From NCBI RefSeq assembly GCF_030410395.1, contig NZ_JAUHHF010000003.1, positions 62,001 to 126,000 on the forward strand: a DNA stretch of 64,000 nt, read 5' to 3'. Positions 1-64,000 of this stretch are shown here, piece after piece (the stretch's first letter is position 1; each line of letters opens with the position of its first letter). The notes under the pieces are model-generated. The model was not told the origin of the DNA. It saw only the letters and a list, made by a program, of their open reading frames with translations, and did no database searches. Both the position numbers and the translations under genes were made by a program. This DNA is from Zwartia panacis. Lineage in GTDB: Bacteria; Pseudomonadota; Gammaproteobacteria; Burkholderiales; Burkholderiaceae_B.

Positions 1-2019
1 TATTTTCCGAATGTCGACTATTTCCTAGAAGTTCTTGGTCGATGCGTGCACGAACTCAGCAATGGCGGTCAGATCTTTGTCGGCGACGTATGCATGCTGA
101 ATCTGCTCGAATTAAGGACCGCTTCAGTTGAGTACTTCAAAGCGGATTCCGAAGTGACTGTTCATGTGTTGAGGGATCAAGTGCAACGCCGCCTTGAAGC
201 GGAAGAGGAGTTGTTACTCGATCCTGCGCTCTTTGCGAAACTCAAGCATCGCTTCTCGGAAATCAGCGACGTAGAATTCACCTTGAAACGCAGCATCTAC
301 GCCAACGAGATGTCCCTTTTTCGCTGCGATGTAGTCATTCACGTGAATCAACGTTCACCCCATCGCGATATACCCTCAAACGAACAGACGCTTGATGCGC
401 GAATGACACCACTCGGCATTGAAGATTTCGCCAAACTTCTGGAGGGACGACCCGACCGCTTATGGGTCAAAGGCATCTCAAATGGAAAATTGGTGCGAGA
501 CCTGAATATTGTGTCTCGACTCAGGGATCGCCAAGAGCAGGATACTGTCCTCAAAAAATCCAGCATGCTTCACGATATTGAGCTTGCGTCTCAAGGAGCA
601 CTACTGCCCGAAGCGCTCTATGAGCTGGCTGAAAAGCTAGGCTATTGGGCAGGACTCATGTTCTCCTCGTCCAATCCCGAACAATGCTTTGATGCTTATT
701 TTGTCAAGCATAGTCTTGCACCAGGGTTAACCGGCATTCCTTGCAATATGCTCTATGCAGGCGACCAATTGGCGCAGCGCCCATGGACAGAGCTCGCCAA
801 CCAACCCACTGTTCGCGATATGAATCGTCTATTCATCGCGCATCTGAAAGACACACTTTCGGCCTCCTTGCCAGATTACATGGTGCCGTCCAATTTTGTC
901 GTGTTAAGCCGTATGCCTGTGACCCCCAATGGCAAACTCGATGCGCGCGCCCTTCCGGACCCGGAAATCGCAGGATCCGAAACCTATCAAGCGCCTCAGA
1001 GTGATACGGAAATCATCCTGTGTGAATTGTTCTCGGGATTGACCGGCGCGAACCGAGTGGGTATCCATGACAACTTCTTCGCACTGGGTGGACACTCGCT
1101 TTTAGCGATGCGATTGGTTTCTAAAGTCCGTGAGGCCTGCGGTGTAGAGCTGCCGATGCGTGCACTCTTTGAGCACCCCACACCTGGACAACTCGCACAC
1201 GTCATCGAAACCGGACAAACACGCCCCTACACTCCCTTGGTGCCTTTACGTAAAACCGGCTCACAGCCCGTGCTGTTTTGCGTACACCCAGCAGGAGGCA
1301 GTGCCAGCGTTTACGGTAACCTAGCTCAGGCGCTGGGGGCTGACCAACCCGTCTGGGCGCTGCAAGCCAAAGGATTGGAAGCGGGTGAAACACCGCACAC
1401 TTCGATGCAAGAGGTCGTCAAAGTTTATGTCGCAGCCCTACGTGAAGTCAGTCCGCATGGACCTTACCGACTGCTTGGCACTTCTCTCGGAGGGACGATC
1501 GCGCACGCGATGGCAGCAGAACTCGAACGCCAGGGATGCCTCGTCGACAAACTGATTCTTGTCGACACCGCCACAATCTCCAGCAGTACCCTCAGCGCGG
1601 ATCCAGACGAACGGGCGCGCCAAATTGTGAGCGCAATCGCACAAGATGCGGGCATCGAACAAGCCGCATTCGCTTCTGAAGAGGGTTTACTCTTGCAAAT
1701 CAGAGACCATATGGCCTCAGTCAACATGATTCCCGACGAAATGCCCCTGGACTGGTTCAAACGAATGCTTGATCACTCCGTTCAAGCAAGCAGTCTGACC
1801 GCGCATCACGTCCTGCCAGTCGTTCAGGCACCCATCTTGCTGGTGAAGGCCACCCTCGAGGTCCCGCCTGAAAATCCAGCAGTTTTCGACTGGTCGCCTT
1901 ATACGACAAATCAGGCTCAAACCGTCGATATTCCCGCCAGTCACTCGGATATTCTGTGGCGACAAGAGACGCTGGTTTCGCTTGCAACGGCAATTAATCG
2001 CTACCTTTCCAACCCTTAG
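1..2019 (+). CDS. NRPS C-terminal part: methyltransferase tail, A-domain end, carrier, thioesterase (5' partial)
   Basis: The frame is open to the left edge, so this is the end of a larger non-ribosomal peptide synthetase; the GTG at 46 is internal. From the edge: the end of a SAM methyltransferase of the kind inserted in adenylation domains (YFPNVDYFLEVL, then GGQIFVGDV, then a VEFTLKR...NEMSLFRCDVV segment, to about residue 105 counting from 46). Then the adenylation C-terminal subdomain with an A10-type PNGKLD near 298, a peptidyl carrier domain with LGGHSLL (pantetheine Ser about 351), and a type I thioesterase with GTSLGG (Ser about 480), a likely Asp in ILVDT and a His in PASHSDIL. The last building block is therefore probably methylated and the peptide released by the thioesterase (inference). 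Adenylation specificity residues lie outside the window. Four oxygenase genes follow or face it. Confidence 0.93.
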   Translation, partial: YFPNVDYFLEVLGRCVHELSNGGQIFVGDVCMLNLLELRTASVEYFKADSEVTVHVLRDQVQRRLEAEEELLLDPALFAKLKHRFSEISDVEFTLKRSIYANEMSLFRCDVVIHVNQRSPHRDIPSNEQTLDARMTPLGIEDFAKLLEGRPDRLWVKGISNGKLVRDLNIVSRLRDRQEQDTVLKKSSMLHDIELASQGALLPEALYELAEKLGYWAGLMFSSSNPEQCFDAYFVKHSLAPGLTGIPCNMLYAGDQLAQRPWTELANQPTVRDMNRLFIAHLKDTLSASLPDYMVPSNFVVLSRMPVTPNGKLDARALPDPEIAGSETYQAPQSDTEIILCELFSGLTGANRVGIHDNFFALGGHSLLAMRLVSKVREACGVELPMRALFEHPTPGQLAHVIETGQTRPYTPLVPLRKTGSQPVLFCVHPAGGSASVYGNLAQALGADQPVWALQAKGLEAGETPHTSMQEVVKVYVAALREVSPHGPYRLLGTSLGGTIAHAMAAELERQGCLVDKLILVDTATISSSTLSADPDERARQIVSAIAQDAGIEQAAFASEEGLLLQIRDHMASVNMIPDEMPLDWFKRMLDHSVQASSLTAHHVLPVVQAPILLVKATLEVPPENPAVFDWSPYTTNQAQTVDIPASHSDILWRQETLVSLATAINRYLSNP

Positions 2020-2048
2020 ACCCGCTTTGTTCAAAGCATTTTTAGGAA

Positions 2049-2083
2049 GATCGGCTGACGCACCCAAAATGTATCAGCCGATC
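2049..2083. terminator. Hairpin between NRPS and hydroxylase gene
   Basis: Perfect 10-bp inverted repeat (2049-2058 and 2074-2083) with a 15-nt loop in the 149-bp gap after the NRPS stop. No clear T-run follows on either strand, so it may be an mRNA 3'-end or attenuator structure rather than a strong intrinsic terminator. Confidence 0.4.
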
Positions 2084-2168
2084 GTTCGCAAGCCCTTGTT
2101 TTGCAAGTAATTGAGAGGTGTCCCGGCGGATTAATCATTAAGCTCTAGGCTCTCGACGACGGATACTG

Positions 2169-3086
2169 ATGTTTATGTCTAGCCAAAAAGATTTGGTCGC
2201 ACCAGCTGACCCATTGAATTTAGAAAACTATCAGCCTGAGCGTCCTGACTGGACGATTGATCAGGGATGGGAACGATATACGGACCAAGAGCATGCGACC
2301 TGGCGAACGCTCTATCAGCGCATGACCAAGCTCATGAAAGGACGTGCCTGCGAGCTGTTTGAGCGTGGCATCAAAGAGCTGCCGATGGATTCAGAACAAA
2401 TCCCCAATTTTGTCGAACTCTCCGAGCGTCTGTACAAGCATTCTGGCTGGACAGTTGTGGCTGTTCCGGGGCTCGTGCCTGACAATGTGTTCTTTGAACA
2501 TCTGGCTAACCGTCGATTCCCCTCTGGATGCTACATCCGTAGACCACACGAAATGGATTACCAGGAATATCCGGATGTTTTTCACGATATTTTTGGTCAT
2601 ATCCCGCTGTTGATGTACCCCCTGATGGGCGATTTCATCCAAAGCTGCGGCAAAGCCGCCGTTAAAGCTCACCAGCTGAATCAAACTGATCTGCTCGAGC
2701 GCATCGCTAGGCTCTACTGGTACATCGTCGAAGTCGGGCTGGTGCAAGAAGAAGATGGCCTTCGTAGTTTCGGTGCAGCCATCGCCTCTTCCGAAAAAGA
2801 AATTCTCTTTGCTCTCGAAGACCGATCACCCAATTTAGTCAAGTTTGATGCAAGACGCGTCATGCGCTCTGAGTTCTGGATTTACGATTTGCAGCAAACA
2901 TATTTTGTCCTGAACAACATGAATGATCTTATCCATATTGCACAGCTTAATCTTGAGTCGCTCGCCGCTGAGTTAGCCGGCACACCAGACATCGAGTTAG
3001 GTGAGATCACCGATGAGGATGCAGTCATCCAATGCGGCACATTGCATTATCACGAACAAAAACAACCTCAAGCAACCGCCGCCTGA
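2169..3086 (+). CDS. Aromatic amino acid hydroxylase (phenylalanine 4-monooxygenase-like)
   Basis: Member of the non-haem iron, pterin-dependent aromatic amino acid hydroxylases (305 aa, about the usual bacterial PhhA length). The 2-His-1-Glu facial triad is visible: HDIFGH gives His about 139 and 144, and YWYIVEVGLV gives Glu about 188. The fold landmarks FPSGCYIRRP and SFGAAIASSEKE are also present. In the family, enzymes use O2 and tetrahydropterin to hydroxylate Phe (para or, in some antibiotic pathways, meta) or Trp. Its place directly after an NRPS and before two more oxygenase genes suggests it makes a hydroxylated aromatic precursor for the peptide rather than serving Phe catabolism; no pterin carbinolamine dehydratase gene is adjacent. 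The start could be 2169 or the ATG at 2175. Substrate and regiochemistry cannot be read from motifs. Confidence 0.88.
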   Translation: MFMSSQKDLVAPADPLNLENYQPERPDWTIDQGWERYTDQEHATWRTLYQRMTKLMKGRACELFERGIKELPMDSEQIPNFVELSERLYKHSGWTVVAVPGLVPDNVFFEHLANRRFPSGCYIRRPHEMDYQEYPDVFHDIFGHIPLLMYPLMGDFIQSCGKAAVKAHQLNQTDLLERIARLYWYIVEVGLVQEEDGLRSFGAAIASSEKEILFALEDRSPNLVKFDARRVMRSEFWIYDLQQTYFVLNNMNDLIHIAQLNLESLAAELAGTPDIELGEITDEDAVIQCGTLHYHEQKQPQATAA

Positions 3087-3119
3087 GTAGACACGTCCAA
3101 TAGACTGGATTACGAAATC

Positions 3120-3932
3120 ATGACACTGACAGCCAATCAAATTGACGCCTACGAGCGGGACGGATACTTTGTCCAGCGCGATGCGCTCAGCCAAGAAGAG
3201 GTAGAAAACCTTCTTGCATGCACGCTGGAGTTTCAGACTCAGTCCTACCCTGGGCATGTCCTGGAAAAAGACGGCAAAACATATCGCGCCTTTCATGGCT
3301 GCCATCTTTACGATGAAACCTACAGTGACTTGATACGCGCGCCTCAGTTTCTGACGCCTGCAAAACAGCTCCTGAAAGATGAAGTCTACATTCATCAACT
3401 TAAAGTAAACGTCAAGCAGGCCTTTTCCGGAGAAATGTGGCCGTGGCACCAGGACTATATCTACTGGAGAAACGAGGACAACATCCCGACAGCCAACATT
3501 GTCAGCGTCATGATTTTTCTGGATGACATTGATGAATTCAACGGACCACTATTTTTCATTCCTGGCTCTCATCTCATTGGCTGTGTCGATACTCCCAAAG
3601 CCCCTGATGCACCCGCAGGCTGGGAAGGCAACGTCAGCGCATCTCTTACTTATCAAATTGATGCGCCTCTCGTTACGAAGCTTGTTGAAAGAGGTGGCTT
3701 GTTTTCAGCGACCGGAAAAAAAGGGACCGCGGTTTGGTTCCACGGAAATCTTGTGCATGCTTCCCCGCCAAACATTTCACCGCGAAACCGCCGAATTGCG
3801 ATTCTCACCTACAACGCAGTCAGCAATACACCTATCACGCAGCCTAAAAATCTCAGACCAGAATTCCTCAACGGACGCGACTACCGCCCCCTTGTGGCAC
3901 TAAACACCGAACAACTCGCCGTACCCGCTTGA
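3120..3932 (+). CDS. Phytanoyl-CoA dioxygenase (PhyH)-family Fe(II)/2-oxoglutarate oxygenase
   Basis: 270 aa, the family length. PWHQDY supplies the HxD pair (His about 110, Asp about 112). FIPGSH is the conserved loop after the second strand. FHGNLVHASPPN...RNRR supplies the distal iron His (about 213) and an Arg suited to bind the 2-oxoglutarate carboxylate. PhyH proteins in biosynthetic clusters hydroxylate free or carrier-bound amino acids such as proline or ectoine, or halogenate when the Asp is replaced; here the Asp is kept, so hydroxylation is expected. It starts 33 bp after the aromatic hydroxylase and is followed directly by the cupin-8 gene, so the three are probably co-transcribed. 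Substrate unknown. Confidence 0.85.
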   Translation: MTLTANQIDAYERDGYFVQRDALSQEEVENLLACTLEFQTQSYPGHVLEKDGKTYRAFHGCHLYDETYSDLIRAPQFLTPAKQLLKDEVYIHQLKVNVKQAFSGEMWPWHQDYIYWRNEDNIPTANIVSVMIFLDDIDEFNGPLFFIPGSHLIGCVDTPKAPDAPAGWEGNVSASLTYQIDAPLVTKLVERGGLFSATGKKGTAVWFHGNLVHASPPNISPRNRRIAILTYNAVSNTPITQPKNLRPEFLNGRDYRPLVALNTEQLAVPA

Positions 3933-3937
3933 GAAAT

Positions 3938-4834
3938 ATGATTCATCCTCCACAAAGTTTTGCACATTCAAGGCACGATTCCATCGAGCGTATTTCGGTC
4001 AATTACCTCACGCCTGAGATATTTTTCAACGAGTTTCAGCGTCAGAATAAACCTGTGATCCTGACCGATGCGTTCAGTGACTCAGTCCCAGTCGATGCCG
4101 AGAAATTAATGTCTCTCGTAGGCAGTATGGAAGTGCCTGTGCGGGTCTATGGTCCTGATCGCTTTCAGACACCCAAAGCAGAATGGAAAAGCTATTGCGA
4201 AATCCGCAAGATGACCGTCAGCGAATATTGCGAACTTCTCAAAAATGGCATTGCAAAACGCGACAGTATTTATCTTGCGATGATCGATATGGGCAAGACC
4301 CCCTTCCGACGGGTAGTCGGACCAGGCATCGATTTGATCGCTGAAAAGACCGGTCTGCGCCGACAACTGCCCAACGACGTGAACGTTTGGGTTGGACCGG
4401 GTGGGCACGTCGAGCCCTTGCACTACGATGGCCAAGATGGCACCCTGTCACAATTTCGTGGCACCAAACGTGTTTCATTATTTCCCCCTAGCATTCAAGA
4501 GGGGCTGTACCCTTTCGAGATGTCACATGGCGGACTGACACCAAATTTTAGTCAGGTATATATTGATCGTCCGGATTTTGACCAATTTCCCCGTCTGCGT
4601 GCGGCACTTGCAGAACGACGCATGGTTGACTTAGCGGAAGGTGAAACGCTTTATATGCCAGTGGGTTGGTGGCATGAAATCGAAGCGCTAGGCAACGACT
4701 ACATCTGTTCAGTCAATCGCTTCTGGAAAGTTGATCCCATATGGCGTTACAAAGAAGCCCCTCAAGCGGCATATCTGTACGGAATGTCGCACCTGTTCCG
4801 CCTCAAACAGCGGATCAAGCGCTTCTTCAACTAA
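3938..4834 (+). CDS. Cupin-8/JmjC-type Fe(II)/2-oxoglutarate oxygenase
   Basis: About 298 aa from the ATG at 3938; a TTG at 3929 overlapping the previous stop is possible but less likely. PLHYDG gives the HxD iron ligands (about 162 and 164). GTKRV carries a Lys about 15 residues later, the expected 2-oxoglutarate contact, and MPVGWWHEI gives the distal His (about 246). Family members hydroxylate protein side chains or small molecules. Sitting 5 bp behind the PhyH gene at the end of the plus-strand NRPS operon, it is most simply a tailoring hydroxylase of the same peptide. It converges on the CmlA-like gene, whose stop is only 3 bp away. Another possible role is modifying a protein of the host or of the cluster. 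Confidence 0.83.
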   Translation: MIHPPQSFAHSRHDSIERISVNYLTPEIFFNEFQRQNKPVILTDAFSDSVPVDAEKLMSLVGSMEVPVRVYGPDRFQTPKAEWKSYCEIRKMTVSEYCELLKNGIAKRDSIYLAMIDMGKTPFRRVVGPGIDLIAEKTGLRRQLPNDVNVWVGPGGHVEPLHYDGQDGTLSQFRGTKRVSLFPPSIQEGLYPFEMSHGGLTPNFSQVYIDRPDFDQFPRLRAALAERRMVDLAEGETLYMPVGWWHEIEALGNDYICSVNRFWKVDPIWRYKEAPQAAYLYGMSHLFRLKQRIKRFFN

Positions 4835-4837
4835 TAA

Positions 4838-6430
4838 TTATGCTGGCAGCGTGACGTCCGCGCTGCCAAACAAACGTTCAGCCTGCAAACCCAGATCCCG
4901 ACATGCGTCGACGAGCATCCTTGCGTTCACAGCGGGCACTGTATCCTCCGAAGGATCAATACTTGTTATGTATTGAAGCCACGGTTCAGCCCCCATCGCA
5001 TAAACATAAACGCGTTGGCTACCCAAACTTTTAACAACTTTGACCCCACGTTCTGCATCTGACCCGTTAAGGCGTCGAGTCTGATCTTTTTTACGATCAA
5101 CTGCTACTGGAAGTAAAGGTCCATAAATCCAACTGAAAGGTGCACCCTGACACTCCTGACCAATGAACAAAGTCTCGATGGGACCAAAGATCTGTTTGAG
5201 ATGTTCATACATCAGGGGTTCGAGGTTGTTGCTATCGGCTGCAAAAAGCAAATTTTGCGTGCCAGCTCTAACCAACCAAGCTGCTTTGGAACGAATATCA
5301 AGATCTCCGTGCTCCCCAAGAAACGGCAAGGCTGTGATTTGCATTTTGCCGCTTTCAACACTATCTAAGGAATCAAGTTCGATTACTTTTTTAAATCCAA
5401 TAGACTCAAGCATGAGTTTTAACGATGGGTCTGCAAGCCCTCCACCAGCACGAGGGACAATAATCGTATCGATCTTGTAGCGCAAAGCTAACAGAGTCTC
5501 CAATAGGACATGGTCAGCATGATTGTGTGTCAGCACAACAAAATCAATACGGCTTGGCAGGTCTCTCAACACTAAACGTTCAATGCCGCCATTCGTGTCG
5601 TAAGCAACAATTGGGTCCACAAGTACATTCGTTCCATCATCTGCTTCGACCAGTACGCAGGCATGTCCAAAGTAGCGCCAACGGGTCCCGCCCTCATGCT
5701 TGCGTTCGACAACGTCAGGCACCTGATTCGTCAGAAAATCCAGAAACTTCTTATCAGTAACCCCTGCTCGCGCCAAACGCTCCATCACTGAGTCAAGAGG
5801 TTGTGGCGTAATACGCAAAGCCGCCAGATAGTCGTATATTTCGTCACTAAAAGGTTGTATCAGTTCTACGGCATCAGAACGTGACAAGCGCGGTGTGCTG
5901 AACACGAAGGCGCGATTATCTCCGTTCGCCTGATAAATCAGGGCAGACTGCGAGGCAGGATTGTAGGCTGGACTCTTGTAGAGCAGCGGCTCAATCACAC
6001 GCAAATCAGGATGACCTCCCAAGGTGTAATACAACTCGACGTACCCCCTGACCGGTGCGGGCAAAGTTTCATAAAACTTCTCGATACTGAATCCGTCAGC
6101 TTGCTTTAAAAGGTTGCGGTAAGCAGTACGTAACGCTTCGCCAAACTCGATCTGCTGAGCCTGACGCTCTTTGGTTCGGGCAATCAAATCACGCACTTCA
6201 TCAACAGCGCTTGCCGGAAGATCGACAAAAGGCCCACCACGCAGGTTTGGGTTTTGACAAGCCGCAGCATGAACGTCCGGAGCGTTGACAAAAGACTCGA
6301 GTAAAGTCAAATGCCTATAGGGAACATTCAACGCAGCGGTCGCAGGTGAAATCAGATGCGACCAGGCATACCACCTCTCAACCAAAGGCTCGATCACCAC
6401 ATCCGCTTTTAAGATCACTAATTCAGACAT
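4838..6430 (-). CDS. CmlA-like diiron beta-hydroxylase acting on carrier-bound amino acid
   Basis: From the ATG at 6430 (GGAAAAAG upstream; the longer frame to 6544 overlaps the response regulator) the protein is 530 aa. That is close to CmlA of chloramphenicol biosynthesis, which hydroxylates the beta carbon of p-aminophenylalanine on an NRPS carrier. The N-terminal about 240 residues form the non-lactamase domain (LVERWYAWSHLISPATAALN near the start). The C-terminal half is a metallo-beta-lactamase fold with THNHADH (His 302, His 304, Asp 306, His 307), Glu 373 in LGEHGD and Asp 399 in FAADS. These positions lie 3-4 residues from the diiron ligands I recall for CmlA (305, 307, 309, 310, 377, 403); the Glu in place of the lactamase His marks this oxygenase class. 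A further C-terminal ligand was not identified. It probably installs a beta-hydroxyl on an aromatic residue loaded on the NRPS (inference). Confidence 0.87.
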   Translation of the reverse strand: MSELVILKADVVIEPLVERWYAWSHLISPATAALNVPYRHLTLLESFVNAPDVHAAACQNPNLRGGPFVDLPASAVDEVRDLIARTKERQAQQIEFGEALRTAYRNLLKQADGFSIEKFYETLPAPVRGYVELYYTLGGHPDLRVIEPLLYKSPAYNPASQSALIYQANGDNRAFVFSTPRLSRSDAVELIQPFSDEIYDYLAALRITPQPLDSVMERLARAGVTDKKFLDFLTNQVPDVVERKHEGGTRWRYFGHACVLVEADDGTNVLVDPIVAYDTNGGIERLVLRDLPSRIDFVVLTHNHADHVLLETLLALRYKIDTIIVPRAGGGLADPSLKLMLESIGFKKVIELDSLDSVESGKMQITALPFLGEHGDLDIRSKAAWLVRAGTQNLLFAADSNNLEPLMYEHLKQIFGPIETLFIGQECQGAPFSWIYGPLLPVAVDRKKDQTRRLNGSDAERGVKVVKSLGSQRVYVYAMGAEPWLQYITSIDPSEDTVPAVNARMLVDACRDLGLQAERLFGSADVTLPA

Positions 6431-6449
6431 TCTTTTTCCATTCAAAAAT

Positions 6450-7166
6450 TCAGGGTTCAATATCCACTGCGATACAAAGTTGATATCCCACGCCCCAGAC
6501 TGATTTGAGCGCAACATCCGAGCCTGGCTCAGAGATCTCGCCAAGCTTGCGCCTCAAGCGACTCACCAGACTTTCCAACGCACGCTTTCCCATGTCTTCA
6601 GATCCGGAGCGCTGACTGAGAATTTCAACAATGACTTCATTTTCCAGCGTATGGTTGGGCGCCTGAATGAGCCCCACCATCAACACTTTTTCGCTGTTGG
6701 TCAGTATGGCGCGCTGCCATTCAGCGGGCCCCGTGATCGATCTGTCTTTGAGTCTGAGCTTCCAGCGTTTATTCAGCACACCCATATTGAGCCGACGCAT
6801 CAGACTATGGAGGCCAGCGGTCAGCTCCTCGGGTGAGACAGGTTTATAAAGGTAAATATCCGCGCCAGACTCATAGCCCTTGACCCGATCGGCAGTCGAG
6901 CCACGTGCAGTCATCATGACAATCCCAACCTTGGGAATACTGTGACGAATCCGTCTGGCAATGCTCAGTCCGTCTTCACCTGGAAGCGTCAGATCAAGAA
7001 TGAATATATCGATGGGTTCCGTGATGAGCAATTCATCGAGGGACTTTCCGTTTGCGACACCAAACACCTGGAAACCCGTCTCTTTGAGATGATAGAAAAT
7101 CTCCTTGCGTAGCAAGGGATCATCTTCAACCAAAGCGATGCGGACATCGTAATTAGACTGACTCAT
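6450..7166 (-). CDS. OmpR/PhoB-family response regulator
   Basis: 238 aa. Receiver domain with acidic pair (VEDD), phospho-acceptor Asp 58 in ILDLTLPGEDG, Thr about 86 in MMTARG and Lys about 108 in YLYKP. The C-terminal winged helix has LESLVSRLRRKLGE and VWGVGYQL, typical DNA-recognition and wing segments. No histidine kinase gene lies beside it, so it is an orphan regulator within this window. It is 19 bp upstream of the CmlA-like gene on the same strand, so the two are probably one transcript and it is a candidate pathway regulator of the peptide cluster (inference from position). The MgtC-family gene upstream is 83 bp away. Confidence 0.92.
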   Translation of the reverse strand: MSQSNYDVRIALVEDDPLLRKEIFYHLKETGFQVFGVANGKSLDELLITEPIDIFILDLTLPGEDGLSIARRIRHSIPKVGIVMMTARGSTADRVKGYESGADIYLYKPVSPEELTAGLHSLMRRLNMGVLNKRWKLRLKDRSITGPAEWQRAILTNSEKVLMVGLIQAPNHTLENEVIVEILSQRSGSEDMGKRALESLVSRLRRKLGEISEPGSDVALKSVWGVGYQLCIAVDIEP

Positions 7167-7249
7167 TGTGTGCCGGACGAGGGTGTATCCAAGTCCAGCA
7201 TTCTAATTGTCAGGATCGTATTTCCAATGCAAACCTCTCGCAGAAGCTC

Positions 7250-8479
7250 TCACTGAAGGATCATGACCAGTATCGACGCCATGATCATCGCAATCAGGCC
7301 ACCTCCTACATAGAGGCCATAGAGTCGTCCGCCACTCACGAAAGCCAGCACGGCCTTGGCAAGTGAGGCCGAAGCCAGCACGATCCATACACCCCATTGA
7401 GCCGCTTGGGGTTCAAGCCCTCCGGTCGAACTCAACTGAGCAATGCTTGCCGCAGCAGCCTGAAGCTCGACCAAAGCGACTAAACCTGCCGAGATCAGTG
7501 CTCCGGCTTCACCCAGAAACTCGCGTAACCCAGCCGTCATGACAATCACCAAGGCGATGATGGCGGCGATTGATATGGCATGCGTCAGCTTGAACGCACG
7601 GGCACTCACTGCTTCGGGCAACACCACGCGATGACCGTCTTTTAATAGGCACAGCAAAGCTGCCACGATCAGCACACCCGCACTCACGGCGAGGACGATG
7701 AGCATGTCATTCAAGAGCTCGGGCGCGGCCGCAAAAAGAACAGCCGCCATCAAGAGTAGCGACGCCAGATTCGCCAACAACGCCCCCGCGCTGGTAACAG
7801 CCGTCAGCACAGGAGCTTCTTTGGCCTGCATACCAAACGACGCAACGGCCAAAGTCGAGGAAACAAAACCAGAAAAAAATCCAGCGATAGGCAACCCGAG
7901 CTGGGCCCCAGCAGCACGTTGCGCAATGTGTCCAATCATGCCGACCGCCATGACGAGCACAACCAGTCTCCAGACCATATGCAAGTCCAGTACGCCCCAG
8001 GGATCGAGTGGCTGTTGCGGCAATAAAGGCCACACCACCACCGCAGCTGCCGCAAGCATCAAGGCATCTTCAAGCTCATGATCAGTGATGAGCTCTCGTG
8101 TCAGATGCTGTAACGGCTTTTTGACATACAACAAGATGGCAACCACAACGCCGAGCGCAGAAGCCAGGACGCGCTGATCCCTCGCTAGGCCGCCCAGTAC
8201 AAAAGTCAGGACGATGGCGACCTCACCCGTCATGCCTGGGTCCGCATCCGAAGTTTTAAGATAACCAATCACTGCCAGCGCACCAATCGCAAGCAAGGCG
8301 GCGACAAACGCCCATGAACCCAAACCCCAGGTCACCGCTCCCAGCAGTGCGATCAGGGCATGCGTTCGCGTCCCGGCTTTGGCCACTGTCAGCAAATGAG
8401 CGCGCTCTCGCACGACACCGATTAACATTCCCAGACCGAGTGCAGTCACCAGACCTCTTAGTGCCTCATCCCAGTCCAT
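7250..8479 (-). CDS. MgtC/SapB-DUF4010 family membrane protein
   Basis: 409 aa, almost wholly hydrophobic with about a dozen candidate membrane helices. The N-terminal part (GLVTALGLGMLIGVVRER...GTRTHALIALLGAV) is the MgtC/SapB signature with a Gly-rich first helix and conserved Arg and Glu. The C-terminal part is the DUF4010 extension (TAGLREFLGEAGALISAGLVALVE...). It is an inner-membrane protein of unsettled function; MgtC relatives are linked to Mg2+ limitation and regulation of the ATP synthase. It is upstream of the response regulator on the same strand, but nothing ties it to the peptide cluster. Confidence 0.85.
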   Translation of the reverse strand: MDWDEALRGLVTALGLGMLIGVVRERAHLLTVAKAGTRTHALIALLGAVTWGLGSWAFVAALLAIGALAVIGYLKTSDADPGMTGEVAIVLTFVLGGLARDQRVLASALGVVVAILLYVKKPLQHLTRELITDHELEDALMLAAAAVVVWPLLPQQPLDPWGVLDLHMVWRLVVLVMAVGMIGHIAQRAAGAQLGLPIAGFFSGFVSSTLAVASFGMQAKEAPVLTAVTSAGALLANLASLLLMAAVLFAAAPELLNDMLIVLAVSAGVLIVAALLCLLKDGHRVVLPEAVSARAFKLTHAISIAAIIALVIVMTAGLREFLGEAGALISAGLVALVELQAAAASIAQLSSTGGLEPQAAQWGVWIVLASASLAKAVLAFVSGGRLYGLYVGGGLIAMIMASILVMILQ

Positions 8480-8497
8480 ACAACACCTTTATCAGCG

Positions 8498-8911
8498 TTA
8501 TTTGGGATCGCAAGCGTAATTTTTTAAATTTTGTTCGACACTTCTTGGATTGATCGGCTGCCATTGGCTATAGACCTTTTCAGTCTTGACGATTTCACCG
8601 CTTGCCATGCGCTCTTCGTGAAAATCGATTGTGTAAGTCCGCACCCGATTGTCGCGGCAATTGTATTGAGCACGAATCAGCACAGATTGAAAAACGACGC
8701 CTTGCTGATCACGCATTTTCTGCTTGTAATCCAAGAGCTCAGCGACGTTGACGAAAATATCGGTGCGAACAATTTCACCTCGCTCTGTGTAGGTCACCAT
8801 TGAGGTGTCTTCGTGCAAACTCAGCCATTGGGCCTGAGCGGCACCTGCAAGGAAACCAAGCCCCAACAGGGCGTATTTGAAAAATGGCTTCAAACCAGGA
8901 ATGTTCATCAT
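8498..8911 (-). CDS. Small exported protein, surface-adhesin E-like
   Basis: About 137 aa from the ATG at 8911; AGGTG lies a few bases upstream, and a GTG at 8917 is an alternative. It has a signal peptide ending around GAAQAQW. The mature part is about 110 residues with two Cys (YNCRDN and the C-terminal YACDPK) that could form a disulfide, as in the small proteins annotated surface-adhesin protein E in Burkholderiales. Probably periplasmic or surface-attached; function unknown. It ends 18 bp before the MgtC-family gene. Confidence 0.68.
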   Translation of the reverse strand: MMNIPGLKPFFKYALLGLGFLAGAAQAQWLSLHEDTSMVTYTERGEIVRTDIFVNVAELLDYKQKMRDQQGVVFQSVLIRAQYNCRDNRVRTYTIDFHEERMASGEIVKTEKVYSQWQPINPRSVEQNLKNYACDPK

Positions 8912-9341
8912 TGGCACCTGCCCCTATGGGCGTTGATCCGAATTCGATTCTTTGATTTGAAGTCTTTTTATGATCGACCCGGGGAGTAACCCCTGTCAAA
9001 GAATGGCATTACCAAGCCATTCTTATATCACGACCAGTATGTTCTCAGACAGCCTTGGACTTGAGGACCGTTTTTTGCTGCATGCCTCTTTGAACCACCA
9101 TGAGGTGCGAGGGCAAGAATAACTGCTTGAAGTCGGCGCAAAATGAGATCCATGCCATCACTCCTTCAATCAAACAAACACTCTTCGATTCTAACTGCCA
9201 TCACGCAAAACATATATATATTCCAACGAATATCTGCACCATAAAACTATTAAAATTCTTTCAAATGGTAACAATTAGTTTTGACAAACCAATTTGCTTG
9301 GTACGCATCTACAAGATCAATGACTCGAGGGGACTAAATAT
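8912..9341. other. AT-rich intergenic region with two small hairpins
   Basis: A 430-bp gap without a convincing gene. It holds a perfect 9-bp inverted repeat (8999-9007 with 9016-9024, 8-nt loop) preceded by a GGGG/CCCC hairpin (8981-8993), neither followed by a T-run. The stretch 9190-9300 is AT-rich and probably carries the promoter of the downstream gene; a TTGACA occurs at 9281-9286 without a good -10 at normal spacing. Confidence 0.5.
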
Positions 9342-9962
9342 ATGAACCAACATGACTCAAACCAAAGTACCGATCAGCAACGTTTCAAACGAATCCATCT
9401 CGATGAGATGACGCCTGATCAAAAAATCTATTTCAATGGCCTGATGTCTGGCCCTGTTTCTGGAACAGGCAGCAAGGGCGTCGTTCAAGGTGCGACAAGT
9501 CTGGGCGCACCATTCAATGTGCTTTTACGGAGTCCTGTACTCGCTGAGCGTTTGCGCAAAGTGGGTGAATATCTCCGCTTTGAAAGCAGCATCCCCAAAC
9601 GGCTCAACGAATTTGCCATTCTCGTCACTGCACGTACATGGACCGCACAATACGAATGGTACGCACATCTTCGCCTAGCCATCAAGGAAGGTTTAAACCC
9701 GGAGCTCGCCACAGATCTTGCACAAGGAAAGCGTCCTAAAAATATGCAACCGGACGAAGAAGCTGTCTACAACTTCTGTCACGAACTACACACCACGCAT
9801 CAAGTCAGCGACGCACATTACAAAGCCGTTCTTGACTTGTTTGGCGAACAAGGCGTTGTGGATTTAATGGTTGTCAGCGGCTATTACGTGATGGTGTCGA
9901 TGGTGCTGAACGTCAACCGCACGCCATTACCAGATGGCGCGGTGCCGATCCCGGAGCTCTAA
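9342..9962 (+). CDS. Carboxymuconolactone decarboxylase-family protein
   Basis: 206 aa, preceded by GAGGGG. It contains the AhpD/CMD core: APFNVLLRSPVLAERLRKVGEYLRFESSIPKRLNEFAILVTART and then TWTAQYEWYAHLRLAIKEGL, the family's conserved helix pair. The redox CxxC of AhpD is absent, with EWYAH in its place, so it belongs with decarboxylase or hydrolase-like members rather than peroxidase partners. The exact reaction is unknown. It precedes the TAXI receptor by 168 bp and might act on the imported compound. Confidence 0.82.
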   Translation: MNQHDSNQSTDQQRFKRIHLDEMTPDQKIYFNGLMSGPVSGTGSKGVVQGATSLGAPFNVLLRSPVLAERLRKVGEYLRFESSIPKRLNEFAILVTARTWTAQYEWYAHLRLAIKEGLNPELATDLAQGKRPKNMQPDEEAVYNFCHELHTTHQVSDAHYKAVLDLFGEQGVVDLMVVSGYYVMVSMVLNVNRTPLPDGAVPIPEL

Positions 9963-10059
9963 AGACCAGCAAGTATCCCAATTGCTCTCATTTAACGTGA
10001 TCTACAGGGAAACCTGCATTGAGCTACACGTTATTTTGGGTTATCTTCGATCAACATGA

Positions 10060-10101
10060 CTCTAACCGTGAAAAGGATCGTGATGAACCTTTCGGTTAGA
10101 G
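10060..10101 (+). promoter_or_regulatory. Leader hairpin upstream of TAXI receptor gene
   Basis: Perfect 9-bp arms (10060-10068 and 10093-10101). Inside them an AAAGG/CCTTT pairing extends the stem after a three-base bulge. It ends 29 bp before the start codon chosen here and could affect mRNA stability or translation. No T-run follows, so it is not a simple terminator. Confidence 0.4.
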
Positions 10102-10130
10102 ACTCAAGAAAAAACGTTTCGGAGATGTCA

Positions 10131-11084
10131 ATGAAGCTTATTAAAACTCTTGCCCTGAGTTTTGCAGTGGTTTGCGCCGGTGCTGCGCATGCACAAAATT
10201 ACTCGATCGCGACTGGCGGAACTGGCGGCGTCTACTACCCCATGGGCGGCGGTCTGGCATCCGTACTGACCAAGAAAGTACCCGGCATGTCTGCCACAGC
10301 GGAAGTCACTGGCGGTTCCGTCGACAACTTGAAGCTGATCGGCTCAGGCAAACCTTACATGGCCTTCACCATGTCCGATGCGGCCAAAGACGCACTCGAT
10401 GGCAAAGACAAGTTCTCCGGTCGTAAAGTCGACGTCAAAACACTCCTCGTCCTGTACCCCAACCGCATGCATGTTGTGACCACAGAAGCCAGTGGCATCA
10501 AGACAATGAAGGACCTCAAAGGCAAGCGCGTCAGTACTGGCAGTCCAGGAAGCGCCACAGAAGTGATGGCTTTCCGTTTGCTCGAAGCATCAGGGCTGGA
10601 TAAAGATAAAGACGTGAAACGCGAGCGTCTTGGGGTCGCAGAATCCGTCAACGCTGTTAAAGACCGCAAGATCGACGCGTTTTTCTGGGTCGGTGGTCTG
10701 CCCACCGCCGCAGTGACTGATTTGGCGAACACCCCCGGCACGAAAATCGTCATGATTGACCATGCTGATGCCGTGGACGCCATGAACAAGAAATATGGCA
10801 ACCTGTACTTTAAAGACACCATACCTCAGTCGACCTACTCAGGCATGGCAGGTGATAACAAAAACGCTTCAGTTTCAAACATCTTGGTCGTCAACGGTCA
10901 GATGCCCGAGGAAGAAGCCTACAAAATCACCAAAGCCGTTTTTGATAACAAAGAAGAATTGGTTCGCACACACCGCGAGTATGAAAGCGTGAAACTGGAA
11001 AATCAGAAAGCTGCGGCTACGCCTCTGCCTTTCCATCCTGGTGCATTGAAATATTTCCAGGAAAAGGGTCAGAACGTCAACTAA
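10131..11084 (+). CDS. TAXI-family TRAP transporter periplasmic receptor
   Basis: 317 aa from the ATG at 10131, chosen because GGAG (10121-10124) is correctly spaced and the protein then starts directly with a signal peptide ending AGAAHAQ. The mature N-terminus YSIATGGTGGVYYPMGGGLA is the TAXI signature, followed by TGGSVDNLKLI, TGSPGSATEVMAFRLLEA and KIDAFFWVGGLPTAAV. TAXI receptors bind small organic acids or amino acids such as glutamate and pass them to a fused DctQM permease; that permease gene follows after a hairpin. Ligand unknown. Confidence 0.92.
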   Translation: MKLIKTLALSFAVVCAGAAHAQNYSIATGGTGGVYYPMGGGLASVLTKKVPGMSATAEVTGGSVDNLKLIGSGKPYMAFTMSDAAKDALDGKDKFSGRKVDVKTLLVLYPNRMHVVTTEASGIKTMKDLKGKRVSTGSPGSATEVMAFRLLEASGLDKDKDVKRERLGVAESVNAVKDRKIDAFFWVGGLPTAAVTDLANTPGTKIVMIDHADAVDAMNKKYGNLYFKDTIPQSTYSGMAGDNKNASVSNILVVNGQMPEEEAYKITKAVFDNKEELVRTHREYESVKLENQKAAATPLPFHPGALKYFQEKGQNVN

Positions 11085-11114
11085 AGATGTTCTATTAAGA
11101 CCTAATGCCCTCCC

Positions 11115-11155
11115 TTCAGCAAGTACGTGATCGCGCGTACTTGCTGAAATTTTTT
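11115..11155 (+). terminator. Strong hairpin with T-run between receptor and permease genes
   Basis: Perfect 13-bp stem (11115-11127 with 11136-11148), 8-nt loop, then A and six T (11149-11155). It has the form of an intrinsic terminator, but lies inside an obvious transporter operon. It probably lets only part of the transcripts reach the permease, giving excess receptor, and protects the receptor mRNA 3' end. Confidence 0.8.
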
Positions 11156-11190
11156 ATCCAACACAACTATAAATAGAACCAGGTAGAACC

Positions 11191-13206
11191 ATGAGTGAGT
11201 CGTCCATCGATCGCGCCACCCAACAAAAACTAGATGAACTCATCCGCCAGGAAGAAGGCGATGCAAATGATTATCGAGGCTGGCTCGCGATATTTTTAAC
11301 GCTTTGCGCAGTTGGCATGTCGGTCTTTCATTTGTACGCTGCGTACGAGATCGTGCCCACACAAGTATTGCGTACGATTCACCTTGCAATGGTTTTATTT
11401 TTAGTCTTCCTGACTTTTCCTATCACCGCGCGTTTTAAAAATCGGCTGATGTGGTGGGACTTGATCATCGCCTGTTTTTCGATCTTTGTGGCGTTTTATA
11501 TTTTGAACGGTGGCGACGACTTTACTGATCGCAATACCGAACCCCTGCCTCTCGATATCGCAATCGGCATTGGTTTGATTCTGATGATTCTTGAAGGCTT
11601 GCGTCGCACCAACGGCATGGTTCTCGTGACCGTGACAGTCCTCTTCATACTTTATGCGTTGTTCGGCAATTACCTTCCCGCCCCCTGGACGCATAAAGGT
11701 TACGACATCGGTCGCTTTGTCGGTTTCATGTACATGACCCTCGAGGGCATCTATGGGACGGCGCTGGATGTTTCAGCCACGCTCATCATTCTGTTCACTA
11801 TCTTCGGCGCATTTTTACAGTTCACTGGCGCGGGAAAATTTTTCATCGACTTTTCCTTTGCCGCCATGGGTGGCAAATCTTCAGGAGTGGGTCGCACGAT
11901 TGTGCTCTCATCGTTCTTGCTAGGCGGTCCCTCGGGCTCGGGGGTCGCCACGACTGTGACAGTGGGCTCTGTCGCCGCACCGATGCTGGACAAGGTGGGA
12001 TACGACAAAAATGCCGCGGGTGGCTTGCTCGCCGCAGGCGGCTTGGGCGCCATCATCTCCCCTCCAGTCTTGGGAGCTGCCGCTTTCCTGATTGCTGACT
12101 TCCTTAAGATCTCCTACCTTGATGTCTTGTTGATGGCGTGTATTCCGACCATCTTGTTCTACCTTGGTTTGTTCATCATGGTGGAAATCGACGTGCGCAA
12201 ATATGGCATGAAAAAAATGTCATTTGCTGCAACAGAAAGCGCATGGTCTCTCACCAAAAAATATTGGTTCCATTTCTTTTCGCTCATCTCGATCGTCGTC
12301 TTCATGATGATCGGCTTCTCGCCCATCATGTCCGTTTTTTGGGCCACGATCGTCTCTGCTGCCACCAGCATGCTCAGACGCGATACGGCGATTATTTCTT
12401 ATGACTGGTTGCGTGGTCGCGAACCTTTTTTCAAAGGCTTCTATCAATCCAATCTCGTGAAAGCGCTCGCGAATGGTTCGACTGGCGTGTTGTCCATCGC
12501 GGTTACATGCGCAGGCGCAGGCTTGATCGTCGGCACCGTCACCCTGACTGGCCTTGGCTTGAAATTCAGCTCGATCGTCATCGAGTACGCAGGGGGCTCC
12601 TTGCTCTTGACGGCGATCTTCACGGGACTAGTCGTGTGGGTGGTTGGTCTGGCCGTGCCTGTGACCGCTTCATACATCATCTGCGCGGTGATCGCGGCCC
12701 CTGCACTGATCAACTTGGGCGTACCGGATTTTGCCGCGCATATGTTCATCTTTTATTACGCGGTGTTATCCGAAGTTTCGCCTCCGACCGCACTGTCGCC
12801 TTTCGCAGCGGCAGCCATCTGCAAAGGGGATCCTTACAAAACCACACTACAGACATGGAAATACGTTGCCCCTGCGATTCTGGTGCCTTTCATGTTTGTG
12901 CTGGGCGATGAAGGTACCAGTCTCTTATTGATGGGCTCCACCAAAGCGCTGGCCAATGCCGACTGGATGCAAATTGGGTGGATCACGTTCACAGCAGCCG
13001 TAGGTGTGGTGTGTCTGGCAGGCGGTCTGCAGGGCTGGTTCATCGAAAAGACGCACATGCTTGAGCGCACCATCATGGTCATCGCAGGCGTTGCCCTGAC
13101 CTATCCAGACAACTGGGCGGACTTGGTGGGTTTTGCCGGCTTTATCCTAGTGTTGATCACCCAGGTGATGAGACATAGAAAAAATGAGCGGCTAGCGCCT
13201 AGCTGA
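11191..13206 (+). CDS. TRAP transporter fused permease (4TM/12TM, TAXI type)
   Basis: 671 aa. The N-terminal quarter is a small DctQ-like four-helix part, and the rest is the large DctM-like permease with the Gly-rich LGGPSGSGVATTVTVGSVAAPML and AGGLLAAGGLGAIISPPVLGAAAF segments, then the second-half motif LSEVSPPTALSPFAAAAI. In the family it drives solute uptake with a sodium gradient using the periplasmic receptor. It follows the TAXI receptor gene by 106 bp and is its partner. It converges on the IclR gene. AGG shortly before the ATG supports the start. Confidence 0.93.
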   Translation: MSESSIDRATQQKLDELIRQEEGDANDYRGWLAIFLTLCAVGMSVFHLYAAYEIVPTQVLRTIHLAMVLFLVFLTFPITARFKNRLMWWDLIIACFSIFVAFYILNGGDDFTDRNTEPLPLDIAIGIGLILMILEGLRRTNGMVLVTVTVLFILYALFGNYLPAPWTHKGYDIGRFVGFMYMTLEGIYGTALDVSATLIILFTIFGAFLQFTGAGKFFIDFSFAAMGGKSSGVGRTIVLSSFLLGGPSGSGVATTVTVGSVAAPMLDKVGYDKNAAGGLLAAGGLGAIISPPVLGAAAFLIADFLKISYLDVLLMACIPTILFYLGLFIMVEIDVRKYGMKKMSFAATESAWSLTKKYWFHFFSLISIVVFMMIGFSPIMSVFWATIVSAATSMLRRDTAIISYDWLRGREPFFKGFYQSNLVKALANGSTGVLSIAVTCAGAGLIVGTVTLTGLGLKFSSIVIEYAGGSLLLTAIFTGLVVWVVGLAVPVTASYIICAVIAAPALINLGVPDFAAHMFIFYYAVLSEVSPPTALSPFAAAAICKGDPYKTTLQTWKYVAPAILVPFMFVLGDEGTSLLLMGSTKALANADWMQIGWITFTAAVGVVCLAGGLQGWFIEKTHMLERTIMVIAGVALTYPDNWADLVGFAGFILVLITQVMRHRKNERLAPS

Positions 13207-13227
13207 TCTGCTGGGTGAGCATCCCGC

Positions 13228-14055
13228 TCAACTCAAGCCTAAAGTACGCTCGACGCCCCGGACTAAATTCAATAGCCGGGGCGCAAATTTTTCAGTCAGT
13301 GTTTTCTCATCCATTTCGTATGTCGCCACGGTTAAGTTGAACGCAAGTGGCACACCGTTGTAACGCGATGCCAAAGGCACTGCCACAGCAGCCAAGGTAG
13401 GCTGCCACTCACCCACAACGGTACAAAAACCAGACTGTTTCATCTGTTTGATCGCCTGCTCGGTGGGAGCAAGGCATTTCTCATAGTCCTGAGGATGGAC
13501 AGATTTCAGTCCACTGTAAATATACGCACGTTCCTGTTGAGTATGACCGTAGAGCAGTGCGCGTCCCATGGCAGTTCTGAGCAGAGGTCTAGTCGATCCG
13601 ATTCCTGGCTTAGTGAAATTACTTTCATGACCCACCACCGTCTCCACATACACCACCTGCAAGCGGTCACGCATCCCCATCGACACGGGACCATTTGCCA
13701 GACACGCCAGTTCCATCATTTCCGGGCCGGCTATCTGACGGATTGCCATTTGAGACAACAGTGGATACCCGAGCGATAAGACAGCCGCTCCCAGAGCATA
13801 CTTACCGGAAGCTTTATCCCGCCTCAAGTAGCCCAGCCCCATGAGGGTATAGGTCAGGCGCGTAATCGTAGGCCGCGCGAGAGACAGCCGCTCAGAGAGC
13901 TCCTTATTACCCAATAAGGCCTCGCCCTGTCCAAAACAGCCCAATACGGCGAGACCATTAGCAAGCGTAGAAGCAAATTGCGGCTGCTGTTGCAGCATTT
14001 CCATATCCAAAAAACCTGGATCACGGCTCTCAAGGGTTTCTTTGGGGCTTCTCAT
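13228..14055 (-). CDS. IclR-family transcriptional regulator
   Basis: 275 aa. N-terminal winged helix-turn-helix (about 30-95: STLANGLAVLGCFGQGEALLGNKELSERLSLARPTITRLTYTL) and C-terminal IclR effector domain with RPLLRTAMGRALL and AVAVPLASRYNGVP. It is divergent from the metallophosphoesterase gene across an AT-rich 106-bp gap and convergent with the TRAP permease, so either could be its target; divergence favours the metallophosphoesterase and its Bug receptor. The effector is unknown. The start has only a weak ribosome site. Confidence 0.9.
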   Translation of the reverse strand: MRSPKETLESRDPGFLDMEMLQQQPQFASTLANGLAVLGCFGQGEALLGNKELSERLSLARPTITRLTYTLMGLGYLRRDKASGKYALGAAVLSLGYPLLSQMAIRQIAGPEMMELACLANGPVSMGMRDRLQVVYVETVVGHESNFTKPGIGSTRPLLRTAMGRALLYGHTQQERAYIYSGLKSVHPQDYEKCLAPTEQAIKQMKQSGFCTVVGEWQPTLAAVAVPLASRYNGVPLAFNLTVATYEMDEKTLTEKFAPRLLNLVRGVERTLGLS

Positions 14056-14087
14056 CCGTATTCATCATTTGAAAATCATTTTTCTCA

Positions 14088-14116
14088 TTGACATTGTATC
14101 TTTGTATAAACATAAT
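14088..14116 (+). promoter_or_regulatory. Sigma70-type promoter for metallophosphoesterase gene
   Basis: TTGACA at 14088-14093, a 17-bp spacer and CATAAT at 14111-14116, in an AT-rich divergent gap. The expected start of transcription is about 35-40 bp before the ATG at 14162. A TTG in frame at 14150 is a less likely start codon. Confidence 0.55.
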
Positions 14117-14161
14117 TAATTACAACTATTCGGTTATTAATTCAACTATTTGGAATTAAAG

Positions 14162-16234
14162 ATGCATAAGAAAATTCGTCCTGTTGGATCCACTGAACCA
14201 CTCTTCTCCTTCGTTGTCGTTGCGGACACGCATGTCAACGAGAGTGACAACGTCTGTAGTTCGCCTTTTGAGACGAATCATCTGGCCAACGAACGCGCCC
14301 GCTTTGTGTTCGAGGATATCGCGCAGATGGAGCCTCAACCGAAGTTCGTGATCCACCTTGGCGACATCGTTCACCCCATGCCTGCCTTACCTACATTCAT
14401 GCAAGCCGTCGATCAATTCAAACAGATCAGCAGCCAATTACGCTGCCCTCTGCATGTCCTGCCCGGCAATCACGATGTGGGAGACAAACGTATCGACTGG
14501 ATGCCTGCAGACCAGATCTGCGAGCCTCATCTCGAGGCCTATAGAAAAGCATTTGGCAAAGACTATTACAGCGTCGATGTGGAAAATATCCGCTGTGTGC
14601 TGATCAACTCACTCTTGATTAACTCTGGTCTGGCCGCTGAAGAAGAACAAAAAGCATGGCTTGAGGAGCAAGTCAATTCCGCACAAGGCAAAAGAGTGTT
14701 TCTGTTCATGCACTACCCACCTTTTGTTTATAGCGAAACCGAACATGGGAGTTATGACAACCTGGATGAGCCTGGACGGTCTTGGCTGGTGAATCTGATG
14801 AAAAAGTCCAATGTCGAAGCCTCTTTTGCCGGACATGTCCACAACTTCTGGTACGAACAGCTCAATGATTCAAGCTTTTACATGCTGCCCTCCACCGCCT
14901 TTCTTCGTCACGACTACTCAGAGTTTTATCGCATTAAACCCGAGGTTGAATTTGGTCGCGGTGATGTCGCAAAATTTGGCTACTTCATCGTAGATGTGTT
15001 CGCTGATTGCCATATCGCTTACCCAGTCCGCACCATGGGCGTTCGTACGAGTGCCTCAACGCAAGACAAGAAAAGCTCCATTCAATACCTGACCAACCCC
15101 AAAAGTTCACACTTTAACAACGTAGGTGTCGAACTCCGCCACACATGGACTGAGGTCGCACAGATTCCCGCAACAGGCGGCGTGCAAGAGTTTGGTCGAA
15201 AATCCGCACGTAACGACTACCCCTTACTCGCCCTTTGGGAAATGGGTGCCAGACTGTCAAAAGTAACCGATCAAGATGCTCTTGATATTCAAACGAATCG
15301 CCGCATGCAACTACTGGCGAAAATGGGACATCGTTTTTTGCTCACAGCGTTAGGCACACCCAAGACAAGCCTGATAAGCGCGAATCTCGAAGCGGCGGGC
15401 GTGACTGGGATCGAAACCAATCTGAGCACAGCCAGGTTCCAGAGTGATCTGGAGAGGCTCAAGGCCTTTAAAGATAAAACAAACATAGACATTTACTGGT
15501 GCAAGATACACACATACGATGACTCTCATTATGACGGCAAGCATTTCAGCCATTTCGTTAAATCTGGATTCACCATAGGCGACCTCACGACTCAGGCTTC
15601 GCTCATCAAGGCAGCGCTTACCACCAAAATAATCAATGGCATTACCGTACGCGTCGAGCACGACCAGGACCTGTTAACAGTCGCCCCCTTACTGAACACT
15701 TTTGCAAAAGAGTATCAATGCAAGATTGTTGCTTCGCTCAAACTCAGCGGACCGAGTATCGCTCAATCAAACGATGATGAGGCAGCATTGATAGAAAAAG
15801 TCTGCCTCGCAATGCTGTATTCAAAAGGCCCAGAAGCGATTCAATACATCTTCGACACATTCATGGATGTCGACAGAGGCTACTACCCAAGACGCGCGTT
15901 CATCGACAGACAATTTAACCCTAACGTTGCAGCACATGTCTTTGCGCATATCAACTCAATTTTTTCCAACACCAGAAAAATCAGCATCGATACTTCTCGC
16001 TCTAAAACTGGCTCGCATATTGTTTTTAAGGCGGATGATCAAGAGCACCAGATTCATTTTGGCGATGCAAGCACACTCGCTGCAACACGCAGTCAGCTCA
16101 AGAATGTGACAAACGTCATCGATCTCACTGCAAACGGCAGAGAGCAAATATCCACGCTCGAAGATACAACCACCTCGCTGAATTCAATCCAGACTCATCC
16201 TGAAATTAATGCTGTGTTGTTTAGCCTCAAATAA
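14162..16234 (+). CDS. Metallophosphoesterase with a large unassigned C-terminal region
   Basis: 690 aa. The N-terminal about 300 residues are a calcineurin-like dinuclear metal phosphoesterase: ADTH (Asp 22, His 24), HLGD, GNHD, MHYPP and GHVHNF, in family order. The C-terminal about 370 residues are soluble, without repeats or membrane segments; alternating segments such as AAGVTGIETNLS, NIDIYWCKIHTYDD and GITVRVEHDQD could suit an alpha/beta barrel, but I cannot assign a family. There is no signal peptide, so it is cytoplasmic. It is followed 20 bp later by a Bug receptor and is divergent from an IclR regulator, suggesting hydrolysis of a phosphoester or phosphodiester in a catabolic pathway. 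Substrate unknown. Confidence 0.8.
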   Translation: MHKKIRPVGSTEPLFSFVVVADTHVNESDNVCSSPFETNHLANERARFVFEDIAQMEPQPKFVIHLGDIVHPMPALPTFMQAVDQFKQISSQLRCPLHVLPGNHDVGDKRIDWMPADQICEPHLEAYRKAFGKDYYSVDVENIRCVLINSLLINSGLAAEEEQKAWLEEQVNSAQGKRVFLFMHYPPFVYSETEHGSYDNLDEPGRSWLVNLMKKSNVEASFAGHVHNFWYEQLNDSSFYMLPSTAFLRHDYSEFYRIKPEVEFGRGDVAKFGYFIVDVFADCHIAYPVRTMGVRTSASTQDKKSSIQYLTNPKSSHFNNVGVELRHTWTEVAQIPATGGVQEFGRKSARNDYPLLALWEMGARLSKVTDQDALDIQTNRRMQLLAKMGHRFLLTALGTPKTSLISANLEAAGVTGIETNLSTARFQSDLERLKAFKDKTNIDIYWCKIHTYDDSHYDGKHFSHFVKSGFTIGDLTTQASLIKAALTTKIINGITVRVEHDQDLLTVAPLLNTFAKEYQCKIVASLKLSGPSIAQSNDDEAALIEKVCLAMLYSKGPEAIQYIFDTFMDVDRGYYPRRAFIDRQFNPNVAAHVFAHINSIFSNTRKISIDTSRSKTGSHIVFKADDQEHQIHFGDASTLAATRSQLKNVTNVIDLTANGREQISTLEDTTTSLNSIQTHPEINAVLFSLK

Positions 16235-16254
16235 CCAACAATTGGAGTATTAGC

Positions 16255-17226
16255 ATGAAACTGCGCCTCTCCCTCCTGAATTTACTGCTGACTATCACAG
16301 CACTATGTATCGTCCCGCATGCATTTGCAGCTTATCCCGATAAACCCGTCAAGCTGCTGGTTGGTTATGGTCCGGGCGGCGCAACTGACATCATCGCCAG
16401 AGTGCTGTCAAAGTACCTTTCCGACAAATGGGGTCAGGCCGTTGTCGTTGAAAACAAGCCCGGCGCGAGCGGCATGATCGCAGCCAGCGAAGTTGTTCGA
16501 GCAAGCCCCGATGGCTACACCTTGTTGCTTGGTTACACGCCAGAGGTGTCTATCAACCAACTCGTTTTCTCTAACATGCGTTACGATCCAATCAAGGATC
16601 TCACACCGATCTCACTCGCAGCCGAAGCACCTCTCGTTCTAGCTGTGGGTGCAAAGCTTCCAGCAAAGTCCCTTAATGAAATACTGGATAAAGGCAAAAG
16701 TTCGACGCCTCTAACATATGGCTCACCGGGAGTCGGTGGTCAACAGCACATGGCTGGAGAAATGCTCGGCGGCGCTACAAAAATCTCGCTGACGCACATT
16801 CCCTACAAGGGAACCGGACCGGCTGTCGCGGCACTTGTCGGCGGACAGATCGATCTCTTTTTTGCAACCACGCCACCCCTTTTAGGTCAAATCCGGGCCG
16901 GCAAGGTCACTCCCATCGCCGTTGCAGGAAGCCAGCGCGAAAAATTACTTCCGGATGTGCCAACCTTTGTTGAACTGGGCTACCCCACAATACAGCTCAC
17001 GAACTGGTTTGGTGTCTTTGGACCACGTCAACTGCCTTCACCCGTTCTTGAAAAAATCACAGCAGATGTGACTGCAGCATTGAAAGACCCCGCTGTGGTT
17101 AAGCAACTTGAGGATCAAGGTCTGACACCACGCCCCATCTCTGGCTCCGAATTCGCTCAGTTTATCGCCTCAGAAATGAGCAAGTACGCTCCAATCATCA
17201 AATCGGCCAATATTCAGGCTGAATAG
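16255..17226 (+). CDS. Bug/TctC-family periplasmic solute receptor
   Basis: 323 aa with a signal peptide ending HAFAAYPDKPV and a GGAG ribosome site. Family landmarks: VGYGPGGATDIIARV, VVVENKPGASGMIAASEV, ASPDGYTLLLG, then HIPYKGTGPAVAALVGGQIDL. Bug receptors bind carboxylated or aromatic acids in the periplasm. No TctA/TctB genes are near, so it either shares a remote transporter or works as a sensor. It is 20 bp behind the metallophosphoesterase gene, so probably one operon under the IclR regulator. Confidence 0.93.
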   Translation: MKLRLSLLNLLLTITALCIVPHAFAAYPDKPVKLLVGYGPGGATDIIARVLSKYLSDKWGQAVVVENKPGASGMIAASEVVRASPDGYTLLLGYTPEVSINQLVFSNMRYDPIKDLTPISLAAEAPLVLAVGAKLPAKSLNEILDKGKSSTPLTYGSPGVGGQQHMAGEMLGGATKISLTHIPYKGTGPAVAALVGGQIDLFFATTPPLLGQIRAGKVTPIAVAGSQREKLLPDVPTFVELGYPTIQLTNWFGVFGPRQLPSPVLEKITADVTAALKDPAVVKQLEDQGLTPRPISGSEFAQFIASEMSKYAPIIKSANIQAE

Positions 17227-17239
17227 GCTGAGTGAGGAT

Positions 17240-17333
17240 TTTCTGTGGGGCACCAGATAAGCCTGTAGAACGGCTAAACTAGGTGAAATTTTGGAAATGG
17301 CGTTAAGTTGCCTTTTCCACCGCCCCACAGAAA
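17240..17333. repeat. 12-bp inverted repeat with distant arms
   Basis: TTTCTGTGGGGC at 17240-17251 is the exact reverse complement of 17322-17333; the arms are 70 bp apart in the gap before the J-domain gene. It could form a long-range hairpin in that leader or be a pair of protein sites. The second arm ends 18 bp before the TTG start. Confidence 0.5.
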
Positions 17334-17351
17334 CACACCCATTGCAGCCTT

Positions 17352-18440
17352 TTGAAGAATAAAACCCCTACCAGCACCTCTGAAATCCATGCCTTGAGTG
17401 CCGTCGAGCAAGACGAAGCACCAGACTCGCTGGAACAGGCGGAGTTTGAACTCCTGATCGAACAAGGCAAGACACTCGCAGCCAAGCTCGAGGCGCTTAA
17501 AGTCCTCATTGATCAGCATCGTCGTCTCTACAACAGTACTGTTCCCGTTTTACAAAAGAAACAAGATAGCTTGCGTCGCGCGATGGTCTTATGGTTGGAT
17601 CAGCGTTTAAAAGGCGAAGGCTTGACTGCCCGTCACGAACGTCAGATCAAACGCTTGATCTGCCATATCGCCATGGAGTTCGCACTGGCCGGGGATCGCG
17701 TCATGCGCGCCCTGCATGACGTTCATAGCGAGGAGTCTTTGGCGGATATTGAACGTGCTCAGGCCGCCGAGGCGCAAGCCTATCTCAAAGAGGCGATGGG
17801 CGAAGAGTTTGGCGAAGATCAGGTTTTTGAAAATCTGGACGACGTCCTGCATGCGAAATTCGACTTTATGCGCAAAGAAGCCGAGGCACGCGCACGCAAT
17901 CGTGAGGCGCGTCGGGCTAAAAAGAAAAAAATGTCGCTGGCTGATATGCAGGCAGCCGATGATGTCGAAAGCGCCTTGCGCAGCCTTTACCGTAAATTGG
18001 CCAGCGCCCTGCATCCGGACCGAGAGAGCGACGAAGAAGCTCGATCCTATAAAACCAAATTGATGAGCGAAGCGAATACGGCTTACGAACGTCGGGACCT
18101 TCTGGCGCTCTTGGAGTTGCAAACAAAAGCCCAGCTTCCGGAGGCTACGCTGACCTCGGCGCTGGCACGTAAAAAACTCGCCGCCCTAACCGATTTGATG
18201 CGGGAACGCTTGACCGCCCTGCATCGCGAAATTCGGGACATTGAGCTGCAAGCCACGGCAGAGTTTGTCTTACCTGCCTCCATGACTATTCATGAGGCCT
18301 CACTCAAACACCATCTCAATAGCCGCAAACGCGAAATGCTGCTTGAGCTCAGACGCTTGAATGAAGAGCTGACAAGCGTTAAAACAGACGCTGGCCTCAA
18401 ACGCTGGCTAAAAGAACAAACATCAGACTTAAAAGACTAA
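17352..18440 (+). CDS. J-domain-like coiled-coil protein
   Basis: 362 aa, highly charged, cytoplasmic. TTG is the only start codon near the frame's beginning (the frame opens at 17307 and has no ATG or GTG before it). N-terminal part (about 25-200) is mostly predicted helix and coiled coil, ending in a basic RARNREARRAKKKK stretch. A short J-domain-like segment follows (about 205-255) with helix II and HPD (221-223), then EANTAYERRDLLALLEL; helix I is not evident. A second charged coiled coil ends the protein. HPD motifs stimulate DnaK ATPase in true J proteins; here the domain is degenerate and placed late, so a specialised co-chaperone is only a guess. The glutathione transferase gene follows by 12 bp. 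Confidence 0.72.
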   Translation: MKNKTPTSTSEIHALSAVEQDEAPDSLEQAEFELLIEQGKTLAAKLEALKVLIDQHRRLYNSTVPVLQKKQDSLRRAMVLWLDQRLKGEGLTARHERQIKRLICHIAMEFALAGDRVMRALHDVHSEESLADIERAQAAEAQAYLKEAMGEEFGEDQVFENLDDVLHAKFDFMRKEAEARARNREARRAKKKKMSLADMQAADDVESALRSLYRKLASALHPDRESDEEARSYKTKLMSEANTAYERRDLLALLELQTKAQLPEATLTSALARKKLAALTDLMRERLTALHREIRDIELQATAEFVLPASMTIHEASLKHHLNSRKREMLLELRRLNEELTSVKTDAGLKRWLKEQTSDLKD

Positions 18441-18452
18441 AGGAGTCGAGAC

Positions 18453-19076
18453 ATGTCCTTGCAGTTTTATTACTCTCCCCTGAGCTGCTCATTGGCCACC
18501 CACATCGTGCTCGAGCACCTTGGCGCGGATTACGAGGCCCACCGACTCAACTTGCGTGATAACGATCAAAACAAGCCCGAATATCTGGCGATCAATCCAA
18601 AAGGACGTGTACCAGCTCTGATCACCGACCGAGGGATCCTAACAGAGACCCCTGCATTGCTTTTGTATCTGGCGCAGCTCTACCCCGCCGCCAAGCTCGC
18701 CCCGCTTGACGATCCGTTTGCTCTAGCTCAAATGCAGTCCATCAATAGCTGGTTTTGCTCAACCGTTCACGTGCACCACGCCCATGGCGCGCGTGGTCGC
18801 CGCTGGTCCGATGACCTCGACGCGCAAAAATCCATGAAAGCCAAAGTCGCCCAAAACATGACCGATTGCGCGACCCTGATCGAACGCGAGATATTGCGAG
18901 GTCCCTGGGTGATGGGCGAGCAATTCACTGTCGCTGATCCCTATCTGTTCACCATGACGAGCTGGATGGCTGGCGATGGCGTGGACATGAGCCAGTTTCC
19001 AAAGCTATCTGATCACCACAAACGGATGCTGGAGATCCCGGCTGTGAAAAAAATCGCGCCATTGCACGGGATTTAA
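18453..19076 (+). CDS. Glutathione S-transferase
   Basis: 207 aa, AAGGAG at a good distance from the ATG. The N-terminal thioredoxin-like domain has YYSPLSCSLATHIVLEH, with a Cys at the beta-class position, the NPKGRVPAL cis-Pro motif and TETPALLLYLA in place of the usual ESxAI. The C-terminal helical domain has MGEQFTVADPYLFTM. Likely cytoplasmic conjugation or reduction of electrophiles; substrate unknown. It probably shares a transcript with the J-domain-like gene and converges on the RraA-like gene. Confidence 0.9.
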   Translation: MSLQFYYSPLSCSLATHIVLEHLGADYEAHRLNLRDNDQNKPEYLAINPKGRVPALITDRGILTETPALLLYLAQLYPAAKLAPLDDPFALAQMQSINSWFCSTVHVHHAHGARGRRWSDDLDAQKSMKAKVAQNMTDCATLIEREILRGPWVMGEQFTVADPYLFTMTSWMAGDGVDMSQFPKLSDHHKRMLEIPAVKKIAPLHGI

Positions 19077-19085
19077 ACCAGTCTC

Positions 19086-19805
19086 CTAGCGATTATTCTG
19101 TTTTTTCCAGACCTCAAAATCTTGCATCGTTTGGGGATCTGTTGCGGGATACAACCCCAAAATTGAACGGCCCGAGGCAACGGCTGCGGTCACGAAATCC
19201 TCGAACTTTGTCATTTCCCAGGCCTGCTCAGCAAGCTCGTCGGCAAGATGGGCAGGCAAGACAATCACCCCGTCACCATCACCGACAATCACGTCACCCG
19301 GAAACACAGGAGCATCTCCACAACCGATCGGGACGTTGATGTCGATCGCCTCATGATGCGTCAAGTTTGTCGGAGCAGAAGGTCGCTGGTGATAAGCGGG
19401 TATCCCCAGCACCGCAATCTCAGCAGAGTCTCTAAAGCCCCCGTCCGTCACAACGCCCGCGGCACCCTTCGCCATCAAGCGTCCGACAAGGATACCGCCG
19501 GCCGATGCCGCACGCGCGTCTTTGCGACTATCGATCACCAATACAGCCCCCTTTGGGCACTCCTCGATCGCTTTGCGTTGTGGATGGGCGCGATTCTGAA
19601 ACACCTCGATGCCGTTGCGATCCTCCCGCGCAGGCATATAGCGAAGCGTAAAAGCCTCCCCCACCATATTTTGAGTCGACACCGATAAGCGCTGCACATT
19701 TTGAATGAACTGGTTACGCAATCCTCGCTTAAAGAGCAGCGTGGCCAGCGTGGCCGTGCTGACACCCATCAATTTTTCTCGGGTTGAAGCTTTCAGATTC
19801 GACAT
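19086..19805 (-). CDS. RraA/HMG-aldolase-family protein
   Basis: 239 aa. Core motifs of the RraA-like fold: VLVIDSRKDARAASAGGILVGRLMAKGAAGVVTDGGFRDS and GDVIVGDGDGVIVLP, which hold the metal and substrate residues in class II pyruvate aldolases such as 4-hydroxy-4-methyl-2-oxoglutarate aldolase. Most members in catabolic clusters are retro-aldolases, decarboxylases or dehydratases of oxo- and sugar acids; the RNase E regulator RraA is shorter (about 160 aa). It is divergent from a GntR regulator, dehydrogenase and UxaA gene set, pointing to a sugar- or hydroxy-acid pathway. AGGGA precedes the start. Confidence 0.87.
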   Translation of the reverse strand: MSNLKASTREKLMGVSTATLATLLFKRGLRNQFIQNVQRLSVSTQNMVGEAFTLRYMPAREDRNGIEVFQNRAHPQRKAIEECPKGAVLVIDSRKDARAASAGGILVGRLMAKGAAGVVTDGGFRDSAEIAVLGIPAYHQRPSAPTNLTHHEAIDINVPIGCGDAPVFPGDVIVGDGDGVIVLPAHLADELAEQAWEMTKFEDFVTAAVASGRSILGLYPATDPQTMQDFEVWKKQNNR

Positions 19806-19838
19806 GAACTATCCCTGTTAGTACTAACGATAGGTTGT

Positions 19839-19866
19839 TTGATGCAAACTGACCCATTACTATAAC
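19839..19866 (+). promoter_or_regulatory. Putative promoter of the GntR gene
   Basis: TTGATG at 19839-19844, a 16-bp spacer, and TATAAC at 19861-19866. The -10 lies inside the 28-bp palindrome, so a repressor bound there would block RNA polymerase. Confidence 0.4.
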
Positions 19867-19887
19867 ACTAATATATTAGTGTTATAG
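19860..19887. promoter_or_regulatory. 28-bp perfect palindrome, probable GntR operator
   Basis: Positions 19860-19887 are a perfect palindrome (arms CTATAACACTAATA and its complement, no spacer). It ends two bases before the GntR start codon, covers its ribosome-binding position and overlaps a likely -10. A smaller palindrome, GTTAGTACTAAC, lies at 19817-19828 near the divergent RraA-like start. Autoregulation and control of both directions is the natural reading. Confidence 0.75.
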
Positions 19888-19889
19888 CC

Positions 19890-20567
19890 ATGCCTAACAC
19901 CATTCAACTTGATCGCTATCGTCAGGCAGCCCCTCAACTCTACGAGGTGCTCAGGGCGCAAATCATTTCAACTGAACTCAAACCCGGAGATGCCCTCTCA
20001 CGCGCTGAGCTGGCGAAACAGTTTGGTGTCAGCCAGACACCTGTGCGCGATGCGCTGATGAGGCTTGAGCAAGAAGACCTCGTCAACGTCTATCCGCAAG
20101 CCGCTACCCGTGTCAGCAAAATCGATCTGCATTCGGCGAGACAGGCGCACTTTCTGCGCAAAGCCGTTGAGCTCGAACTCGTGCATGAATATGCGATTCA
20201 AAAAAATGCGGAGGTCCTCGCAGACCTCAAAGAAGCGCTGAGCCGATTGAAGCAATGCGCACACACACAGCAAGTCGAAGGTTTCATTCAGGCTGATCAC
20301 GACTTCCACTACACCCTCTATGCCCACGCCGACCTGCTTGAGACTTGGTCGCTTTTACGAGCGCAAAGCGGACACATTGACCGCCTCAGACGCTTGCATT
20401 TACCCGAGGGCGGCAAAATGCAACAAGTCATAGATGATCATCAAGAGATCGTCTCCGCGATTCAGTCAAGCGATCCCGTTCGTGCTCAGCAAGCAGTTCG
20501 CCACCATCTGAGTGGCACACTCAAGCACGCCGAGCAAATCAAGCAAGCTCATCCCGATTACTTCTAA
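19890..20567 (+). CDS. GntR-family (FCD) transcriptional regulator
   Basis: 225 aa. N-terminal winged HTH (LYEVLRAQIISTELKPGDALSRAELAKQFGVSQTPVRDALMRLEQEDLV) and C-terminal all-helical FCD domain (about 85-215) with the metal/effector residues DHDFHYTLY (Asp and His) and, later, DDHQEIVSAI and RHHLSGTLKH. FCD regulators usually repress catabolic genes and respond to an organic acid. Its start codon follows a 28-bp palindrome, the likely operator. The downstream dehydrogenase gene begins 28 bp later. Confidence 0.93.
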   Translation: MPNTIQLDRYRQAAPQLYEVLRAQIISTELKPGDALSRAELAKQFGVSQTPVRDALMRLEQEDLVNVYPQAATRVSKIDLHSARQAHFLRKAVELELVHEYAIQKNAEVLADLKEALSRLKQCAHTQQVEGFIQADHDFHYTLYAHADLLETWSLLRAQSGHIDRLRRLHLPEGGKMQQVIDDHQEIVSAIQSSDPVRAQQAVRHHLSGTLKHAEQIKQAHPDYF

Positions 20568-20595
20568 GTATCGACTCTATTATCCAGAGCGCTTC

Positions 20596-21681
20596 ATGAA
20601 AAAAACCGCAACAGAAAAAGATTTGATCAGAGCGGATTACACCGCTCTCACTGAACTGACTCAGAGGCTATTTGAATGCGTGGGTCTGAAAGCCGATCGC
20701 GCCGAGTCAGTCGCGCGACTACTGACACTCACGGACATGATGGGACGCCCGACACATGGGTTGACACAATGCAAGGCCTATCTCAATGAGTTAGAAAAAG
20801 GGGGCATGTCGACCCATGCTGAAATTGAAGTCGTGCGCGATACGGGTTCGACCATGGTCTGGGATGGTCACTACCTGCCCGGTCTATGGCTGGTCGAGCA
20901 AGCCATGAATCTCGCATGCCAGCGTGTCAAGCAACATGGCGTCGTGACACTCTCCATCCGAAAAAGTCACCACATCGGCTGCCTGGCTGTTCTGATCAAA
21001 CAGGCTGTGGACAAGGGGTATTTCGTCACACTCGCCTCTTCGGGTCCACACGGAAAATATGCCGCACCTTTTGGTGGCACACAATCCCTACTGAGTCCGA
21101 ACCCGATCGCCTGGGGCATTCCCTCTCGACGCGAACCCGTCCTAATCGATATGACCGCCTCGGTGACGACTGTCTCAATGACGCGTGAAAAGGCGCAAGC
21201 AGGTGAACTGTTGGATCACCCATGGCTGCTGGACAGTGAAGGAAAACCGACTCGTGACCCACGTGTCATGGAAATGGTAAAACCCGCCGGCAGTCTGATG
21301 TGGCTCGGAGGTATGGAAAGTGGCCACAAAGGTTTTGGGCTCGCGCTCATGGTCGAAGCATTGACGCAAGCGTTGAGTGGCCACGGCCGCATGGATGCCC
21401 CGAAGCGCTGGGGCGCCAGCGTCTATCTTCAACTAATCGATCCCAATGCATTTGCAGGACATCACGCGTTTTGCGATCAGATGGATTTTTTAATTGATGC
21501 CTGCCACGCAAACACGCCAGCCAATCCCGAAATGCCGGTTCGCTTACCCGGAGAACTCGCCAATCAACGCATTCAACAGGCGATGGAGCTCGGGGTTCCG
21601 ATTACACGCCAAACCCTCGAGCAACTTCTTGCTGCCGCAACGAATTATCACCTCAGCACTGCAGGACTTTCCCAGCCTTAG
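20596..21681 (+). CDS. Ldh_2-family malate/L-lactate-type dehydrogenase
   Basis: 361 aa from the ATG at 20596; the frame can extend to 20512 but would overlap the regulator gene. Family landmarks: MMGRPTHGLTQCKAYLNELEKGG, ITLSIRKSHHIG-like (VVTLSIRKSHHIGCLAVLIKQA), SSGPHGKYAAPFGGTQSLLSPNPIAWGIP and ESGHKGFGLALMVEAL. These enzymes use NAD(P) to oxidise 2-hydroxy acids such as malate, sulfolactate or ureidoglycolate, or to reduce cyclic imines. In this operon (GntR, two Bug receptors, UxaA) it most likely oxidises a hydroxy or sugar acid. Confidence 0.9.
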   Translation: MKKTATEKDLIRADYTALTELTQRLFECVGLKADRAESVARLLTLTDMMGRPTHGLTQCKAYLNELEKGGMSTHAEIEVVRDTGSTMVWDGHYLPGLWLVEQAMNLACQRVKQHGVVTLSIRKSHHIGCLAVLIKQAVDKGYFVTLASSGPHGKYAAPFGGTQSLLSPNPIAWGIPSRREPVLIDMTASVTTVSMTREKAQAGELLDHPWLLDSEGKPTRDPRVMEMVKPAGSLMWLGGMESGHKGFGLALMVEALTQALSGHGRMDAPKRWGASVYLQLIDPNAFAGHHAFCDQMDFLIDACHANTPANPEMPVRLPGELANQRIQQAMELGVPITRQTLEQLLAAATNYHLSTAGLSQP

Positions 21682-21707
21682 TATCAAAACAACAAGGAGC
21701 AACAAGC

Positions 21708-22748
21708 ATGTCAACCGTCCAAGAAATCGCACGCGCTCAACACCCAGCCCGGCGTGCCGTGCTGTCTGGCGCGCTCAAGGCCGTCACACTCCTCAGCGCG
21801 CTGCTTGCTTCAGGTTTGAGTTTGCCCGCAGCTGCTCAAAACAATGCCGCTGCGGCCTTTCCAGATAAAACCGTCCGCATCATCGTTCCATTTCCTGCCG
21901 GTGGCGCCTCAGATATTCTGGCGCGCCTTGTTGGCAAGGAGCTCGGAGATCTTTGGAAACAACCCGTGGTGATTGAAAACAAACCCGGCGCATCGGGACA
22001 TGTCGGAGGTCAGCAAGTCGCGACCGCCAAGCCAGATGGCTATACCCTTCTCGTTGCGGACATGAGCATTTTCACCATGACGCCCAGCCTGATGGACAAA
22101 ATGACTTACAACCCGGCCAAAGATCTGGCCCCCGTGGCCATCATCGCTTATTCGCCTCACATCCTAGTCGTCAGAAACACGCTGCCTGTCAAAAATTTTG
22201 ACGAATTCATCGAGTACGCAAAAAAGAATAAAACGCCATTAAGTCTAGGTGTCACGCTGGGCACATCCACCCACCTAGCGGGGATCGTGATGAGTAAAAA
22301 TCTTGGCTTTGATTTGAACTTTATCGGCTACAAAGGCGGCGCACAAGTTGTTGCTGACCTGGCGGGGGGACAAATTGATTCAACGCTCAACAGTTTCCTG
22401 GCGACTTATCCCATGGTGAAGGCAGAAAAATTCAAACTGATCGCTGTGGCCAGCCCCAAGCGATTCGGTCAAATTCCGGACACGATGACCATTGCCGAAA
22501 AAACGGCCGGATTTGTGACGGGTTCTTTCCAAGGCATGATGACTACAGCAGGAACCCCTCAAGCCGTGATCGATAAAATCAATGCCGACGTTCAAAAAGT
22601 GATTGCCTCGCCCGTCTTGCAAAAAAGATTCGAGGAACTCGGCTCCGAACCAGTGCCCTACTCTGCGCCAGAGGTATCGAAATGGCTCACCGAGCAGACA
22701 GCTTTTTGGAGCAAAGTCATCAAGGACAACGACGTAAAACTGCAATAA
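21708..22748 (+). CDS. Bug/TctC-family periplasmic solute receptor
   Basis: 346 aa with AAGGAG upstream, and a long N-terminus before the hydrophobic core that ends LSLPAAAQ. Landmarks: VPFPAGGASDILARLVG, VVIENKPGASGHVGGQQVA, KPDGYTLLVAD, FIGYKGGAQVVADLAGGQIDS. It lies between the Ldh_2-type gene and a second receptor in one operon, so the two receptors may bind related substrates or one may have been recruited as a sensor. Confidence 0.92.
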   Translation: MSTVQEIARAQHPARRAVLSGALKAVTLLSALLASGLSLPAAAQNNAAAAFPDKTVRIIVPFPAGGASDILARLVGKELGDLWKQPVVIENKPGASGHVGGQQVATAKPDGYTLLVADMSIFTMTPSLMDKMTYNPAKDLAPVAIIAYSPHILVVRNTLPVKNFDEFIEYAKKNKTPLSLGVTLGTSTHLAGIVMSKNLGFDLNFIGYKGGAQVVADLAGGQIDSTLNSFLATYPMVKAEKFKLIAVASPKRFGQIPDTMTIAEKTAGFVTGSFQGMMTTAGTPQAVIDKINADVQKVIASPVLQKRFEELGSEPVPYSAPEVSKWLTEQTAFWSKVIKDNDVKLQ

Positions 22749-22778
22749 TCATTTAAAACAATTTTCGGAGACTTACAC

Positions 22779-23768
22779 ATGAGCCACACAAACCGTCGAA
22801 ACATCCTGCTCGGAGGCGCGGCACTCGCAGCCACGAGTATTTTTCCAAAACTCGCACTCGCTCAGTCCAACAACTATCCTACGCGCCCCATCACGTTCAT
22901 CGTGCCTTGGCCTCCCGGCGGCACAGCAGACGCCACGATGCGCGCCCTCGCCCAGGCCTTGACGCGCGAACTCGGTCAAACTGTTGTTGTGGAAAACAAA
23001 GCAGGCGCGGCAGGCATGATCGGCGCAAAAGCACTTGCGACGGCCAAACCCGATGGCTATACGATTGGTCAGATTCCTCTCTCGATCACACGCTTTTCGC
23101 AACTCGGTTCGGCTCAAATTGATCCCGCAAAAGACTACACCTATCTGGCCAGAACCTCAGGCCAGACCTTTGGTATCGTCGTGCGCCCTGAGTCGCCTTT
23201 TAAATCGCTGAAAGAACTCGTCGAGTTCGCTAAAAAGAACCCTGATCAACTGACCTATGCGACCTCAGGCATCGCCGGGCAGACACATGTCGGCATGGAA
23301 GAATTCGCCATGGCGGCAGGCATTCAATTACGTCACATCCCCTACAAAGGCGGCGCACCCGCACTGCAGGCATTGTTAGGCGGCCAAGTCGACATGCTCG
23401 CGGACTCGAGTGCCTGGGCACCTCAAGTCGAGGCCGGTAAGCTTCGACTTTTGGCCACCTGGGGAGAGGATCGTCTCAAACGCTTCCCAAACGTCCCCAC
23501 CCTCAAAGATCTTGGCTACCCCGTGGTCACAGACGCTCCCAACGGTGTGGGTGCTCCAGCCGGACTGGATCCCGCAATTGCCAAAAAGCTCGGAGAAGCG
23601 CTCGCCAAGGCAGTCCAGAGCAAAGAGTTTCAAGAGGCCTGTGATCGAATTGATGCGCCCGTGCTCTATTTGAATCCCGAACAATATCGCGCCTACATTA
23701 TGGAAATATATAAAAAAGAGGGCATCTTGATCGAGAAACTCCAACTCAAGAAACTTCTGGCGGGTTAA
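22779..23768 (+). CDS. Bug/TctC-family periplasmic solute receptor
   Basis: 329 aa, GGAG ribosome site. The signal region RRNILLGGAALAATSIFPKLALAQ begins with a twin-arginine pair, but lacks a full Tat consensus, so Sec or Tat export is open. Landmarks: VPWPPGGTADATMRALAQ, VVVENKAGAAGMIGAKALA, KPDGYTIGQI, HIPYKGGAPALQALLGGQVDM. Second receptor in the operon and clearly divergent from its neighbour, so not a recent tandem copy. The UxaA gene starts 4 bp after its stop. Confidence 0.92.
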   Translation: MSHTNRRNILLGGAALAATSIFPKLALAQSNNYPTRPITFIVPWPPGGTADATMRALAQALTRELGQTVVVENKAGAAGMIGAKALATAKPDGYTIGQIPLSITRFSQLGSAQIDPAKDYTYLARTSGQTFGIVVRPESPFKSLKELVEFAKKNPDQLTYATSGIAGQTHVGMEEFAMAAGIQLRHIPYKGGAPALQALLGGQVDMLADSSAWAPQVEAGKLRLLATWGEDRLKRFPNVPTLKDLGYPVVTDAPNGVGAPAGLDPAIAKKLGEALAKAVQSKEFQEACDRIDAPVLYLNPEQYRAYIMEIYKKEGILIEKLQLKKLLAG

Positions 23769-23772
23769 TCAC

Positions 23773-25308
23773 ATGACTGCATCACCCTCTTCTTTGATCC
23801 GCTTACATCCCTCGGACAACGTCCTGATCGCCCGTGAACCCCTGACCCTTGGCGCACAAATCGCGCACAATGACCAGACATTCAGACTTCGGGCCCAGGT
23901 ACCCGCAGGACACAAAATCGCGGCATGTGCCATCGCAAAAGGTGAGACTGTACGCAAGTACGACACACCCATAGGCGTGGCGACGCGTGACATCGAGGCG
24001 GGTGATCATGTGCATAGCCACAATATTGCTTTGAGTGATTTTGGACATACCCATGAGTTCGGGCGCGATGTCATCCCCGTGGACTATGTGCCCGAGAGAC
24101 AGCGTGCGACTTTTATGGGCATCAAACGTCCCGATGGTCGTATTGCCACACGCAACTTTATTGGCATCCTATCCTCGGTCAATTGCTCTGCCACTGCGAT
24201 CCGCAAAATCGCTGAGTGGTTTACACCTGAGCGGCTGGCGCCATTCCCCAATGTCGATGGTGTAGTCGCCTTTCCACAAACAACAGGCTGTGGGATGTCT
24301 TCGCCAAGCCTTCATTTTGATGTCTTACGCCGGACGCTAGCGGGCTACGCGCGTCATCCCAACCTGGCGGGTGTCTTGATCGTCGGTCTTGGCTGTGAGC
24401 GAAACCAGGTCGCCGATCTGGTTGGCTCGCAGCAACTCGACATCGGACCGACTCTCCAGACTCTCGTCATGCAAGAGGTTGGCGGCACCCGCGTCACCAT
24501 CGAAGCAGGTATCCAAGCTATTCAAGCAATGCTGCCTCAAGCAAATGCCGTCAAACGCGAGCCTTGCAGTGCCAGCCATATCAAAGTCGGTCTCGAGTGC
24601 GGCGGATCGGATGGCTTCTCGAGCATCACCGCCAATCCCGCACTCGGCGCAGCCATGGATATCCTCGTCAGGCATGGTGGCACTGCCATTCTCTCCGAAA
24701 CGCCCGAGATCCATGGCGTGGAGCACATGCTGACACGTCGCGCGGTATCGCCCGCCGTCGGACAAAAACTCCTCGATCGCATCTCTTGGTGGGAAGAATA
24801 CACACGCGGACAAAATGGACAGTTCAATGGTGTAGTTGCCCCAGGAAATATGCAGGGTGGTTTGGCCAATATTTTTGAAAAGTCCCTTGGGTCCGCCATG
24901 AAAGGCGGCAGCACCCCCCTGCAGCAGGTCTACGAATACGCCGAACCCATCGATCAATCCGGCTTTGTCTTTATGGATTCTCCCGGTTACGATCCCTGTG
25001 CCGTCACTGGCCAGATCGCCAGCGGCGCCAATATCATCTGCTTCACGACCGGCCGAGGATCAATGTTTGGCTCCAAGCCCTCACCGACGATCAAGCTTGC
25101 AACGAACACGCCGATGTTCAAACGACTCGAAGAAGACATGGACATCAACTGTGGCCGTATTCTCGATGGTGAGCTCTCTGTGCAGGAAATGGGCCAAGTC
25201 ATTTTTGAGCATATTCTGGCGACCGCCTCTGGAGAAAAATCCAAGAGTGAGTTGTTAGGTCTGGGTGATAATGAGTTTGTCCCCTGGCACCTGGGGATTG
25301 TGAGCTAA
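23773..25308 (+). CDS. UxaA-family (altronate/galactarate-type) dehydratase
   Basis: 511 aa, the full two-part architecture: N-terminal SAF domain (about 10-95, with GHKIAACAIAKGETVRKYDTPIG) and C-terminal UxaA catalytic part with RPDGRIATRNFIGILSSVNCSATA, FPQTTGCG, LGCERNQ and EFSGxDGFSG-type GLECGGSDGFSS. In the family an iron-dependent syn-elimination of water turns a sugar acid into a 2-keto-3-deoxy acid. With Ldh_2, RraA-like and receptor genes around it, the set can oxidise, dehydrate and cleave a sugar or hydroxy acid. It could act on a substrate other than altronate. Confidence 0.9.
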   Translation: MTASPSSLIRLHPSDNVLIAREPLTLGAQIAHNDQTFRLRAQVPAGHKIAACAIAKGETVRKYDTPIGVATRDIEAGDHVHSHNIALSDFGHTHEFGRDVIPVDYVPERQRATFMGIKRPDGRIATRNFIGILSSVNCSATAIRKIAEWFTPERLAPFPNVDGVVAFPQTTGCGMSSPSLHFDVLRRTLAGYARHPNLAGVLIVGLGCERNQVADLVGSQQLDIGPTLQTLVMQEVGGTRVTIEAGIQAIQAMLPQANAVKREPCSASHIKVGLECGGSDGFSSITANPALGAAMDILVRHGGTAILSETPEIHGVEHMLTRRAVSPAVGQKLLDRISWWEEYTRGQNGQFNGVVAPGNMQGGLANIFEKSLGSAMKGGSTPLQQVYEYAEPIDQSGFVFMDSPGYDPCAVTGQIASGANIICFTTGRGSMFGSKPSPTIKLATNTPMFKRLEEDMDINCGRILDGELSVQEMGQVIFEHILATASGEKSKSELLGLGDNEFVPWHLGIVS

Positions 25309-25351
25309 AAGTACTGCTAAGCAACTGAAAACTCAGACTGAGGACATAACA

Positions 25352-25960
25352 ATGATGCAATTAACCCGTCAGTGGTGGTCTTCAATTCTCCTGAGTCTGG
25401 GAGCTTTGTTTTTAGGCACTGCCCAGGCAGAGGTCACTGTTGTCATGATCAGACATGCGGAAAAACCTGCCGAAGATCTCGGTCAACTCGAGTGCAAAGG
25501 ACTCAATAGAGCGTTAAAACTCGGCCCCTTGCTCACCTCGCGTTTTGGCAAAGCCGATATCGTGCTCGCACCTAATCCTGCCGTCAAAATGACAAAGGGC
25601 TCATCCGCCTGGAATTACGTTCGACCACTCGCCACCATTGAACCATACGCAATTAGAAATGGACTCCCCGTCAATACAGAATTTGGCTGGAATGACCCCG
25701 CGGCTGTCGTGAATTTTTTACTGGCGCGCCAGCAAGGTCTTGTGGTCGCGGCGTGGGAGCATCACATCATTGGTGAAATCGCCAATCAGCTCGTGAAACG
25801 GCTGGGCAGCGATCAAAAAATACCTGAATGGCACGGCGATGACTTTGACTCGATCTTTGTCTTTAAGATTGATGCCTCAACATCGCCAAAACCGACGCTG
25901 ATCTCCTTTGCAAAACTACAGCAAGGGTTGAATGGTCAATCATCGAGCTGTCCGCAATAA
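25352..25960 (+). CDS. Exported histidine phosphatase-superfamily protein
   Basis: 202 aa with a signal peptide ending GTAQAEV. The catalytic MIRHAEKP motif provides the nucleophilic His; the second half has a WEHHIIGEI segment with the partner His. This is a small branch-2-like family of periplasmic proteins in proteobacteria whose substrates are not known. It starts 43 bp after the UxaA stop with GAGGA upstream, so it may be read through from that operon, but a functional link is not obvious. Convergent with the next receptor gene. Confidence 0.8.
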   Translation: MMQLTRQWWSSILLSLGALFLGTAQAEVTVVMIRHAEKPAEDLGQLECKGLNRALKLGPLLTSRFGKADIVLAPNPAVKMTKGSSAWNYVRPLATIEPYAIRNGLPVNTEFGWNDPAAVVNFLLARQQGLVVAAWEHHIIGEIANQLVKRLGSDQKIPEWHGDDFDSIFVFKIDASTSPKPTLISFAKLQQGLNGQSSSCPQ

Positions 25961-25997
25961 CTAACAGTCATTCTGCTGTATCAGCAGCAGCCGCTCA

Positions 25998-26981
25998 TCA
26001 ATTTTTGATGGCGACGCCCATTGTTGCAAAATACTTTTTGTACCATTCGGTTTCAGCTTTCAGCTGAGCGGCCAGCGCCTTGCTATCCTTGAAATCGAAC
26101 GGCAAGTAGTTGCGTTTGAGCATTGCTTTGAACTCATCAGACTGTACAACTTGAGTGAAGGTATCCTCAAGTTTTTTGAATACATCGGGAGGCAAGCCTT
26201 TGGGTACCGCGACAAAAATTCCCACATCAGGCGGATAGTCCCAGTCGCAACCGATATCTTTGAGCCTCGGAACATTGGGGAAATTTTGATCTTTCTCGCG
26301 TTGAAAAATAACGAGTTCGCGTAAGACGCCATCGTTGACGAGTGGTAAATGAGAGCCCGAACCTGCGGTGAAATCAACGTGATTACCCATCAGCATGGTG
26401 TTAGCCTTGGATCCTCCTTGCGTCGGGATCATCTTGAAATCGAGTCCCTTGCATTTCATGAGTGCCGCCACACCCATTTGCTGTGAACCCACCGCGATGC
26501 CCCCTGCTCCCGCCACCGCATATGACATACCTGGCTTGGACTTAGCATGCGCGATGAACTCATCGATTGTTTTCCAGGGTGAATTGCTATTCACAACAAT
26601 CGAACCATTATGGAAATAGCTGTACTGCAACATACCGACGACATTCTTCGGATCGTAGGAGACCTTCATGATCATCGGACGGCTGGTGATCGCAGCCGTA
26701 GAACCAACCAAAACGGTATAACCATCCGGCTTTTTCGATGCCAGCAAACCGGTCGAAACCGTACCGCCACCACCCCCTTTATTTTCCACAGTGATCGGTA
26801 CACCAAGAATTTTTTCCGCGCCAGCCGCCAATGTTCGCGCAGAAATGTCTGTGGTTGCACCCGCCGCATAGGAAACAATCATCGTGATGGGTTTGTCGGG
26901 AAACGTCTGAGCCTGAACAAGCCCCGTCGTGACAGTGGATAGGATGAATGCACCCAAGCCCATGGTTTGCCTGATAGTCAT
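25998..26981 (-). CDS. Bug/TctC-family periplasmic solute receptor
   Basis: 327 aa from the ATG at 26981, chosen for the AGGAG just upstream and the signal peptide that then begins MTIRQTMGLGAF and ends LVQAQ; a longer frame to 27119 would run into the divergent gene's start. Landmarks: VSYAAGATTDISARTLAAGA, VENKGGGGGTVSTGLLASKKPDGYTVLVG. The C-terminal half lacks the usual YKG motif and has MIPTQGGSKANTMLMGNHVDF instead, a more divergent member. It is divergent from another receptor gene, with about 135 bp between them. Confidence 0.9.
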   Translation of the reverse strand: MTIRQTMGLGAFILSTVTTGLVQAQTFPDKPITMIVSYAAGATTDISARTLAAGAEKILGVPITVENKGGGGGTVSTGLLASKKPDGYTVLVGSTAAITSRPMIMKVSYDPKNVVGMLQYSYFHNGSIVVNSNSPWKTIDEFIAHAKSKPGMSYAVAGAGGIAVGSQQMGVAALMKCKGLDFKMIPTQGGSKANTMLMGNHVDFTAGSGSHLPLVNDGVLRELVIFQREKDQNFPNVPRLKDIGCDWDYPPDVGIFVAVPKGLPPDVFKKLEDTFTQVVQSDEFKAMLKRNYLPFDFKDSKALAAQLKAETEWYKKYFATMGVAIKN

Positions 26982-27117
26982 TGAAGTCTCCTGATAATTT
27001 TTATAAGAAGTAATCAAGCTTTGACCTACTGTAGAACAAGCTGCCCTCTGCGACAAGCATAAGTCATGCAGATGGATTAGCATTGAACAAAATTCAAACA
27101 ACACCTTCGGAGACGTC

Positions 27118-28113
27118 ATGAAAGCATTCGAGTTGCGTTACAAATTATGCAAATTACTTAGCTTTTCTGCGCTGTTATTTACCCTGTTACCTGCGTCCTC
27201 ACATGCACAGCCTCAGCCTCAAATCAACAAACCCATCCGTTTGATTGTCCCCTACGCGCCTGGTGGAGCAACGGATGCGCTCGCGCGTTTGGTCGCACCC
27301 TATGTTGGAGAGGAGTTCGGCCAACAAGTGGTGATCGAAAATCGCCCAGGCGGCGGCAGCACGATCGGTACATTGGCCGTGGCTAAAGCCGAGCCAGATG
27401 GTTTGACGATCGGCATGATTGATGCCGCCTTCATCACCAACCCAAGCCTGATTGCCAAGCTCCCTTATGACACGCTTAAGGATTTCGCACCGATTGTGTT
27501 TGTCGCGACATCGCCGCTTGTGCTGGTGGTGAACCCCTCAATACCCGCCCAAAACGTTAAAGAGTTTGTGGCTTATGCCAAAGCCAATCCTGACAAGGTC
27601 ACCTTCGGCTCTGCGGGTCAGGGCACTGGTGTGCACCTTGCCGCCGAACAGTTCCGGGCACATGCTGGCGTACCGATGCTTCACGTACCATTCAAAGGAA
27701 CCGGCGAAGCGGTCACGCAACTTGTAGGCGGTCAGATCACGGCGATTTTCTCGACACAAACAGGCGCAAAATCCATGATCGATGCCGGTCGCTTGCGAGC
27801 GCTCGCCATCACGAGCCAGAAACGCAGTGACCTGCTGCCAAATGTGCCGACATTCGCCGAGTCTGGCTACAAAGACGTTGATGCCAGCACGATCAACGGT
27901 CTAATCGCACCCAAAGGTACACCTGACGCATATATCCAGCGTGTGAATGCCGCCATTAATCGGGCGCTTAAAAATCCGGCTTTGATTGCAAGACTCGACC
28001 AACAAGGATTCGTGATTGCGGGTGGAACGCCCCAACAATTTGCCGAATGGATTCCGAAGGAAATCGGCAAGTGGGGGAAAATCATCAAAGACGCCAACAT
28101 CCAAGCTCAATAG
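27118..28113 (+). CDS. Bug/TctC-family periplasmic solute receptor
   Basis: 331 aa, CGGAG before the ATG, signal peptide ending SSHAQPQP. Landmarks: VPYAPGGATDALARLVAPYV, VVIENRPGGGSTIGTLAVA, EPDGLTIGMI, HVPFKGTGEAVTQLVGGQI. It is 9 bp upstream of an enolase-superfamily enzyme, so the pair probably imports or senses that enzyme's sugar- or hydroxy-acid substrate. Confidence 0.93.
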   Translation: MKAFELRYKLCKLLSFSALLFTLLPASSHAQPQPQINKPIRLIVPYAPGGATDALARLVAPYVGEEFGQQVVIENRPGGGSTIGTLAVAKAEPDGLTIGMIDAAFITNPSLIAKLPYDTLKDFAPIVFVATSPLVLVVNPSIPAQNVKEFVAYAKANPDKVTFGSAGQGTGVHLAAEQFRAHAGVPMLHVPFKGTGEAVTQLVGGQITAIFSTQTGAKSMIDAGRLRALAITSQKRSDLLPNVPTFAESGYKDVDASTINGLIAPKGTPDAYIQRVNAAINRALKNPALIARLDQQGFVIAGGTPQQFAEWIPKEIGKWGKIIKDANIQAQ

Positions 28114-28122
28114 GCACATATT

Positions 28123-29211
28123 ATGACCATACGCAGTGTTGATACGATCGCCTTGAATCTCCCTTTTGAAATCTACGGTCCACGCCCTAAATTTGCAGGG
28201 CTGGATCGTTCGATGGAAATCCTTTTAGTACGTGTCGAAACAGACTCCGGTATCGTGGGTTGGGGAGAAGCGTTTGGCTACGGCATCTGGCCCGCCACGC
28301 GCGCAGCGATTCATGCCATGGTCGCACCCCTGGCAATCGGTCGTGACGAACGCGATATCGGCGCACTCATGAACGACTTGAATCGTAAACTGCATATCGT
28401 CGGACGCACAGGCCCGCTGGTCTATGCACTCGCAGGCCTGGACATCGCACTGTGGGATATTGCCGGCAAGGCTGCCAATCAACCTTTGCATGCCCTATTG
28501 GGCGGTGCGCACCATCACAAACTCCCCTGCTACGCGAGCTTGATGCGCTATACGGATCCAGCGCTCGTCGCTGAGAACTCTGCCCGCGTCGTCGAGCGCG
28601 GCTATGGTGCGGTCAAACTTCATGAGCTTGGTGTCGAGCATATTCAAGCCGCGCGCAATGCGATCGGACCTCGTATCGGTCTGATGATGGATGTGAATTG
28701 TCCATGGACGATCGACGAGGCGCTTAAAGTTGCCGAGGCCGTTCGTCCCTACGATTTGATGTGGTTTGAGGAGCCGATCTGGCCTCCAGAGGACTTTGAA
28801 AGCTTGGCCCAGGTGCGTCAACGCAGTGGACTCAAAATTGCTGCGGGAGAAAATACAATGAGTCCAAAGAACTTTGAGCAAATGTTCAAGGCTGGTGCAG
28901 TCGATATCGCTCAGCCAAGTGTCACTAAAATTGGTGGTGTCTCAGCCATGATGGAAGTCATCGGTTTGGCCCGCAAACATGGGGTGTCGATTGCACCGCA
29001 CTGTCCGTACTTTGGGCCTGGATTACTGGCCAGTATGCACATCACCGCCACCCTGGCCGAGCCCACCATGATCGAATATTCATTTGCTGACCTGGGTGCC
29101 AATCCACTGGGCGACGCCATCGAGGTCAAGAATGGCTTTTTAGATGTCCCGACAGGACCAGGACTTGGCAGGGATCCAGATCCGGAGATCCTTAAACGTT
29201 TCAGTGTTTAA
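28123..29211 (+). CDS. Enolase-superfamily (mandelate racemase/MLE-like) enzyme
   Basis: 362 aa. N-terminal capping domain and C-terminal barrel. Metal ligands appear as Asp in MMDVNCPW, Glu in WFEEPIWP and Glu in AAGENT. The second-strand motif is KLH (AVKLHELG), i.e. KxH rather than the usual KxK. The late His is in APHCPYFGPG. The spot where mandelate racemase carries the Asp of its His-Asp dyad reads QPSVTKIGG, with Ser. So the dyad is altered and the reaction, probably dehydration or racemisation of an acid sugar, cannot be named. Operon partner: the Bug receptor just upstream. Confidence 0.88.
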   Translation: MTIRSVDTIALNLPFEIYGPRPKFAGLDRSMEILLVRVETDSGIVGWGEAFGYGIWPATRAAIHAMVAPLAIGRDERDIGALMNDLNRKLHIVGRTGPLVYALAGLDIALWDIAGKAANQPLHALLGGAHHHKLPCYASLMRYTDPALVAENSARVVERGYGAVKLHELGVEHIQAARNAIGPRIGLMMDVNCPWTIDEALKVAEAVRPYDLMWFEEPIWPPEDFESLAQVRQRSGLKIAAGENTMSPKNFEQMFKAGAVDIAQPSVTKIGGVSAMMEVIGLARKHGVSIAPHCPYFGPGLLASMHITATLAEPTMIEYSFADLGANPLGDAIEVKNGFLDVPTGPGLGRDPDPEILKRFSV

Positions 29212-29224
29212 AGGCGTAAAAAAA

Positions 29225-29246
29225 GAAACCTGCTCTCGCAGGTTTC
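29225..29246. terminator. Bidirectional-type terminator between convergent genes
   Basis: GAAACCTGC, loop TCTC, GCAGGTTTC: a perfect 9-bp stem. A-rich sequence on the left gives a T-run for the minus-strand gene, and TCTT on the right serves the plus strand weakly. It lies between the enolase-superfamily gene and a convergent receptor gene. Confidence 0.8.
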
Positions 29247-29286
29247 TCTTCACTTAAAAAGTCGCTACCAGATAGCAGCAATTAAT

Positions 29287-30255
29287 TTACTCAACTTTTG
29301 CGCCAGAGGCTTCAACAACTTTTGACCACTTGGCTGTTTCCGCGGCAATGACTTTTCCGAAATCCTGAGGTGTTCCAGGAATTGGCACACCCCCCAATTC
29401 AGCCAAACGTTGCTGCATTTTTGGATCTGCTAAAAGTTTGTTCACAGCGGCATTAATTTTGTCGATCGCAGCCTGAGGTGTATTTTTAGGCATACCGATA
29501 CCAAACCAAGCTGTTGCTTCGTAGCCAGGAACGGTAGCGCCCACAGTTGGAAGATCAGGCATGGAAGGCTCGGCGGCAGCAGAAGTCACTGCCAGCGCAC
29601 GAATACGGTTGCTCTTGATGTGTGGAACCGATGATGGCAAATTATCGAACAGCACATCAACCTGACCCGCAGTCAAATCAATCAATGCCGGACCCGCGCC
29701 TTTGTATGGCACGTGCAGCATATTGCAGCCGGTCATGAATTTGAAGAGCTCACCGGACAAGTGCACCGAGGTGCCGCTACCCGAAGAGGCCATATTCACC
29801 TTGCCAGGATTGGCTTTGCAATAAGCAATAAACTCAGCCACAGTTTTCGCCGGGACAGAGTTGGAAACGACCATCACGTTCGGCGTGCGAATCAGACCTG
29901 CAACAGGCGCGATATCGCGAATGAAGTTATACGAAAGTTTCTTGTAAAGCGATGCGTTGATTCCGTTTGCGGGATTCACCAGCAACATCGTATAGCCGTC
30001 TGCGGGGGAGTTGATCACAAACTCAGTACCGATATTGTTTCCGCCGCCTGGCTTGTTTTCCACGATCACTTGTTGACCAAGGGACTCTGACAAACTCGCC
30101 GCGATGATGCGAGCCAACACGTCAGTTGTTCCACCTGGTGGATAAGGGACAACCCAACGGATGGGCTTGTTTGGATATTCCTGCGCGAAGCTCACGCCGC
30201 AAGCTCCGGCGAAAATGACACCAATCATGGCAAAGATACGAGCAATACGAAGCAT
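29287..30255 (-). CDS. Bug/TctC-family periplasmic solute receptor
   Basis: 322 aa, AGGAG before the ATG, signal peptide ending GVSFAQEYPNKP. Landmarks: VPYPPGGTTDVLARIIAASL, VIVENKPGGGNNIGTEFVI, ADGYTMLLV, HVPYKGAGPALIDLTAGQVDV. It stands alone, divergent from the CoA-transferase gene, with 234 bp between them in which I see no gene or clear site. Confidence 0.93.
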   Translation of the reverse strand: MLRIARIFAMIGVIFAGACGVSFAQEYPNKPIRWVVPYPPGGTTDVLARIIAASLSESLGQQVIVENKPGGGNNIGTEFVINSPADGYTMLLVNPANGINASLYKKLSYNFIRDIAPVAGLIRTPNVMVVSNSVPAKTVAEFIAYCKANPGKVNMASSGSGTSVHLSGELFKFMTGCNMLHVPYKGAGPALIDLTAGQVDVLFDNLPSSVPHIKSNRIRALAVTSAAAEPSMPDLPTVGATVPGYEATAWFGIGMPKNTPQAAIDKINAAVNKLLADPKMQQRLAELGGVPIPGTPQDFGKVIAAETAKWSKVVEASGAKVE

Positions 30256-30489
30256 TCAGATCTCCTGTGATTTTTATGAGCGAATGGATACGCCGTGCAA
30301 CATCGTACTGGGTTTTTATCAATTTGAGACCCTTTAAAACTAAATTTTTCTTATTCAGATCACATACCCCTACTCAACACACACCATTCAACGAAATATC
30401 CCCACCCTCAATCATCCCTTCGCAAAATACGAAGACCTCCGTCCAAACAACAAATGGACGGCCCCGCCCAAGCTCGGTAAATTTTGAGC

Positions 30490-31731
30490 ATGGAAAATAT
30501 TCAAACTTCGCACACCACTGCTGCCCCAACAAGCGCAGGACCACTCGTCGGGGTCAAAGTCCTCGAACTGGGACAACTGATCGCCGGACCCTTCGCAGGC
30601 AAAACACTTGCGGATTTCGGCGCCGAAATCATTAAAGTCGAATCACCCGAAGCGGGAGACCCCTTGCGTAAATGGCGCCTCCTGAAAGAGGGAACCTCGA
30701 TTTGGTGGCAGGTACAGTCACGCAACAAGCGCTCCCTAGCGTTGGATTTGAGAAGCCAGGAAGGCCAGGATATCGTGCGCCGTCTGGCCAGCGAAGCCGA
30801 CGTGCTCATTGAAAACTTTCGACCTGGCGCCATGGAAGGATGGGGACTCGATCCCGAGGATCTGTTGAAAGCAAATCCTGGACTGATTGTGCTGCGCGTC
30901 AGTGGTTACGGTCAGACTGGCCCCTACAAAAATCGACCCGGCTTTGGCGTCGTGGCCGAGGCCATGGGTGGCTTGAGGCATCTAACCGGAGAACCCGGCC
31001 GCGTACCCGTCCGGGTCGGCGTCAGCATCGGCGACACCCTGGCAGCTTTGCATGGCGTGATCGGTATCCTGCTCGCGCTGCATCACAAAAAGAATACCGG
31101 CGAGGGACAAATCATCGATGTTGCCCTCTACGAAGCAGTCTTTAACTGCATGGAAAGTTTGCTTCCCGAATACAGCGCCTTTAACGCCATCAGAGGCGCG
31201 GCTGGAAGTGCTCTGCCAGGCATCGCCCCGACCAACGCCTATCTGTGTCGTGATGGTGGTTACGCACTGATCGCAGGCAATGGCGACAGTATTTTTCGTC
31301 GTCTGATGATCATGATCGGACGTCCCGATTTAGCGCAGGATCCATCTTTGGCTAATAACGATGGTCGCGTGGCCCGGGTACAAGAGCTCGATGAAGTGAT
31401 CGGCGCATGGACGATCCAGCGCACCGTGGACGAAGTCCTTCAGGCGCTCGAGGACGTCAGTGTGCCCTCAGGTCGTATTTACACCATTGAAGATATCGCC
31501 AAAGACCCTCATTACCTGGCTCGTGGCATGCTCGAATCGATCGAACTCAACGATGGCAGCAAAGTTCTGGTGCCGGGCATTGTCCCCAAACTCTCGAAAA
31601 CGCCCGGTCAACGTCACCGTCTCGCCCCCTCTCTGGGTCAAGACTCAGAAACCATCCTCAAAGAAGTCGGTCTGACGGACCACCAGATTCAGCAACTGAT
31701 CGAGCGTGGCGTCGTCAAGGGAACAAGCTAA
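30490..31731 (+). CDS. Family III CoA-transferase (CaiB/BaiF)
   Basis: 413 aa from the ATG at 30490; a TTG two codons earlier is possible. Typical order: GVKVLELGQLIAGPFAGKTLADFGAEIIKVE, NKRSLALDLR, ADVLIENFRPGAM, SGYGQTGPYKNRPGFG, then IGDTLAALHGV where the Asp is the expected acyl-anhydride nucleophile, and VPSGRIYTIEDIAKDPHYLARGML near the end. It moves CoA between carboxylic acids, usually from succinyl-CoA to a catabolic acid. Flanked by a divergent Bug receptor and a LysR regulator, it probably activates the imported acid. Confidence 0.92.
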   Translation: MENIQTSHTTAAPTSAGPLVGVKVLELGQLIAGPFAGKTLADFGAEIIKVESPEAGDPLRKWRLLKEGTSIWWQVQSRNKRSLALDLRSQEGQDIVRRLASEADVLIENFRPGAMEGWGLDPEDLLKANPGLIVLRVSGYGQTGPYKNRPGFGVVAEAMGGLRHLTGEPGRVPVRVGVSIGDTLAALHGVIGILLALHHKKNTGEGQIIDVALYEAVFNCMESLLPEYSAFNAIRGAAGSALPGIAPTNAYLCRDGGYALIAGNGDSIFRRLMIMIGRPDLAQDPSLANNDGRVARVQELDEVIGAWTIQRTVDEVLQALEDVSVPSGRIYTIEDIAKDPHYLARGMLESIELNDGSKVLVPGIVPKLSKTPGQRHRLAPSLGQDSETILKEVGLTDHQIQQLIERGVVKGTS

Positions 31732-31809
31732 GGGAGAAAAAGCGAAGAGAACAACCAAAGAGAACAGGTAGAATGAATCTTAACAAGACATTCTTCATAC
31801 GGACGGAGC

Positions 31810-32766
31810 ATGAAAAATCCTCCTGCGAACCCTGCAAATCGAGCGCTCTCGTCCGTCTCCTTTAATCTCACCCGCTTTGATTTACTCTCCATTCGACTGG
31901 CCGTTTCTTGCGCCCAACATGGCAGCCTGACCGTCGCGGCACGCGAATGCAACATCGCACTTGCCGCAGCGAGCCGTCGCATCAAAGAACTCGAAGCAGG
32001 CCTGGGCCTTCCTCTCTTTGAACGCCGTCCGACAGGACTGATTCACACTTCAGCCACAAGTCCTTTTCTCAAGCACGCCTGGGAAATGCTGGGTGCCCTC
32101 TATGGCTTGGAATCTGAACTTTCTGATCTCAAGGAGGGAATTTCAAGACATATCAAAATTTGCGCGAGCTCAGCCGCGATCAACCAGTTTTTACCCCCGT
32201 TGTTGGCGAACTGGCAAAAAAATCATCCTCAAGTCCAAATCGATATTGAAGAGCAAGTTTCTGCTGCCGTTCTGATGCGTGTCCTTGAAGGACGCGCCGA
32301 AGTTGGCGTATTTGTCGAAGGCCCTGAGACACACGGTCTGCGTACCTGGCCATTTCGCGAGGATGAACTGGTTGTGGTCTGTTCACGCGCCCATCCTCTG
32401 GCTGCCACGCCTGCACGCACGCGTCTGGATTTTGATTCATTGCTGAGCGAGCAATGGATCAGCTTGGGTTCGGGTGCCGCGATGCTCCACGAGCAACAGC
32501 GAGCCGCCATGACGCTGGGTAAACCCCTGAAGATTCGCATGTATCTGCGCAGCTTCGATTCGATCTGCCACATGGTCGAAGCCAATCTCGGTATCGCATT
32601 ACTGCCCAAAACAGCCGTGGAGCCAAATCTTAAAACGATGAAACTCGCGTGGAGAAAGCTTAACGATCCGTGGGCAAAAAGAAAGATGCTGTTGGCGACC
32701 GCTCCCGGACCACAAACACCAATCGTGCAACGGTTGATCGAGTTTTTAGGTGAGTCCGCACCATGA
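31810..32766 (+). CDS. LysR-family transcriptional regulator
   Basis: 318 aa. N-terminal HTH (about 25-80: RLAVSCAQHGSLTVAARECNIALAAASRRIKELEAGLGLPLFERRPTGL) and periplasmic-binding-like effector domain with ASSAAINQFLPPLLANWQKNHPQVQIDIEE. It lies between the CoA-transferase and the autotransporter and shares a 4-base ATGA overlap with the latter, so the two are translated from one message. LysR regulators normally act on adjacent genes; targets here may be the CoA-transferase and the receptor. Confidence 0.93.
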   Translation: MKNPPANPANRALSSVSFNLTRFDLLSIRLAVSCAQHGSLTVAARECNIALAAASRRIKELEAGLGLPLFERRPTGLIHTSATSPFLKHAWEMLGALYGLESELSDLKEGISRHIKICASSAAINQFLPPLLANWQKNHPQVQIDIEEQVSAAVLMRVLEGRAEVGVFVEGPETHGLRTWPFREDELVVVCSRAHPLAATPARTRLDFDSLLSEQWISLGSGAAMLHEQQRAAMTLGKPLKIRMYLRSFDSICHMVEANLGIALLPKTAVEPNLKTMKLAWRKLNDPWAKRKMLLATAPGPQTPIVQRLIEFLGESAP

Positions 32767-34517
32767 GGTCAAAAAGCTGTAGGAGCAAAAGCAGCAATAG
32801 CAGCAATAGCAGCAGCAGGCTTGCGGCTCTCGTACTTGCCTCTGTCCTTTTCACCCTCGCCCTTCTGCCAGTGCTGACTCGTGCGCAGTCATCAAATACA
32901 TCATCCTGGCAAAACATCACTCAACCTTTGGGCACTCTACTCATCAACCCACCCCAAACCGCTCTGCAAGTCAATCAGTACCTCAGCAGTCTGGATCCTA
33001 ACATTACCCCTGCCACTTATCCTTTTGACGCAAGTACTGATGTCACCAAAATCCAGACGAGTCAGATGCTTTATTTTGTGCGGGTCTACAACGAAGCGTC
33101 CGGCTCCTATCCTGTCGGCAGCTGGATCATGCGCGCCTCGCAAGCCAGAGGACTGACACCCGCTCAAATCCGCAACATTCAGGCTCTCCCTGCGCTCCCG
33201 GCCAAATTCACACTCGTCAAAGTACCCGCCGGCATCATCATGTACACGGGCGTAGCCGCTCCTATCGCAGGCTGGGGCGATGGCGGCGCGACTCAATCCA
33301 AAATGATGGGACCGCCTTTTGTACCCCGATCCAATTTCATCAACCAGCAATTGATTGGCGATTGTTTTCTCTGCTATCGAACGCTGGCACCCACCGGAAA
33401 TGCCCATCAGATCGGTGCCGCACTCGATCGCGGAACACCCCAACCCTATTCGAATCTCGATACGCTCTACGATAATCTGGATCTCCTCTACGCACCTGAG
33501 ACTGCCGGACAATTTCGTACTGCGCTCAACGCGCTCTCGGGCGAAGCCGCCACCGCGACCCAAAACATCGCGCTGGGCAACACTTCATCCTTTGTCGACG
33601 CGATCCGTCAAAATACGTTCAACTGGCTCTTGCGACCGACCGGCACAGACAACATGCTCAGCACATCAAACTCTGCTCTGTGGGTGAACTTAAAAGCAAA
33701 CAGCTCGCTACTCAGAGGCGACAATGACACTGCGAGCGTCAACGCCTCTGGTGTCAGTCTGCAAGTCGGTCTCAACCGAAAAATTAGCCAAAATTTTTTG
33801 GCGGGCGTTGCTTTGGGTGGCTCTAACTCGAGCTTCTCAGTCAACGAACGTGCGAGTCATGGAACGCTCAACGCCTTCAATGCCGCGATCTACGGCATCG
33901 CAAAAAGTGACAATGTCTACGTCTCGGGCACACTCGCCTACGCATTTTCCGGTAACGATCTCAATCGGGACGTGATCGTCAACGAACTCTTCAATCAACT
34001 CAAGGGTAGCTTTAACAGCCAAATCCTGAGCGCACGCCTTGAAGCTGGATACCTTGCCCGACTCGAAAATATCAATGTGACACCCTATGCGGCCATCGAA
34101 CCGGGTTGGCTCTGGCAAGGCAGTTTTAACGAAAGTACGCGCGGCACTCAAACGCCAACGGTGAATCTTGGTCTGAACTATCAGTCTCAACAAATCACGT
34201 CCGTGCCCTTAACCCTCGGCCTACAACTCGACTCTGCACACGTTTTGAACAACGGCTGGACCCTGCGCCCGTCCATGCTCGTCGCCTGGATTCACAATCT
34301 CAACCCAACACGGCAGGTCGATGCGTCCTTGCAAATGCTTCCCGCACAGAGCTTCACCGTCTATGGGGCCTCAGCGCCTAAAAATGTCGGACGTTTGGTA
34401 CTTGGACTTTCGGGCACTCATCAGGCAGGCGTGACAAGCTATCTTGCTCTCGAAGCAAACGTTTCCAACCAAGGCCAAGCGCTCGGCATCAAAGCGGGCG
34501 TGAACGTGCGGTTTTAA
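32763..34517 (+). CDS. Autotransporter-type outer-membrane beta-barrel protein
   Basis: 584 aa. The Ser/Asn-rich N-terminus is coded by AGC-rich repeats, then a hydrophobic signal core ends LTRAQ. A middle region of about 250 residues contains a possible disulfide pair (GDCFLCYRT). The last about 280 residues are an autotransporter beta-barrel: alternating strands such as VSLQVGLNRKISQNFLAG and AYAFSGNDLN, ending in a C-terminal Phe (GVNVRF), the BAM signal. The passenger is short and lacks beta-helix repeats, so it may be a non-cleaved surface protein. Gene coupling to LysR is unusual. Confidence 0.85.
   Translation: MRSKSCRSKSSNSSNSSSRLAALVLASVLFTLALLPVLTRAQSSNTSSWQNITQPLGTLLINPPQTALQVNQYLSSLDPNITPATYPFDASTDVTKIQTSQMLYFVRVYNEASGSYPVGSWIMRASQARGLTPAQIRNIQALPALPAKFTLVKVPAGIIMYTGVAAPIAGWGDGGATQSKMMGPPFVPRSNFINQQLIGDCFLCYRTLAPTGNAHQIGAALDRGTPQPYSNLDTLYDNLDLLYAPETAGQFRTALNALSGEAATATQNIALGNTSSFVDAIRQNTFNWLLRPTGTDNMLSTSNSALWVNLKANSSLLRGDNDTASVNASGVSLQVGLNRKISQNFLAGVALGGSNSSFSVNERASHGTLNAFNAAIYGIAKSDNVYVSGTLAYAFSGNDLNRDVIVNELFNQLKGSFNSQILSARLEAGYLARLENINVTPYAAIEPGWLWQGSFNESTRGTQTPTVNLGLNYQSQQITSVPLTLGLQLDSAHVLNNGWTLRPSMLVAWIHNLNPTRQVDASLQMLPAQSFTVYGASAPKNVGRLVLGLSGTHQAGVTSYLALEANVSNQGQALGIKAGVNVRF
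32790..32816 (+). repeat. 9-bp in-frame microsatellite in autotransporter leader
   Basis: Three copies of AGCAGCAAT/C in tandem, read as Ser-Ser-Asn, Ser-Ser-Asn, Ser-Ser-Ser. A unit of 9 bases changes length without shifting frame. Confidence 0.75.
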
Positions 34518-34528
34518 TTTTCCGAATT

Positions 34529-34564
34529 AATACGCCTAATACGCCTAATATGCCTAATACGCCT
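34529..34564. repeat. Four 9-bp tandem repeats spanning a stop codon
   Basis: AATACGCCT at 34529-34537 and 34538-34546, AATATGCCT at 34547-34555, AATACGCCT at 34556-34564. On the minus strand every unit reads Ala-Tyr-stop in the frame of the alcohol dehydrogenase gene, whose real end (34554) lies inside the array. Confidence 0.85.
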
Positions 34565-35669
34565 GCTCCAACAATGCCTCATACAAGTCCACCGTCATGA
34601 CACGCGGGTTGGTCTTGTTCGCGTTATCCAGCATCGCCGCATGCGCAATTCCTTTCAGCCTGTCTCGGGTTAATCCAAGATCTCGCAAACGTGGTGGTAT
34701 GCCAAGCTCACTCACCAAGCCGGAGATTTTTTCTGGCAAGTGTGCGACTGACGAGGCTCCACACAATTCAGCGATCTTGTGGGCTTTATCACCCAAAGAC
34801 TCAAGATTCAAACGCAACACATGCGGCAGCAAAATCGCATTCAAGGTTCCATGGTGATAACCCAACGCCCCTAAAGGATGCGCGCAAGCATGCACAGCGC
34901 CCATGCCTTTTTGAAAACACAATGCCCCCTCTAGAGAGCCCATCATCATGTGCCAGCGCGCTTGCCGATCATCACCGTGTTTCACCGCCTGACGAATATT
35001 GGAAAATATCCTTTGCATACCATCGACCGCGATCGCATCCGCAGGTGGATTCACCGTTGCTGAACAATAGGTTTCCACACAATGCGCTAACGCATCCATG
35101 CCCGTTGTCGCTGTCACGAGCGGCGGCAGGCCGAGCGTCAACTCCGGATCGCATAACGCCGCAGTCACGATGGCGGGACAGCGAACACCCGCTTTGATGC
35201 CATGATCAAAAATGATCACCGCAGATCGCCCGACCTCGCTACCCGTTCCTGATGTCGTAGGTATCAAAATCAAAGGTGGTGTTGGACCCAGTGGCAACTC
35301 ATCGGGATTACGGTTTGAATAATTCCACAAGGGTGGTGCATGCGTGGCCAATATCGCAATTGCTTTGGCCAAATCCAATGCCGCGCCACCACCAATACCG
35401 ACGACGCCATCACATCTATAGGCATGAAAAGCCCGGGCACCCGCAATCGCAGAAGCTTCGGTTGGATTGGGCGGAACTTCACTAAACAAAGCCTGCGTCA
35501 AACCGGGCTCAAGCGACTCTGTCGCCTGCGCGAATACGCCCGCTGCGATGACGCCGCGATCAGTGACAAATAACGGTTTTGAACATTGCGCTGTCGCCAT
35601 GACCTGCGGTAACAGCTTGCGTGCGCCAAAATCAAAATGAACAGGGGGACCAAATAGAATCAGGCTCAT
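34554..35669 (-). CDS. Iron-containing alcohol dehydrogenase
   Basis: 371 aa, group III metal-dependent ADH. The nucleotide-binding loop is GVVGIGGGAALDLAKA, followed by IPTTSGTGSEVG. Metal ligands: Asp in AALCDPEL, His in MDALAHCVE and two His in the HACAHPLGALGYHHG stretch. In this set it could reduce an aldehyde or oxidise an alcohol, or act as a maleylacetate reductase, a related group III enzyme; the motif reading does not decide. Its start overlaps the end of the upstream reductase gene by 4 bp, so they are co-translated. Confidence 0.9.
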   Translation of the reverse strand: MSLILFGPPVHFDFGARKLLPQVMATAQCSKPLFVTDRGVIAAGVFAQATESLEPGLTQALFSEVPPNPTEASAIAGARAFHAYRCDGVVGIGGGAALDLAKAIAILATHAPPLWNYSNRNPDELPLGPTPPLILIPTTSGTGSEVGRSAVIIFDHGIKAGVRCPAIVTAALCDPELTLGLPPLVTATTGMDALAHCVETYCSATVNPPADAIAVDGMQRIFSNIRQAVKHGDDRQARWHMMMGSLEGALCFQKGMGAVHACAHPLGALGYHHGTLNAILLPHVLRLNLESLGDKAHKIAELCGASSVAHLPEKISGLVSELGIPPRLRDLGLTRDRLKGIAHAAMLDNANKTNPRVMTVDLYEALLEQAY

Positions 35670-36676
35670 ACAATGCGCACAATCTGTTTGCCAACGTTGG
35701 CGCCGTTGAGCATGTCAATAAAAGCTTGCGGAGCATTTTCCAGCCCCTCTGCAACCGTCTCGAGATGTTTCAGTTTCCCGGCACTGTAAGCCTCCTGAAT
35801 TTCCCTGGTGGCCTCGGGCCACAGATCACGATGGTCGGACAAGACAAATCCATGTAACGACACCCGCTTGTTAAAAAACTCGCGATAGTTTTTGATCCCG
35901 TAAAGTTCAGTCGCGTTGTATTGCGATACCGTGCCACACAATGCCACACGGGCTCTTAAATTCAGCAAGGTCAATACATAATCGGTAATGGGGCCACCCA
36001 CATTATCAAAATAAACATCGACACCACCAGGGAGGGCTTGAGCAAGATTTTTCTCAAACTCCGGGCTCTTGTAGTCGATACAGGCATCGAATCCCAGTTC
36101 TTTCACTACGATTTCACACTTGCGCGCTCCGCCTGCGATACCAACCGCCCGACAACCCCTCAACTTGGCTAACTGACCGACCACACTCCCAACAGCTCCC
36201 GAAGCCACCGAGACTAAAACAGTCTCACCGGCGACAGGTTTACCAAACGCCATCAATCCTACCCAGGCAGTCAACCCAGTCGAACCCAGAGCACCGAGAA
36301 AAGCGCTCAGTGGTTTAAAGCTTGGATCGATCTTCTGTAGCTCTTTCACGGGGGCCGCACTGACATCCTCCCAACTCATGCGGCCAACGACCCAGTCACC
36401 CACCTGAAGGCTATTGTCCAGACTTTGCACAACCTGACCAATGGTACGGCCCACCATCTTTTCACCAATTTGCATCACAGGTGCATAGGAGTCTTTGGCC
36501 TCCATCCGCATCCTGATGTAGGGATCAACGGACAGGTAGTAGTTGCGGATCAGGACTTCGCCTGTTTTGATCGTTGGAATCGGACCCGACTCGAGCTTGA
36601 AACAATCAAGAGTCGGCATGCCCTCCGGACGCTTTGCATAAAGAATTTGACGATTCACTGCCGGAAGAGATGACAT
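35666..36676 (-). CDS. Zinc-free MDR oxidoreductase (CurA/prostaglandin reductase-like)
   Basis: 336 aa, medium-chain dehydrogenase/reductase without zinc ligands. Motifs: NYYLSVDPYIRMRM, LGALGSTGLTAWVGL, VSVASGAVGSVVGQLAKLRGCRAVGIAGG for NADPH, and DVYFDNVGG. CurA-type enzymes reduce the C=C double bond of conjugated enones. It is 9 bp behind a Bug receptor and overlaps the iron ADH, so the operon Bug - reductase - ADH looks like uptake and double-bond/carbonyl processing of one compound. Confidence 0.9.
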   Translation of the reverse strand: MSSLPAVNRQILYAKRPEGMPTLDCFKLESGPIPTIKTGEVLIRNYYLSVDPYIRMRMEAKDSYAPVMQIGEKMVGRTIGQVVQSLDNSLQVGDWVVGRMSWEDVSAAPVKELQKIDPSFKPLSAFLGALGSTGLTAWVGLMAFGKPVAGETVLVSVASGAVGSVVGQLAKLRGCRAVGIAGGARKCEIVVKELGFDACIDYKSPEFEKNLAQALPGGVDVYFDNVGGPITDYVLTLLNLRARVALCGTVSQYNATELYGIKNYREFFNKRVSLHGFVLSDHRDLWPEATREIQEAYSAGKLKHLETVAEGLENAPQAFIDMLNGANVGKQIVRIV

Positions 36677-36685
36677 GACGTGTGC

Positions 36686-37702
36686 TTAACCCAGAGAAAT
36701 ATTGGCTGTACGGATGAGTTTTTCAAGAGAGGTTCTTTGCGCTTCGAGCCAGCTGGAAAACTGTGCAGGCGTGTTGACAACCAAAACCATCCCTCGGGAA
36801 TCGATTGTTTTAATCACCGCAGGTGATTGTGCTGCTTTGGTTGTGGCAGCTTGCAAACCATCAATCGCCTGAACAGGCGTTCCTTTCGCGGCAAAGAATC
36901 CAAACCAGTCATCCATATCAAAGCCGGGATAACCTTGCTCGGCAATCGTAGGGATATCCGGATAACTCTTTGTCCGCTCCAGACTGGTCAAACCAAGAAT
37001 GCGCGCCTTGCCTGCCTGAACTGCACTGATTGCTGTGGACAACGTCAATAAGGTCGAATCAATCTGTCCGCCCATCAGGTCACGTAAGGCATCCGCACCA
37101 CCCCGGTATGGGGTGTGAATCAGCTCAATACCCGCAACCTGTTGAAACATCGCAATCGCCAAATGACCCATGCCACCTGATGGAGGTGTGCCACAGGTCA
37201 CTTTTTTAGGATTGGCTTTCGCATACGCAACAAACTCTTTGAGGTTCTTAGCGGGAAAATTCTCCCTGACTGCTAGCACCTGCGGAACGCGTACCGCCAG
37301 GGACACAGGCACAAAAGACGTTTTATAATCAAAGGCGATGTTCTTGAGCAAAACGGGATTGGTCAATTGATTGGCGGCATCCCATAAAAAGGTATAACCA
37401 TCCGCAGGCGCCTGAAGCACAGCTTGCGCGGCGATCATCGCGTTCCCGCCGGTTCGGTTTTCGACGATCACGGATTGCCCGATCACCTCGCCCAATGCAG
37501 CACAGATTGCTCTGGCCGAAGTATCCGCTGCACCTCCTGCTGAAAAAGGGACAATGACTCGGATACTTTTGTTGGGCCAGGCCCCCTGGGCAAAGACGTT
37601 TGCTCCAACCAATGGCGCAGCGATGGCGCCGAGACCAGCCTTTAGGATCGCCCTGCGCTTAAACAAGTTTCGACGACCCAAATCACTCAAGATTTTTTTC
37701 AC
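36686..37702 (-). CDS. Bug/TctC-family periplasmic solute receptor
   Basis: 338 aa from a GTG at 37702 with GGAG upstream. The N-terminus GRRNLFKRRAILKAGLGAIAA has twin arginines before the hydrophobic core and ends NVFAQG, so Tat export is possible. Landmarks: VPFSAGGAADTSARAICAAL, VIVENRTGGNAMIAAQAVL, ADGYTFLWD, HTPYRGGADALRDLMGGQIDS. First gene of an operon with the CurA-like reductase and the iron ADH. Confidence 0.92.
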   Translation of the reverse strand: MKKILSDLGRRNLFKRRAILKAGLGAIAAPLVGANVFAQGAWPNKSIRVIVPFSAGGAADTSARAICAALGEVIGQSVIVENRTGGNAMIAAQAVLQAPADGYTFLWDAANQLTNPVLLKNIAFDYKTSFVPVSLAVRVPQVLAVRENFPAKNLKEFVAYAKANPKKVTCGTPPSGGMGHLAIAMFQQVAGIELIHTPYRGGADALRDLMGGQIDSTLLTLSTAISAVQAGKARILGLTSLERTKSYPDIPTIAEQGYPGFDMDDWFGFFAAKGTPVQAIDGLQAATTKAAQSPAVIKTIDSRGMVLVVNTPAQFSSWLEAQRTSLEKLIRTANISLG

Positions 37703-37769
37703 TATTGTCTCCAGATTAAACGATGGCGATCTAACGTCGCCTGTTTGATCCGGATACTACTACAAGGTG

Positions 37770-38270
37770 TTAACTCAACACCACAGGTCGATTCGATAGC
37801 TCGTTTTGATCCCCGTCTTTAATCGGAAAATGTTCCAGCAAGTGCCGTGTCACCGCTTGAATACCACTGAGCACACCGCCACGAAAATCATTCCCTCTAA
37901 AAGCAGCTTCCATCTGATGGCAGATCCGCGTCCACTCGGCATCCCCAACTTTGGCATGAATGCCGCGATCGGCGACAATCTCAACCGCGCGATCAGCCAG
38001 CAGCACGTAAATCAACAACCCGCAATTATGTTCGGTATCCCAGATCCGAAGGTTTGAAAATAAACCGACAGCACGCGCGCGTGGCGACTCGCCTCTGAAC
38101 ACCTGCACCGGGTCAAGTGCAGCCTCAACCGCAAATCGCAACTCACCCGAATGTCTGGTTTCACTTGCCTGGATAGCGGACTCGATCTCGCGCAACACGG
38201 CTTTAGGAAAGGCCTGCTTCAGTTGCAGCTTGGTGGTGAAAATATGCTTGAGTAAACGTTTCGTTCGCAT
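37770..38270 (-). CDS. TPM-domain protein, short
   Basis: About 166 aa from the ATG at 38270: the ATG at 38279 lies directly against GGGGAG, while the second ATG is 9 bp away from it, a better distance. TPM domain features: basic N-terminus, AIQASETRHSGELRFAVEAAL, ARAVGLFSNLRIWDTEHNCGLLIYVLLADRAVEIVADRGIH and FRGGVLSGIQAVTRHL. No signal peptide or membrane helix, unlike its upstream neighbour. TPM domains are found with LemA proteins and in photosystem II repair factors; the role here is unknown. Confidence 0.82.
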   Translation of the reverse strand: MRTKRLLKHIFTTKLQLKQAFPKAVLREIESAIQASETRHSGELRFAVEAALDPVQVFRGESPRARAVGLFSNLRIWDTEHNCGLLIYVLLADRAVEIVADRGIHAKVGDAEWTRICHQMEAAFRGNDFRGGVLSGIQAVTRHLLEHFPIKDGDQNELSNRPVVLS

Positions 38271-38272
38271 CG

Positions 38273-39217
38273 CTACCATCTCCCCGAGGCGCCACCACCA
38301 CCAAAACCACCTCCGCCACCTCCGAAGCCACCTCCTCCAAAGCCGCCACCAGATCCACCTCCAAACCCACCATGACTTGAACTGCGTCCAGAGCCGCGTC
38401 CTGCACCGCCACCACCGTAATAGCCGGATCCCAAGCCGCCCAAACCACCTCCCAGCAATGTCACGATGAACGCGATGACACCACCCAAAATTGCCGTCAA
38501 AAGCGCGCCAGCGATGAACCAGCCAATGATCGATACCGCGACAGCCGTCACACCTGCCCCCAAACCTCGACCGAGAATACTTCGTAAAAAGCCCCCCAGC
38601 ACTAAGGCGATCACGAACAGCACAGACAGTGAGGACAAAGTGCCCTCTTGGTCAGCCACCAGCTGTCGAGCTGGGACTGGGGCAGGCAATATCTCCCCAT
38701 CAATGACCCGCCCGATTTGATCCACGCCGGCGAGGATGCCCCCATAAAAATCCTGCTGCTTAAACCGCGGGATAATGGCCCCATCGATGATCCGCTTGCT
38801 CATGGCGTCGGTCAACGCACCCTCAAGGCCATAACCAACCTCGATCCGCACAGCACGGTCATTTTTAGCGATTAGCAATATGACCCCGTCATCCACCTTT
38901 TTTCGACCGAGCTTCCATTTGTCTGCGACACGAATCGCGTACTGCTCGATCTCCTCGGGTTTGGTGGTCGGCACCATCAACACAGCCACCTGACTCCCCT
39001 TGCGGGCTTCGATTTCACGAAGCTTTTGATCAAGGGTACGCAGCTGCTCTGACGTGAGTGTTTTCGTTTGATCAATCACTCGGCCCGACAGAGCAGGCAC
39101 AGCGATCTCGGCCGAAACCTGCCAAGGCAGTAAAGCAGCCCACACCAACAGCAAGACGCTGCAAACACGCGCGAATCTCATCCTCCAACCGACGCGGTTC
39201 TCTTGAGAGTCGTACAT
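38273..39217 (-). CDS. TPM-domain membrane protein with Gly-rich tail (YgcG-like)
   Basis: 314 aa. The ATG overlaps the LemA stop (TAATG), which favours this start; an ATG at 39181 would also leave a full signal peptide. Order: signal peptide ending QVSAEIAVP, TPM domain (about 40-165: RVIDQTKTLTSEQLRTLDQKLREIEARKGSQVAVLMVPTT, EVGYGLEGALTDAMSKRIID), two or three membrane helices (about 195-265), and a Gly/Ser-rich tail to the end (GGGGFGGG-type). Anchored in the inner membrane with the TPM domain outside. Confidence 0.88.
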   Translation of the reverse strand: MYDSQENRVGWRMRFARVCSVLLLVWAALLPWQVSAEIAVPALSGRVIDQTKTLTSEQLRTLDQKLREIEARKGSQVAVLMVPTTKPEEIEQYAIRVADKWKLGRKKVDDGVILLIAKNDRAVRIEVGYGLEGALTDAMSKRIIDGAIIPRFKQQDFYGGILAGVDQIGRVIDGEILPAPVPARQLVADQEGTLSSLSVLFVIALVLGGFLRSILGRGLGAGVTAVAVSIIGWFIAGALLTAILGGVIAFIVTLLGGGLGGLGSGYYGGGGAGRGSGRSSSHGGFGGGSGGGFGGGGFGGGGGGFGGGGASGRW

Positions 39218-39819
39218 TACTTTGCTGGTGCTTTATCGAAATTCACAGCTGGCGCCTTGGAAATTTCGGCTTCATTTTCAACAGTGAAGCTTGCTTTGGG
39301 TTTGTAGCCAAAAATCATCGCCGTGATATTCGAAGGGAATGAACGCACTGCGATGTTGTATTCCTGTACAGCCTGGATGAATCGATTACGCGCAACTGTG
39401 ATCCGATTTTCAGTTCCCTCAAGCTGAGCACGAAGCTCCTGGAAACTTTGATTCGATTTCAATGAAGGATAGTTTTCCACCACCACCATCAAACGGCTCA
39501 GCGCACTGGTCAACTGACCTTGCGCAGCCTGAAACTTTTGAAACGCTTCGGGATCGTTGACCAGCTCAGGCGTCGCCTGAATCCCCGTTGCCCGGGCACG
39601 GGCCTCAACGACTCGCGTCAGGGTGTCTTGCTCAAACCCAGCTTCGCCCTTGACCGTGTTGACCAAATTTGGCACCAGATCCGCACGTCGTTGGTACTGA
39701 TTGAGCACCTCAGCCCACGCAGCCTTGACCTTTTCATCGGCTGTTTGAAACGTGTTGTAGCCACAGCCCGACAGACTCAATGTTGCAAACAACATCAGGA
39801 GAGAAAAATATTTACGCAT
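39217..39819 (-). CDS. LemA-family lipoprotein
   Basis: 200 aa from the ATG at 39819; the 39843 start would add eight residues before the signal. The signal ends at lipobox LSGC, so the mature N-terminal Cys is lipidated. LemA features: VKAAWAEVLNQYQRRADLVPNLVNTVKG, ARARATGIQ, SALSRLMVVVENYPSLKSNQSFQELRAQLEGTENRITVARNRFIQAVQEYN. It is the first gene of the LemA - TPM - TPM operon, a common arrangement of unknown function in proteobacteria. Confidence 0.93.
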   Translation of the reverse strand: MRKYFSLLMLFATLSLSGCGYNTFQTADEKVKAAWAEVLNQYQRRADLVPNLVNTVKGEAGFEQDTLTRVVEARARATGIQATPELVNDPEAFQKFQAAQGQLTSALSRLMVVVENYPSLKSNQSFQELRAQLEGTENRITVARNRFIQAVQEYNIAVRSFPSNITAMIFGYKPKASFTVENEAEISKAPAVNFDKAPAK

Positions 39820-39907
39820 GATAAATCCAGTATTAAATGACACGATCGTGCCAGTTTAGACCCTCAGTCAAAAACGTCAATGACGTACACAGGTGATTGG
39901 CGTACGC

Positions 39908-40600
39908 TCAAGCGTTGACAGACTGCGGCAAAGGTAGATACTCCGCGTCGAGATGGCCCGTTTTCACATAAATCAGCGCACCCTCGGATTGGGTGAACGG
40001 TGCGTGCTGGCTGTAGCGAGGACTCCTGATCCACGCACCCGCCGGATAGCTTCCATGCTCGTCGTGAAACACGCCGTCGAGCACAAATATCTCCTCACCT
40101 CCCGGATGAACGTGTCGATTGAAAACAGTATCAGGCGCCCACCGCACGAGAGCTGTATTCACTCCATTAAACTCGTGCAAAGGCAGCACTTTCAGACCTG
40201 GAACCATCCCCTGGTACCACTGTGCTGTGCACGTGTCGATCCGAACGGACTGATGATCTCCCGGACAAAACTGCCAAAGCTTGACCAAGAGCAAACAACC
40301 CGTTTGGGAAGCAGGACTATGCTTACTGCCAGGGGGATTGCGCAAATACGTTCCTGCCGGGTATTTGGCATGTTCATCAGAAAAGACCCCATCCAGCACC
40401 AGGATCTCTTCACCACCGCCATGCTCATGCGCCGCAAATGCGGCGCCTGGCGCATAACGCACCACTGAGGTGGCACGTGCGACCTCACCCCCCACGCGAT
40501 CCAGCATCTTGCGTTGCACGCCGGCTGCCGGCGAACCCACCCAATCCATTTGAGGGGTATGCAATACAACTCTTTGGGTGATGTCGTCGTTGATGTTCAT
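39908..40600 (-). CDS. Tandem ChrR-type cupin protein
   Basis: 230 aa made of two homologous ChrR-like cupins: the first about 20-115 (AAHEHGGGEEILVLDGVFSDEH), the second about 130-220 (RHVHPGGEEIFVLDGVFHDEH). Both retain the HxHxGxExxVL metal site. Full ChrR anti-sigma factors have an N-terminal sigma-binding zinc domain, which is absent here, and no sigma factor gene is adjacent. It is more likely a stand-alone metal-dependent enzyme or sensor. Confidence 0.88.
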   Translation of the reverse strand: MNINDDITQRVVLHTPQMDWVGSPAAGVQRKMLDRVGGEVARATSVVRYAPGAAFAAHEHGGGEEILVLDGVFSDEHAKYPAGTYLRNPPGSKHSPASQTGCLLLVKLWQFCPGDHQSVRIDTCTAQWYQGMVPGLKVLPLHEFNGVNTALVRWAPDTVFNRHVHPGGEEIFVLDGVFHDEHGSYPAGAWIRSPRYSQHAPFTQSEGALIYVKTGHLDAEYLPLPQSVNA

Positions 40601-40711
40601 CCTTAATATTCCACCGTTGACTTAAGTCGCAGGATATAAATTCGAAAATATACCTAACTAAATCCAGAGGAAATCCAATGCAATCAGCTGTGATTTGAGC
40701 GAAATTGGTTC

Positions 40712-41914
40712 TTAAACATCTTTAAGACCCCTATCATCCTTTAACTCCGCAAACTTCGCCGCCATCGTCGGATTACCCTTTGTCAACTTTTTAATCGTCA
40801 CATCCTGCGCCTTGTCATTCGCAAGGCGCAGATTCCGATCCGTTCCAAGTAGAGCCTCTTTGGTCTTTTGCAGATGATCGATTGACTTATCGATCTCGTC
40901 GATTGCCTTTTGAAACTTCTGAGACGCTAAATCATAGTTTCTGGCAAAAGCGCTCTTGAAAGTCTCCAACTCGTTTTCAAAATTCGTGATGTCGACGTTC
41001 TGTGCTTTAACCAGTGCGAGCTCAGTCTTGTACTTCAGTGAGTTCATCGCAGCATTACGCAACAAAGTGATCATGGGGATGAAAAACTGGGGACGAACAA
41101 TGTACATCTTGGGGTAGCGATGAAACATGTCCACAATGCCCGTGTTGTAAAACTCATTATCTGGCTCTAGAAGGGAGACTAATACCGCATATTCGCAGCC
41201 CTTTTCATTTCGATCCTTATCGAGCTCCTTCAGAAAATCCTCGTTCTTGCTTTTTGTCGCGGTACGATCACTCTCGTTTTTCATCTCGAACATAATCGAG
41301 ACTATTTCAGTCCCGGACTCATCCGAATCACGAAAAATAAAGTCGCCCTTACTGCCAGTCCGCGCATCGTTATCTTTCTCGAAATACGCTCGCGGGAATG
41401 CCGTAGCGCGAATTCGGTTGAATTCCGTCTCACAGTGCTGCTCGAGTGTCTCTCCCACCATCTTCGTTGATAGGCGAGCCTTCATGTCACGCAGACGCTC
41501 GATGGCTTCATCGCGATCCTTGAGCTGCGTTTCGTATTTATCCTTGAGCGACTTTTCTGCGAGTGCCTTCTCGAGTTGCGCACGCGCCAAGCCGCTCCTG
41601 AGCTCATCGCGCTCTTTCTCGACGCTACTGAGCGCTTGGACAATTGCAAGTTGCTGGGCCATCGCACCTGCCTCGAGCTTTGATTTCAGCGTCTGGATTT
41701 CTGCCTCCTTGGCTGCTGCCGCTTGTTGCGATGCATTCAACAACTTGGCCTCGGCCAGCGCAATCGCGTTACGCTTGTCCTGCTCGGCCATCTCGAGCCG
41801 CTCATGCAACTGCTGCTCAAACTCGCCATCGCGAACTTGTTTCAAAATATCGGCGTAGCCCGCCTCATCGATTTTGAACGCCTTGCTGCAGTGGGGACAG
41901 ATAATTTCATGCAT
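40712..41914 (-). CDS. DUF2130 coiled-coil protein
   Basis: 400 aa. It starts with a half zinc-ribbon ([10 protein letters not shown]), then a long charged coiled coil (about 25-165, Ala/Glu/Lys-rich). The DUF2130 core (about 170-330) contains GDFIFRD...IMFEMKNES, an Asp...Glu-x-Lys pattern as in PD-(D/E)XK nucleases, followed by [11 protein letters not shown] and [20 protein letters not shown]. Function unknown; nuclease activity is only an inference. Stand-alone gene. Confidence 0.85.
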
Positions 41915-41930
41915 AAAAAAAAGCCTTTTA

Positions 41931-42803
41931 CTAGCTTTGAATTGTTTTTAATAACTGCTGCTCGAAGGCACGGATATCTGAGAGACCAAGCAAATCATTC
42001 GTTTGTTCTAAAGACGCCATCTGATTGACCCAGTCTCTGGAGTCACCCTTTGCCTGCAAGTCTTTTAAGAATCTCCCAAGAACACCAATCGTCAGTCTTA
42101 CAGTACTGCTCGGAAAAAGCGCGATGGCATAACCCATTTGTTCTAGCTCTTGAGCAGAATGGAGAGGGGTTAAACCTGTCTCCGACATGTTGGCAATTAA
42201 GGGTCCGGGTAAAGTGCGACCAATCAGTTCGAGCTCCTCAGTAGACTGAGGACCATCGACAAACAATATATCCGCACCTGCATCCTTAAAAGCCCGACAA
42301 CGCTCAAGAGCCTCATTCATACCCATCGGACCTCTCGCATCGGTTCTCGCCACGATGAGAGTATCCGCATTCTCGCGAGCAAGCACAGCAGCCTTGACCT
42401 TTCTAATGGCGATATCTCGAGGTTCAACAATCTTGTTATCCATATGACCGCATTTCTTTGGCCATGCCTGATCCTCAATCTGTATAGCAGCCACACCCAG
42501 CAACTCCATACCTCGGACGGTACGGACAACGTTCGCAACGTCACCATATCCAGTGTCACAATCCACAATGAGAGGGATGCTAGTCACCCTTCGCATCGAC
42601 AGAACTGCCTGCTCCACATCTGCGTAAGCAATCAAACCAATATCCGGCTCAGCGTAACGGGATGCTGCTGTGGCATACCCACTGACATAACCGGCCTCGA
42701 AACCTTGAGCCTCAATTAACCTGAGCTCAAGCGGAGAGCCGCCACCTGGCACCACCAAAATCTTAGATTGGGAAAGTCTGTTTCGGAGTGTTCGCGCTGA
42801 CAT
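41931..42803 (-). CDS. Isocitrate lyase/PEP mutase-family C-C lyase
   Basis: 290 aa. The lyase signature KKCGH is present ([11 protein letters not shown]), with the catalytic Cys that separates true lyases from PEP mutase. Mg2+ site: DCDTGYGD and EDQ. Substrate loop residues: VARTDARG. Similar enzymes cleave methylisocitrate or 2,3-dimethylmalate to pyruvate/succinate or pyruvate/propionate. It is divergent from the GntR - LeuC/D-like operon, which ends with a second enzyme of the same family. AGGA precedes the start. Confidence 0.88.
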
Positions 42804-42836
42804 TTTTAAGATTCCTGAATGATTTTTTTAAAAGTG

Positions 42837-42854
42837 TACAACACTTATGTTGTA
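42837..42854. promoter_or_regulatory. Inverted repeat in divergent promoter, probable GntR operator
   Basis: TACAACA - CTTA - TGTTGTA, perfect 7-bp arms, between the divergent lyase gene and the GntR gene. FCD-GntR proteins bind AT-rich palindromes of this size, so this is likely the site for the adjacent regulator, controlling both directions. Confidence 0.6.
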
Positions 42855-42891
42855 TATTATTGTCTAAACATTGATACAGCGCCTTCACTTA

Positions 42892-43554
42892 ATGTCCTCC
42901 ACTCCCACCCTCATTCGAACAGGCAAAACGATCAGTCGCGTTGTGTCCACACTCAAGGAGCAAATCCTGGATGGTCGGCTTGCTCCCGGCCAGAGATTGA
43001 TTGCAAACGACCTACTTGAGGAACTCGGAGTTAGCCGTGGCTCCTTGCGTGAGGCTTTTCGTCAACTAGATGCCGAGAGACTCATTAATCTGACCCCAAA
43101 CAAAGGGGCGATTGTGCGCAAACTCAATATCGCCGAGGTCAACAAGCTTTTTGAGATCAGAATTGCACTCGAGGGTTTCGCTGCCAGATTAGCAGCCGAA
43201 AAAATTGACCTGAAAGATAATCGCAAACTTTTTATCGACGTACTCGAGAGAGGACGCAGACATCAACACAATCCGATTTTTTCAGAATTCGTGATCGACA
43301 ATCGCGATTTCCATCAAGCGATTGTGAACATTTGCGAAAACGATGAGCTCGGCAAACTCATCGACAAATACCAACTCCCTGTATTCATGTTGCAACTCAG
43401 ACAAGTCATGAGCAAAGAACAAATTATTAAAAACGCACTCAGTGAACACGAAGAAATTGCCAGTGCCATCCTCTCCTCCTCGCCAGAAGCTGCCTATGAA
43501 GCCATGAAAAAGCATCTTTTGCATTCATCGCAACTCATTCTTGGATCCTTATGA
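42892..43554 (+). CDS. GntR-family (FCD) transcriptional regulator
   Basis: 220 aa from the ATG at 42892; a TTG at 42871 is also in frame. HTH (about 10-70: VVSTLKEQILDGRLAPGQRLIANDLLEELGVSRGSLREAFRQLDAERLI) and FCD effector domain with IDNRDFHQAIV and SEHEEIASAI, which provide metal-binding Asp and His. Its stop overlaps the LeuC-like start (ATGA), so regulator and dehydratase are one message. Likely an autoregulated repressor that senses the pathway's acid. Confidence 0.93.
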   Translation: MSSTPTLIRTGKTISRVVSTLKEQILDGRLAPGQRLIANDLLEELGVSRGSLREAFRQLDAERLINLTPNKGAIVRKLNIAEVNKLFEIRIALEGFAARLAAEKIDLKDNRKLFIDVLERGRRHQHNPIFSEFVIDNRDFHQAIVNICENDELGKLIDKYQLPVFMLQLRQVMSKEQIIKNALSEHEEIASAILSSSPEAAYEAMKKHLLHSSQLILGSL

Positions 43555-44852
43555 GCCAATCACACCCTACGCCTGCAGCATTGACGATGACTGAAAAAAT
43601 CTATGCTGCCCATAGCAACGATAAAAATGTGCGTGCTGGTGACATTGCGATCATCGTGCCAGACGTTGTCCTTCTTAATGATACAAGCGGGACGATTACC
43701 ACGGCTCAGCTGAAGATGATGGGCATTAAACAGATCGCGAATCCGGACCAGGTTGTTGTAGTAACGGATCATTTTTATCCACCCAAGGATGTCACGAGTG
43801 CAAATTCAGTACGCATGCTTAAAAATCTCTCGCACGATATGGGAATCAAACACCTATATGATTCAGGACGTGGTGGAATCGAACATGCTCTCCTTCCTGA
43901 GATCGGTTTAATTGGACCAGGAGGTCTAGTCTTTGGCGCAGATTCGCATACCTGCACTGCGGGTGCTTTAAATGCATCAGGCATGGGCTTTGGATCGACT
44001 GACCTCGCAGCAGTCTTAGCCACTGGAGAGCTATGGGTCAAGGTTCCTCCTTCCATCCGTATTGAACTGACTGGCAAACCCAATCCATTCGTGACAGGTA
44101 AAGACATCATTTTGTCGATCATTGGACAGATTGGTTGCGATGGTGCGTTGAACGCCGCACTAGAGTTTGGCGGTGCAGGCCTCTTTCATCTAAATATTGA
44201 CGAGCGCTTTGCAATCGCAAATATGGCCGTGGAAGCAGGTGCGGAAACTTGCGTATTTGAATTTGACGAACAAGTTCAGGCATATATTGAATGTTCTGGG
44301 TGGCAAGAACATTCACCTGTTTATCCGGATAAAGGAGCCAGTTACCAATCCGTCATATCGATTGCGCTAGAGACAATCCAACCTGTACTCGCAGCCCCAC
44401 CCTCTCCTGATCATTGCAAACAGCTCAAGGATCTGCTTGGTACAAAAGTCAACCAAGTCTATATCGGCAACTGCTCAAACGGCACAATGACAGATCTCAG
44501 GCAGGCAGCAAGCATTCTTCGCCATCATGACGTTAAGGCCGAGGTCAGACTCATCATCGTTCCCGCCACTAACAAAATATATCGTCAAGCGGCCCAGGAA
44601 GGGCTACTGGATATCTTTGCCAGAGCAGGTGCATTTGTCTCCATGCCGACATGTGGGGCTTGCTTTGGAGGACACATGGGAATTTTGGCGGCTGGCGAAA
44701 CGGCCATCGCAACCACCAATCGAAATTTTCGAGGAAGAATGGGCCATATAGATTCGCAAGTATTTTTAGCTAATGCATGGATTGCTGCGGCTGCAGCAGT
44801 CAAAGGAGAGATTTACGATCCGGCTCGCCTTTTGAAGGAGGTGTCAATATGA
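43551..44852 (+). CDS. Aconitase-superfamily hydro-lyase, large subunit (LeuC-like)
   Basis: 433 aa, the stand-alone LeuC/homoaconitase large-subunit length. Fe-S cluster Cys: GADSHTCTAGA, YIGNCSNG and MPTCGACFGGH. NRNFRGRMG is the late substrate loop. The enzyme moves or adds water on a malate-type acid. A leucine role is unlikely because no leuA/leuB is present and the gene sits between a catabolic regulator, a receptor and two lyases. In the nicotinate pathway of Eubacterium barkeri a LeuC/D-like pair hydrates dimethylmaleate before a lyase step; this cluster has the same enzyme types. ATGA overlaps at both ends tie it to its neighbours. Confidence 0.9.
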   Translation: MSQSHPTPAALTMTEKIYAAHSNDKNVRAGDIAIIVPDVVLLNDTSGTITTAQLKMMGIKQIANPDQVVVVTDHFYPPKDVTSANSVRMLKNLSHDMGIKHLYDSGRGGIEHALLPEIGLIGPGGLVFGADSHTCTAGALNASGMGFGSTDLAAVLATGELWVKVPPSIRIELTGKPNPFVTGKDIILSIIGQIGCDGALNAALEFGGAGLFHLNIDERFAIANMAVEAGAETCVFEFDEQVQAYIECSGWQEHSPVYPDKGASYQSVISIALETIQPVLAAPPSPDHCKQLKDLLGTKVNQVYIGNCSNGTMTDLRQAASILRHHDVKAEVRLIIVPATNKIYRQAAQEGLLDIFARAGAFVSMPTCGACFGGHMGILAAGETAIATTNRNFRGRMGHIDSQVFLANAWIAAAAAVKGEIYDPARLLKEVSI

Positions 44853-45337
44853 CTCAGACCGCAACGGTTCATCGTTATGGAAATGACATCAATACCGACT
44901 TGATTTTGCCCGGACAATATCTCAATCTATACAAGCCTGAAGATCTGAAACCACATTGTCTCGAGGGAATCGATCCTGATTTCAAAACCCGTGTAAAAGT
45001 TGGCGACATTATCGTCGCAGGTAAAAACTTTGGCACAGGATCGTCCCGTGAACATGCACCGATCGCCATTAAAGCATCAGGAATTGCGTGCATTGTCGCC
45101 ACAAGTTTCGCAAGAATTTTTTACCGCAATGCTATTAATATTGGATTGCCCGTATTTGAATGTCCGGAACTTGTTGATTACGTAAAAATGGGTGACAACA
45201 TCACTTATGACATATCAAAAAGTGTTTTCATCAAAGATACGCAATGTTTTCAAGCTAGACCATTTCCCTCCATCATTCATGAAATTCTTAAGGCAGGGGG
45301 ATTAGTGCCTTACATCAGTCAAAGATCTATTCAATAA
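44849..45337 (+). CDS. Aconitase-superfamily hydro-lyase, small subunit (LeuD-like)
   Basis: 162 aa from the ATG at 44849 (GGAGGT upstream, ATGA overlap with the large subunit); a longer frame to 44777 is spurious. The swivel domain has the GKNFGTGSSREHAPIA substrate motif and FARIFYRNAINIGLPVFE. The loop that sets specificity in archaeal-type small subunits reads PGQYLNLY: no Arg as in the YLRT of homoaconitase, so a third carboxylate is not expected; a short alkyl group is more likely (inference). Partner of the preceding gene. Confidence 0.9.
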   Translation: MTQTATVHRYGNDINTDLILPGQYLNLYKPEDLKPHCLEGIDPDFKTRVKVGDIIVAGKNFGTGSSREHAPIAIKASGIACIVATSFARIFYRNAINIGLPVFECPELVDYVKMGDNITYDISKSVFIKDTQCFQARPFPSIIHEILKAGGLVPYISQRSIQ

Positions 45338-45415
45338 TCGCTTCAACATATCAATGATTTAGCAGCATCCATTTTAAAAGTTCGCAATCAATGCGGCCCA
45401 CTCAAGGAGACATCC

Positions 45416-46411
45416 ATGCTGAACCCACTCATCAAGAAAACACTTCAGAGTCTGACACTTGCAATCGGAATGACCATGATGGTAGCAAGCAGTCACGCGC
45501 AATCTCAAGGTAACTTTCCTAACAAACCGATTCGACTAATCGTACCCTTTACACCAGGTGGAGTGACTGATACGAGTGGCCGCTTGATCGCTGATCAATT
45601 ATCCAAACGCATTGGTCAACAGGTGATCGTAGAAAACAAACCAGGCGCCACAGGTAACATAGGTTCTGCCCTAGTTGCTAATTCAGAACCTGACGGATAC
45701 ACCCTTGTTTATGGTTTTGACGGCACGATGGTTGTTAATCCCCATATCGCTACCAGTATGCCCTTTGATCCCATCAAAGACTTCACGCCAATCGGGAAAA
45801 TTGGAGAGACAGTACTAATTCTTGTGTCCTATCCAAAGTTTGAAGCGCAGACTCTCAAAGATATTATTGAGCTCTCCAAACAACCCGGTAAAACAGTGAC
45901 ATTTGGTTCGTCTGGAATTGGCAGTCCGCAACATGTTGGAATCGAACTCTTAAATCAAAAAACCGGTGCAAAACTTGTTCACGTTCCTTACAAAGGAGGT
46001 GGCCAGGCAATGATTGATGTCCAAGGCGGCAACATACCCCTTGTCTTTACTGCCGTAGCGGGTGCCTATCCTCACATCAAAGCGGGTCGTATCAAAGCCG
46101 TTGCTGTTTCAAGTGAGAAGCGAGCCCCGTCATTACCAGACGTTCCAACTTTTATCGAAAGTGGAGTGCCTGATTTTGTTGTAAGCGGATGGGTCGCAAT
46201 ATTTGCACCCGCAAAAACGCCTAAATCCGTGGTCACCTACCTAAATAACGAACTCAATGCTGTATTGAAAATGCCCGATGTAGTTGCCAAACTTGAACAA
46301 ATGGGAATTACTCCGACACCTTGGACACCCGAAAAATTCGCAGCCGAGGTCAAAGCGGACTATGAACGCTATGGAAAGGTCATCAAAGAAGCCGGGATTA
46401 AGGCCAACTAA
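45416..46411 (+). CDS. Bug/TctC-family periplasmic solute receptor
   Basis: 331 aa, AAGGAG before the ATG, signal peptide ending SSHAQSQG. Landmarks: VPFTPGGVTDTSGRLIADQL, VIVENKPGATGNIGSALVA, EPDGYTLVYG, HVPYKGGGQAMIDVQGGNI. It lies between the LeuD-like gene and a lyase gene on the same strand, so the ligand is probably the acid processed by these enzymes. Confidence 0.93.
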   Translation: MLNPLIKKTLQSLTLAIGMTMMVASSHAQSQGNFPNKPIRLIVPFTPGGVTDTSGRLIADQLSKRIGQQVIVENKPGATGNIGSALVANSEPDGYTLVYGFDGTMVVNPHIATSMPFDPIKDFTPIGKIGETVLILVSYPKFEAQTLKDIIELSKQPGKTVTFGSSGIGSPQHVGIELLNQKTGAKLVHVPYKGGGQAMIDVQGGNIPLVFTAVAGAYPHIKAGRIKAVAVSSEKRAPSLPDVPTFIESGVPDFVVSGWVAIFAPAKTPKSVVTYLNNELNAVLKMPDVVAKLEQMGITPTPWTPEKFAAEVKADYERYGKVIKEAGIKAN

Positions 46412-46430
46412 ATAATCGGACAATCTCTCT

Positions 46431-47288
46431 ATGAAACATTCACTACGCAAACGACTGACTGAGCCAGGCCTGATCACTGCCCCTGGCGTCTATGAAATGG
46501 TATCTCTCAGGCTTGCTGACCAATTTGGTTTTGATGCCCTTTACATGACTGGATTTGGTACCGTTGCTTCATACCTCGGCTTGCCGGACGCTGGACTGGC
46601 TACCTACACCGATATGCACAACAGAGTTTCAGCAATGGCCAGCATGGCATCGGCCCCTCTTATTGCTGATGGTGATACAGGTTATGGAGGCTTATTAAAT
46701 GTTCAGCATACTGTGAGAGGATATGAATCGGCAGGAGCAGCGGCTATACAGCTTGAGGATCAGGAATTTCCAAAAAAATGTGGTCATACTCCCGGAAGAC
46801 GCGTGATACCCATGAAGGATATGGCGCAAAAAATTAAAGTCGCCTCAGAAGCTCGTCAAAATAAAGACTTCCTGATCATTGCTCGTACAGATGCGAGGAC
46901 CACTCTTGGGCTTGACGAAGCACTCAGGCGAGCAGAGGCTTATGCGAATGCTGGTGCAGACCTGCTGTTTGTAGAATCGCCAGAGTCACTCGAAGAAATG
47001 CGCATCATCGGTGAAAGATTTGACTTACCGTTAGTCGCAAATATGGTCGAAAAAGGAAAAACACCTATCCTGTCGAAAAAGGAACTCGAATCTCTGGGTT
47101 TCAAACTCGCCATATTTCCTGTGACAGCCTTACTGGCTTGTGTACAAACGATGACAAATGTATATCAACAATTCAAAACAGATGGTTCATCTAAAAATGG
47201 GACAACTGAGCTCGCAGATTTTTCAGATCTCACCAAGCTGATGGGTTTTGAATCAGTATGGGATTTTGATCGCAAACATCAAGAATAA
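46431..47288 (+). CDS. Isocitrate lyase/PEP mutase-family C-C lyase
   Basis: 285 aa. KKCGH signature (FPKKCGHTPGRR), DGDTGYGG Mg2+ site, LEDQ, and IIARTDART. It is related to, but well diverged from, the lyase at the other end of the cluster, so the two are not a recent duplication and may cleave two substrates or stereoisomers. It starts 19 bp after the receptor stop. It converges on the CocE-type gene with only 4 bp between stops. Confidence 0.88.
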   Translation: MKHSLRKRLTEPGLITAPGVYEMVSLRLADQFGFDALYMTGFGTVASYLGLPDAGLATYTDMHNRVSAMASMASAPLIADGDTGYGGLLNVQHTVRGYESAGAAAIQLEDQEFPKKCGHTPGRRVIPMKDMAQKIKVASEARQNKDFLIIARTDARTTLGLDEALRRAEAYANAGADLLFVESPESLEEMRIIGERFDLPLVANMVEKGKTPILSKKELESLGFKLAIFPVTALLACVQTMTNVYQQFKTDGSSKNGTTELADFSDLTKLMGFESVWDFDRKHQE

Positions 47289-47292
47289 AATA

Positions 47293-49125
47293 TTAAGCTT
47301 TCACCGGTAATTCAAACCAAGTCTGCCCTTCGTCACAATGAATCGTGATTTTGGGTGGGCGTCCATGCGGGACTTGAGGGCTATGGCCCTCATCACTGCC
47401 TGCAAGAGAGATTCGAATTCGACTTCCCTCTTCGAATCTCCAGGAAATCGGTAACAAAGCAAAATGTAAAATCGCCTTTTCACCGGGCTTCAGTAGCCGT
47501 TTGGATTGACGGTCAAAAGAACCATAAGGCCAACTGGCCTGATAGTTAGGATCCCGACCCACACCGTCTCGATGCAATACGCGCATGATTCCTTCCGTGA
47601 CATATCGCGCGGTCCCATCTGACAACACTTCAGACACATACAAATAAATCGCTGCATCACTCTCCGATGCAGTGAGACTCAAGTGCGCTGTGACATGCCC
47701 CGTCAACTCGTAGGCACGCTCCAGAGGCTGTGTTGTAAAAGCAAGCATGTCCGACTGACGCTGAGTCCAATCAGGATAGTAGTCCTCGACACCCACTGCG
47801 CCCAATCTCTCATAGCGCGTGTTGGAACCTGTCGAGACAGAGAAATCAACCTGATAACTCTCCTGACCATTGGTTTGGGTCACATCTTGCGTCAAGACCC
47901 CGCCTTGGCTGGCGAAAAGCCTCTGAGTTGACGCGTACGCAGGCCAGCTGTCACTCTGCTGCCACTGCTCCGCGTGCATCGTAAAGTAATGCACAGGCGC
48001 CTCAAACTCCAGACCCGTAGCCATTCCACATAAGTAATGATCAAAGAAACGCAACACTTCGGCCAACACAGGAAACTGCGCTTGAGCCTGTTCGCGCCAA
48101 GGTGAAACATTCGAGCGCGCGCCGTGATCCCATGGTCCTAGCAGCAAGCGGTGCGGCTGCCGTGTCAGCGTCAAATATCGACTAATTGCCGAATTGCTGT
48201 ACCCTGCTCCATCTAGCCAACCCGAGATGGAATAGATGGCAACATCTTCCGGGATCAACTCTGAGTAAAAGGCGGGGCTACAAACCTCAAGGCTCAGTTC
48301 AGGGTCATGCAAAAAAGCATCATCCCTGAAAGGGACTTCTCTGGCCATTTCACCCAAATCACAATTACTTTTATGTTGCGTGATTGCCTGCGCAAGAGCA
48401 GTGCCATCCACGTCATTATCAACCGCTTGCGGTCCAGCCAAGAGCGGACTGCCATAATAGGCAAACTTGCTCAGCGTCTGGCGATCATCCTGATCCAGAC
48501 TCAGCATCAGCTCGTTATAACGTCCCGCCCAAATTGAAGACAGCACTCCGCCAACGTAGAGTTGGTCTTTGTAGATATCACTGACAGCAAACAATGGCGC
48601 AATCGCTTTGACAGCTGGATGCCGGGTACTCGCTAAAAAGATCGCGGCTGCGCCCAGATATGAGATACCGGTTGAGCCAATCACCCCATTACTCCAGGAC
48701 TGCTCGACGATCCACTGGGCGATTTCATAGCTGTCGTCGCGCTCTTTGGGAGAGCGCAACGCATCGCGCGTACCAAAGCTCGCCCCTGTTCCTCTCACGT
48801 CAACTACGACCAATGCATAGCCTCTTGGAACAAACATATCACGATATTTTCCACAGTTCGGACTGGGATCGACGTCAGACTGTTTTGTCACGAATCGACG
48901 ATAGTAAGGCGTGAAAATGACGATCGTCGGCCATGTCGAACCGGTACGCCCCGAATCCTCTTTGATCTGTGGGAGATACACATCCACGGCAAGTCGGCAG
49001 CCATCCCTCATCTCGACATATTGTGAAAATGGTTTTGTGGGTATACCGAACAGAGCTGGGCGTTGTTGAAGGTACTTGCTGGGGCTTAGACGCCACGCCG
49101 CGGTTTGAAGATCGTGATCAGACAT
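47293..49125 (-). CDS. CocE/NonD-family (S15) hydrolase
   Basis: 610 aa from the ATG at 49125 with GGAAAG upstream; the frame to 49149 adds eight residues inside a terminator. Alpha/beta hydrolase of the X-Pro dipeptidyl-peptidase/cocaine esterase group: GTGASFGTRDA, nucleophile Ser about 155 in GISYLG, Asp in SGWLDGAGYS, His in GPWDHGA, then the jelly-roll C-terminal domain typical of the family. No signal peptide. It is the last gene of the region with PutA and the amidohydrolases, but lies behind a terminator. Possible peptidase, amidase or esterase. Confidence 0.88.
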   Translation of the reverse strand: MSDHDLQTAAWRLSPSKYLQQRPALFGIPTKPFSQYVEMRDGCRLAVDVYLPQIKEDSGRTGSTWPTIVIFTPYYRRFVTKQSDVDPSPNCGKYRDMFVPRGYALVVVDVRGTGASFGTRDALRSPKERDDSYEIAQWIVEQSWSNGVIGSTGISYLGAAAIFLASTRHPAVKAIAPLFAVSDIYKDQLYVGGVLSSIWAGRYNELMLSLDQDDRQTLSKFAYYGSPLLAGPQAVDNDVDGTALAQAITQHKSNCDLGEMAREVPFRDDAFLHDPELSLEVCSPAFYSELIPEDVAIYSISGWLDGAGYSNSAISRYLTLTRQPHRLLLGPWDHGARSNVSPWREQAQAQFPVLAEVLRFFDHYLCGMATGLEFEAPVHYFTMHAEQWQQSDSWPAYASTQRLFASQGGVLTQDVTQTNGQESYQVDFSVSTGSNTRYERLGAVGVEDYYPDWTQRQSDMLAFTTQPLERAYELTGHVTAHLSLTASESDAAIYLYVSEVLSDGTARYVTEGIMRVLHRDGVGRDPNYQASWPYGSFDRQSKRLLKPGEKAILHFALLPISWRFEEGSRIRISLAGSDEGHSPQVPHGRPPKITIHCDEGQTWFELPVKA

Positions 49126-49135
49126 GACTTTCCAG

Positions 49136-49163
49136 AAAAAAAGGGGCACTTGCGCGCCCCTTT
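49136..49163 (-). terminator. Intrinsic terminator after the ABC receptor gene
   Basis: Minus-strand reading: AAAGGGGC (49163-49156), 8-nt loop, GCCCCTTT (49147-49140) followed by further T residues. It sits between the receptor stop and the hydrolase start, so it limits readthrough into the CocE-type gene. Confidence 0.85.
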
Positions 49164-49178
49164 GATCAAATGCGCGGG

Positions 49179-50225
49179 TTAAGCGCCAGCTTTAAATGAC
49201 TTGTTCCAGTAATCTAGGCAAGCCACTTTGCCATCCACAAGATTTTTCGAATCATAGGCAAATACGCGCTTGAGCTCACTATCCGTAAAGCTCACGCGAT
49301 CGCGCAAATCAGGTGGCATTTCAGCATTGCGAACAGTCGGTGCGTAGCCCATTGCCTTGGCAAACTCAACCTGACCCTTTGGATTGAGCATCGTATTCAA
49401 ATAATTGAATGCACCAGGTTTGTTGCGCGCGTTTTTAGGGACTGCACCTTCAAACGTTACAGCGACTGCGCCTTCTTTGGGAATCACAAAACCTAGTGGA
49501 ATACCGGCATCTTGCCATTGCAAGGCACGTGCTTTCCACATACAAGTCATCCAGATTTCACCAGACTTCAACGCGGCTGCAACGGCCTCGTTTGATGGGA
49601 AAATCTTTGGGTCGTTTTTCTTGATCTCGGCTAAAAACTTCATACCGGGCTCAAAGCTTGAGGTATTTCCTTTGTTAGCCAATCCGGCAAACAGTGTGTT
49701 CGCGACAAACAAAATATCCGAGAAACCGACGCGACCCCGGTATTTTGGATCCGTCGCAACACTAAAGCTATCGGGAGGAGTAGGAATTTTTTCCTTGTTG
49801 TAAACAAGAACCATGGCACTGAAGATATGTGGAATCGAGTAGCCCGTGTTGAATTGCTCGAAAATGTTGGCCAGATTAGGAATCGATTTGGTGGAAACTG
49901 GCTCCAGGACATCCATCAGAGACACGTCATACATATCGACATCCTGCAGCAAACACACATCCATCGAACCACGACGCGAGGCGCGTTCAGCGCGGACCTT
50001 GGTTGCTCGGGCGACGGCGTTGCCCGTATCAAAAACCACTTTTGAATCCGTTAAGGGATTGACGATTTTTTGCAGCAGGTTTTGATAGTCACCACCCCAA
50101 GTACCCACCACGACGCTATTGTCTTGGGCGAACACATTGCTACTCACCAGCGGCATCGCGGGTGCCAGCATGAGTCCGGAGGCTGTTTTTAGAAAAGTGC
50201 GTCGTTTTGCATTAGGATTTTGCAT
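49179..50225 (-). CDS. ABC transporter periplasmic receptor, polyamine type (PotD-like)
   Basis: 348 aa. Tat-type signal KRRTFLKTASGLML ending SSNVFAQ. The mature part has GTWGGDYQNLL, YNKEKIPTPPDSF and KYRGRVGF and is a cluster D receptor as found with PotABC-type importers. The matching permeases and ATPase lie about 8 kb upstream on the same strand (58056-60834), so receptor and membrane genes are split by enzyme genes. Ligand unknown; context points to a proline-containing or other amide compound. Confidence 0.88.
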   Translation of the reverse strand: MQNPNAKRRTFLKTASGLMLAPAMPLVSSNVFAQDNSVVVGTWGGDYQNLLQKIVNPLTDSKVVFDTGNAVARATKVRAERASRRGSMDVCLLQDVDMYDVSLMDVLEPVSTKSIPNLANIFEQFNTGYSIPHIFSAMVLVYNKEKIPTPPDSFSVATDPKYRGRVGFSDILFVANTLFAGLANKGNTSSFEPGMKFLAEIKKNDPKIFPSNEAVAAALKSGEIWMTCMWKARALQWQDAGIPLGFVIPKEGAVAVTFEGAVPKNARNKPGAFNYLNTMLNPKGQVEFAKAMGYAPTVRNAEMPPDLRDRVSFTDSELKRVFAYDSKNLVDGKVACLDYWNKSFKAGA

Positions 50226-51303
50226 GAGTACTCCTTTGGGTAAAAAGACGAGATGAAGCAGGAACTCCGAACTTTCGTTCCGAGGGTGCGATCAATGACT
50301 GCAAATTAACATACGGATGAGGTAACTGCGAAGCAAGATCCTCAGCGTTTAAATCTCTGGTGATCACGACGATAATATTCGGAGATTGTCTGTGCTGTGG
50401 CATTCTGCGTGGCATGCCATAGGTTGTCCCCACGCTTTGCACCAAAATAGGATCTTCACAATCCTCGACGTGCACAAGCGCCTTGACACGCAGCAAACTC
50501 TCGCCGCAGACCCCCGCCAGATCATCGAGCCAAGAGGAGAAATCCTCCCAGTCGATCGCCTCGACGATACTGGCCCGCATGACATGAATCCTCGCATGCG
50601 CAGCCTCAGGCTTGTAAAGACTGAGCGCGCGCACAGTCATATCGAGCAAGTCCGAGCGATCGGAACCACCCGAGGAAGCATCCTGCGAGATCAATGCCTC
50701 GCTCACTAATATCTGGCGATCACGTCCAGACACAATACGGGCAAGCGGATTAAGCGCCTGGGCTCGATGCTCTGCGTCCTTGAGCGCCTCGTCGTTTAGC
50801 AAGTCAGACTTGGTCACCACAATGCGCTGTGCTGCCGTCAACTGCGCCGCTGCTTCTTCGAAATTATCCTCATGCAAATTGTCCTGGCTTGCATCGTAAG
50901 TCGAGACCACACACACGCGTAGATTACGTGTGGATAACGCAGGATCGGCAAGCGAGGCCAAAATCGGCCCGGGACGAGAAATCCCACTCGTTTCTAAAAT
51001 GACGCGTCTGAGAGGCGGCGCACCCAAGGGACGAGGGGCATCGAGCAGCTCTGCCACCGTAATCACCAGGCTACTGCGCAGCGAACAACACACACAGCCA
51101 TTGGATAAAAGCATCGTACTGCTTGCGTCACCCGCATCCGCGATCAACGCGCCATCCAGACCGATCTCGCCGGCCTCGTTGACGATGACCGCCGTGTCTT
51201 TGAGAGACTCTTGCTTGAGCAAGTCCACCAGCAGCGTCGTTTTGCCGCTGCCAAGAAATCCGCACAGGACGATGAAATCAACGACGGGGGGGCCGATCTG
51301 CAT
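50212..51303 (-). CDS. CobW/COG0523-family GTPase (metal chaperone type)
   Basis: 363 aa from the ATG at 51303 (MQIGPPVVDF). P-loop GFLGSGKTT, metal-binding GCVCCSL (CxCC), switch ETSGISRPGP and TKSD for guanine recognition; the C-terminal CobW_C domain has RASIVEAIDWEDFSSWLDDL. Family members insert Zn2+ or other metals into target proteins. It overlaps the upstream amidohydrolase gene by 26 bp and the downstream receptor by 14 bp, so it is tightly coupled to a metal-dependent hydrolase, its likely client (inference). Confidence 0.9.
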   Translation of the reverse strand: MQIGPPVVDFIVLCGFLGSGKTTLLVDLLKQESLKDTAVIVNEAGEIGLDGALIADAGDASSTMLLSNGCVCCSLRSSLVITVAELLDAPRPLGAPPLRRVILETSGISRPGPILASLADPALSTRNLRVCVVSTYDASQDNLHEDNFEEAAAQLTAAQRIVVTKSDLLNDEALKDAEHRAQALNPLARIVSGRDRQILVSEALISQDASSGGSDRSDLLDMTVRALSLYKPEAAHARIHVMRASIVEAIDWEDFSSWLDDLAGVCGESLLRVKALVHVEDCEDPILVQSVGTTYGMPRRMPQHRQSPNIIVVITRDLNAEDLASQLPHPYVNLQSLIAPSERKFGVPASSRLFTQRSTHAKS

Positions 51304-52891
51304 TGTCTTCCTTCCAGCTTTCATCGACCATATGCTTGACTTGTTCCAGTAGCTCCTGGGTGTCATAAATCATGCCTGCGCGGATCGTATAACGCAGACT
51401 GCGATGCCATTCCGCTTTTCCTGTTTCATCATTCAAGCGAATCGCGCCGGTTCCGTACATCAACTTGAAATCCTCCAGGGGGTTCAAGTCATGGACCAGC
51501 AAATCGGCGCGCTTACCGAGGTCGATCGAACCTGTGTCGTCCTCAATCCCCAACAGTTCAGCCCCCTGGGAAGTCGCACTTCGCAAGACCTCAAGTGGAT
51601 GGAAACCAGCCTCCTGCAAAAGTTCGAGCTCGCGGATCAAGCCAAATCCGTAAATCTGGTAAATGAAACCCGAATCACTGCCCGCACACACGCGACCACC
51701 CAGATTTTTGTATTCATTCACGAACTGCATCCAGATTTGATAGTTCCGTTTCCACTCAACTTCGTTGGCAACACTCCAGCGATACCAGTAGGCTCCATGA
51801 CCGCCTCGCTGAGGCTGGAAATATCGCCAGACTGATTTCCAGCTGTAGTCACCATGCCAGTCAGCCCGACGCGCGCGCATCAAATCCCGATTGGCATCAT
51901 AGATATTGAAAGTCGGTACAAAGGTATGACCCAGCTCGAGGAATTGATGCAAAACATCGTTCCACTTCTGGCTCCCGGGCGCGGCCGCCTGAGCGAACAT
52001 TTGTCCAGACACAGAGAAACGGAAGTACTCGTCGCCATAGTTATAGTCAGTCGGGAAGTTTTGCACCACCCTGTTCTCAAAAAGAGCCTCGGGAATCCCG
52101 TAATAATGTTCTGAACTTGTCAAACCCCAGCGAGCCGACGTCAGCGCATTCACCTGCGTGACAGCCATTTGCGCATGATGGCACCCCGTTTTAAGTCCTT
52201 GCTCTTTCGCCTCATCCAGAGCGGCTTGCATGATCTTGGGTGGTGCGCCGAAAAACTTGATTCCGTCTGCTCCCCTCGCCTTGAGTTTACGCACCCAGTC
52301 GCGCGCCTGCTCAGGAGTGAAGATCGTTTTGATTCGCTCATTGACCGCCGGAAAATATGAATGCAAAACCATACGTGGCGCGGCGATTTCATTGCGCTCG
52401 GCCGCCTCACGCTGCTGCAGCATGTAGCCGAGTCCATTCATGGAGCCCATTTCCCGTACCGTCGTCACACCATGTGCTAGCCACAGTTTATATACATAAT
52501 CGGCGGGCGGGACTGTTCCGCTCATCGCGTGCCATGGCGTTCCCACATGACTATGGCAATCGATCAAGCCTGGTGTCACGAACTTTCCATGACAGTCGAT
52601 TTCATGGTCGCCGGGTGCAGGACGGATTTTAGGATTGATCGCTTTGTGTGGCGTCCCCACTAGCTTGAGCTCGGTGATACGACCATTTTCCACGACAATA
52701 TCGTAAGGTCCCGACGGAGGAGCACCCGTGCCGTCAATCACAGTCGCTCCACGCAACACCAGACGCTTATAGGGACCCGCGCCAGCATTGCGCGAAGTTG
52801 CAGCCGTCGCGGGAAACAAACCTTTCGGCTCGTTCATCAGACGCGCTTCCTCACCCACGTCAAAATCTTTAATCAAACTTGTGTCAACCAT
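51278..52891 (-). CDS. Amidohydrolase (COG1228/Xaa-Pro dipeptidase-like)
   Basis: 537 aa from the ATG at 52891, with GGGAG just upstream; TTG at 52903 is also in frame. Metal site: DCHSHVG, Lys in GADGIKFFG, His in GCHHAQ and SEHYYG, Asp in CAGSDSGF. The C-terminal small domain returns with IDLGKRADLLVHD. No signal peptide. Related enzymes hydrolyse Xaa-Pro dipeptides, N-acyl amino acids or imidazolonepropionate-like rings. Placed between PutA and a CobW GTPase; longer than usual for the family. Confidence 0.87.
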   Translation of the reverse strand: MVDTSLIKDFDVGEEARLMNEPKGLFPATAATSRNAGAGPYKRLVLRGATVIDGTGAPPSGPYDIVVENGRITELKLVGTPHKAINPKIRPAPGDHEIDCHGKFVTPGLIDCHSHVGTPWHAMSGTVPPADYVYKLWLAHGVTTVREMGSMNGLGYMLQQREAAERNEIAAPRMVLHSYFPAVNERIKTIFTPEQARDWVRKLKARGADGIKFFGAPPKIMQAALDEAKEQGLKTGCHHAQMAVTQVNALTSARWGLTSSEHYYGIPEALFENRVVQNFPTDYNYGDEYFRFSVSGQMFAQAAAPGSQKWNDVLHQFLELGHTFVPTFNIYDANRDLMRARRADWHGDYSWKSVWRYFQPQRGGHGAYWYRWSVANEVEWKRNYQIWMQFVNEYKNLGGRVCAGSDSGFIYQIYGFGLIRELELLQEAGFHPLEVLRSATSQGAELLGIEDDTGSIDLGKRADLLVHDLNPLEDFKLMYGTGAIRLNDETGKAEWHRSLRYTIRAGMIYDTQELLEQVKHMVDESWKEDNADRPPRR

Positions 52892-52932
52892 GTGCGCTCC
52901 CAATATATTTATTATTCAAATTCATCGACTAT

Positions 52933-55900
52933 TTACCCAATCGCCATCAAAGTCGCATTTCCGCCGGCTGCCGCTGTGTTATTGCTGATCGCTTTTTCGT
53001 GCAACAGGATCTCGATCCTGTAGTGTTCAAGCATTTCCAGTTGTTCGGTCGAACGACTATGAATCGGAATGAGCGGCCCTGACCGTCTCCATAAACGTTG
53101 TACGAGCGCGAGCAACGTATCTCTATCACCCTCGAACAATACGGCCTCGAAAGGCAGTTGATCAAGTTCAGCTTGTTCACAGATCGACCACTCTCGCGTA
53201 TCTTGACGACGCATTTCTCGCCAGCTTGCGATCGCAGGGGTATTCAACCAGATTGGCTTGATCCCCACACTTGAGGTGATCGCACTCTGGTGCTGGATAC
53301 CAATTTCGGTCGAGGCCACACAAAGCACGACAGACTTAGGCTGCAGTTGATAAGTATTGCGCTCACCGGTTGGCCCTGACAAGGTGTACTCAGAGGCGCG
53401 GTCAGGGTTCTGCTCAGAAGTCAAAGCTTCCAGGAAAACAGGGGGCTTTTGCAAAGACGCCAAGAGGCGCAACACATATAGCGGACCTCCCGCTTTAGGC
53501 CCAGTTCCTGACAGTCGATTACCACCGAAAGGCTGAACACCTACGACCGCCCCCACCATGTTGCGATTGATATAAACGTTACCGGCACAAGCATGGTTGA
53601 TGACTTGCTGGACAGTTTCATCAAGCCTCGTGTGTATACCCAGCGTGAGACCATAACCGAGACGATTAATCGCATTGACTAACGTATCGAGCTGTTCACG
53701 TCGATAGCGCACAATGTGTAAAACGGGTCCAAAAATCTCTCTTGATACATCTTCAACTGCAGGCACTTCGACCAAGGTCGGTGGGACAAACCATCCAAAG
53801 TTCGTATCAGACTCCAATGCAGTTTGAAAAACCTGACGACCTTGCCTCTGCAACTGATCTAGATATTGATCAATGGTGCTTTTTGCCTGACGATCAATGA
53901 TCGGTCCCACATCGCAACTCAGTCTGTCGCAATGACCGGTTCGAAGCTCGACCATCGCGCCGCGCAACATATGCAACAAACTATCGGCGATCTCTTCCTG
54001 GATGCATAGCAGTCTCAAGGCCGAGCAGCGCTGTCCCGCAGAATCAAAAGCGGAGACCAGCACATCATTGACCACTTGTTCGCACAGCGCCGAAGAGTCC
54101 ACCACCATTGCGTTGATACCACCGGTCTCGGCGATCAATGTCACAGGCTCGCCACGCGCATCCAGTCGCGTGGACAAGGTACGTGCAATCGCCTGCGCAA
54201 CGTCTGTCGATCCCGTAAAAACGACACCTTGGATACGGGAATTCTCAACAAGACCTGCCCCAAGCTCCTCACCTGTCCCGAGCAAAAGTTGCAAAGCCTG
54301 TGAGGGAATCCCTGCGCGATGAAGGATCTTGACCGCAGCGTGCGCGATCAAACTGGTTTGCTCAGCAGGTTTGGCAATCACCACATTACCTGCAGCCAGA
54401 GCGCCTGCGATCTGACCAACAAAAATCGCCAAAGGAAAATTCCACGGACTGATACAGGCCACGGGCCCCAACGGCGCATGCGGATTGCCCTCCAAATGCT
54501 CACAGGCCCAGGCAGCGTAGTAATTCAGAAAATCCACCGTTTCGCGGATTTCGGAGATTGCATTGGGAATCGACTTGCCCGCTTCTCTCACCAACATCGC
54601 GATCAACGTGCCTGACTGACTCTCAATTGATTTGGCCGCCATTTGAAGCGCCTGTGCCCGTTGCCGGGCCGGCGTGGCTTGCCAGACCGCTTGATATGCG
54701 GTCGCAATCTCAAGCGCCTGCTCGACGTGAGAGCGTTGCGCGAACATCACCTCTCCCACCACATCTCGCTGTTCAGCAGGATTTAAGACATTTCTGGCGA
54801 GCGTCTCTTGCCAGACGACTTCGCACGTACCGACCAGCGACGAGGCTCTCCAAGAGGTCAGCCCAACATTGATCAAATTCGCGCTCAGGGAGCCGAGCCT
54901 CTGCTCATTACTGAGATCAAGGCCCGACGAGTTAGGGCGACCAAGCGACACAGCCGAATCAGACTTCACATACAGATTTGCAGGCAGGGGAATTCGAGGA
55001 TGCGCCATACCCGGGGGAGACACCGCACGGGTCAACTCGACAGGATCGGTAATCAACTCTTGCACCGATGTGCCTTCGTCGTGGATTCTATTTACAAAAG
55101 AAGTATTGGCACCGTTTTCCAGAAGCCTGCGCACCAAATAAGGCAGCAAAGCCTCATGTGTCCCGACCGGGGCATAAATCCTGCAAGGTCGGTCTAATCC
55201 GCCCTCGGATACAGGTTGACAAGCGAACTCATACAATGGCTCACCCATACCGTGCAGACATTGAAACTCATACTGGCCACGATAATAGTTGGGACCCGCC
55301 ATGTGATAGATAGCTGCCACCGTCTGCGCATTGTGCGTCGCGAATTGCGGAAACAATGCATCGGGGGCTTCCAACATTTTTCGGGCACACGCCAAATAGG
55401 AAACATCGGTATGACTCTTGCGTGTGTAAACAGGATAGCCCTCCAAACCATCGACCTGAGCCCTTTTAATCTCCGTATCCCAATAAGCACCCTTGACTAG
55501 TCTGATCATCAGGCGACGTTTGTGTCGTCTGGCCAGATCAATCAGATAATCAATAACGAAAGGCGCCCGCTTTTGATAGGCCTGCACCACAAAACCGATA
55601 CCATTCCAATTCTTTAAAGCAGGATCGTCACAAACCGCCTCGAGCAAGTCCAGCGACAGCTCCAGTCGATCAGCTTCCTCGGCATCAATATTCAGACCAA
55701 TGTCATACTGTTTGGCCAAATGCACCAGTCTGGATAGATCTGGCAACAACTCATTCATCACGCGGTCACGCTGAGCCCTGCTGTAGCGGGGATGCAACGC
55801 GGAGAGCTTGATCGAGATCCCCGAGCTTTCGTAAATCCCTTTTCCTGCTGCGTTCTTGCCAATTGCATGGATCGCCTGCTCGTAGAGCTGAAAATATCGG

Positions 55901-56772
55901 CGTGCATCTTCGCGCGTCAGGGCAGCCTCTCCCAACATATCAAAGGAGTAACTAAAACCCTTTTTCGCGAGACGCTCTCCATGGTTGATGGCCTCAGCGA
56001 TTGTCCTGCCCGCGACAAACTGCTCGCCTAACAAACGCATGGCGATATTCACGCCCTTGCGGACCAGCGGCTCGCCGCCGCGCGAGATCATTCGTGTCAA
56101 CGCATTGGAAAGGTGCTTTTCGCTGCTGACGGTCACCAGCTTGCCTGTGATCATCAGCCCCCAGGTTGCAGCATTCACAAACAATGAAGGCGATCCACCC
56201 GTATGCGCGCGCCAGTCACCTTGCGAAATCTTGTCGCGTATAAGGGCATCGCGCGTAGACAGATCCGGGATCCTCAAGAGCGCCTCAGCGAGACACATCA
56301 AGGCAATCCCCTCTTGAGAGGACAACGAAAACTCTTGCAACAACGCTTCGACACCGCTGCGCTTGCGAGTATTGCGCAACGCGAGGACAAGGCGGCTAGC
56401 CGTCTTGCTCACCGCAACAGGATCCGTGCTTTGTGCAAGCTCCAGCAGCATAGGCAGACATTCGGTTTCCGGACGGCGATAAGCAGACGTAATCGCCGCA
56501 CGCAATACCGACTGCGCCTGAACGTCCTGGGCAAACTCGACGAAGGGCAACAAGCTCACAGGGTGTGATTCCAGCACCCCCTCTTCACCAACGCTCACCG
56601 AGTCACTTTGGATCAATTCAGGCGGAATCTCGCCACGCTCGATACGCTCGACATAGCTCGTCAGTGCTTGTTTATGCAACCAATGCGGTGTACGCGACAC
56701 CCTTAGTGCAGCAGTTCGCAAACGCTCGCGCAGCGCCTCGTCGACTTTGACCCCTATTGTGACGCTGGCCAT
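52933..56772 (-). CDS. putA: PutA: proline dehydrogenase / P5C dehydrogenase with RHH domain
   Basis: 1279 aa. N-terminal ribbon-helix-helix DNA-binding domain (about 1-45, VTIGVKVDEALRERLRTAA), alpha-helical dimerisation region, FAD-dependent PRODH barrel (about 200-560: KLSALHPRYSRAQ, RLVKGAYWDTEIKRAQ, CLHGMGEPLYEF, RRLLENGANTSFVNR), then aldehyde dehydrogenase P5CDH domain (ISPWNFPLAIFVGQIAGALAAGN, ETGGINAMVVD, catalytic Cys in GQRCSALRLLC, PFGGNRLSGTGPKAGG) and a C-terminal about 150-residue extension. It oxidises L-proline to glutamate, passing electrons to quinone and NAD. The RHH domain allows it to repress its own operon when no proline is present. Unusually, it lies in an operon-like run of amidohydrolase genes. 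Confidence 0.96.
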   Translation of the reverse strand: MASVTIGVKVDEALRERLRTAALRVSRTPHWLHKQALTSYVERIERGEIPPELIQSDSVSVGEEGVLESHPVSLLPFVEFAQDVQAQSVLRAAITSAYRRPETECLPMLLELAQSTDPVAVSKTASRLVLALRNTRKRSGVEALLQEFSLSSQEGIALMCLAEALLRIPDLSTRDALIRDKISQGDWRAHTGGSPSLFVNAATWGLMITGKLVTVSSEKHLSNALTRMISRGGEPLVRKGVNIAMRLLGEQFVAGRTIAEAINHGERLAKKGFSYSFDMLGEAALTREDARRYFQLYEQAIHAIGKNAAGKGIYESSGISIKLSALHPRYSRAQRDRVMNELLPDLSRLVHLAKQYDIGLNIDAEEADRLELSLDLLEAVCDDPALKNWNGIGFVVQAYQKRAPFVIDYLIDLARRHKRRLMIRLVKGAYWDTEIKRAQVDGLEGYPVYTRKSHTDVSYLACARKMLEAPDALFPQFATHNAQTVAAIYHMAGPNYYRGQYEFQCLHGMGEPLYEFACQPVSEGGLDRPCRIYAPVGTHEALLPYLVRRLLENGANTSFVNRIHDEGTSVQELITDPVELTRAVSPPGMAHPRIPLPANLYVKSDSAVSLGRPNSSGLDLSNEQRLGSLSANLINVGLTSWRASSLVGTCEVVWQETLARNVLNPAEQRDVVGEVMFAQRSHVEQALEIATAYQAVWQATPARQRAQALQMAAKSIESQSGTLIAMLVREAGKSIPNAISEIRETVDFLNYYAAWACEHLEGNPHAPLGPVACISPWNFPLAIFVGQIAGALAAGNVVIAKPAEQTSLIAHAAVKILHRAGIPSQALQLLLGTGEELGAGLVENSRIQGVVFTGSTDVAQAIARTLSTRLDARGEPVTLIAETGGINAMVVDSSALCEQVVNDVLVSAFDSAGQRCSALRLLCIQEEIADSLLHMLRGAMVELRTGHCDRLSCDVGPIIDRQAKSTIDQYLDQLQRQGRQVFQTALESDTNFGWFVPPTLVEVPAVEDVSREIFGPVLHIVRYRREQLDTLVNAINRLGYGLTLGIHTRLDETVQQVINHACAGNVYINRNMVGAVVGVQPFGGNRLSGTGPKAGGPLYVLRLLASLQKPPVFLEALTSEQNPDRASEYTLSGPTGERNTYQLQPKSVVLCVASTEIGIQHQSAITSSVGIKPIWLNTPAIASWREMRRQDTREWSICEQAELDQLPFEAVLFEGDRDTLLALVQRLWRRSGPLIPIHSRSTEQLEMLEHYRIEILLHEKAISNNTAAAGGNATLMAIG

Positions 56773-56785
56773 TTGAATTTCCGGC

Positions 56786-58033
56786 TTAGAGACGGTTCAC
56801 AAAAATCTGTCCTTCTTTCATCACCAGGGGAATATGATCTCCCTGACCCAAGAGACAGTTCACATCGCGCGTCGGATCACCATCCACGATCAAAATATCC
56901 GCAAAGGCACCCACTTGCAGTCGGCCGAGCTTACCCGTCATGTTCAAGACTTCGGCGGCGATCGTGGTGGCACTTCGAATCACCTCAATCAGAGGCATGA
57001 CCTCCGAGCGAATCCGGAATTCTTCGCTTTGCAGCCGCTGTGACGGCCCCAACAAGTCGCTACCATAGCCAATCTTGACACCCGCCTGACGATAAATTTC
57101 CAGCGAGCTCAGACCTGCCGAGCTGACCTCGGAAATTTTCGCGACGCTGTCGGCTGGCAAACCATACTTCTCACCTTCAAGACTCAACGCTTCGTATGTA
57201 ATCAGGGTTGGGACCACATACGCGCCGTGCTCATGCATCAGTCGCGCGGTCGGTGCGTCGATCAAATTACCGTGTTCGATCGTTCTGACACCGAGCCTGA
57301 TCGCGCGCGAAATCGCCTCAGGCGTGTACGAGTGCGCCATCACATAGGTTTGCCTCGCGGTGGCTTCTTGCACCATGGCAGTGATTTCCTCCTCGGAATA
57401 GCCCCAGGAAGCAATCGGATCCGTCGGCGAAGCCACACCGCCCGAAGCCATGATTTTGATCTGATCCGCGCCCATTTGAAATTCCTGGCGCACCGCCTTC
57501 CTGACCTCATCCACGCCATCGGCTACACGACCGATATCACCCGCCCGGAAACAGCAACCACAGAAACTCATGGGCCGAAGATGATCAGAGCGAGGCCGAG
57601 GATCTCCGTGTCCCGCGGTCTGACTGATGGCACGACCGGAAATGAACAGTCTCGGTCCATTCAGCGTGCCCTCGTTGATCGCGCACTTGAGTCCCCAGCC
57701 TGCCCCGCCGGCATCGCGCACAGTGGTAAAGCCGCGCTGGAGCATGCCCTGAATAATTGGAACGGCCCGCATCATCACCAACGCGTCAGGCAATACACCT
57801 TGCGTACTCAAGTTCAACTGGGTCGCAAGCACATGCACATGCAAGTCGATCAGCCCGGGCATGATGGTTTTGCCTTTCACATCAATCTCTTGAGCGCCTT
57901 TGACCTTGATAGGCGTCGAGGAGATTTCGCGGATCACACCATCTTCGACGAGCACATCGTGCGTGCCCTGCAGCTCTGAAGCCAATGGATCAAGCAGATT
58001 GCCATTGCGAAAAACAATTAAATTTTTACTCAT
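56786..58033 (-). CDS. Amidohydrolase (COG1228/Xaa-Pro dipeptidase-like)
   Basis: 415 aa. Binuclear metal site: DLHVHV, Lys in QIKIMASGGVASPTDP, His in MAHSYTP and IEHGN, Asp in GYGSDLLG. The KIMASGGV segment is typical of amidohydrolases with Xaa-Pro or Xaa-Arg/Lys dipeptidase activity. No signal peptide, so it acts after import. It lies between the ABC permease and PutA genes: an importer, a dipeptidase-like enzyme and proline oxidation in sequence. It is not a close copy of the other amidohydrolase here. Confidence 0.9.
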   Translation of the reverse strand: MSKNLIVFRNGNLLDPLASELQGTHDVLVEDGVIREISSTPIKVKGAQEIDVKGKTIMPGLIDLHVHVLATQLNLSTQGVLPDALVMMRAVPIIQGMLQRGFTTVRDAGGAGWGLKCAINEGTLNGPRLFISGRAISQTAGHGDPRPRSDHLRPMSFCGCCFRAGDIGRVADGVDEVRKAVRQEFQMGADQIKIMASGGVASPTDPIASWGYSEEEITAMVQEATARQTYVMAHSYTPEAISRAIRLGVRTIEHGNLIDAPTARLMHEHGAYVVPTLITYEALSLEGEKYGLPADSVAKISEVSSAGLSSLEIYRQAGVKIGYGSDLLGPSQRLQSEEFRIRSEVMPLIEVIRSATTIAAEVLNMTGKLGRLQVGAFADILIVDGDPTRDVNCLLGQGDHIPLVMKEGQIFVNRL

Positions 58034-58055
58034 GAGAAATAGTCTCCAGACATAT

Positions 58056-58930
58056 TCAGGACGTCATCGTTCTGACGTAGCGTCGGTGAATGAGCCAACT
58101 CGAGGTCAGCGCAATGGCCATGGTGGCAACAACAAGAATCAGCGCCATGCTCGACCCGAAAGGCCAGTTGGAGGCTTTGGCTATTTGACCGTAGAGCGAG
58201 GGTGCCATCATGGTGATACCGCTCCCCCCCAGCAAAACCGGTGTTGCGTAGGCGTTCATACACAAAATGAAGACCAGCATCGTGCCCGCGGCGACACCCG
58301 GAGCGGCAATTGGCAACACCACTCTCCAGAATGTGGTGAATTGGTTCGCACCCAAGTTTCGGGCAGCTTCTTCCACCGCGAAATCCATACCTTCGAGCAC
58401 ACTCTGCAAGGTCAGGATCATAAATGGCAGCACCACCGCTGTCGTACCAATGACGACCGCCAAAGGCGTGTAAAGTAATTTGATGGGCTGGTCGATGATG
58501 CCCAACCAAATCATCAACGCATTGGCAGCGCCCGCGTTACCGAGCACCACCATCCATCCCGCCGCGCGCACCACATTACCCACCATCAAGGGGAACACCA
58601 GCAGGATAATCAGAATGCTTTTGAAACGGGTTTGTGTTTTAGCTAAAAAATACGCCACAGGAAAACCCATAAGCAAAGACAGGCCCGTACATATTGCTGC
58701 AACTGTCAACGTATCCGTGAACACCTTGCGGTAGTAGGCATCCGTGAAAAAGTTGATGTAGTTTTGAAGGGTGAACCCTTCTTTCATCATCGTACGGGGA
58801 TCGAACTCGTTAAAGCTGTACCTGAACATCAACAGGATGGGTACCATGATGATGAGCAACACCACAATCGACGCAGGAAAGGCGAGCGAAACGCCCAGCC
58901 TTGAGGAGCCGGAGGCGGCCACGGGCTGGC

Positions 58931-58934
<4 letters not shown>
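58056..58934 (-). CDS. ABC transporter permease, PotB-like
   Basis: 292 aa with six predicted membrane helices and the EAA motif (EEAARNLGANQFTTFWRVVLPIAAPG), which docks to the ATPase. Its start overlaps the ATPase stop by 4 bp. One of two permeases of the polyamine/opine-type importer encoded here. Confidence 0.93.
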
Positions 58935-59998
<1,064 letters not shown>

Positions 59999-60003
59999 GA
60001 TGC

Positions 60004-60834
60004 TTAAACGACTTGACTGAGTTTTACAAACCGATCGGTAATCAGCATGATGATGCCGAGCAGGACGATTTGAACGGTTGAAACGGCCGCGATGGTCGGA
60101 TCAAGATTGAATTCAAGATATTGCAAGATGGCGATCGGCAAAGTCGTTTTGCCAGGTCCCACAAGCGACAGCGATACTTCGAGGTTTTCAAAAGAAACAA
60201 TAAAACTGAACAAGGCAGCCGCCACGATCGCGGGCCGAAGCATCGGCAAGGTGACGCGCAAAAACGCCGTGCGACCATTAGCGCCAAGATTGCGTGCGGC
60301 CTCTTCGATCGATGGATCCAGCCCATGCATGCTCGCCGACACAAGCCTCACCGTCCACGGAATCGTCAAACAAATGTGCGCCAGCACGAGCCCCGTCAAC
60401 GTGCCCACCAGATCCCGGTCAAAGAAATTTTCCGCGCGCAGATAAAACAAATAGACCGCAATGCCAGTCACGATCCCTGGCATCAGGAGTGGCGACAACA
60501 AAAGTGTGTTGGTGTACTTACTGCCTGTGAACTTGTAGCGAATGATGCCGAGTGCCGCGATGACGCCCAAGCCGACACCAAAAAACGCCGACACCAGCGC
60601 CACTTGCAGACTAAAAATAAAACCATTCACAAAGGCCTGGTTTTGCCAGGCATTGGCATACCAAGCCAAGGTGTAACCAGACGGTGGAAAGTACAGAATG
60701 GCGTCTTTGAAAAAGCTCAGCCACACCACAAAAATGAGCGGGCACAGCATGATCGCGTAAACCAGAAAAACAACTCCCCGCAGTATCAGTGTGCTGAAGG
60801 GGATGCCATGGCGACCAGAATGTGTAGAAGTCAC
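60004..60834 (-). CDS. ABC transporter permease, PotC-like
   Basis: 276 aa if the GTG at 60834 is used, close to the family length; a TTG at 60942 gives 312 aa with a 36-residue polar extension of doubtful reality. Neither has a strong ribosome site. Six helices and EAA motif (EEAARNLGANGRTAFLRVTLPMLRPA). First gene of the importer set on this strand; a receptor gene for a different transport family lies upstream. Confidence 0.9.
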   Translation of the reverse strand: MTSTHSGRHGIPFSTLILRGVVFLVYAIMLCPLIFVVWLSFFKDAILYFPPSGYTLAWYANAWQNQAFVNGFIFSLQVALVSAFFGVGLGVIAALGIIRYKFTGSKYTNTLLLSPLLMPGIVTGIAVYLFYLRAENFFDRDLVGTLTGLVLAHICLTIPWTVRLVSASMHGLDPSIEEAARNLGANGRTAFLRVTLPMLRPAIVAAALFSFIVSFENLEVSLSLVGPGKTTLPIAILQYLEFNLDPTIAAVSTVQIVLLGIIMLITDRFVKLSQVV

Positions 60835-60950
60835 GATTCGTTGAAACTTAGTAATGGTGAGCTTCGATCCTAGGCGAGTTGTACCTTTTGCAGGTATTGG
60901 GGTTAACCCTTTGTCTCGCCTTCGGTTTGAATAAACAAACAAGTTATTTG

Positions 60951-61925
60951 TTAAGTGTTACTAATCCCCGCTTCCTTGATCAACTTCTCCCAGCGAGCCA
61001 TTTCCTCCAGCACCATCTTCTGGGCTTCCTCGCGACTACTGCCCACCGCATCAAGGCCCTGCTTGCTCAGCTGCTCCTGAGCGGCAGGGGATTTCACCAC
61101 CGCGACGATTTCCTTGTTCAACTGATTCAAAATATCATTCGGTGTGCCAGCCGGTGCGGCAAAGCCGATCCAAAAGCGCATTGCCATGCCTGGCAGGCCG
61201 ACATCCACTGCGGAGGGCACATCCGGCAAAGACGCCGAGCGCTGCGTATCCGTCACGAGCAAGGCGCGCAACCGACCAGACTTGATCGATGGCAGGACCG
61301 TCGGCATCGAAGACACGAGCGCCTGCACCTGACCGCCCAACAAATCCGCCAGCACAGCACTTGCACCTTTATAGGGCACGTGCGTGAGATTGATCCCCGT
61401 CAAACTTTTGAGTAACTCGCCGCCCAGATGCGTGTTCGTCCCCACACCTCCGGAGCCGAAAAACATCTTGTTCGGGTTTTTCTTGACCAGCGCGACAAAC
61501 TCTTCAAAGTTTTTGACTGGCAAGTCAGCATTCACAACCAACACATGCGGTACTGAAGCCGCGATTGTGATCATGGAGAAACTTTTCTTTGGATCAAACT
61601 GGAGATCCTTGATCAAACCCGCTGCGATCGAAAAAGAAGTTTCAGCCGTCAACAAGGTATAGCCATCAGGATTTGCCCGAGCGACCGCATTCCAGCCAAT
61701 CGTACCGCCACCGCCGACGCGATTTTCCACAATCACAGGTTGCTTGACGCGGTCCGTCAGATGCTGCGCCACGATACGCGCCACGATATCCGTGCCACCA
61801 CCCGCAGAATACGGCACGATGATATTGACTGGTTTTCTGGGGTAGCCGTTATCTGCCCACGCCACTCCCGTCATGCTGAGTGCGCCGAGTGAGGCCAGAT
61901 AGTGATTAAATTCTCTGCGTTTCAT
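60951..61925 (-). CDS. Bug/TctC-family periplasmic solute receptor
   Basis: 324 aa from the ATG at 61925, chosen for GGGAG just upstream and a start at MKRREFNHYLASLG; the frame to 61985 overlaps the CoA-transferase gene. Signal region ends GVAWADNGYPRKPV. Landmarks: VPYSAGGGTDIVARIVAQHL, VIVENRVGGGGTIGWNAVA, NPDGYTLLTAE, HVPYKGASAVLADLLGGQVQA. It is 25 bp behind the CoA-transferase gene, so they form an uptake-and-activation pair. Confidence 0.92.
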   Translation of the reverse strand: MKRREFNHYLASLGALSMTGVAWADNGYPRKPVNIIVPYSAGGGTDIVARIVAQHLTDRVKQPVIVENRVGGGGTIGWNAVARANPDGYTLLTAETSFSIAAGLIKDLQFDPKKSFSMITIAASVPHVLVVNADLPVKNFEEFVALVKKNPNKMFFGSGGVGTNTHLGGELLKSLTGINLTHVPYKGASAVLADLLGGQVQALVSSMPTVLPSIKSGRLRALLVTDTQRSASLPDVPSAVDVGLPGMAMRFWIGFAAPAGTPNDILNQLNKEIVAVVKSPAAQEQLSKQGLDAVGSSREEAQKMVLEEMARWEKLIKEAGISNT

Positions 61926-61950
61926 TTTTATCTCCCAATTATGATTGATA

Positions 61951-63417
61951 TCAAACAGACAACCAGACAGGCTCGCCCTTGCCAAAATCTGGTGCGGGCC
62001 TCGCCCATCGAGGTGCTGTTTCTGTCATCTTTAAAACAGGTCCCAGCGTCAACATCTTGCCGTGATTAGAGGTATCCGTTTTAACGTAGAGTTTTTCAAC
62101 CTCTTCCGCCGCCAGACGGTCTGGCGCAGCATCAAAGCTCTCGAGCAGACCTTGACGCTGAATAAACATCGCGGACTGACAAAGCGAAACATTGACCTCG
62201 TAGCTGCCGCCCTCTTTGGCACGGCGAGCCAGTGCAAGCATGACTCCGATCGCGCCCAGATAACCTGTCAGATAATCACACATTGGCGCAAATACCAGCT
62301 TGGGTTGCCCCGCGCCAATCGCTTCTCCATAGGTATGACAGACACCCGTGACAGCTTGTGCGATTTGCTCCCAGCCGGCACGGTCTTTGAAAGGCCCGCC
62401 ACTCCCAAAACAGCTCACTGACAAATGAATCAAGCCGGGGCAAAGATCAAACAGTTGCTCGCGCCCAAACCCCTTTTTCGTCAAAGCGCCTGGACGATAC
62501 CCATCGATCACCACATCGGCCGTAGCCACCAGGTCACGGAAAATGGCGGCTTGCTCAGGGATCTCAAAATCCAGAAAACAACTCCGCTTGCCATGACTGG
62601 TGTCACGCACGTGCTCGGCAACCTGCGGCAAATGTGGCGCGGTTACCATCAAGACATCCGCGCCATGCTCGGCCAACGTCCTGCCAGCGATCGGCCCCGC
62701 CAGGATGCGTGTCAAATCCAGCGTACGCACCCCCTCCAGCGGCCGAGTTGCGCTTGATAAAGCTTTAGGCGCGCTATCTCTGACCTTTCGAATCTCAATG
62801 ACTGGGCGAGCACTCAAGTATTGTCCCTGAGGGTGTGCCAGCCACTCTGCCGGAGTGCGAATCAATCCGCCACATGCACGGGCATCCGCGATCGCCTGCT
62901 CGAGCTCCTCGCCATTCCACTTCCCAACGCTTGAGGACACGCCTTCAACCGAATGCTCGCATTGCAAAACGCCCAACACCTTGGGCGTCAAACTTGGCAA
63001 ATTCAGATGAGGCAGAAACCATCTGCCGTCCTTGGTCGGCCAAGGTTGAGTCGTCGTCAACATTTTTGCCATCATGTCCGACGGGGCAACTGAAACATAC
63101 TCACCCTCGGAGTTTTGCTTGCGTGTGTAATCCACCGTGCGCAAAGAAGCCGCTGCATGACCCACGTAAATGGCCAACCCTTGCCTCTTGCCATGGCGAA
63201 GTTCCCAGAGGTCATTAGCTGCGATACCGACCATGGAGAGGGCTGCCGCGACCGTTTCACCCACACGGAAAGGTGTCTTATAAAACGGATCCGCGCCTGA
63301 TAGCTGAAGAGTTTCGCTGGGCGCAGCGAGAGCTCTCACGCTCAGAAGCTCTTGAAGAGCTGAGCTAAAGCCTTGCGGCTTGTTTGTTAAATTTAAGTTA
63401 GAACCTTTCGACGACAC
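61951..63417 (-). CDS. Family III CoA-transferase with rearranged domain order
   Basis: 488 aa from the GTG at 63417, which has GGAG 7 bp upstream; a TTG at 63453 is less likely and there is no ATG. The usual N-terminal CaiB motif (GVRTLDLTRILAGPIAGRTLAEHGADVLMV) only begins about residue 230. It continues as normal: IDGYRPGAL, SCFGSGGPFKDRAGWEQIAQA, and MCDYLTGYLGAIGVMLAL where the Asp fits the nucleophile. The preceding 230 residues hold DGRWFLPHLNLPS and GLIRTPAEWLAHPQ, which resemble the small-domain segment that lies in the second half of normal family members. The order thus looks circularly permuted. Acid substrate unknown. Confidence 0.85.
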   Translation of the reverse strand: MSSKGSNLNLTNKPQGFSSALQELLSVRALAAPSETLQLSGADPFYKTPFRVGETVAAALSMVGIAANDLWELRHGKRQGLAIYVGHAAASLRTVDYTRKQNSEGEYVSVAPSDMMAKMLTTTQPWPTKDGRWFLPHLNLPSLTPKVLGVLQCEHSVEGVSSSVGKWNGEELEQAIADARACGGLIRTPAEWLAHPQGQYLSARPVIEIRKVRDSAPKALSSATRPLEGVRTLDLTRILAGPIAGRTLAEHGADVLMVTAPHLPQVAEHVRDTSHGKRSCFLDFEIPEQAAIFRDLVATADVVIDGYRPGALTKKGFGREQLFDLCPGLIHLSVSCFGSGGPFKDRAGWEQIAQAVTGVCHTYGEAIGAGQPKLVFAPMCDYLTGYLGAIGVMLALARRAKEGGSYEVNVSLCQSAMFIQRQGLLESFDAAPDRLAAEEVEKLYVKTDTSNHGKMLTLGPVLKMTETAPRWARPAPDFGKGEPVWLSV

Positions 63418-63600
63418 TTGTCTGCTCCATTTTTGGTTTTTAGCTCTATCCAAGCTTGAATTGAGGATATCACTTTAGTTGTTAACCCAACCGGAGATTT
63501 GGAATTGGTTTTGCTTCATTCACAAACATCACGCTTGCGCCTCAAAATCCTCGACAGTCGACTCTCTTTGTTTCTCGCAAATCCTCACATATTTACCTAT

Positions 63601-63630
63601 TTGACAACCTGCAAACATCAGGAACATAAT
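63601..63630 (+). promoter_or_regulatory. Sigma70-type promoter for the LivK-type gene
   Basis: TTGACA (63601-63606), 18-bp spacer, CATAAT (63625-63630), in the 326-bp gap before the LivK-type gene. It leaves a leader of about 105 bases. Apart from this and the inverted repeats at 63637-63666 and 63708-63726 I see nothing else in that gap. Confidence 0.55.
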
Positions 63631-63707
63631 CGGATGAAGGTCTAAGTTTTTTAAGTAAGTGACCTTTCGGCAACTATGCAGTTCCTTATCGCAAATACAT
63701 AAAAATA

Positions 63708-63726
63708 TTGACCTAAAAAAGGTCAA
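63708..63726 (+). promoter_or_regulatory. Inverted repeat in the leader of the LivK-type gene
   Basis: TTGACC - TAAAAAA - GGTCAA, perfect 6-bp arms, ending 5 bp before the TGGAGA ribosome site. A related AAGGTC...GACCTT pair lies at 63637-63642 and 63661-63666. Could be repressor sites or RNA hairpins. Confidence 0.4.
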
Positions 63727-63743
63727 CAACTGGAGACTAAATC

Positions 63744-64000
63744 ATGTTGCATCGCAACGGCATCACTTCGTTTGTCCTTAAAACTTCTTTGATCGCTCTG
63801 GCTCTCGCCGCCTCCAGTGTCACTCAAGCGGAGACCGGCATCACTGACAAAGAAATCGTTTGGGGCAACTCATCCCCGCTGTCAGGTCCTAATGCCGGAT
63901 ACGGCCCAATTGGTCGGGCTCAACGTGCTTGCTTTCAATACATCAATGATGAACTGGGCGGCATCAAAATGGGTGACGGCAAAACACGAAAAGTGAAATA
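63744..64000 (+). CDS. Branched-chain amino acid-type ABC receptor (LivK-like), 3' partial
   Basis: The start is ATG at 63744 with TGGAGA upstream; the frame is open to the right edge (85 codons visible). Signal peptide with core LKTSLIALALAASS, ending TQAETG. The mature start TDKEIVWGNSSPLSGPNAGYG is the Leu/Ile/Val-binding protein signature, followed by GRAQRACFQYINDELGGIK. Such receptors bind amino acids, amides or aromatic acids. Divergent from the CoA-transferase gene. Confidence 0.88.
   Translation, partial: MLHRNGITSFVLKTSLIALALAASSVTQAETGITDKEIVWGNSSPLSGPNAGYGPIGRAQRACFQYINDELGGIKMGDGKTRKVK

Follow-up and report, generated by a model that had tools for sequence, protein, structure and literature searches.

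Phenylalanine 3-hydroxylase (Phe3H) is a pterin-dependent hydroxylase in which meta versus para hydroxylation is controlled by two positions matching those discussed below (PMC7027792). Another described group consists of the diiron oxygenases CmlA and FrsH, which act on amino acids bound to a thiolation (T) domain (PMC7794379). Homologues of both groups occur together in a locus of Zwartia panacis, which was analyzed within a window of 64,000 nucleotides (contig NZ_JAUHHF010000003.1, positions 62,001 to 126,000) and lies at positions 1 to 7,166 of that stretch. According to the original prediction, the end of a nonribosomal peptide synthetase (NRPS) is followed by a pterin-dependent aromatic amino acid hydroxylase (PAH), a PhyH enzyme and a cupin-8 enzyme, with a CmlA-like diiron enzyme facing them, and this order was confirmed by open reading frames and domain matches (Table 1). 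The catalytic motifs, described as intact, are indeed present in the PAH, the PhyH enzyme, the cupin, the CmlA-type protein and the thioesterase. The outermost gene encodes a response regulator and not an oxygenase. Taken together, it is moderately probable that the locus represents the 3' part of a complete Z. panacis NRPS cluster for an exported cyclic N-acylated heptapeptide, in which a role can be proposed for each oxygenase.

Table 1. Features of the Zwartia panacis locus (coordinates within the window)
Feature	Position	Strand	Evidence and remarks
3' end of NRPS2: last part of A7 with its inserted N-methyltransferase, followed by T7 and thioesterase	1..2019	+	Domain matches
V/A-type pterin-dependent aromatic amino acid hydroxylase (PAH), 305 aa	2169..3086	+	Biopterin_H
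PhyH-family Fe(II)/2OG hydroxylase, 270 aa, GriE (leucine hydroxylase)/EctD-like	3120..3932	+	PhyH
Cupin_8/JmjC Fe(II)/2OG hydroxylase, 298 aa	3938..4834	+	Cupin_8; ATG start
CmlA/FrsH-type non-heme diiron oxygenase, 530 aa	4838..6430	-	CmlA_N and MBL fold; probable start ATG 6430
Response regulator with Trans_reg_C domain	6450..7166	-	19 bp upstream of the CmlA gene, same strand

The assembly line starts approximately 27 kb upstream of the window and comprises two proteins with seven modules, encoded by an upstream gene (C33:34910-44683) and by NRPS2 (whole gene, C33:44673-64019). Examination of the sequence left of the window revealed that the NRPS is neither truncated nor a pseudogene, as both reading frames are free of internal stops, and seven A domains are present. 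The module order read from the sequence is C(starter-type)-A-T, C-A-T, C-A-T in the first protein and C-A-T-E, C-A-T-E, C-A-T-E, C-A(MT)-T-TE in the second, including three epimerase domains and a terminal Gly/N-methylation module. The first base of the window falls within the methyltransferase of NRPS2, whose SAM motif lies just to the left (C33:61776), and the Pfam search of the fragment within the window gave PP-binding and Thioesterase matches and no methyltransferase match. With this SAM motif and the thioesterase motif GTSLGG (residue 493 of the fragment), the predicted NRPS end with embedded methyltransferase and thioesterase was borne out.

Based on the A-domain codes, the predicted peptide would be acyl-X1(aromatic)-Ser-X3-D-Ser-D-Phe-D-Asn-sarcosine. 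The code of module 1 (DGQTCA) is aromatic-looking, and the aligned reading of module 6 is DASKVGEVGK; to our knowledge, no known code matches those of modules 1 and 3, and none of six A-domain code strings was found in published literature. A hydroxylated, methylated aromatic peptide had been anticipated, and the codes fit its aromatic and methylated character (Phe module, aromatic-looking module 1, and Gly module with N-methyltransferase), whereas the hydroxylations are predicted ones.

By similarity, the first C domain of the NRPS appears to be starter-like. Among solved structures, it matched the lipo-initiation starter domain of RzmA most strongly (7c1k, 138.1 bits), followed by EntF (127.9), Txo2 (124.6, close behind the starter domains) and CDA C1 (105.3 bits). 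For C4, which served as a control, the best solved matches were Txo1/Txo2 (220.8 and 217.8 bits), and 7c1k was absent from its 35 matches at 1e-15. In addition, an ABC transporter encoded upstream exceeded the cut-off of the cyclic peptide exporter model TIGR01194 (330.5 vs. 286.2 bits). The starter-like C1, the three epimerases, the terminal Gly/N-methylation module, the thioesterase and the cyclic-peptide exporter suggest that the product is a cyclic lipoheptapeptide, which might be cyclised and released by the thioesterase and exported by the ABC transporter. A further candidate, C3 as a dehydrating (CmodAA) C domain after the Ser module, was ruled out by motif: four orthologues read DA or DE in place of the DG of HHxxxDG, and this DG is kept in every CmodAA domain aligned in PMC11342130. 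The best solved matches of C3 from one relative (G026) were Txo2/Txo1, the same as for C4.

In the PAH, the residues of the metal-ligand motif are present (His139, His144 and Glu188), and the pocket contains Val189 and Ala204 where Phe 4-hydroxylase (Phe4H) has Phe and Gly; the mapping of these positions to human PAH is our assumption. Val/Ala was observed in all seven readable PAHs of the genus, whereas Phe or Tyr together with Gly occurred in 64 of 64 order controls and in all 29 non-own phylum matches that came with DNA (phylum controls being drawn from the 30 best matches of 130 phylum genomes with a PAH). Combined, the controls amount to 88 distinct PAHs, with Phe in 85, Tyr in three and Gly in every one. 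The V/A PAHs formed one group with a support of 100/100, even when the trait columns were left out, in a tree that took in 55 of the 88 controls and for which no root was inferred. An origin of Val/Ala on two occasions, once per PAH type, is unsupported, as both types lie on one side of a single branch. It should be noted that Ala alone is not diagnostic, because it is paired with Phe or Tyr in two plasmid PAHs out of the three that were read from 45 records.

The two positions were matched to C187/T202 of Phe3H by the wording of the paper and the equal 15-residue spacing, not by alignment with Phe3H. When Phe3H was sought on plasmids to confirm this mapping, three Streptomycetaceae PAHs out of 45 records were read, and none of the three had Cys/Thr. 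The Cys/Thr signature is also absent from the Zwartia PAH, which was consequently rejected as an ordinary Phe3H of the PacX type. Among described enzymes, the Chromobacterium Phe4H (1ltu) shares the Fe ligand motifs and is 44.6% identical over 267 aligned residues; it differs at the two positions, which are Phe and Gly, and has EPD where the PAH has YPD. Since Phe3H is 24-28% identical to bacterial Phe4Hs (PMC7027792), the Zwartia PAH and Phe3H are probably separate lineages. The same 44.6% identity would also suit an ordinary Phe4H that is in the operon by chance and merely raises the Tyr supply for module 1, as would the aromatic-looking code of that module and the one Phe 4-monooxygenase model that was passed (TIGR01267, 287.2 against a cut-off of 264.75 bits; NF008877 reached 240 against 247 and was missed). 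This explanation is considered unlikely in view of the two positions, constant in the 88 controls and altered in all readable PAHs of the genus, of a prephenate dehydrogenase gene for Tyr elsewhere in the genome (where a pterin dehydratase gene is also present), and of the lack of PAH matches in 24 of 32 genus genomes.

The PAH adjoins NRPS genes in four genomes of the genus (G000, G012, G026 and G005), the type-2 PAH of G015 has a PKS gene as its neighbour and an NRPS gene beyond it, and the PAH of G028 is next to PhyH and CmlA; flanks were readable in six of the eight PAH genomes, the other two PAHs being at contig ends. These biosynthetic neighbours, the absence of any other PAH from the Z. 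panacis genome and the many genus genomes without a match disfavour a housekeeping function in Phe catabolism. The DGQTCA code was found in all four type-1 PAH genomes and in none of the nine other genomes read, four of which have a type-2 PAH, and thus some V/A PAHs are without a DGQTCA partner; the genomes behind these counts are related to one another and in part fragmented.

The PAH belongs to a small branch of Phe hydroxylases with an altered active site, whose product may be an unusual amino acid, and the residue of module 1 is predicted to be non-standard, perhaps meta-tyrosine. In the mechanism proposed here, the enzyme would no longer do the job of a Phe 4-hydroxylase and would make a ring-hydroxylated Phe instead of ordinary Tyr, with meta-tyrosine as the best single guess for the product that module 1 would load. 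Alternatively, its substrate might be carrier-bound or larger than free Phe (e.g., an aminoacyl-T, or Tyr converted to DOPA), for which the smaller Val would give room, as the change from Phe to Val should widen the pocket. We know of no pterin hydroxylase that acts on carrier-bound substrates, and the change resembles that of Phe3H, whose substrate is free Phe. CmlA and FrsH do offer a precedent for T-bound substrates (PMC7794379), and this alternative is considered improbable. Returning to the meta-tyrosine proposal, its full form is put forward tentatively, as possible rather than probable: V/A PAHs would be a second, independently evolved NRPS-dedicated class derived from proteobacterial Phe4H through changes at the two pocket positions that are also altered in the actinobacterial Phe3H. 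Its type-1 members would provide module 1 with meta-tyrosine or a different non-para isomer, for cyclic lipopeptides of this freshwater genus on which FIH-, GriE- and CmlA-like enzymes would also place hydroxyl groups.

The PhyH enzyme possesses the motif residues of its family (HxD 110-112 and His213) and resembles the GriE leucine hydroxylase and EctD in a near-full-length alignment including HxD and the distal His, with 7dzz among the closest solved chains; it differs from EctD in that it scores 158.3 bits and does not reach the 336.5-bit cut-off of the NCBIfam ectoine hydroxylase model. The cupin retains its core (HYD at 162-164 as HxD, and His246), and an alternative start of its reading frame is TTG at 3929. 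Its nearest solved relatives are FIH and JMJD5, which match significantly across the HxD core (FIH, 1.2e-20 over residues 129-271 of a 293-aa query), whereas the Zwartia cupin is bacterial and NRPS-linked. The FIH-like cupin might hydroxylate the Asn residue, and the PhyH enzyme might act on a precursor or residue common to PhyH-carrying clusters. Among eight genomes with a PhyH orthologue, an Asn-type code was found in seven and the cupin likewise in seven; one genome (G001) with a partial Asn-type code has neither PhyH nor cupin. The association of PhyH and cupin with the Phe module is almost as close as that with the Asn module, and Phe, Asn and Ser modules are found together in most genomes with the pair, so that both enzymes may instead serve Phe or Ser residues, or the fatty acyl part. 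This possibility is somewhat doubtful, considering that FIH represents an Asn hydroxylase family and that G009 (assembly 76% complete) combines PhyH with an Asn-type code, the cupin being absent and no Phe module seen.

The CmlA-type protein shows a CmlA_N match (PF18456, 5e-78) with an MBL fold, and its motif residues (HNHADH 302-307, Glu373 and Asp399), which we take to be metal ligands, align to 4jo0 and to 8a90, its nearest solved relative and presumably FrsH. By homology, it would carry out beta-hydroxylation of a T-domain-bound amino acid. A stop in the upstream frame of a relative (G012) led to rejection of TTG 6544 as the start of the gene in favor of the start given in Table 1. Promoter-like sites were not above chance (four found vs. 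5.1 expected), and nine terminator-like sites were found where 5.5 were expected. CmlA-type genes are present in 13 of the 32 genus genomes, and related clusters appear to be found throughout the genus, with oxygenases that seem to come and go with particular modules. It would follow that this freshwater genus carries varied NRPS clusters whose oxygenases change along with the modules.

The pathway is apparently undescribed: no counterpart of the cluster or of its enzyme combination was found in published literature, the search covering papers rather than reference cluster collections such as MIBiG. Given this scope and the wide distribution of CmlA homologues, a variant of an already characterized cluster can be envisaged; it is regarded as very improbable, as no paper with such an enzyme combination was found and, in the top 80 of 99 CmlA-type loci (at most 10 kb per side, some contigs short), the PAH-PhyH-cupin set was seen in just two, those of Zwartia vadi (L042) and of a betaproteobacterial MAG (L043). 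A PAH-PhyH pair was detected in another betaproteobacterial MAG (L055), and a search of plasmid DNA gave 10 records, in which all PAH or PhyH matches were short. Among named strains, the proposal could be examined in Z. panacis KCTC 42751 and Z. vadi IMCC34845.

Among known systems, the frs genes of FR900359 reportedly include no PAH, PhyH or cupin and encode different modules, without a series of D-residues and a terminal Gly/N-methylation module. What the two clusters share is a CmlA-family oxygenase, an MbtH protein and a starter-type C domain in the NRPS (PMC7794379). The pacidamycin-type Phe3H/PacX is likewise a pterin hydroxylase that serves a peptide pathway and is altered at both of these positions (PMC7027792), occupied by Cys/Thr there and by Val/Ala in the PAH. 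If the proposal is correct, Zwartia would offer a second way in which nature sets meta- versus para-hydroxylation of Phe in pterin hydroxylases, together with an A domain that should read the product.

The NRPS end and its oxygenases, originally placed at window positions 1-7166, form the 3' portion of a more extensive NRPS cluster that reaches leftward beyond the window (see table). The window corresponds to C33:62001-126000 in a genome of 3,341,787 bases and 54 contigs. Ten of the 15 C/E-type matches of the whole genome belong to the NRPS1/NRPS2 cluster. Based on motifs, NRPS1 comprises three C-A-T modules, and NRPS2 three C-A-T-E modules followed by C-A(MT)-T-TE (the T motif of module 6 escaped the pattern used). 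The upstream genes encode, in order, a 430-aa protein, a type II-like thioesterase, a 308-aa protein, Band_7, an ABC transporter, two DUF697 proteins, a ParA-type ATPase and MbtH, and no Pfam match was obtained for the 430-aa and 308-aa proteins.

Features of the NRPS cluster on contig C33; A-domain codes come from an alignment with module 5 as anchor (final K assumed)
Feature	Coordinates	Code	Remark
Upstream gene module	C33:26404-34418		430-aa protein, thioesterase, Band_7, cyclic-peptide ABC exporter, 2x DUF697, ParA-type ATPase
MbtH	C33:34674-34907		directly before NRPS1
NRPS1	C33:34910-44683		after MbtH gene
NRPS2	C33:44673-64019		after NRPS1, reaching into window
M1		DGQTCAAVCK	
M2		DVWHVSLIHK	
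M3		DAQYFALVVK	
M4		DVWHVSLIDK	
M5		DAWTVAAVCK	
M6		DASKVGEVGK	
M7		DILQLGMVWK	
Stretch including epimerase-domain sequence, module 4	C33:47769-49016		1248 bp
Stretch including epimerase-domain sequence, module 6	C33:57156-58403		1248 bp

The two 1248-bp stretches that include epimerase-domain sequence differ at only 7 positions (99.4% identity), pointing to duplication or gene conversion within the NRPS in the recent past. In four of four orthologues (own, G012, G026 and G028), the HHxxxDG motif of C3 reads HHxxxDA or HHxxxDE. The C1 motif is likewise HHxxxDA. More NRPS pieces were observed elsewhere in this genome (contig positions C1:117565, C9:12987 and C16:498), perhaps another assembly line split by assembly. 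ParA and Band_7 are unusual neighbours for NRPS. The upstream gene module, whole or partial, adjoins CmlA in six genomes of the genus (G028, G015, G001, G003, G008 and G006), and weaker relatives of several members accompany CmlA-type loci in Delftia and Burkholderia (L058, L068 and L092).

Code tables suggest Ser for M2 and M4, Phe for M5, Asn for M6 and Gly for M7. Together with the N-methyltransferase, the Gly code of M7 would give sarcosine; the M1 code looks aromatic, and M3 was given no residue. The best solved match of C1 was 7c1k, the starter domain of RzmA (PMC7804268), followed closely by EntF and Txo2; for the control C4, Txo1/Txo2 lead and 7c1k is absent from its 35 matches at 1e-15. 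In addition, the upstream ABC transporter scored above the cut-off of the cyclic-peptide exporter model. From the module series, the starter-like C1 and the exporter match, the product is predicted to be a cyclic lipoheptapeptide.

All four oxygenase genes have open frames and metal-binding motifs. The PAH is the sole one of its genome, which also carries prephenate dehydrogenase (Tyr route) and pterin-4a-carbinolamine dehydratase genes elsewhere. PAH matches were found in 8 of 32 genus genomes (own included), representing type 1 (59-91% identical; G012, G026 and G028), type 2 (41-44%; G015, G005 and G016) and a G011 fragment that stops short of positions 189 and 204; the G016 and G011 PAHs sit at contig ends. 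NRPS genes adjoin the PAH in G000 (own genome), G012, G026 and G005, PhyH and CmlA in G028, and a PKS gene followed by an NRPS gene in G015. The G015 PAH overlaps the start of a 2489-aa ORF (L130:5002-13379; AMP-binding, PP-binding, KS, AT, DH and KR domains) by a few bases, so PAHs of type 2 serve a PKS/NRPS hybrid locus too.

Val189 and Ala204 were present in all seven readable genus PAHs, and in each the conserved Pro-Asp is preceded by Tyr or Phe. Among 64 order controls (62 other genomes, 300 searched), 61 have Phe/Gly and three Tyr/Gly. With a profile search across the phylum, 130 of 398 genomes (the own one among them) yielded a PAH, and all 29 non-own PAHs among the best 30 matches have Phe/Gly; since five repeat the order set, there are 88 distinct controls. 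In an unrooted tree of 55 of these controls and the seven Val/Ala PAHs, computed after removal of the trait columns, the seven lie on one side of a single branch (support 100/100). Three Streptomycetaceae plasmid PAHs checked from 45 matching records have Thr/Ala, Phe/Ala and Tyr/Ala, the last two implying that Ala by itself is no proof of an altered product. The Thr/Ala PAH (L280:7974-8702, Streptomyces tendae plasmid, annotated as hypothetical protein) has an NRPS-type neighbourhood with adenylation, MbtH and GntD-type genes.

The CmlA-type enzyme is closest to 8a90 and CmlA, whose family, according to PMC7794379, beta-hydroxylates T-domain-held amino acids; the PhyH protein approaches 7e01/7dzz, then GriE, then EctD, and the cupin_8 enzyme FIH and JMJD5. 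A-domain codes were obtained for 13 genomes of the genus, several of them fragmented. DGQTCA occurred in exactly the type-1 PAH genomes (G000, G012, G026 and G028) and in none of nine others, four of which (G015, G005, G016 and G011) hold type-2 PAH. Although 25 of 32 genus genomes have a PhyH match, orthologues (66-90%; own included) are limited to G000, G012, G026, G028, G015, G008, G003 and G009, the remaining matches having 41% identity or less. The cupin (59-87%) accompanies seven of these eight (absent from G009). An Asn-type code was found in seven of the eight, the exception being G028 with its middle modules missing, and in one of five genomes without the orthologue (G001, partial code). 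Fisher tests on module/oxygenase co-occurrence gave 0.0014 and 0.03, which are no real probabilities because the genomes are related. As the Phe and Ser modules track the PhyH and cupin pair almost as well, the Asn assignment leans on FIH likeness. CmlA-type genes occur in 13 of 32 genomes (13 of 14 matches, the fourteenth being a weak match of another family), and their co-occurrence points to no particular residue.

Literature searches for this enzyme combination gave no match, and NRPS and secondary-metabolite terms were not found in those papers mentioning Zwartia that were checked for them. Among the best 80 of 99 confirmed CmlA-type loci from the named-genome scan (flanks up to 10 kb), the PAH-PhyH-cupin set was confined to Zwartia vadi and a single betaproteobacterial MAG; one further locus had PAH-PhyH without the full set. 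On a contig labelled Rhodospirillales MAG (L091), MbtH occurs together with a CmlA of 62% identity and an NRPS that has the M3-like code DAQYFAFVV, possibly reflecting transfer or misbinning.

Each component of the locus is a member of a known family, whereas the Val/Ala PAH group and the oxygenase combination are, as far as testable, undescribed. According to PMC7027792, C187 of Phe3H stands where Phe4Hs have Phe and T202 where they have Gly; C187A was still fully meta, and T202A very slow and 67% meta. With Zwartia 189/204 matched to C187/T202 by that description and spacing, both control positions are altered in each enzyme, to Val/Ala in Zwartia and to Cys/Thr in Phe3H.
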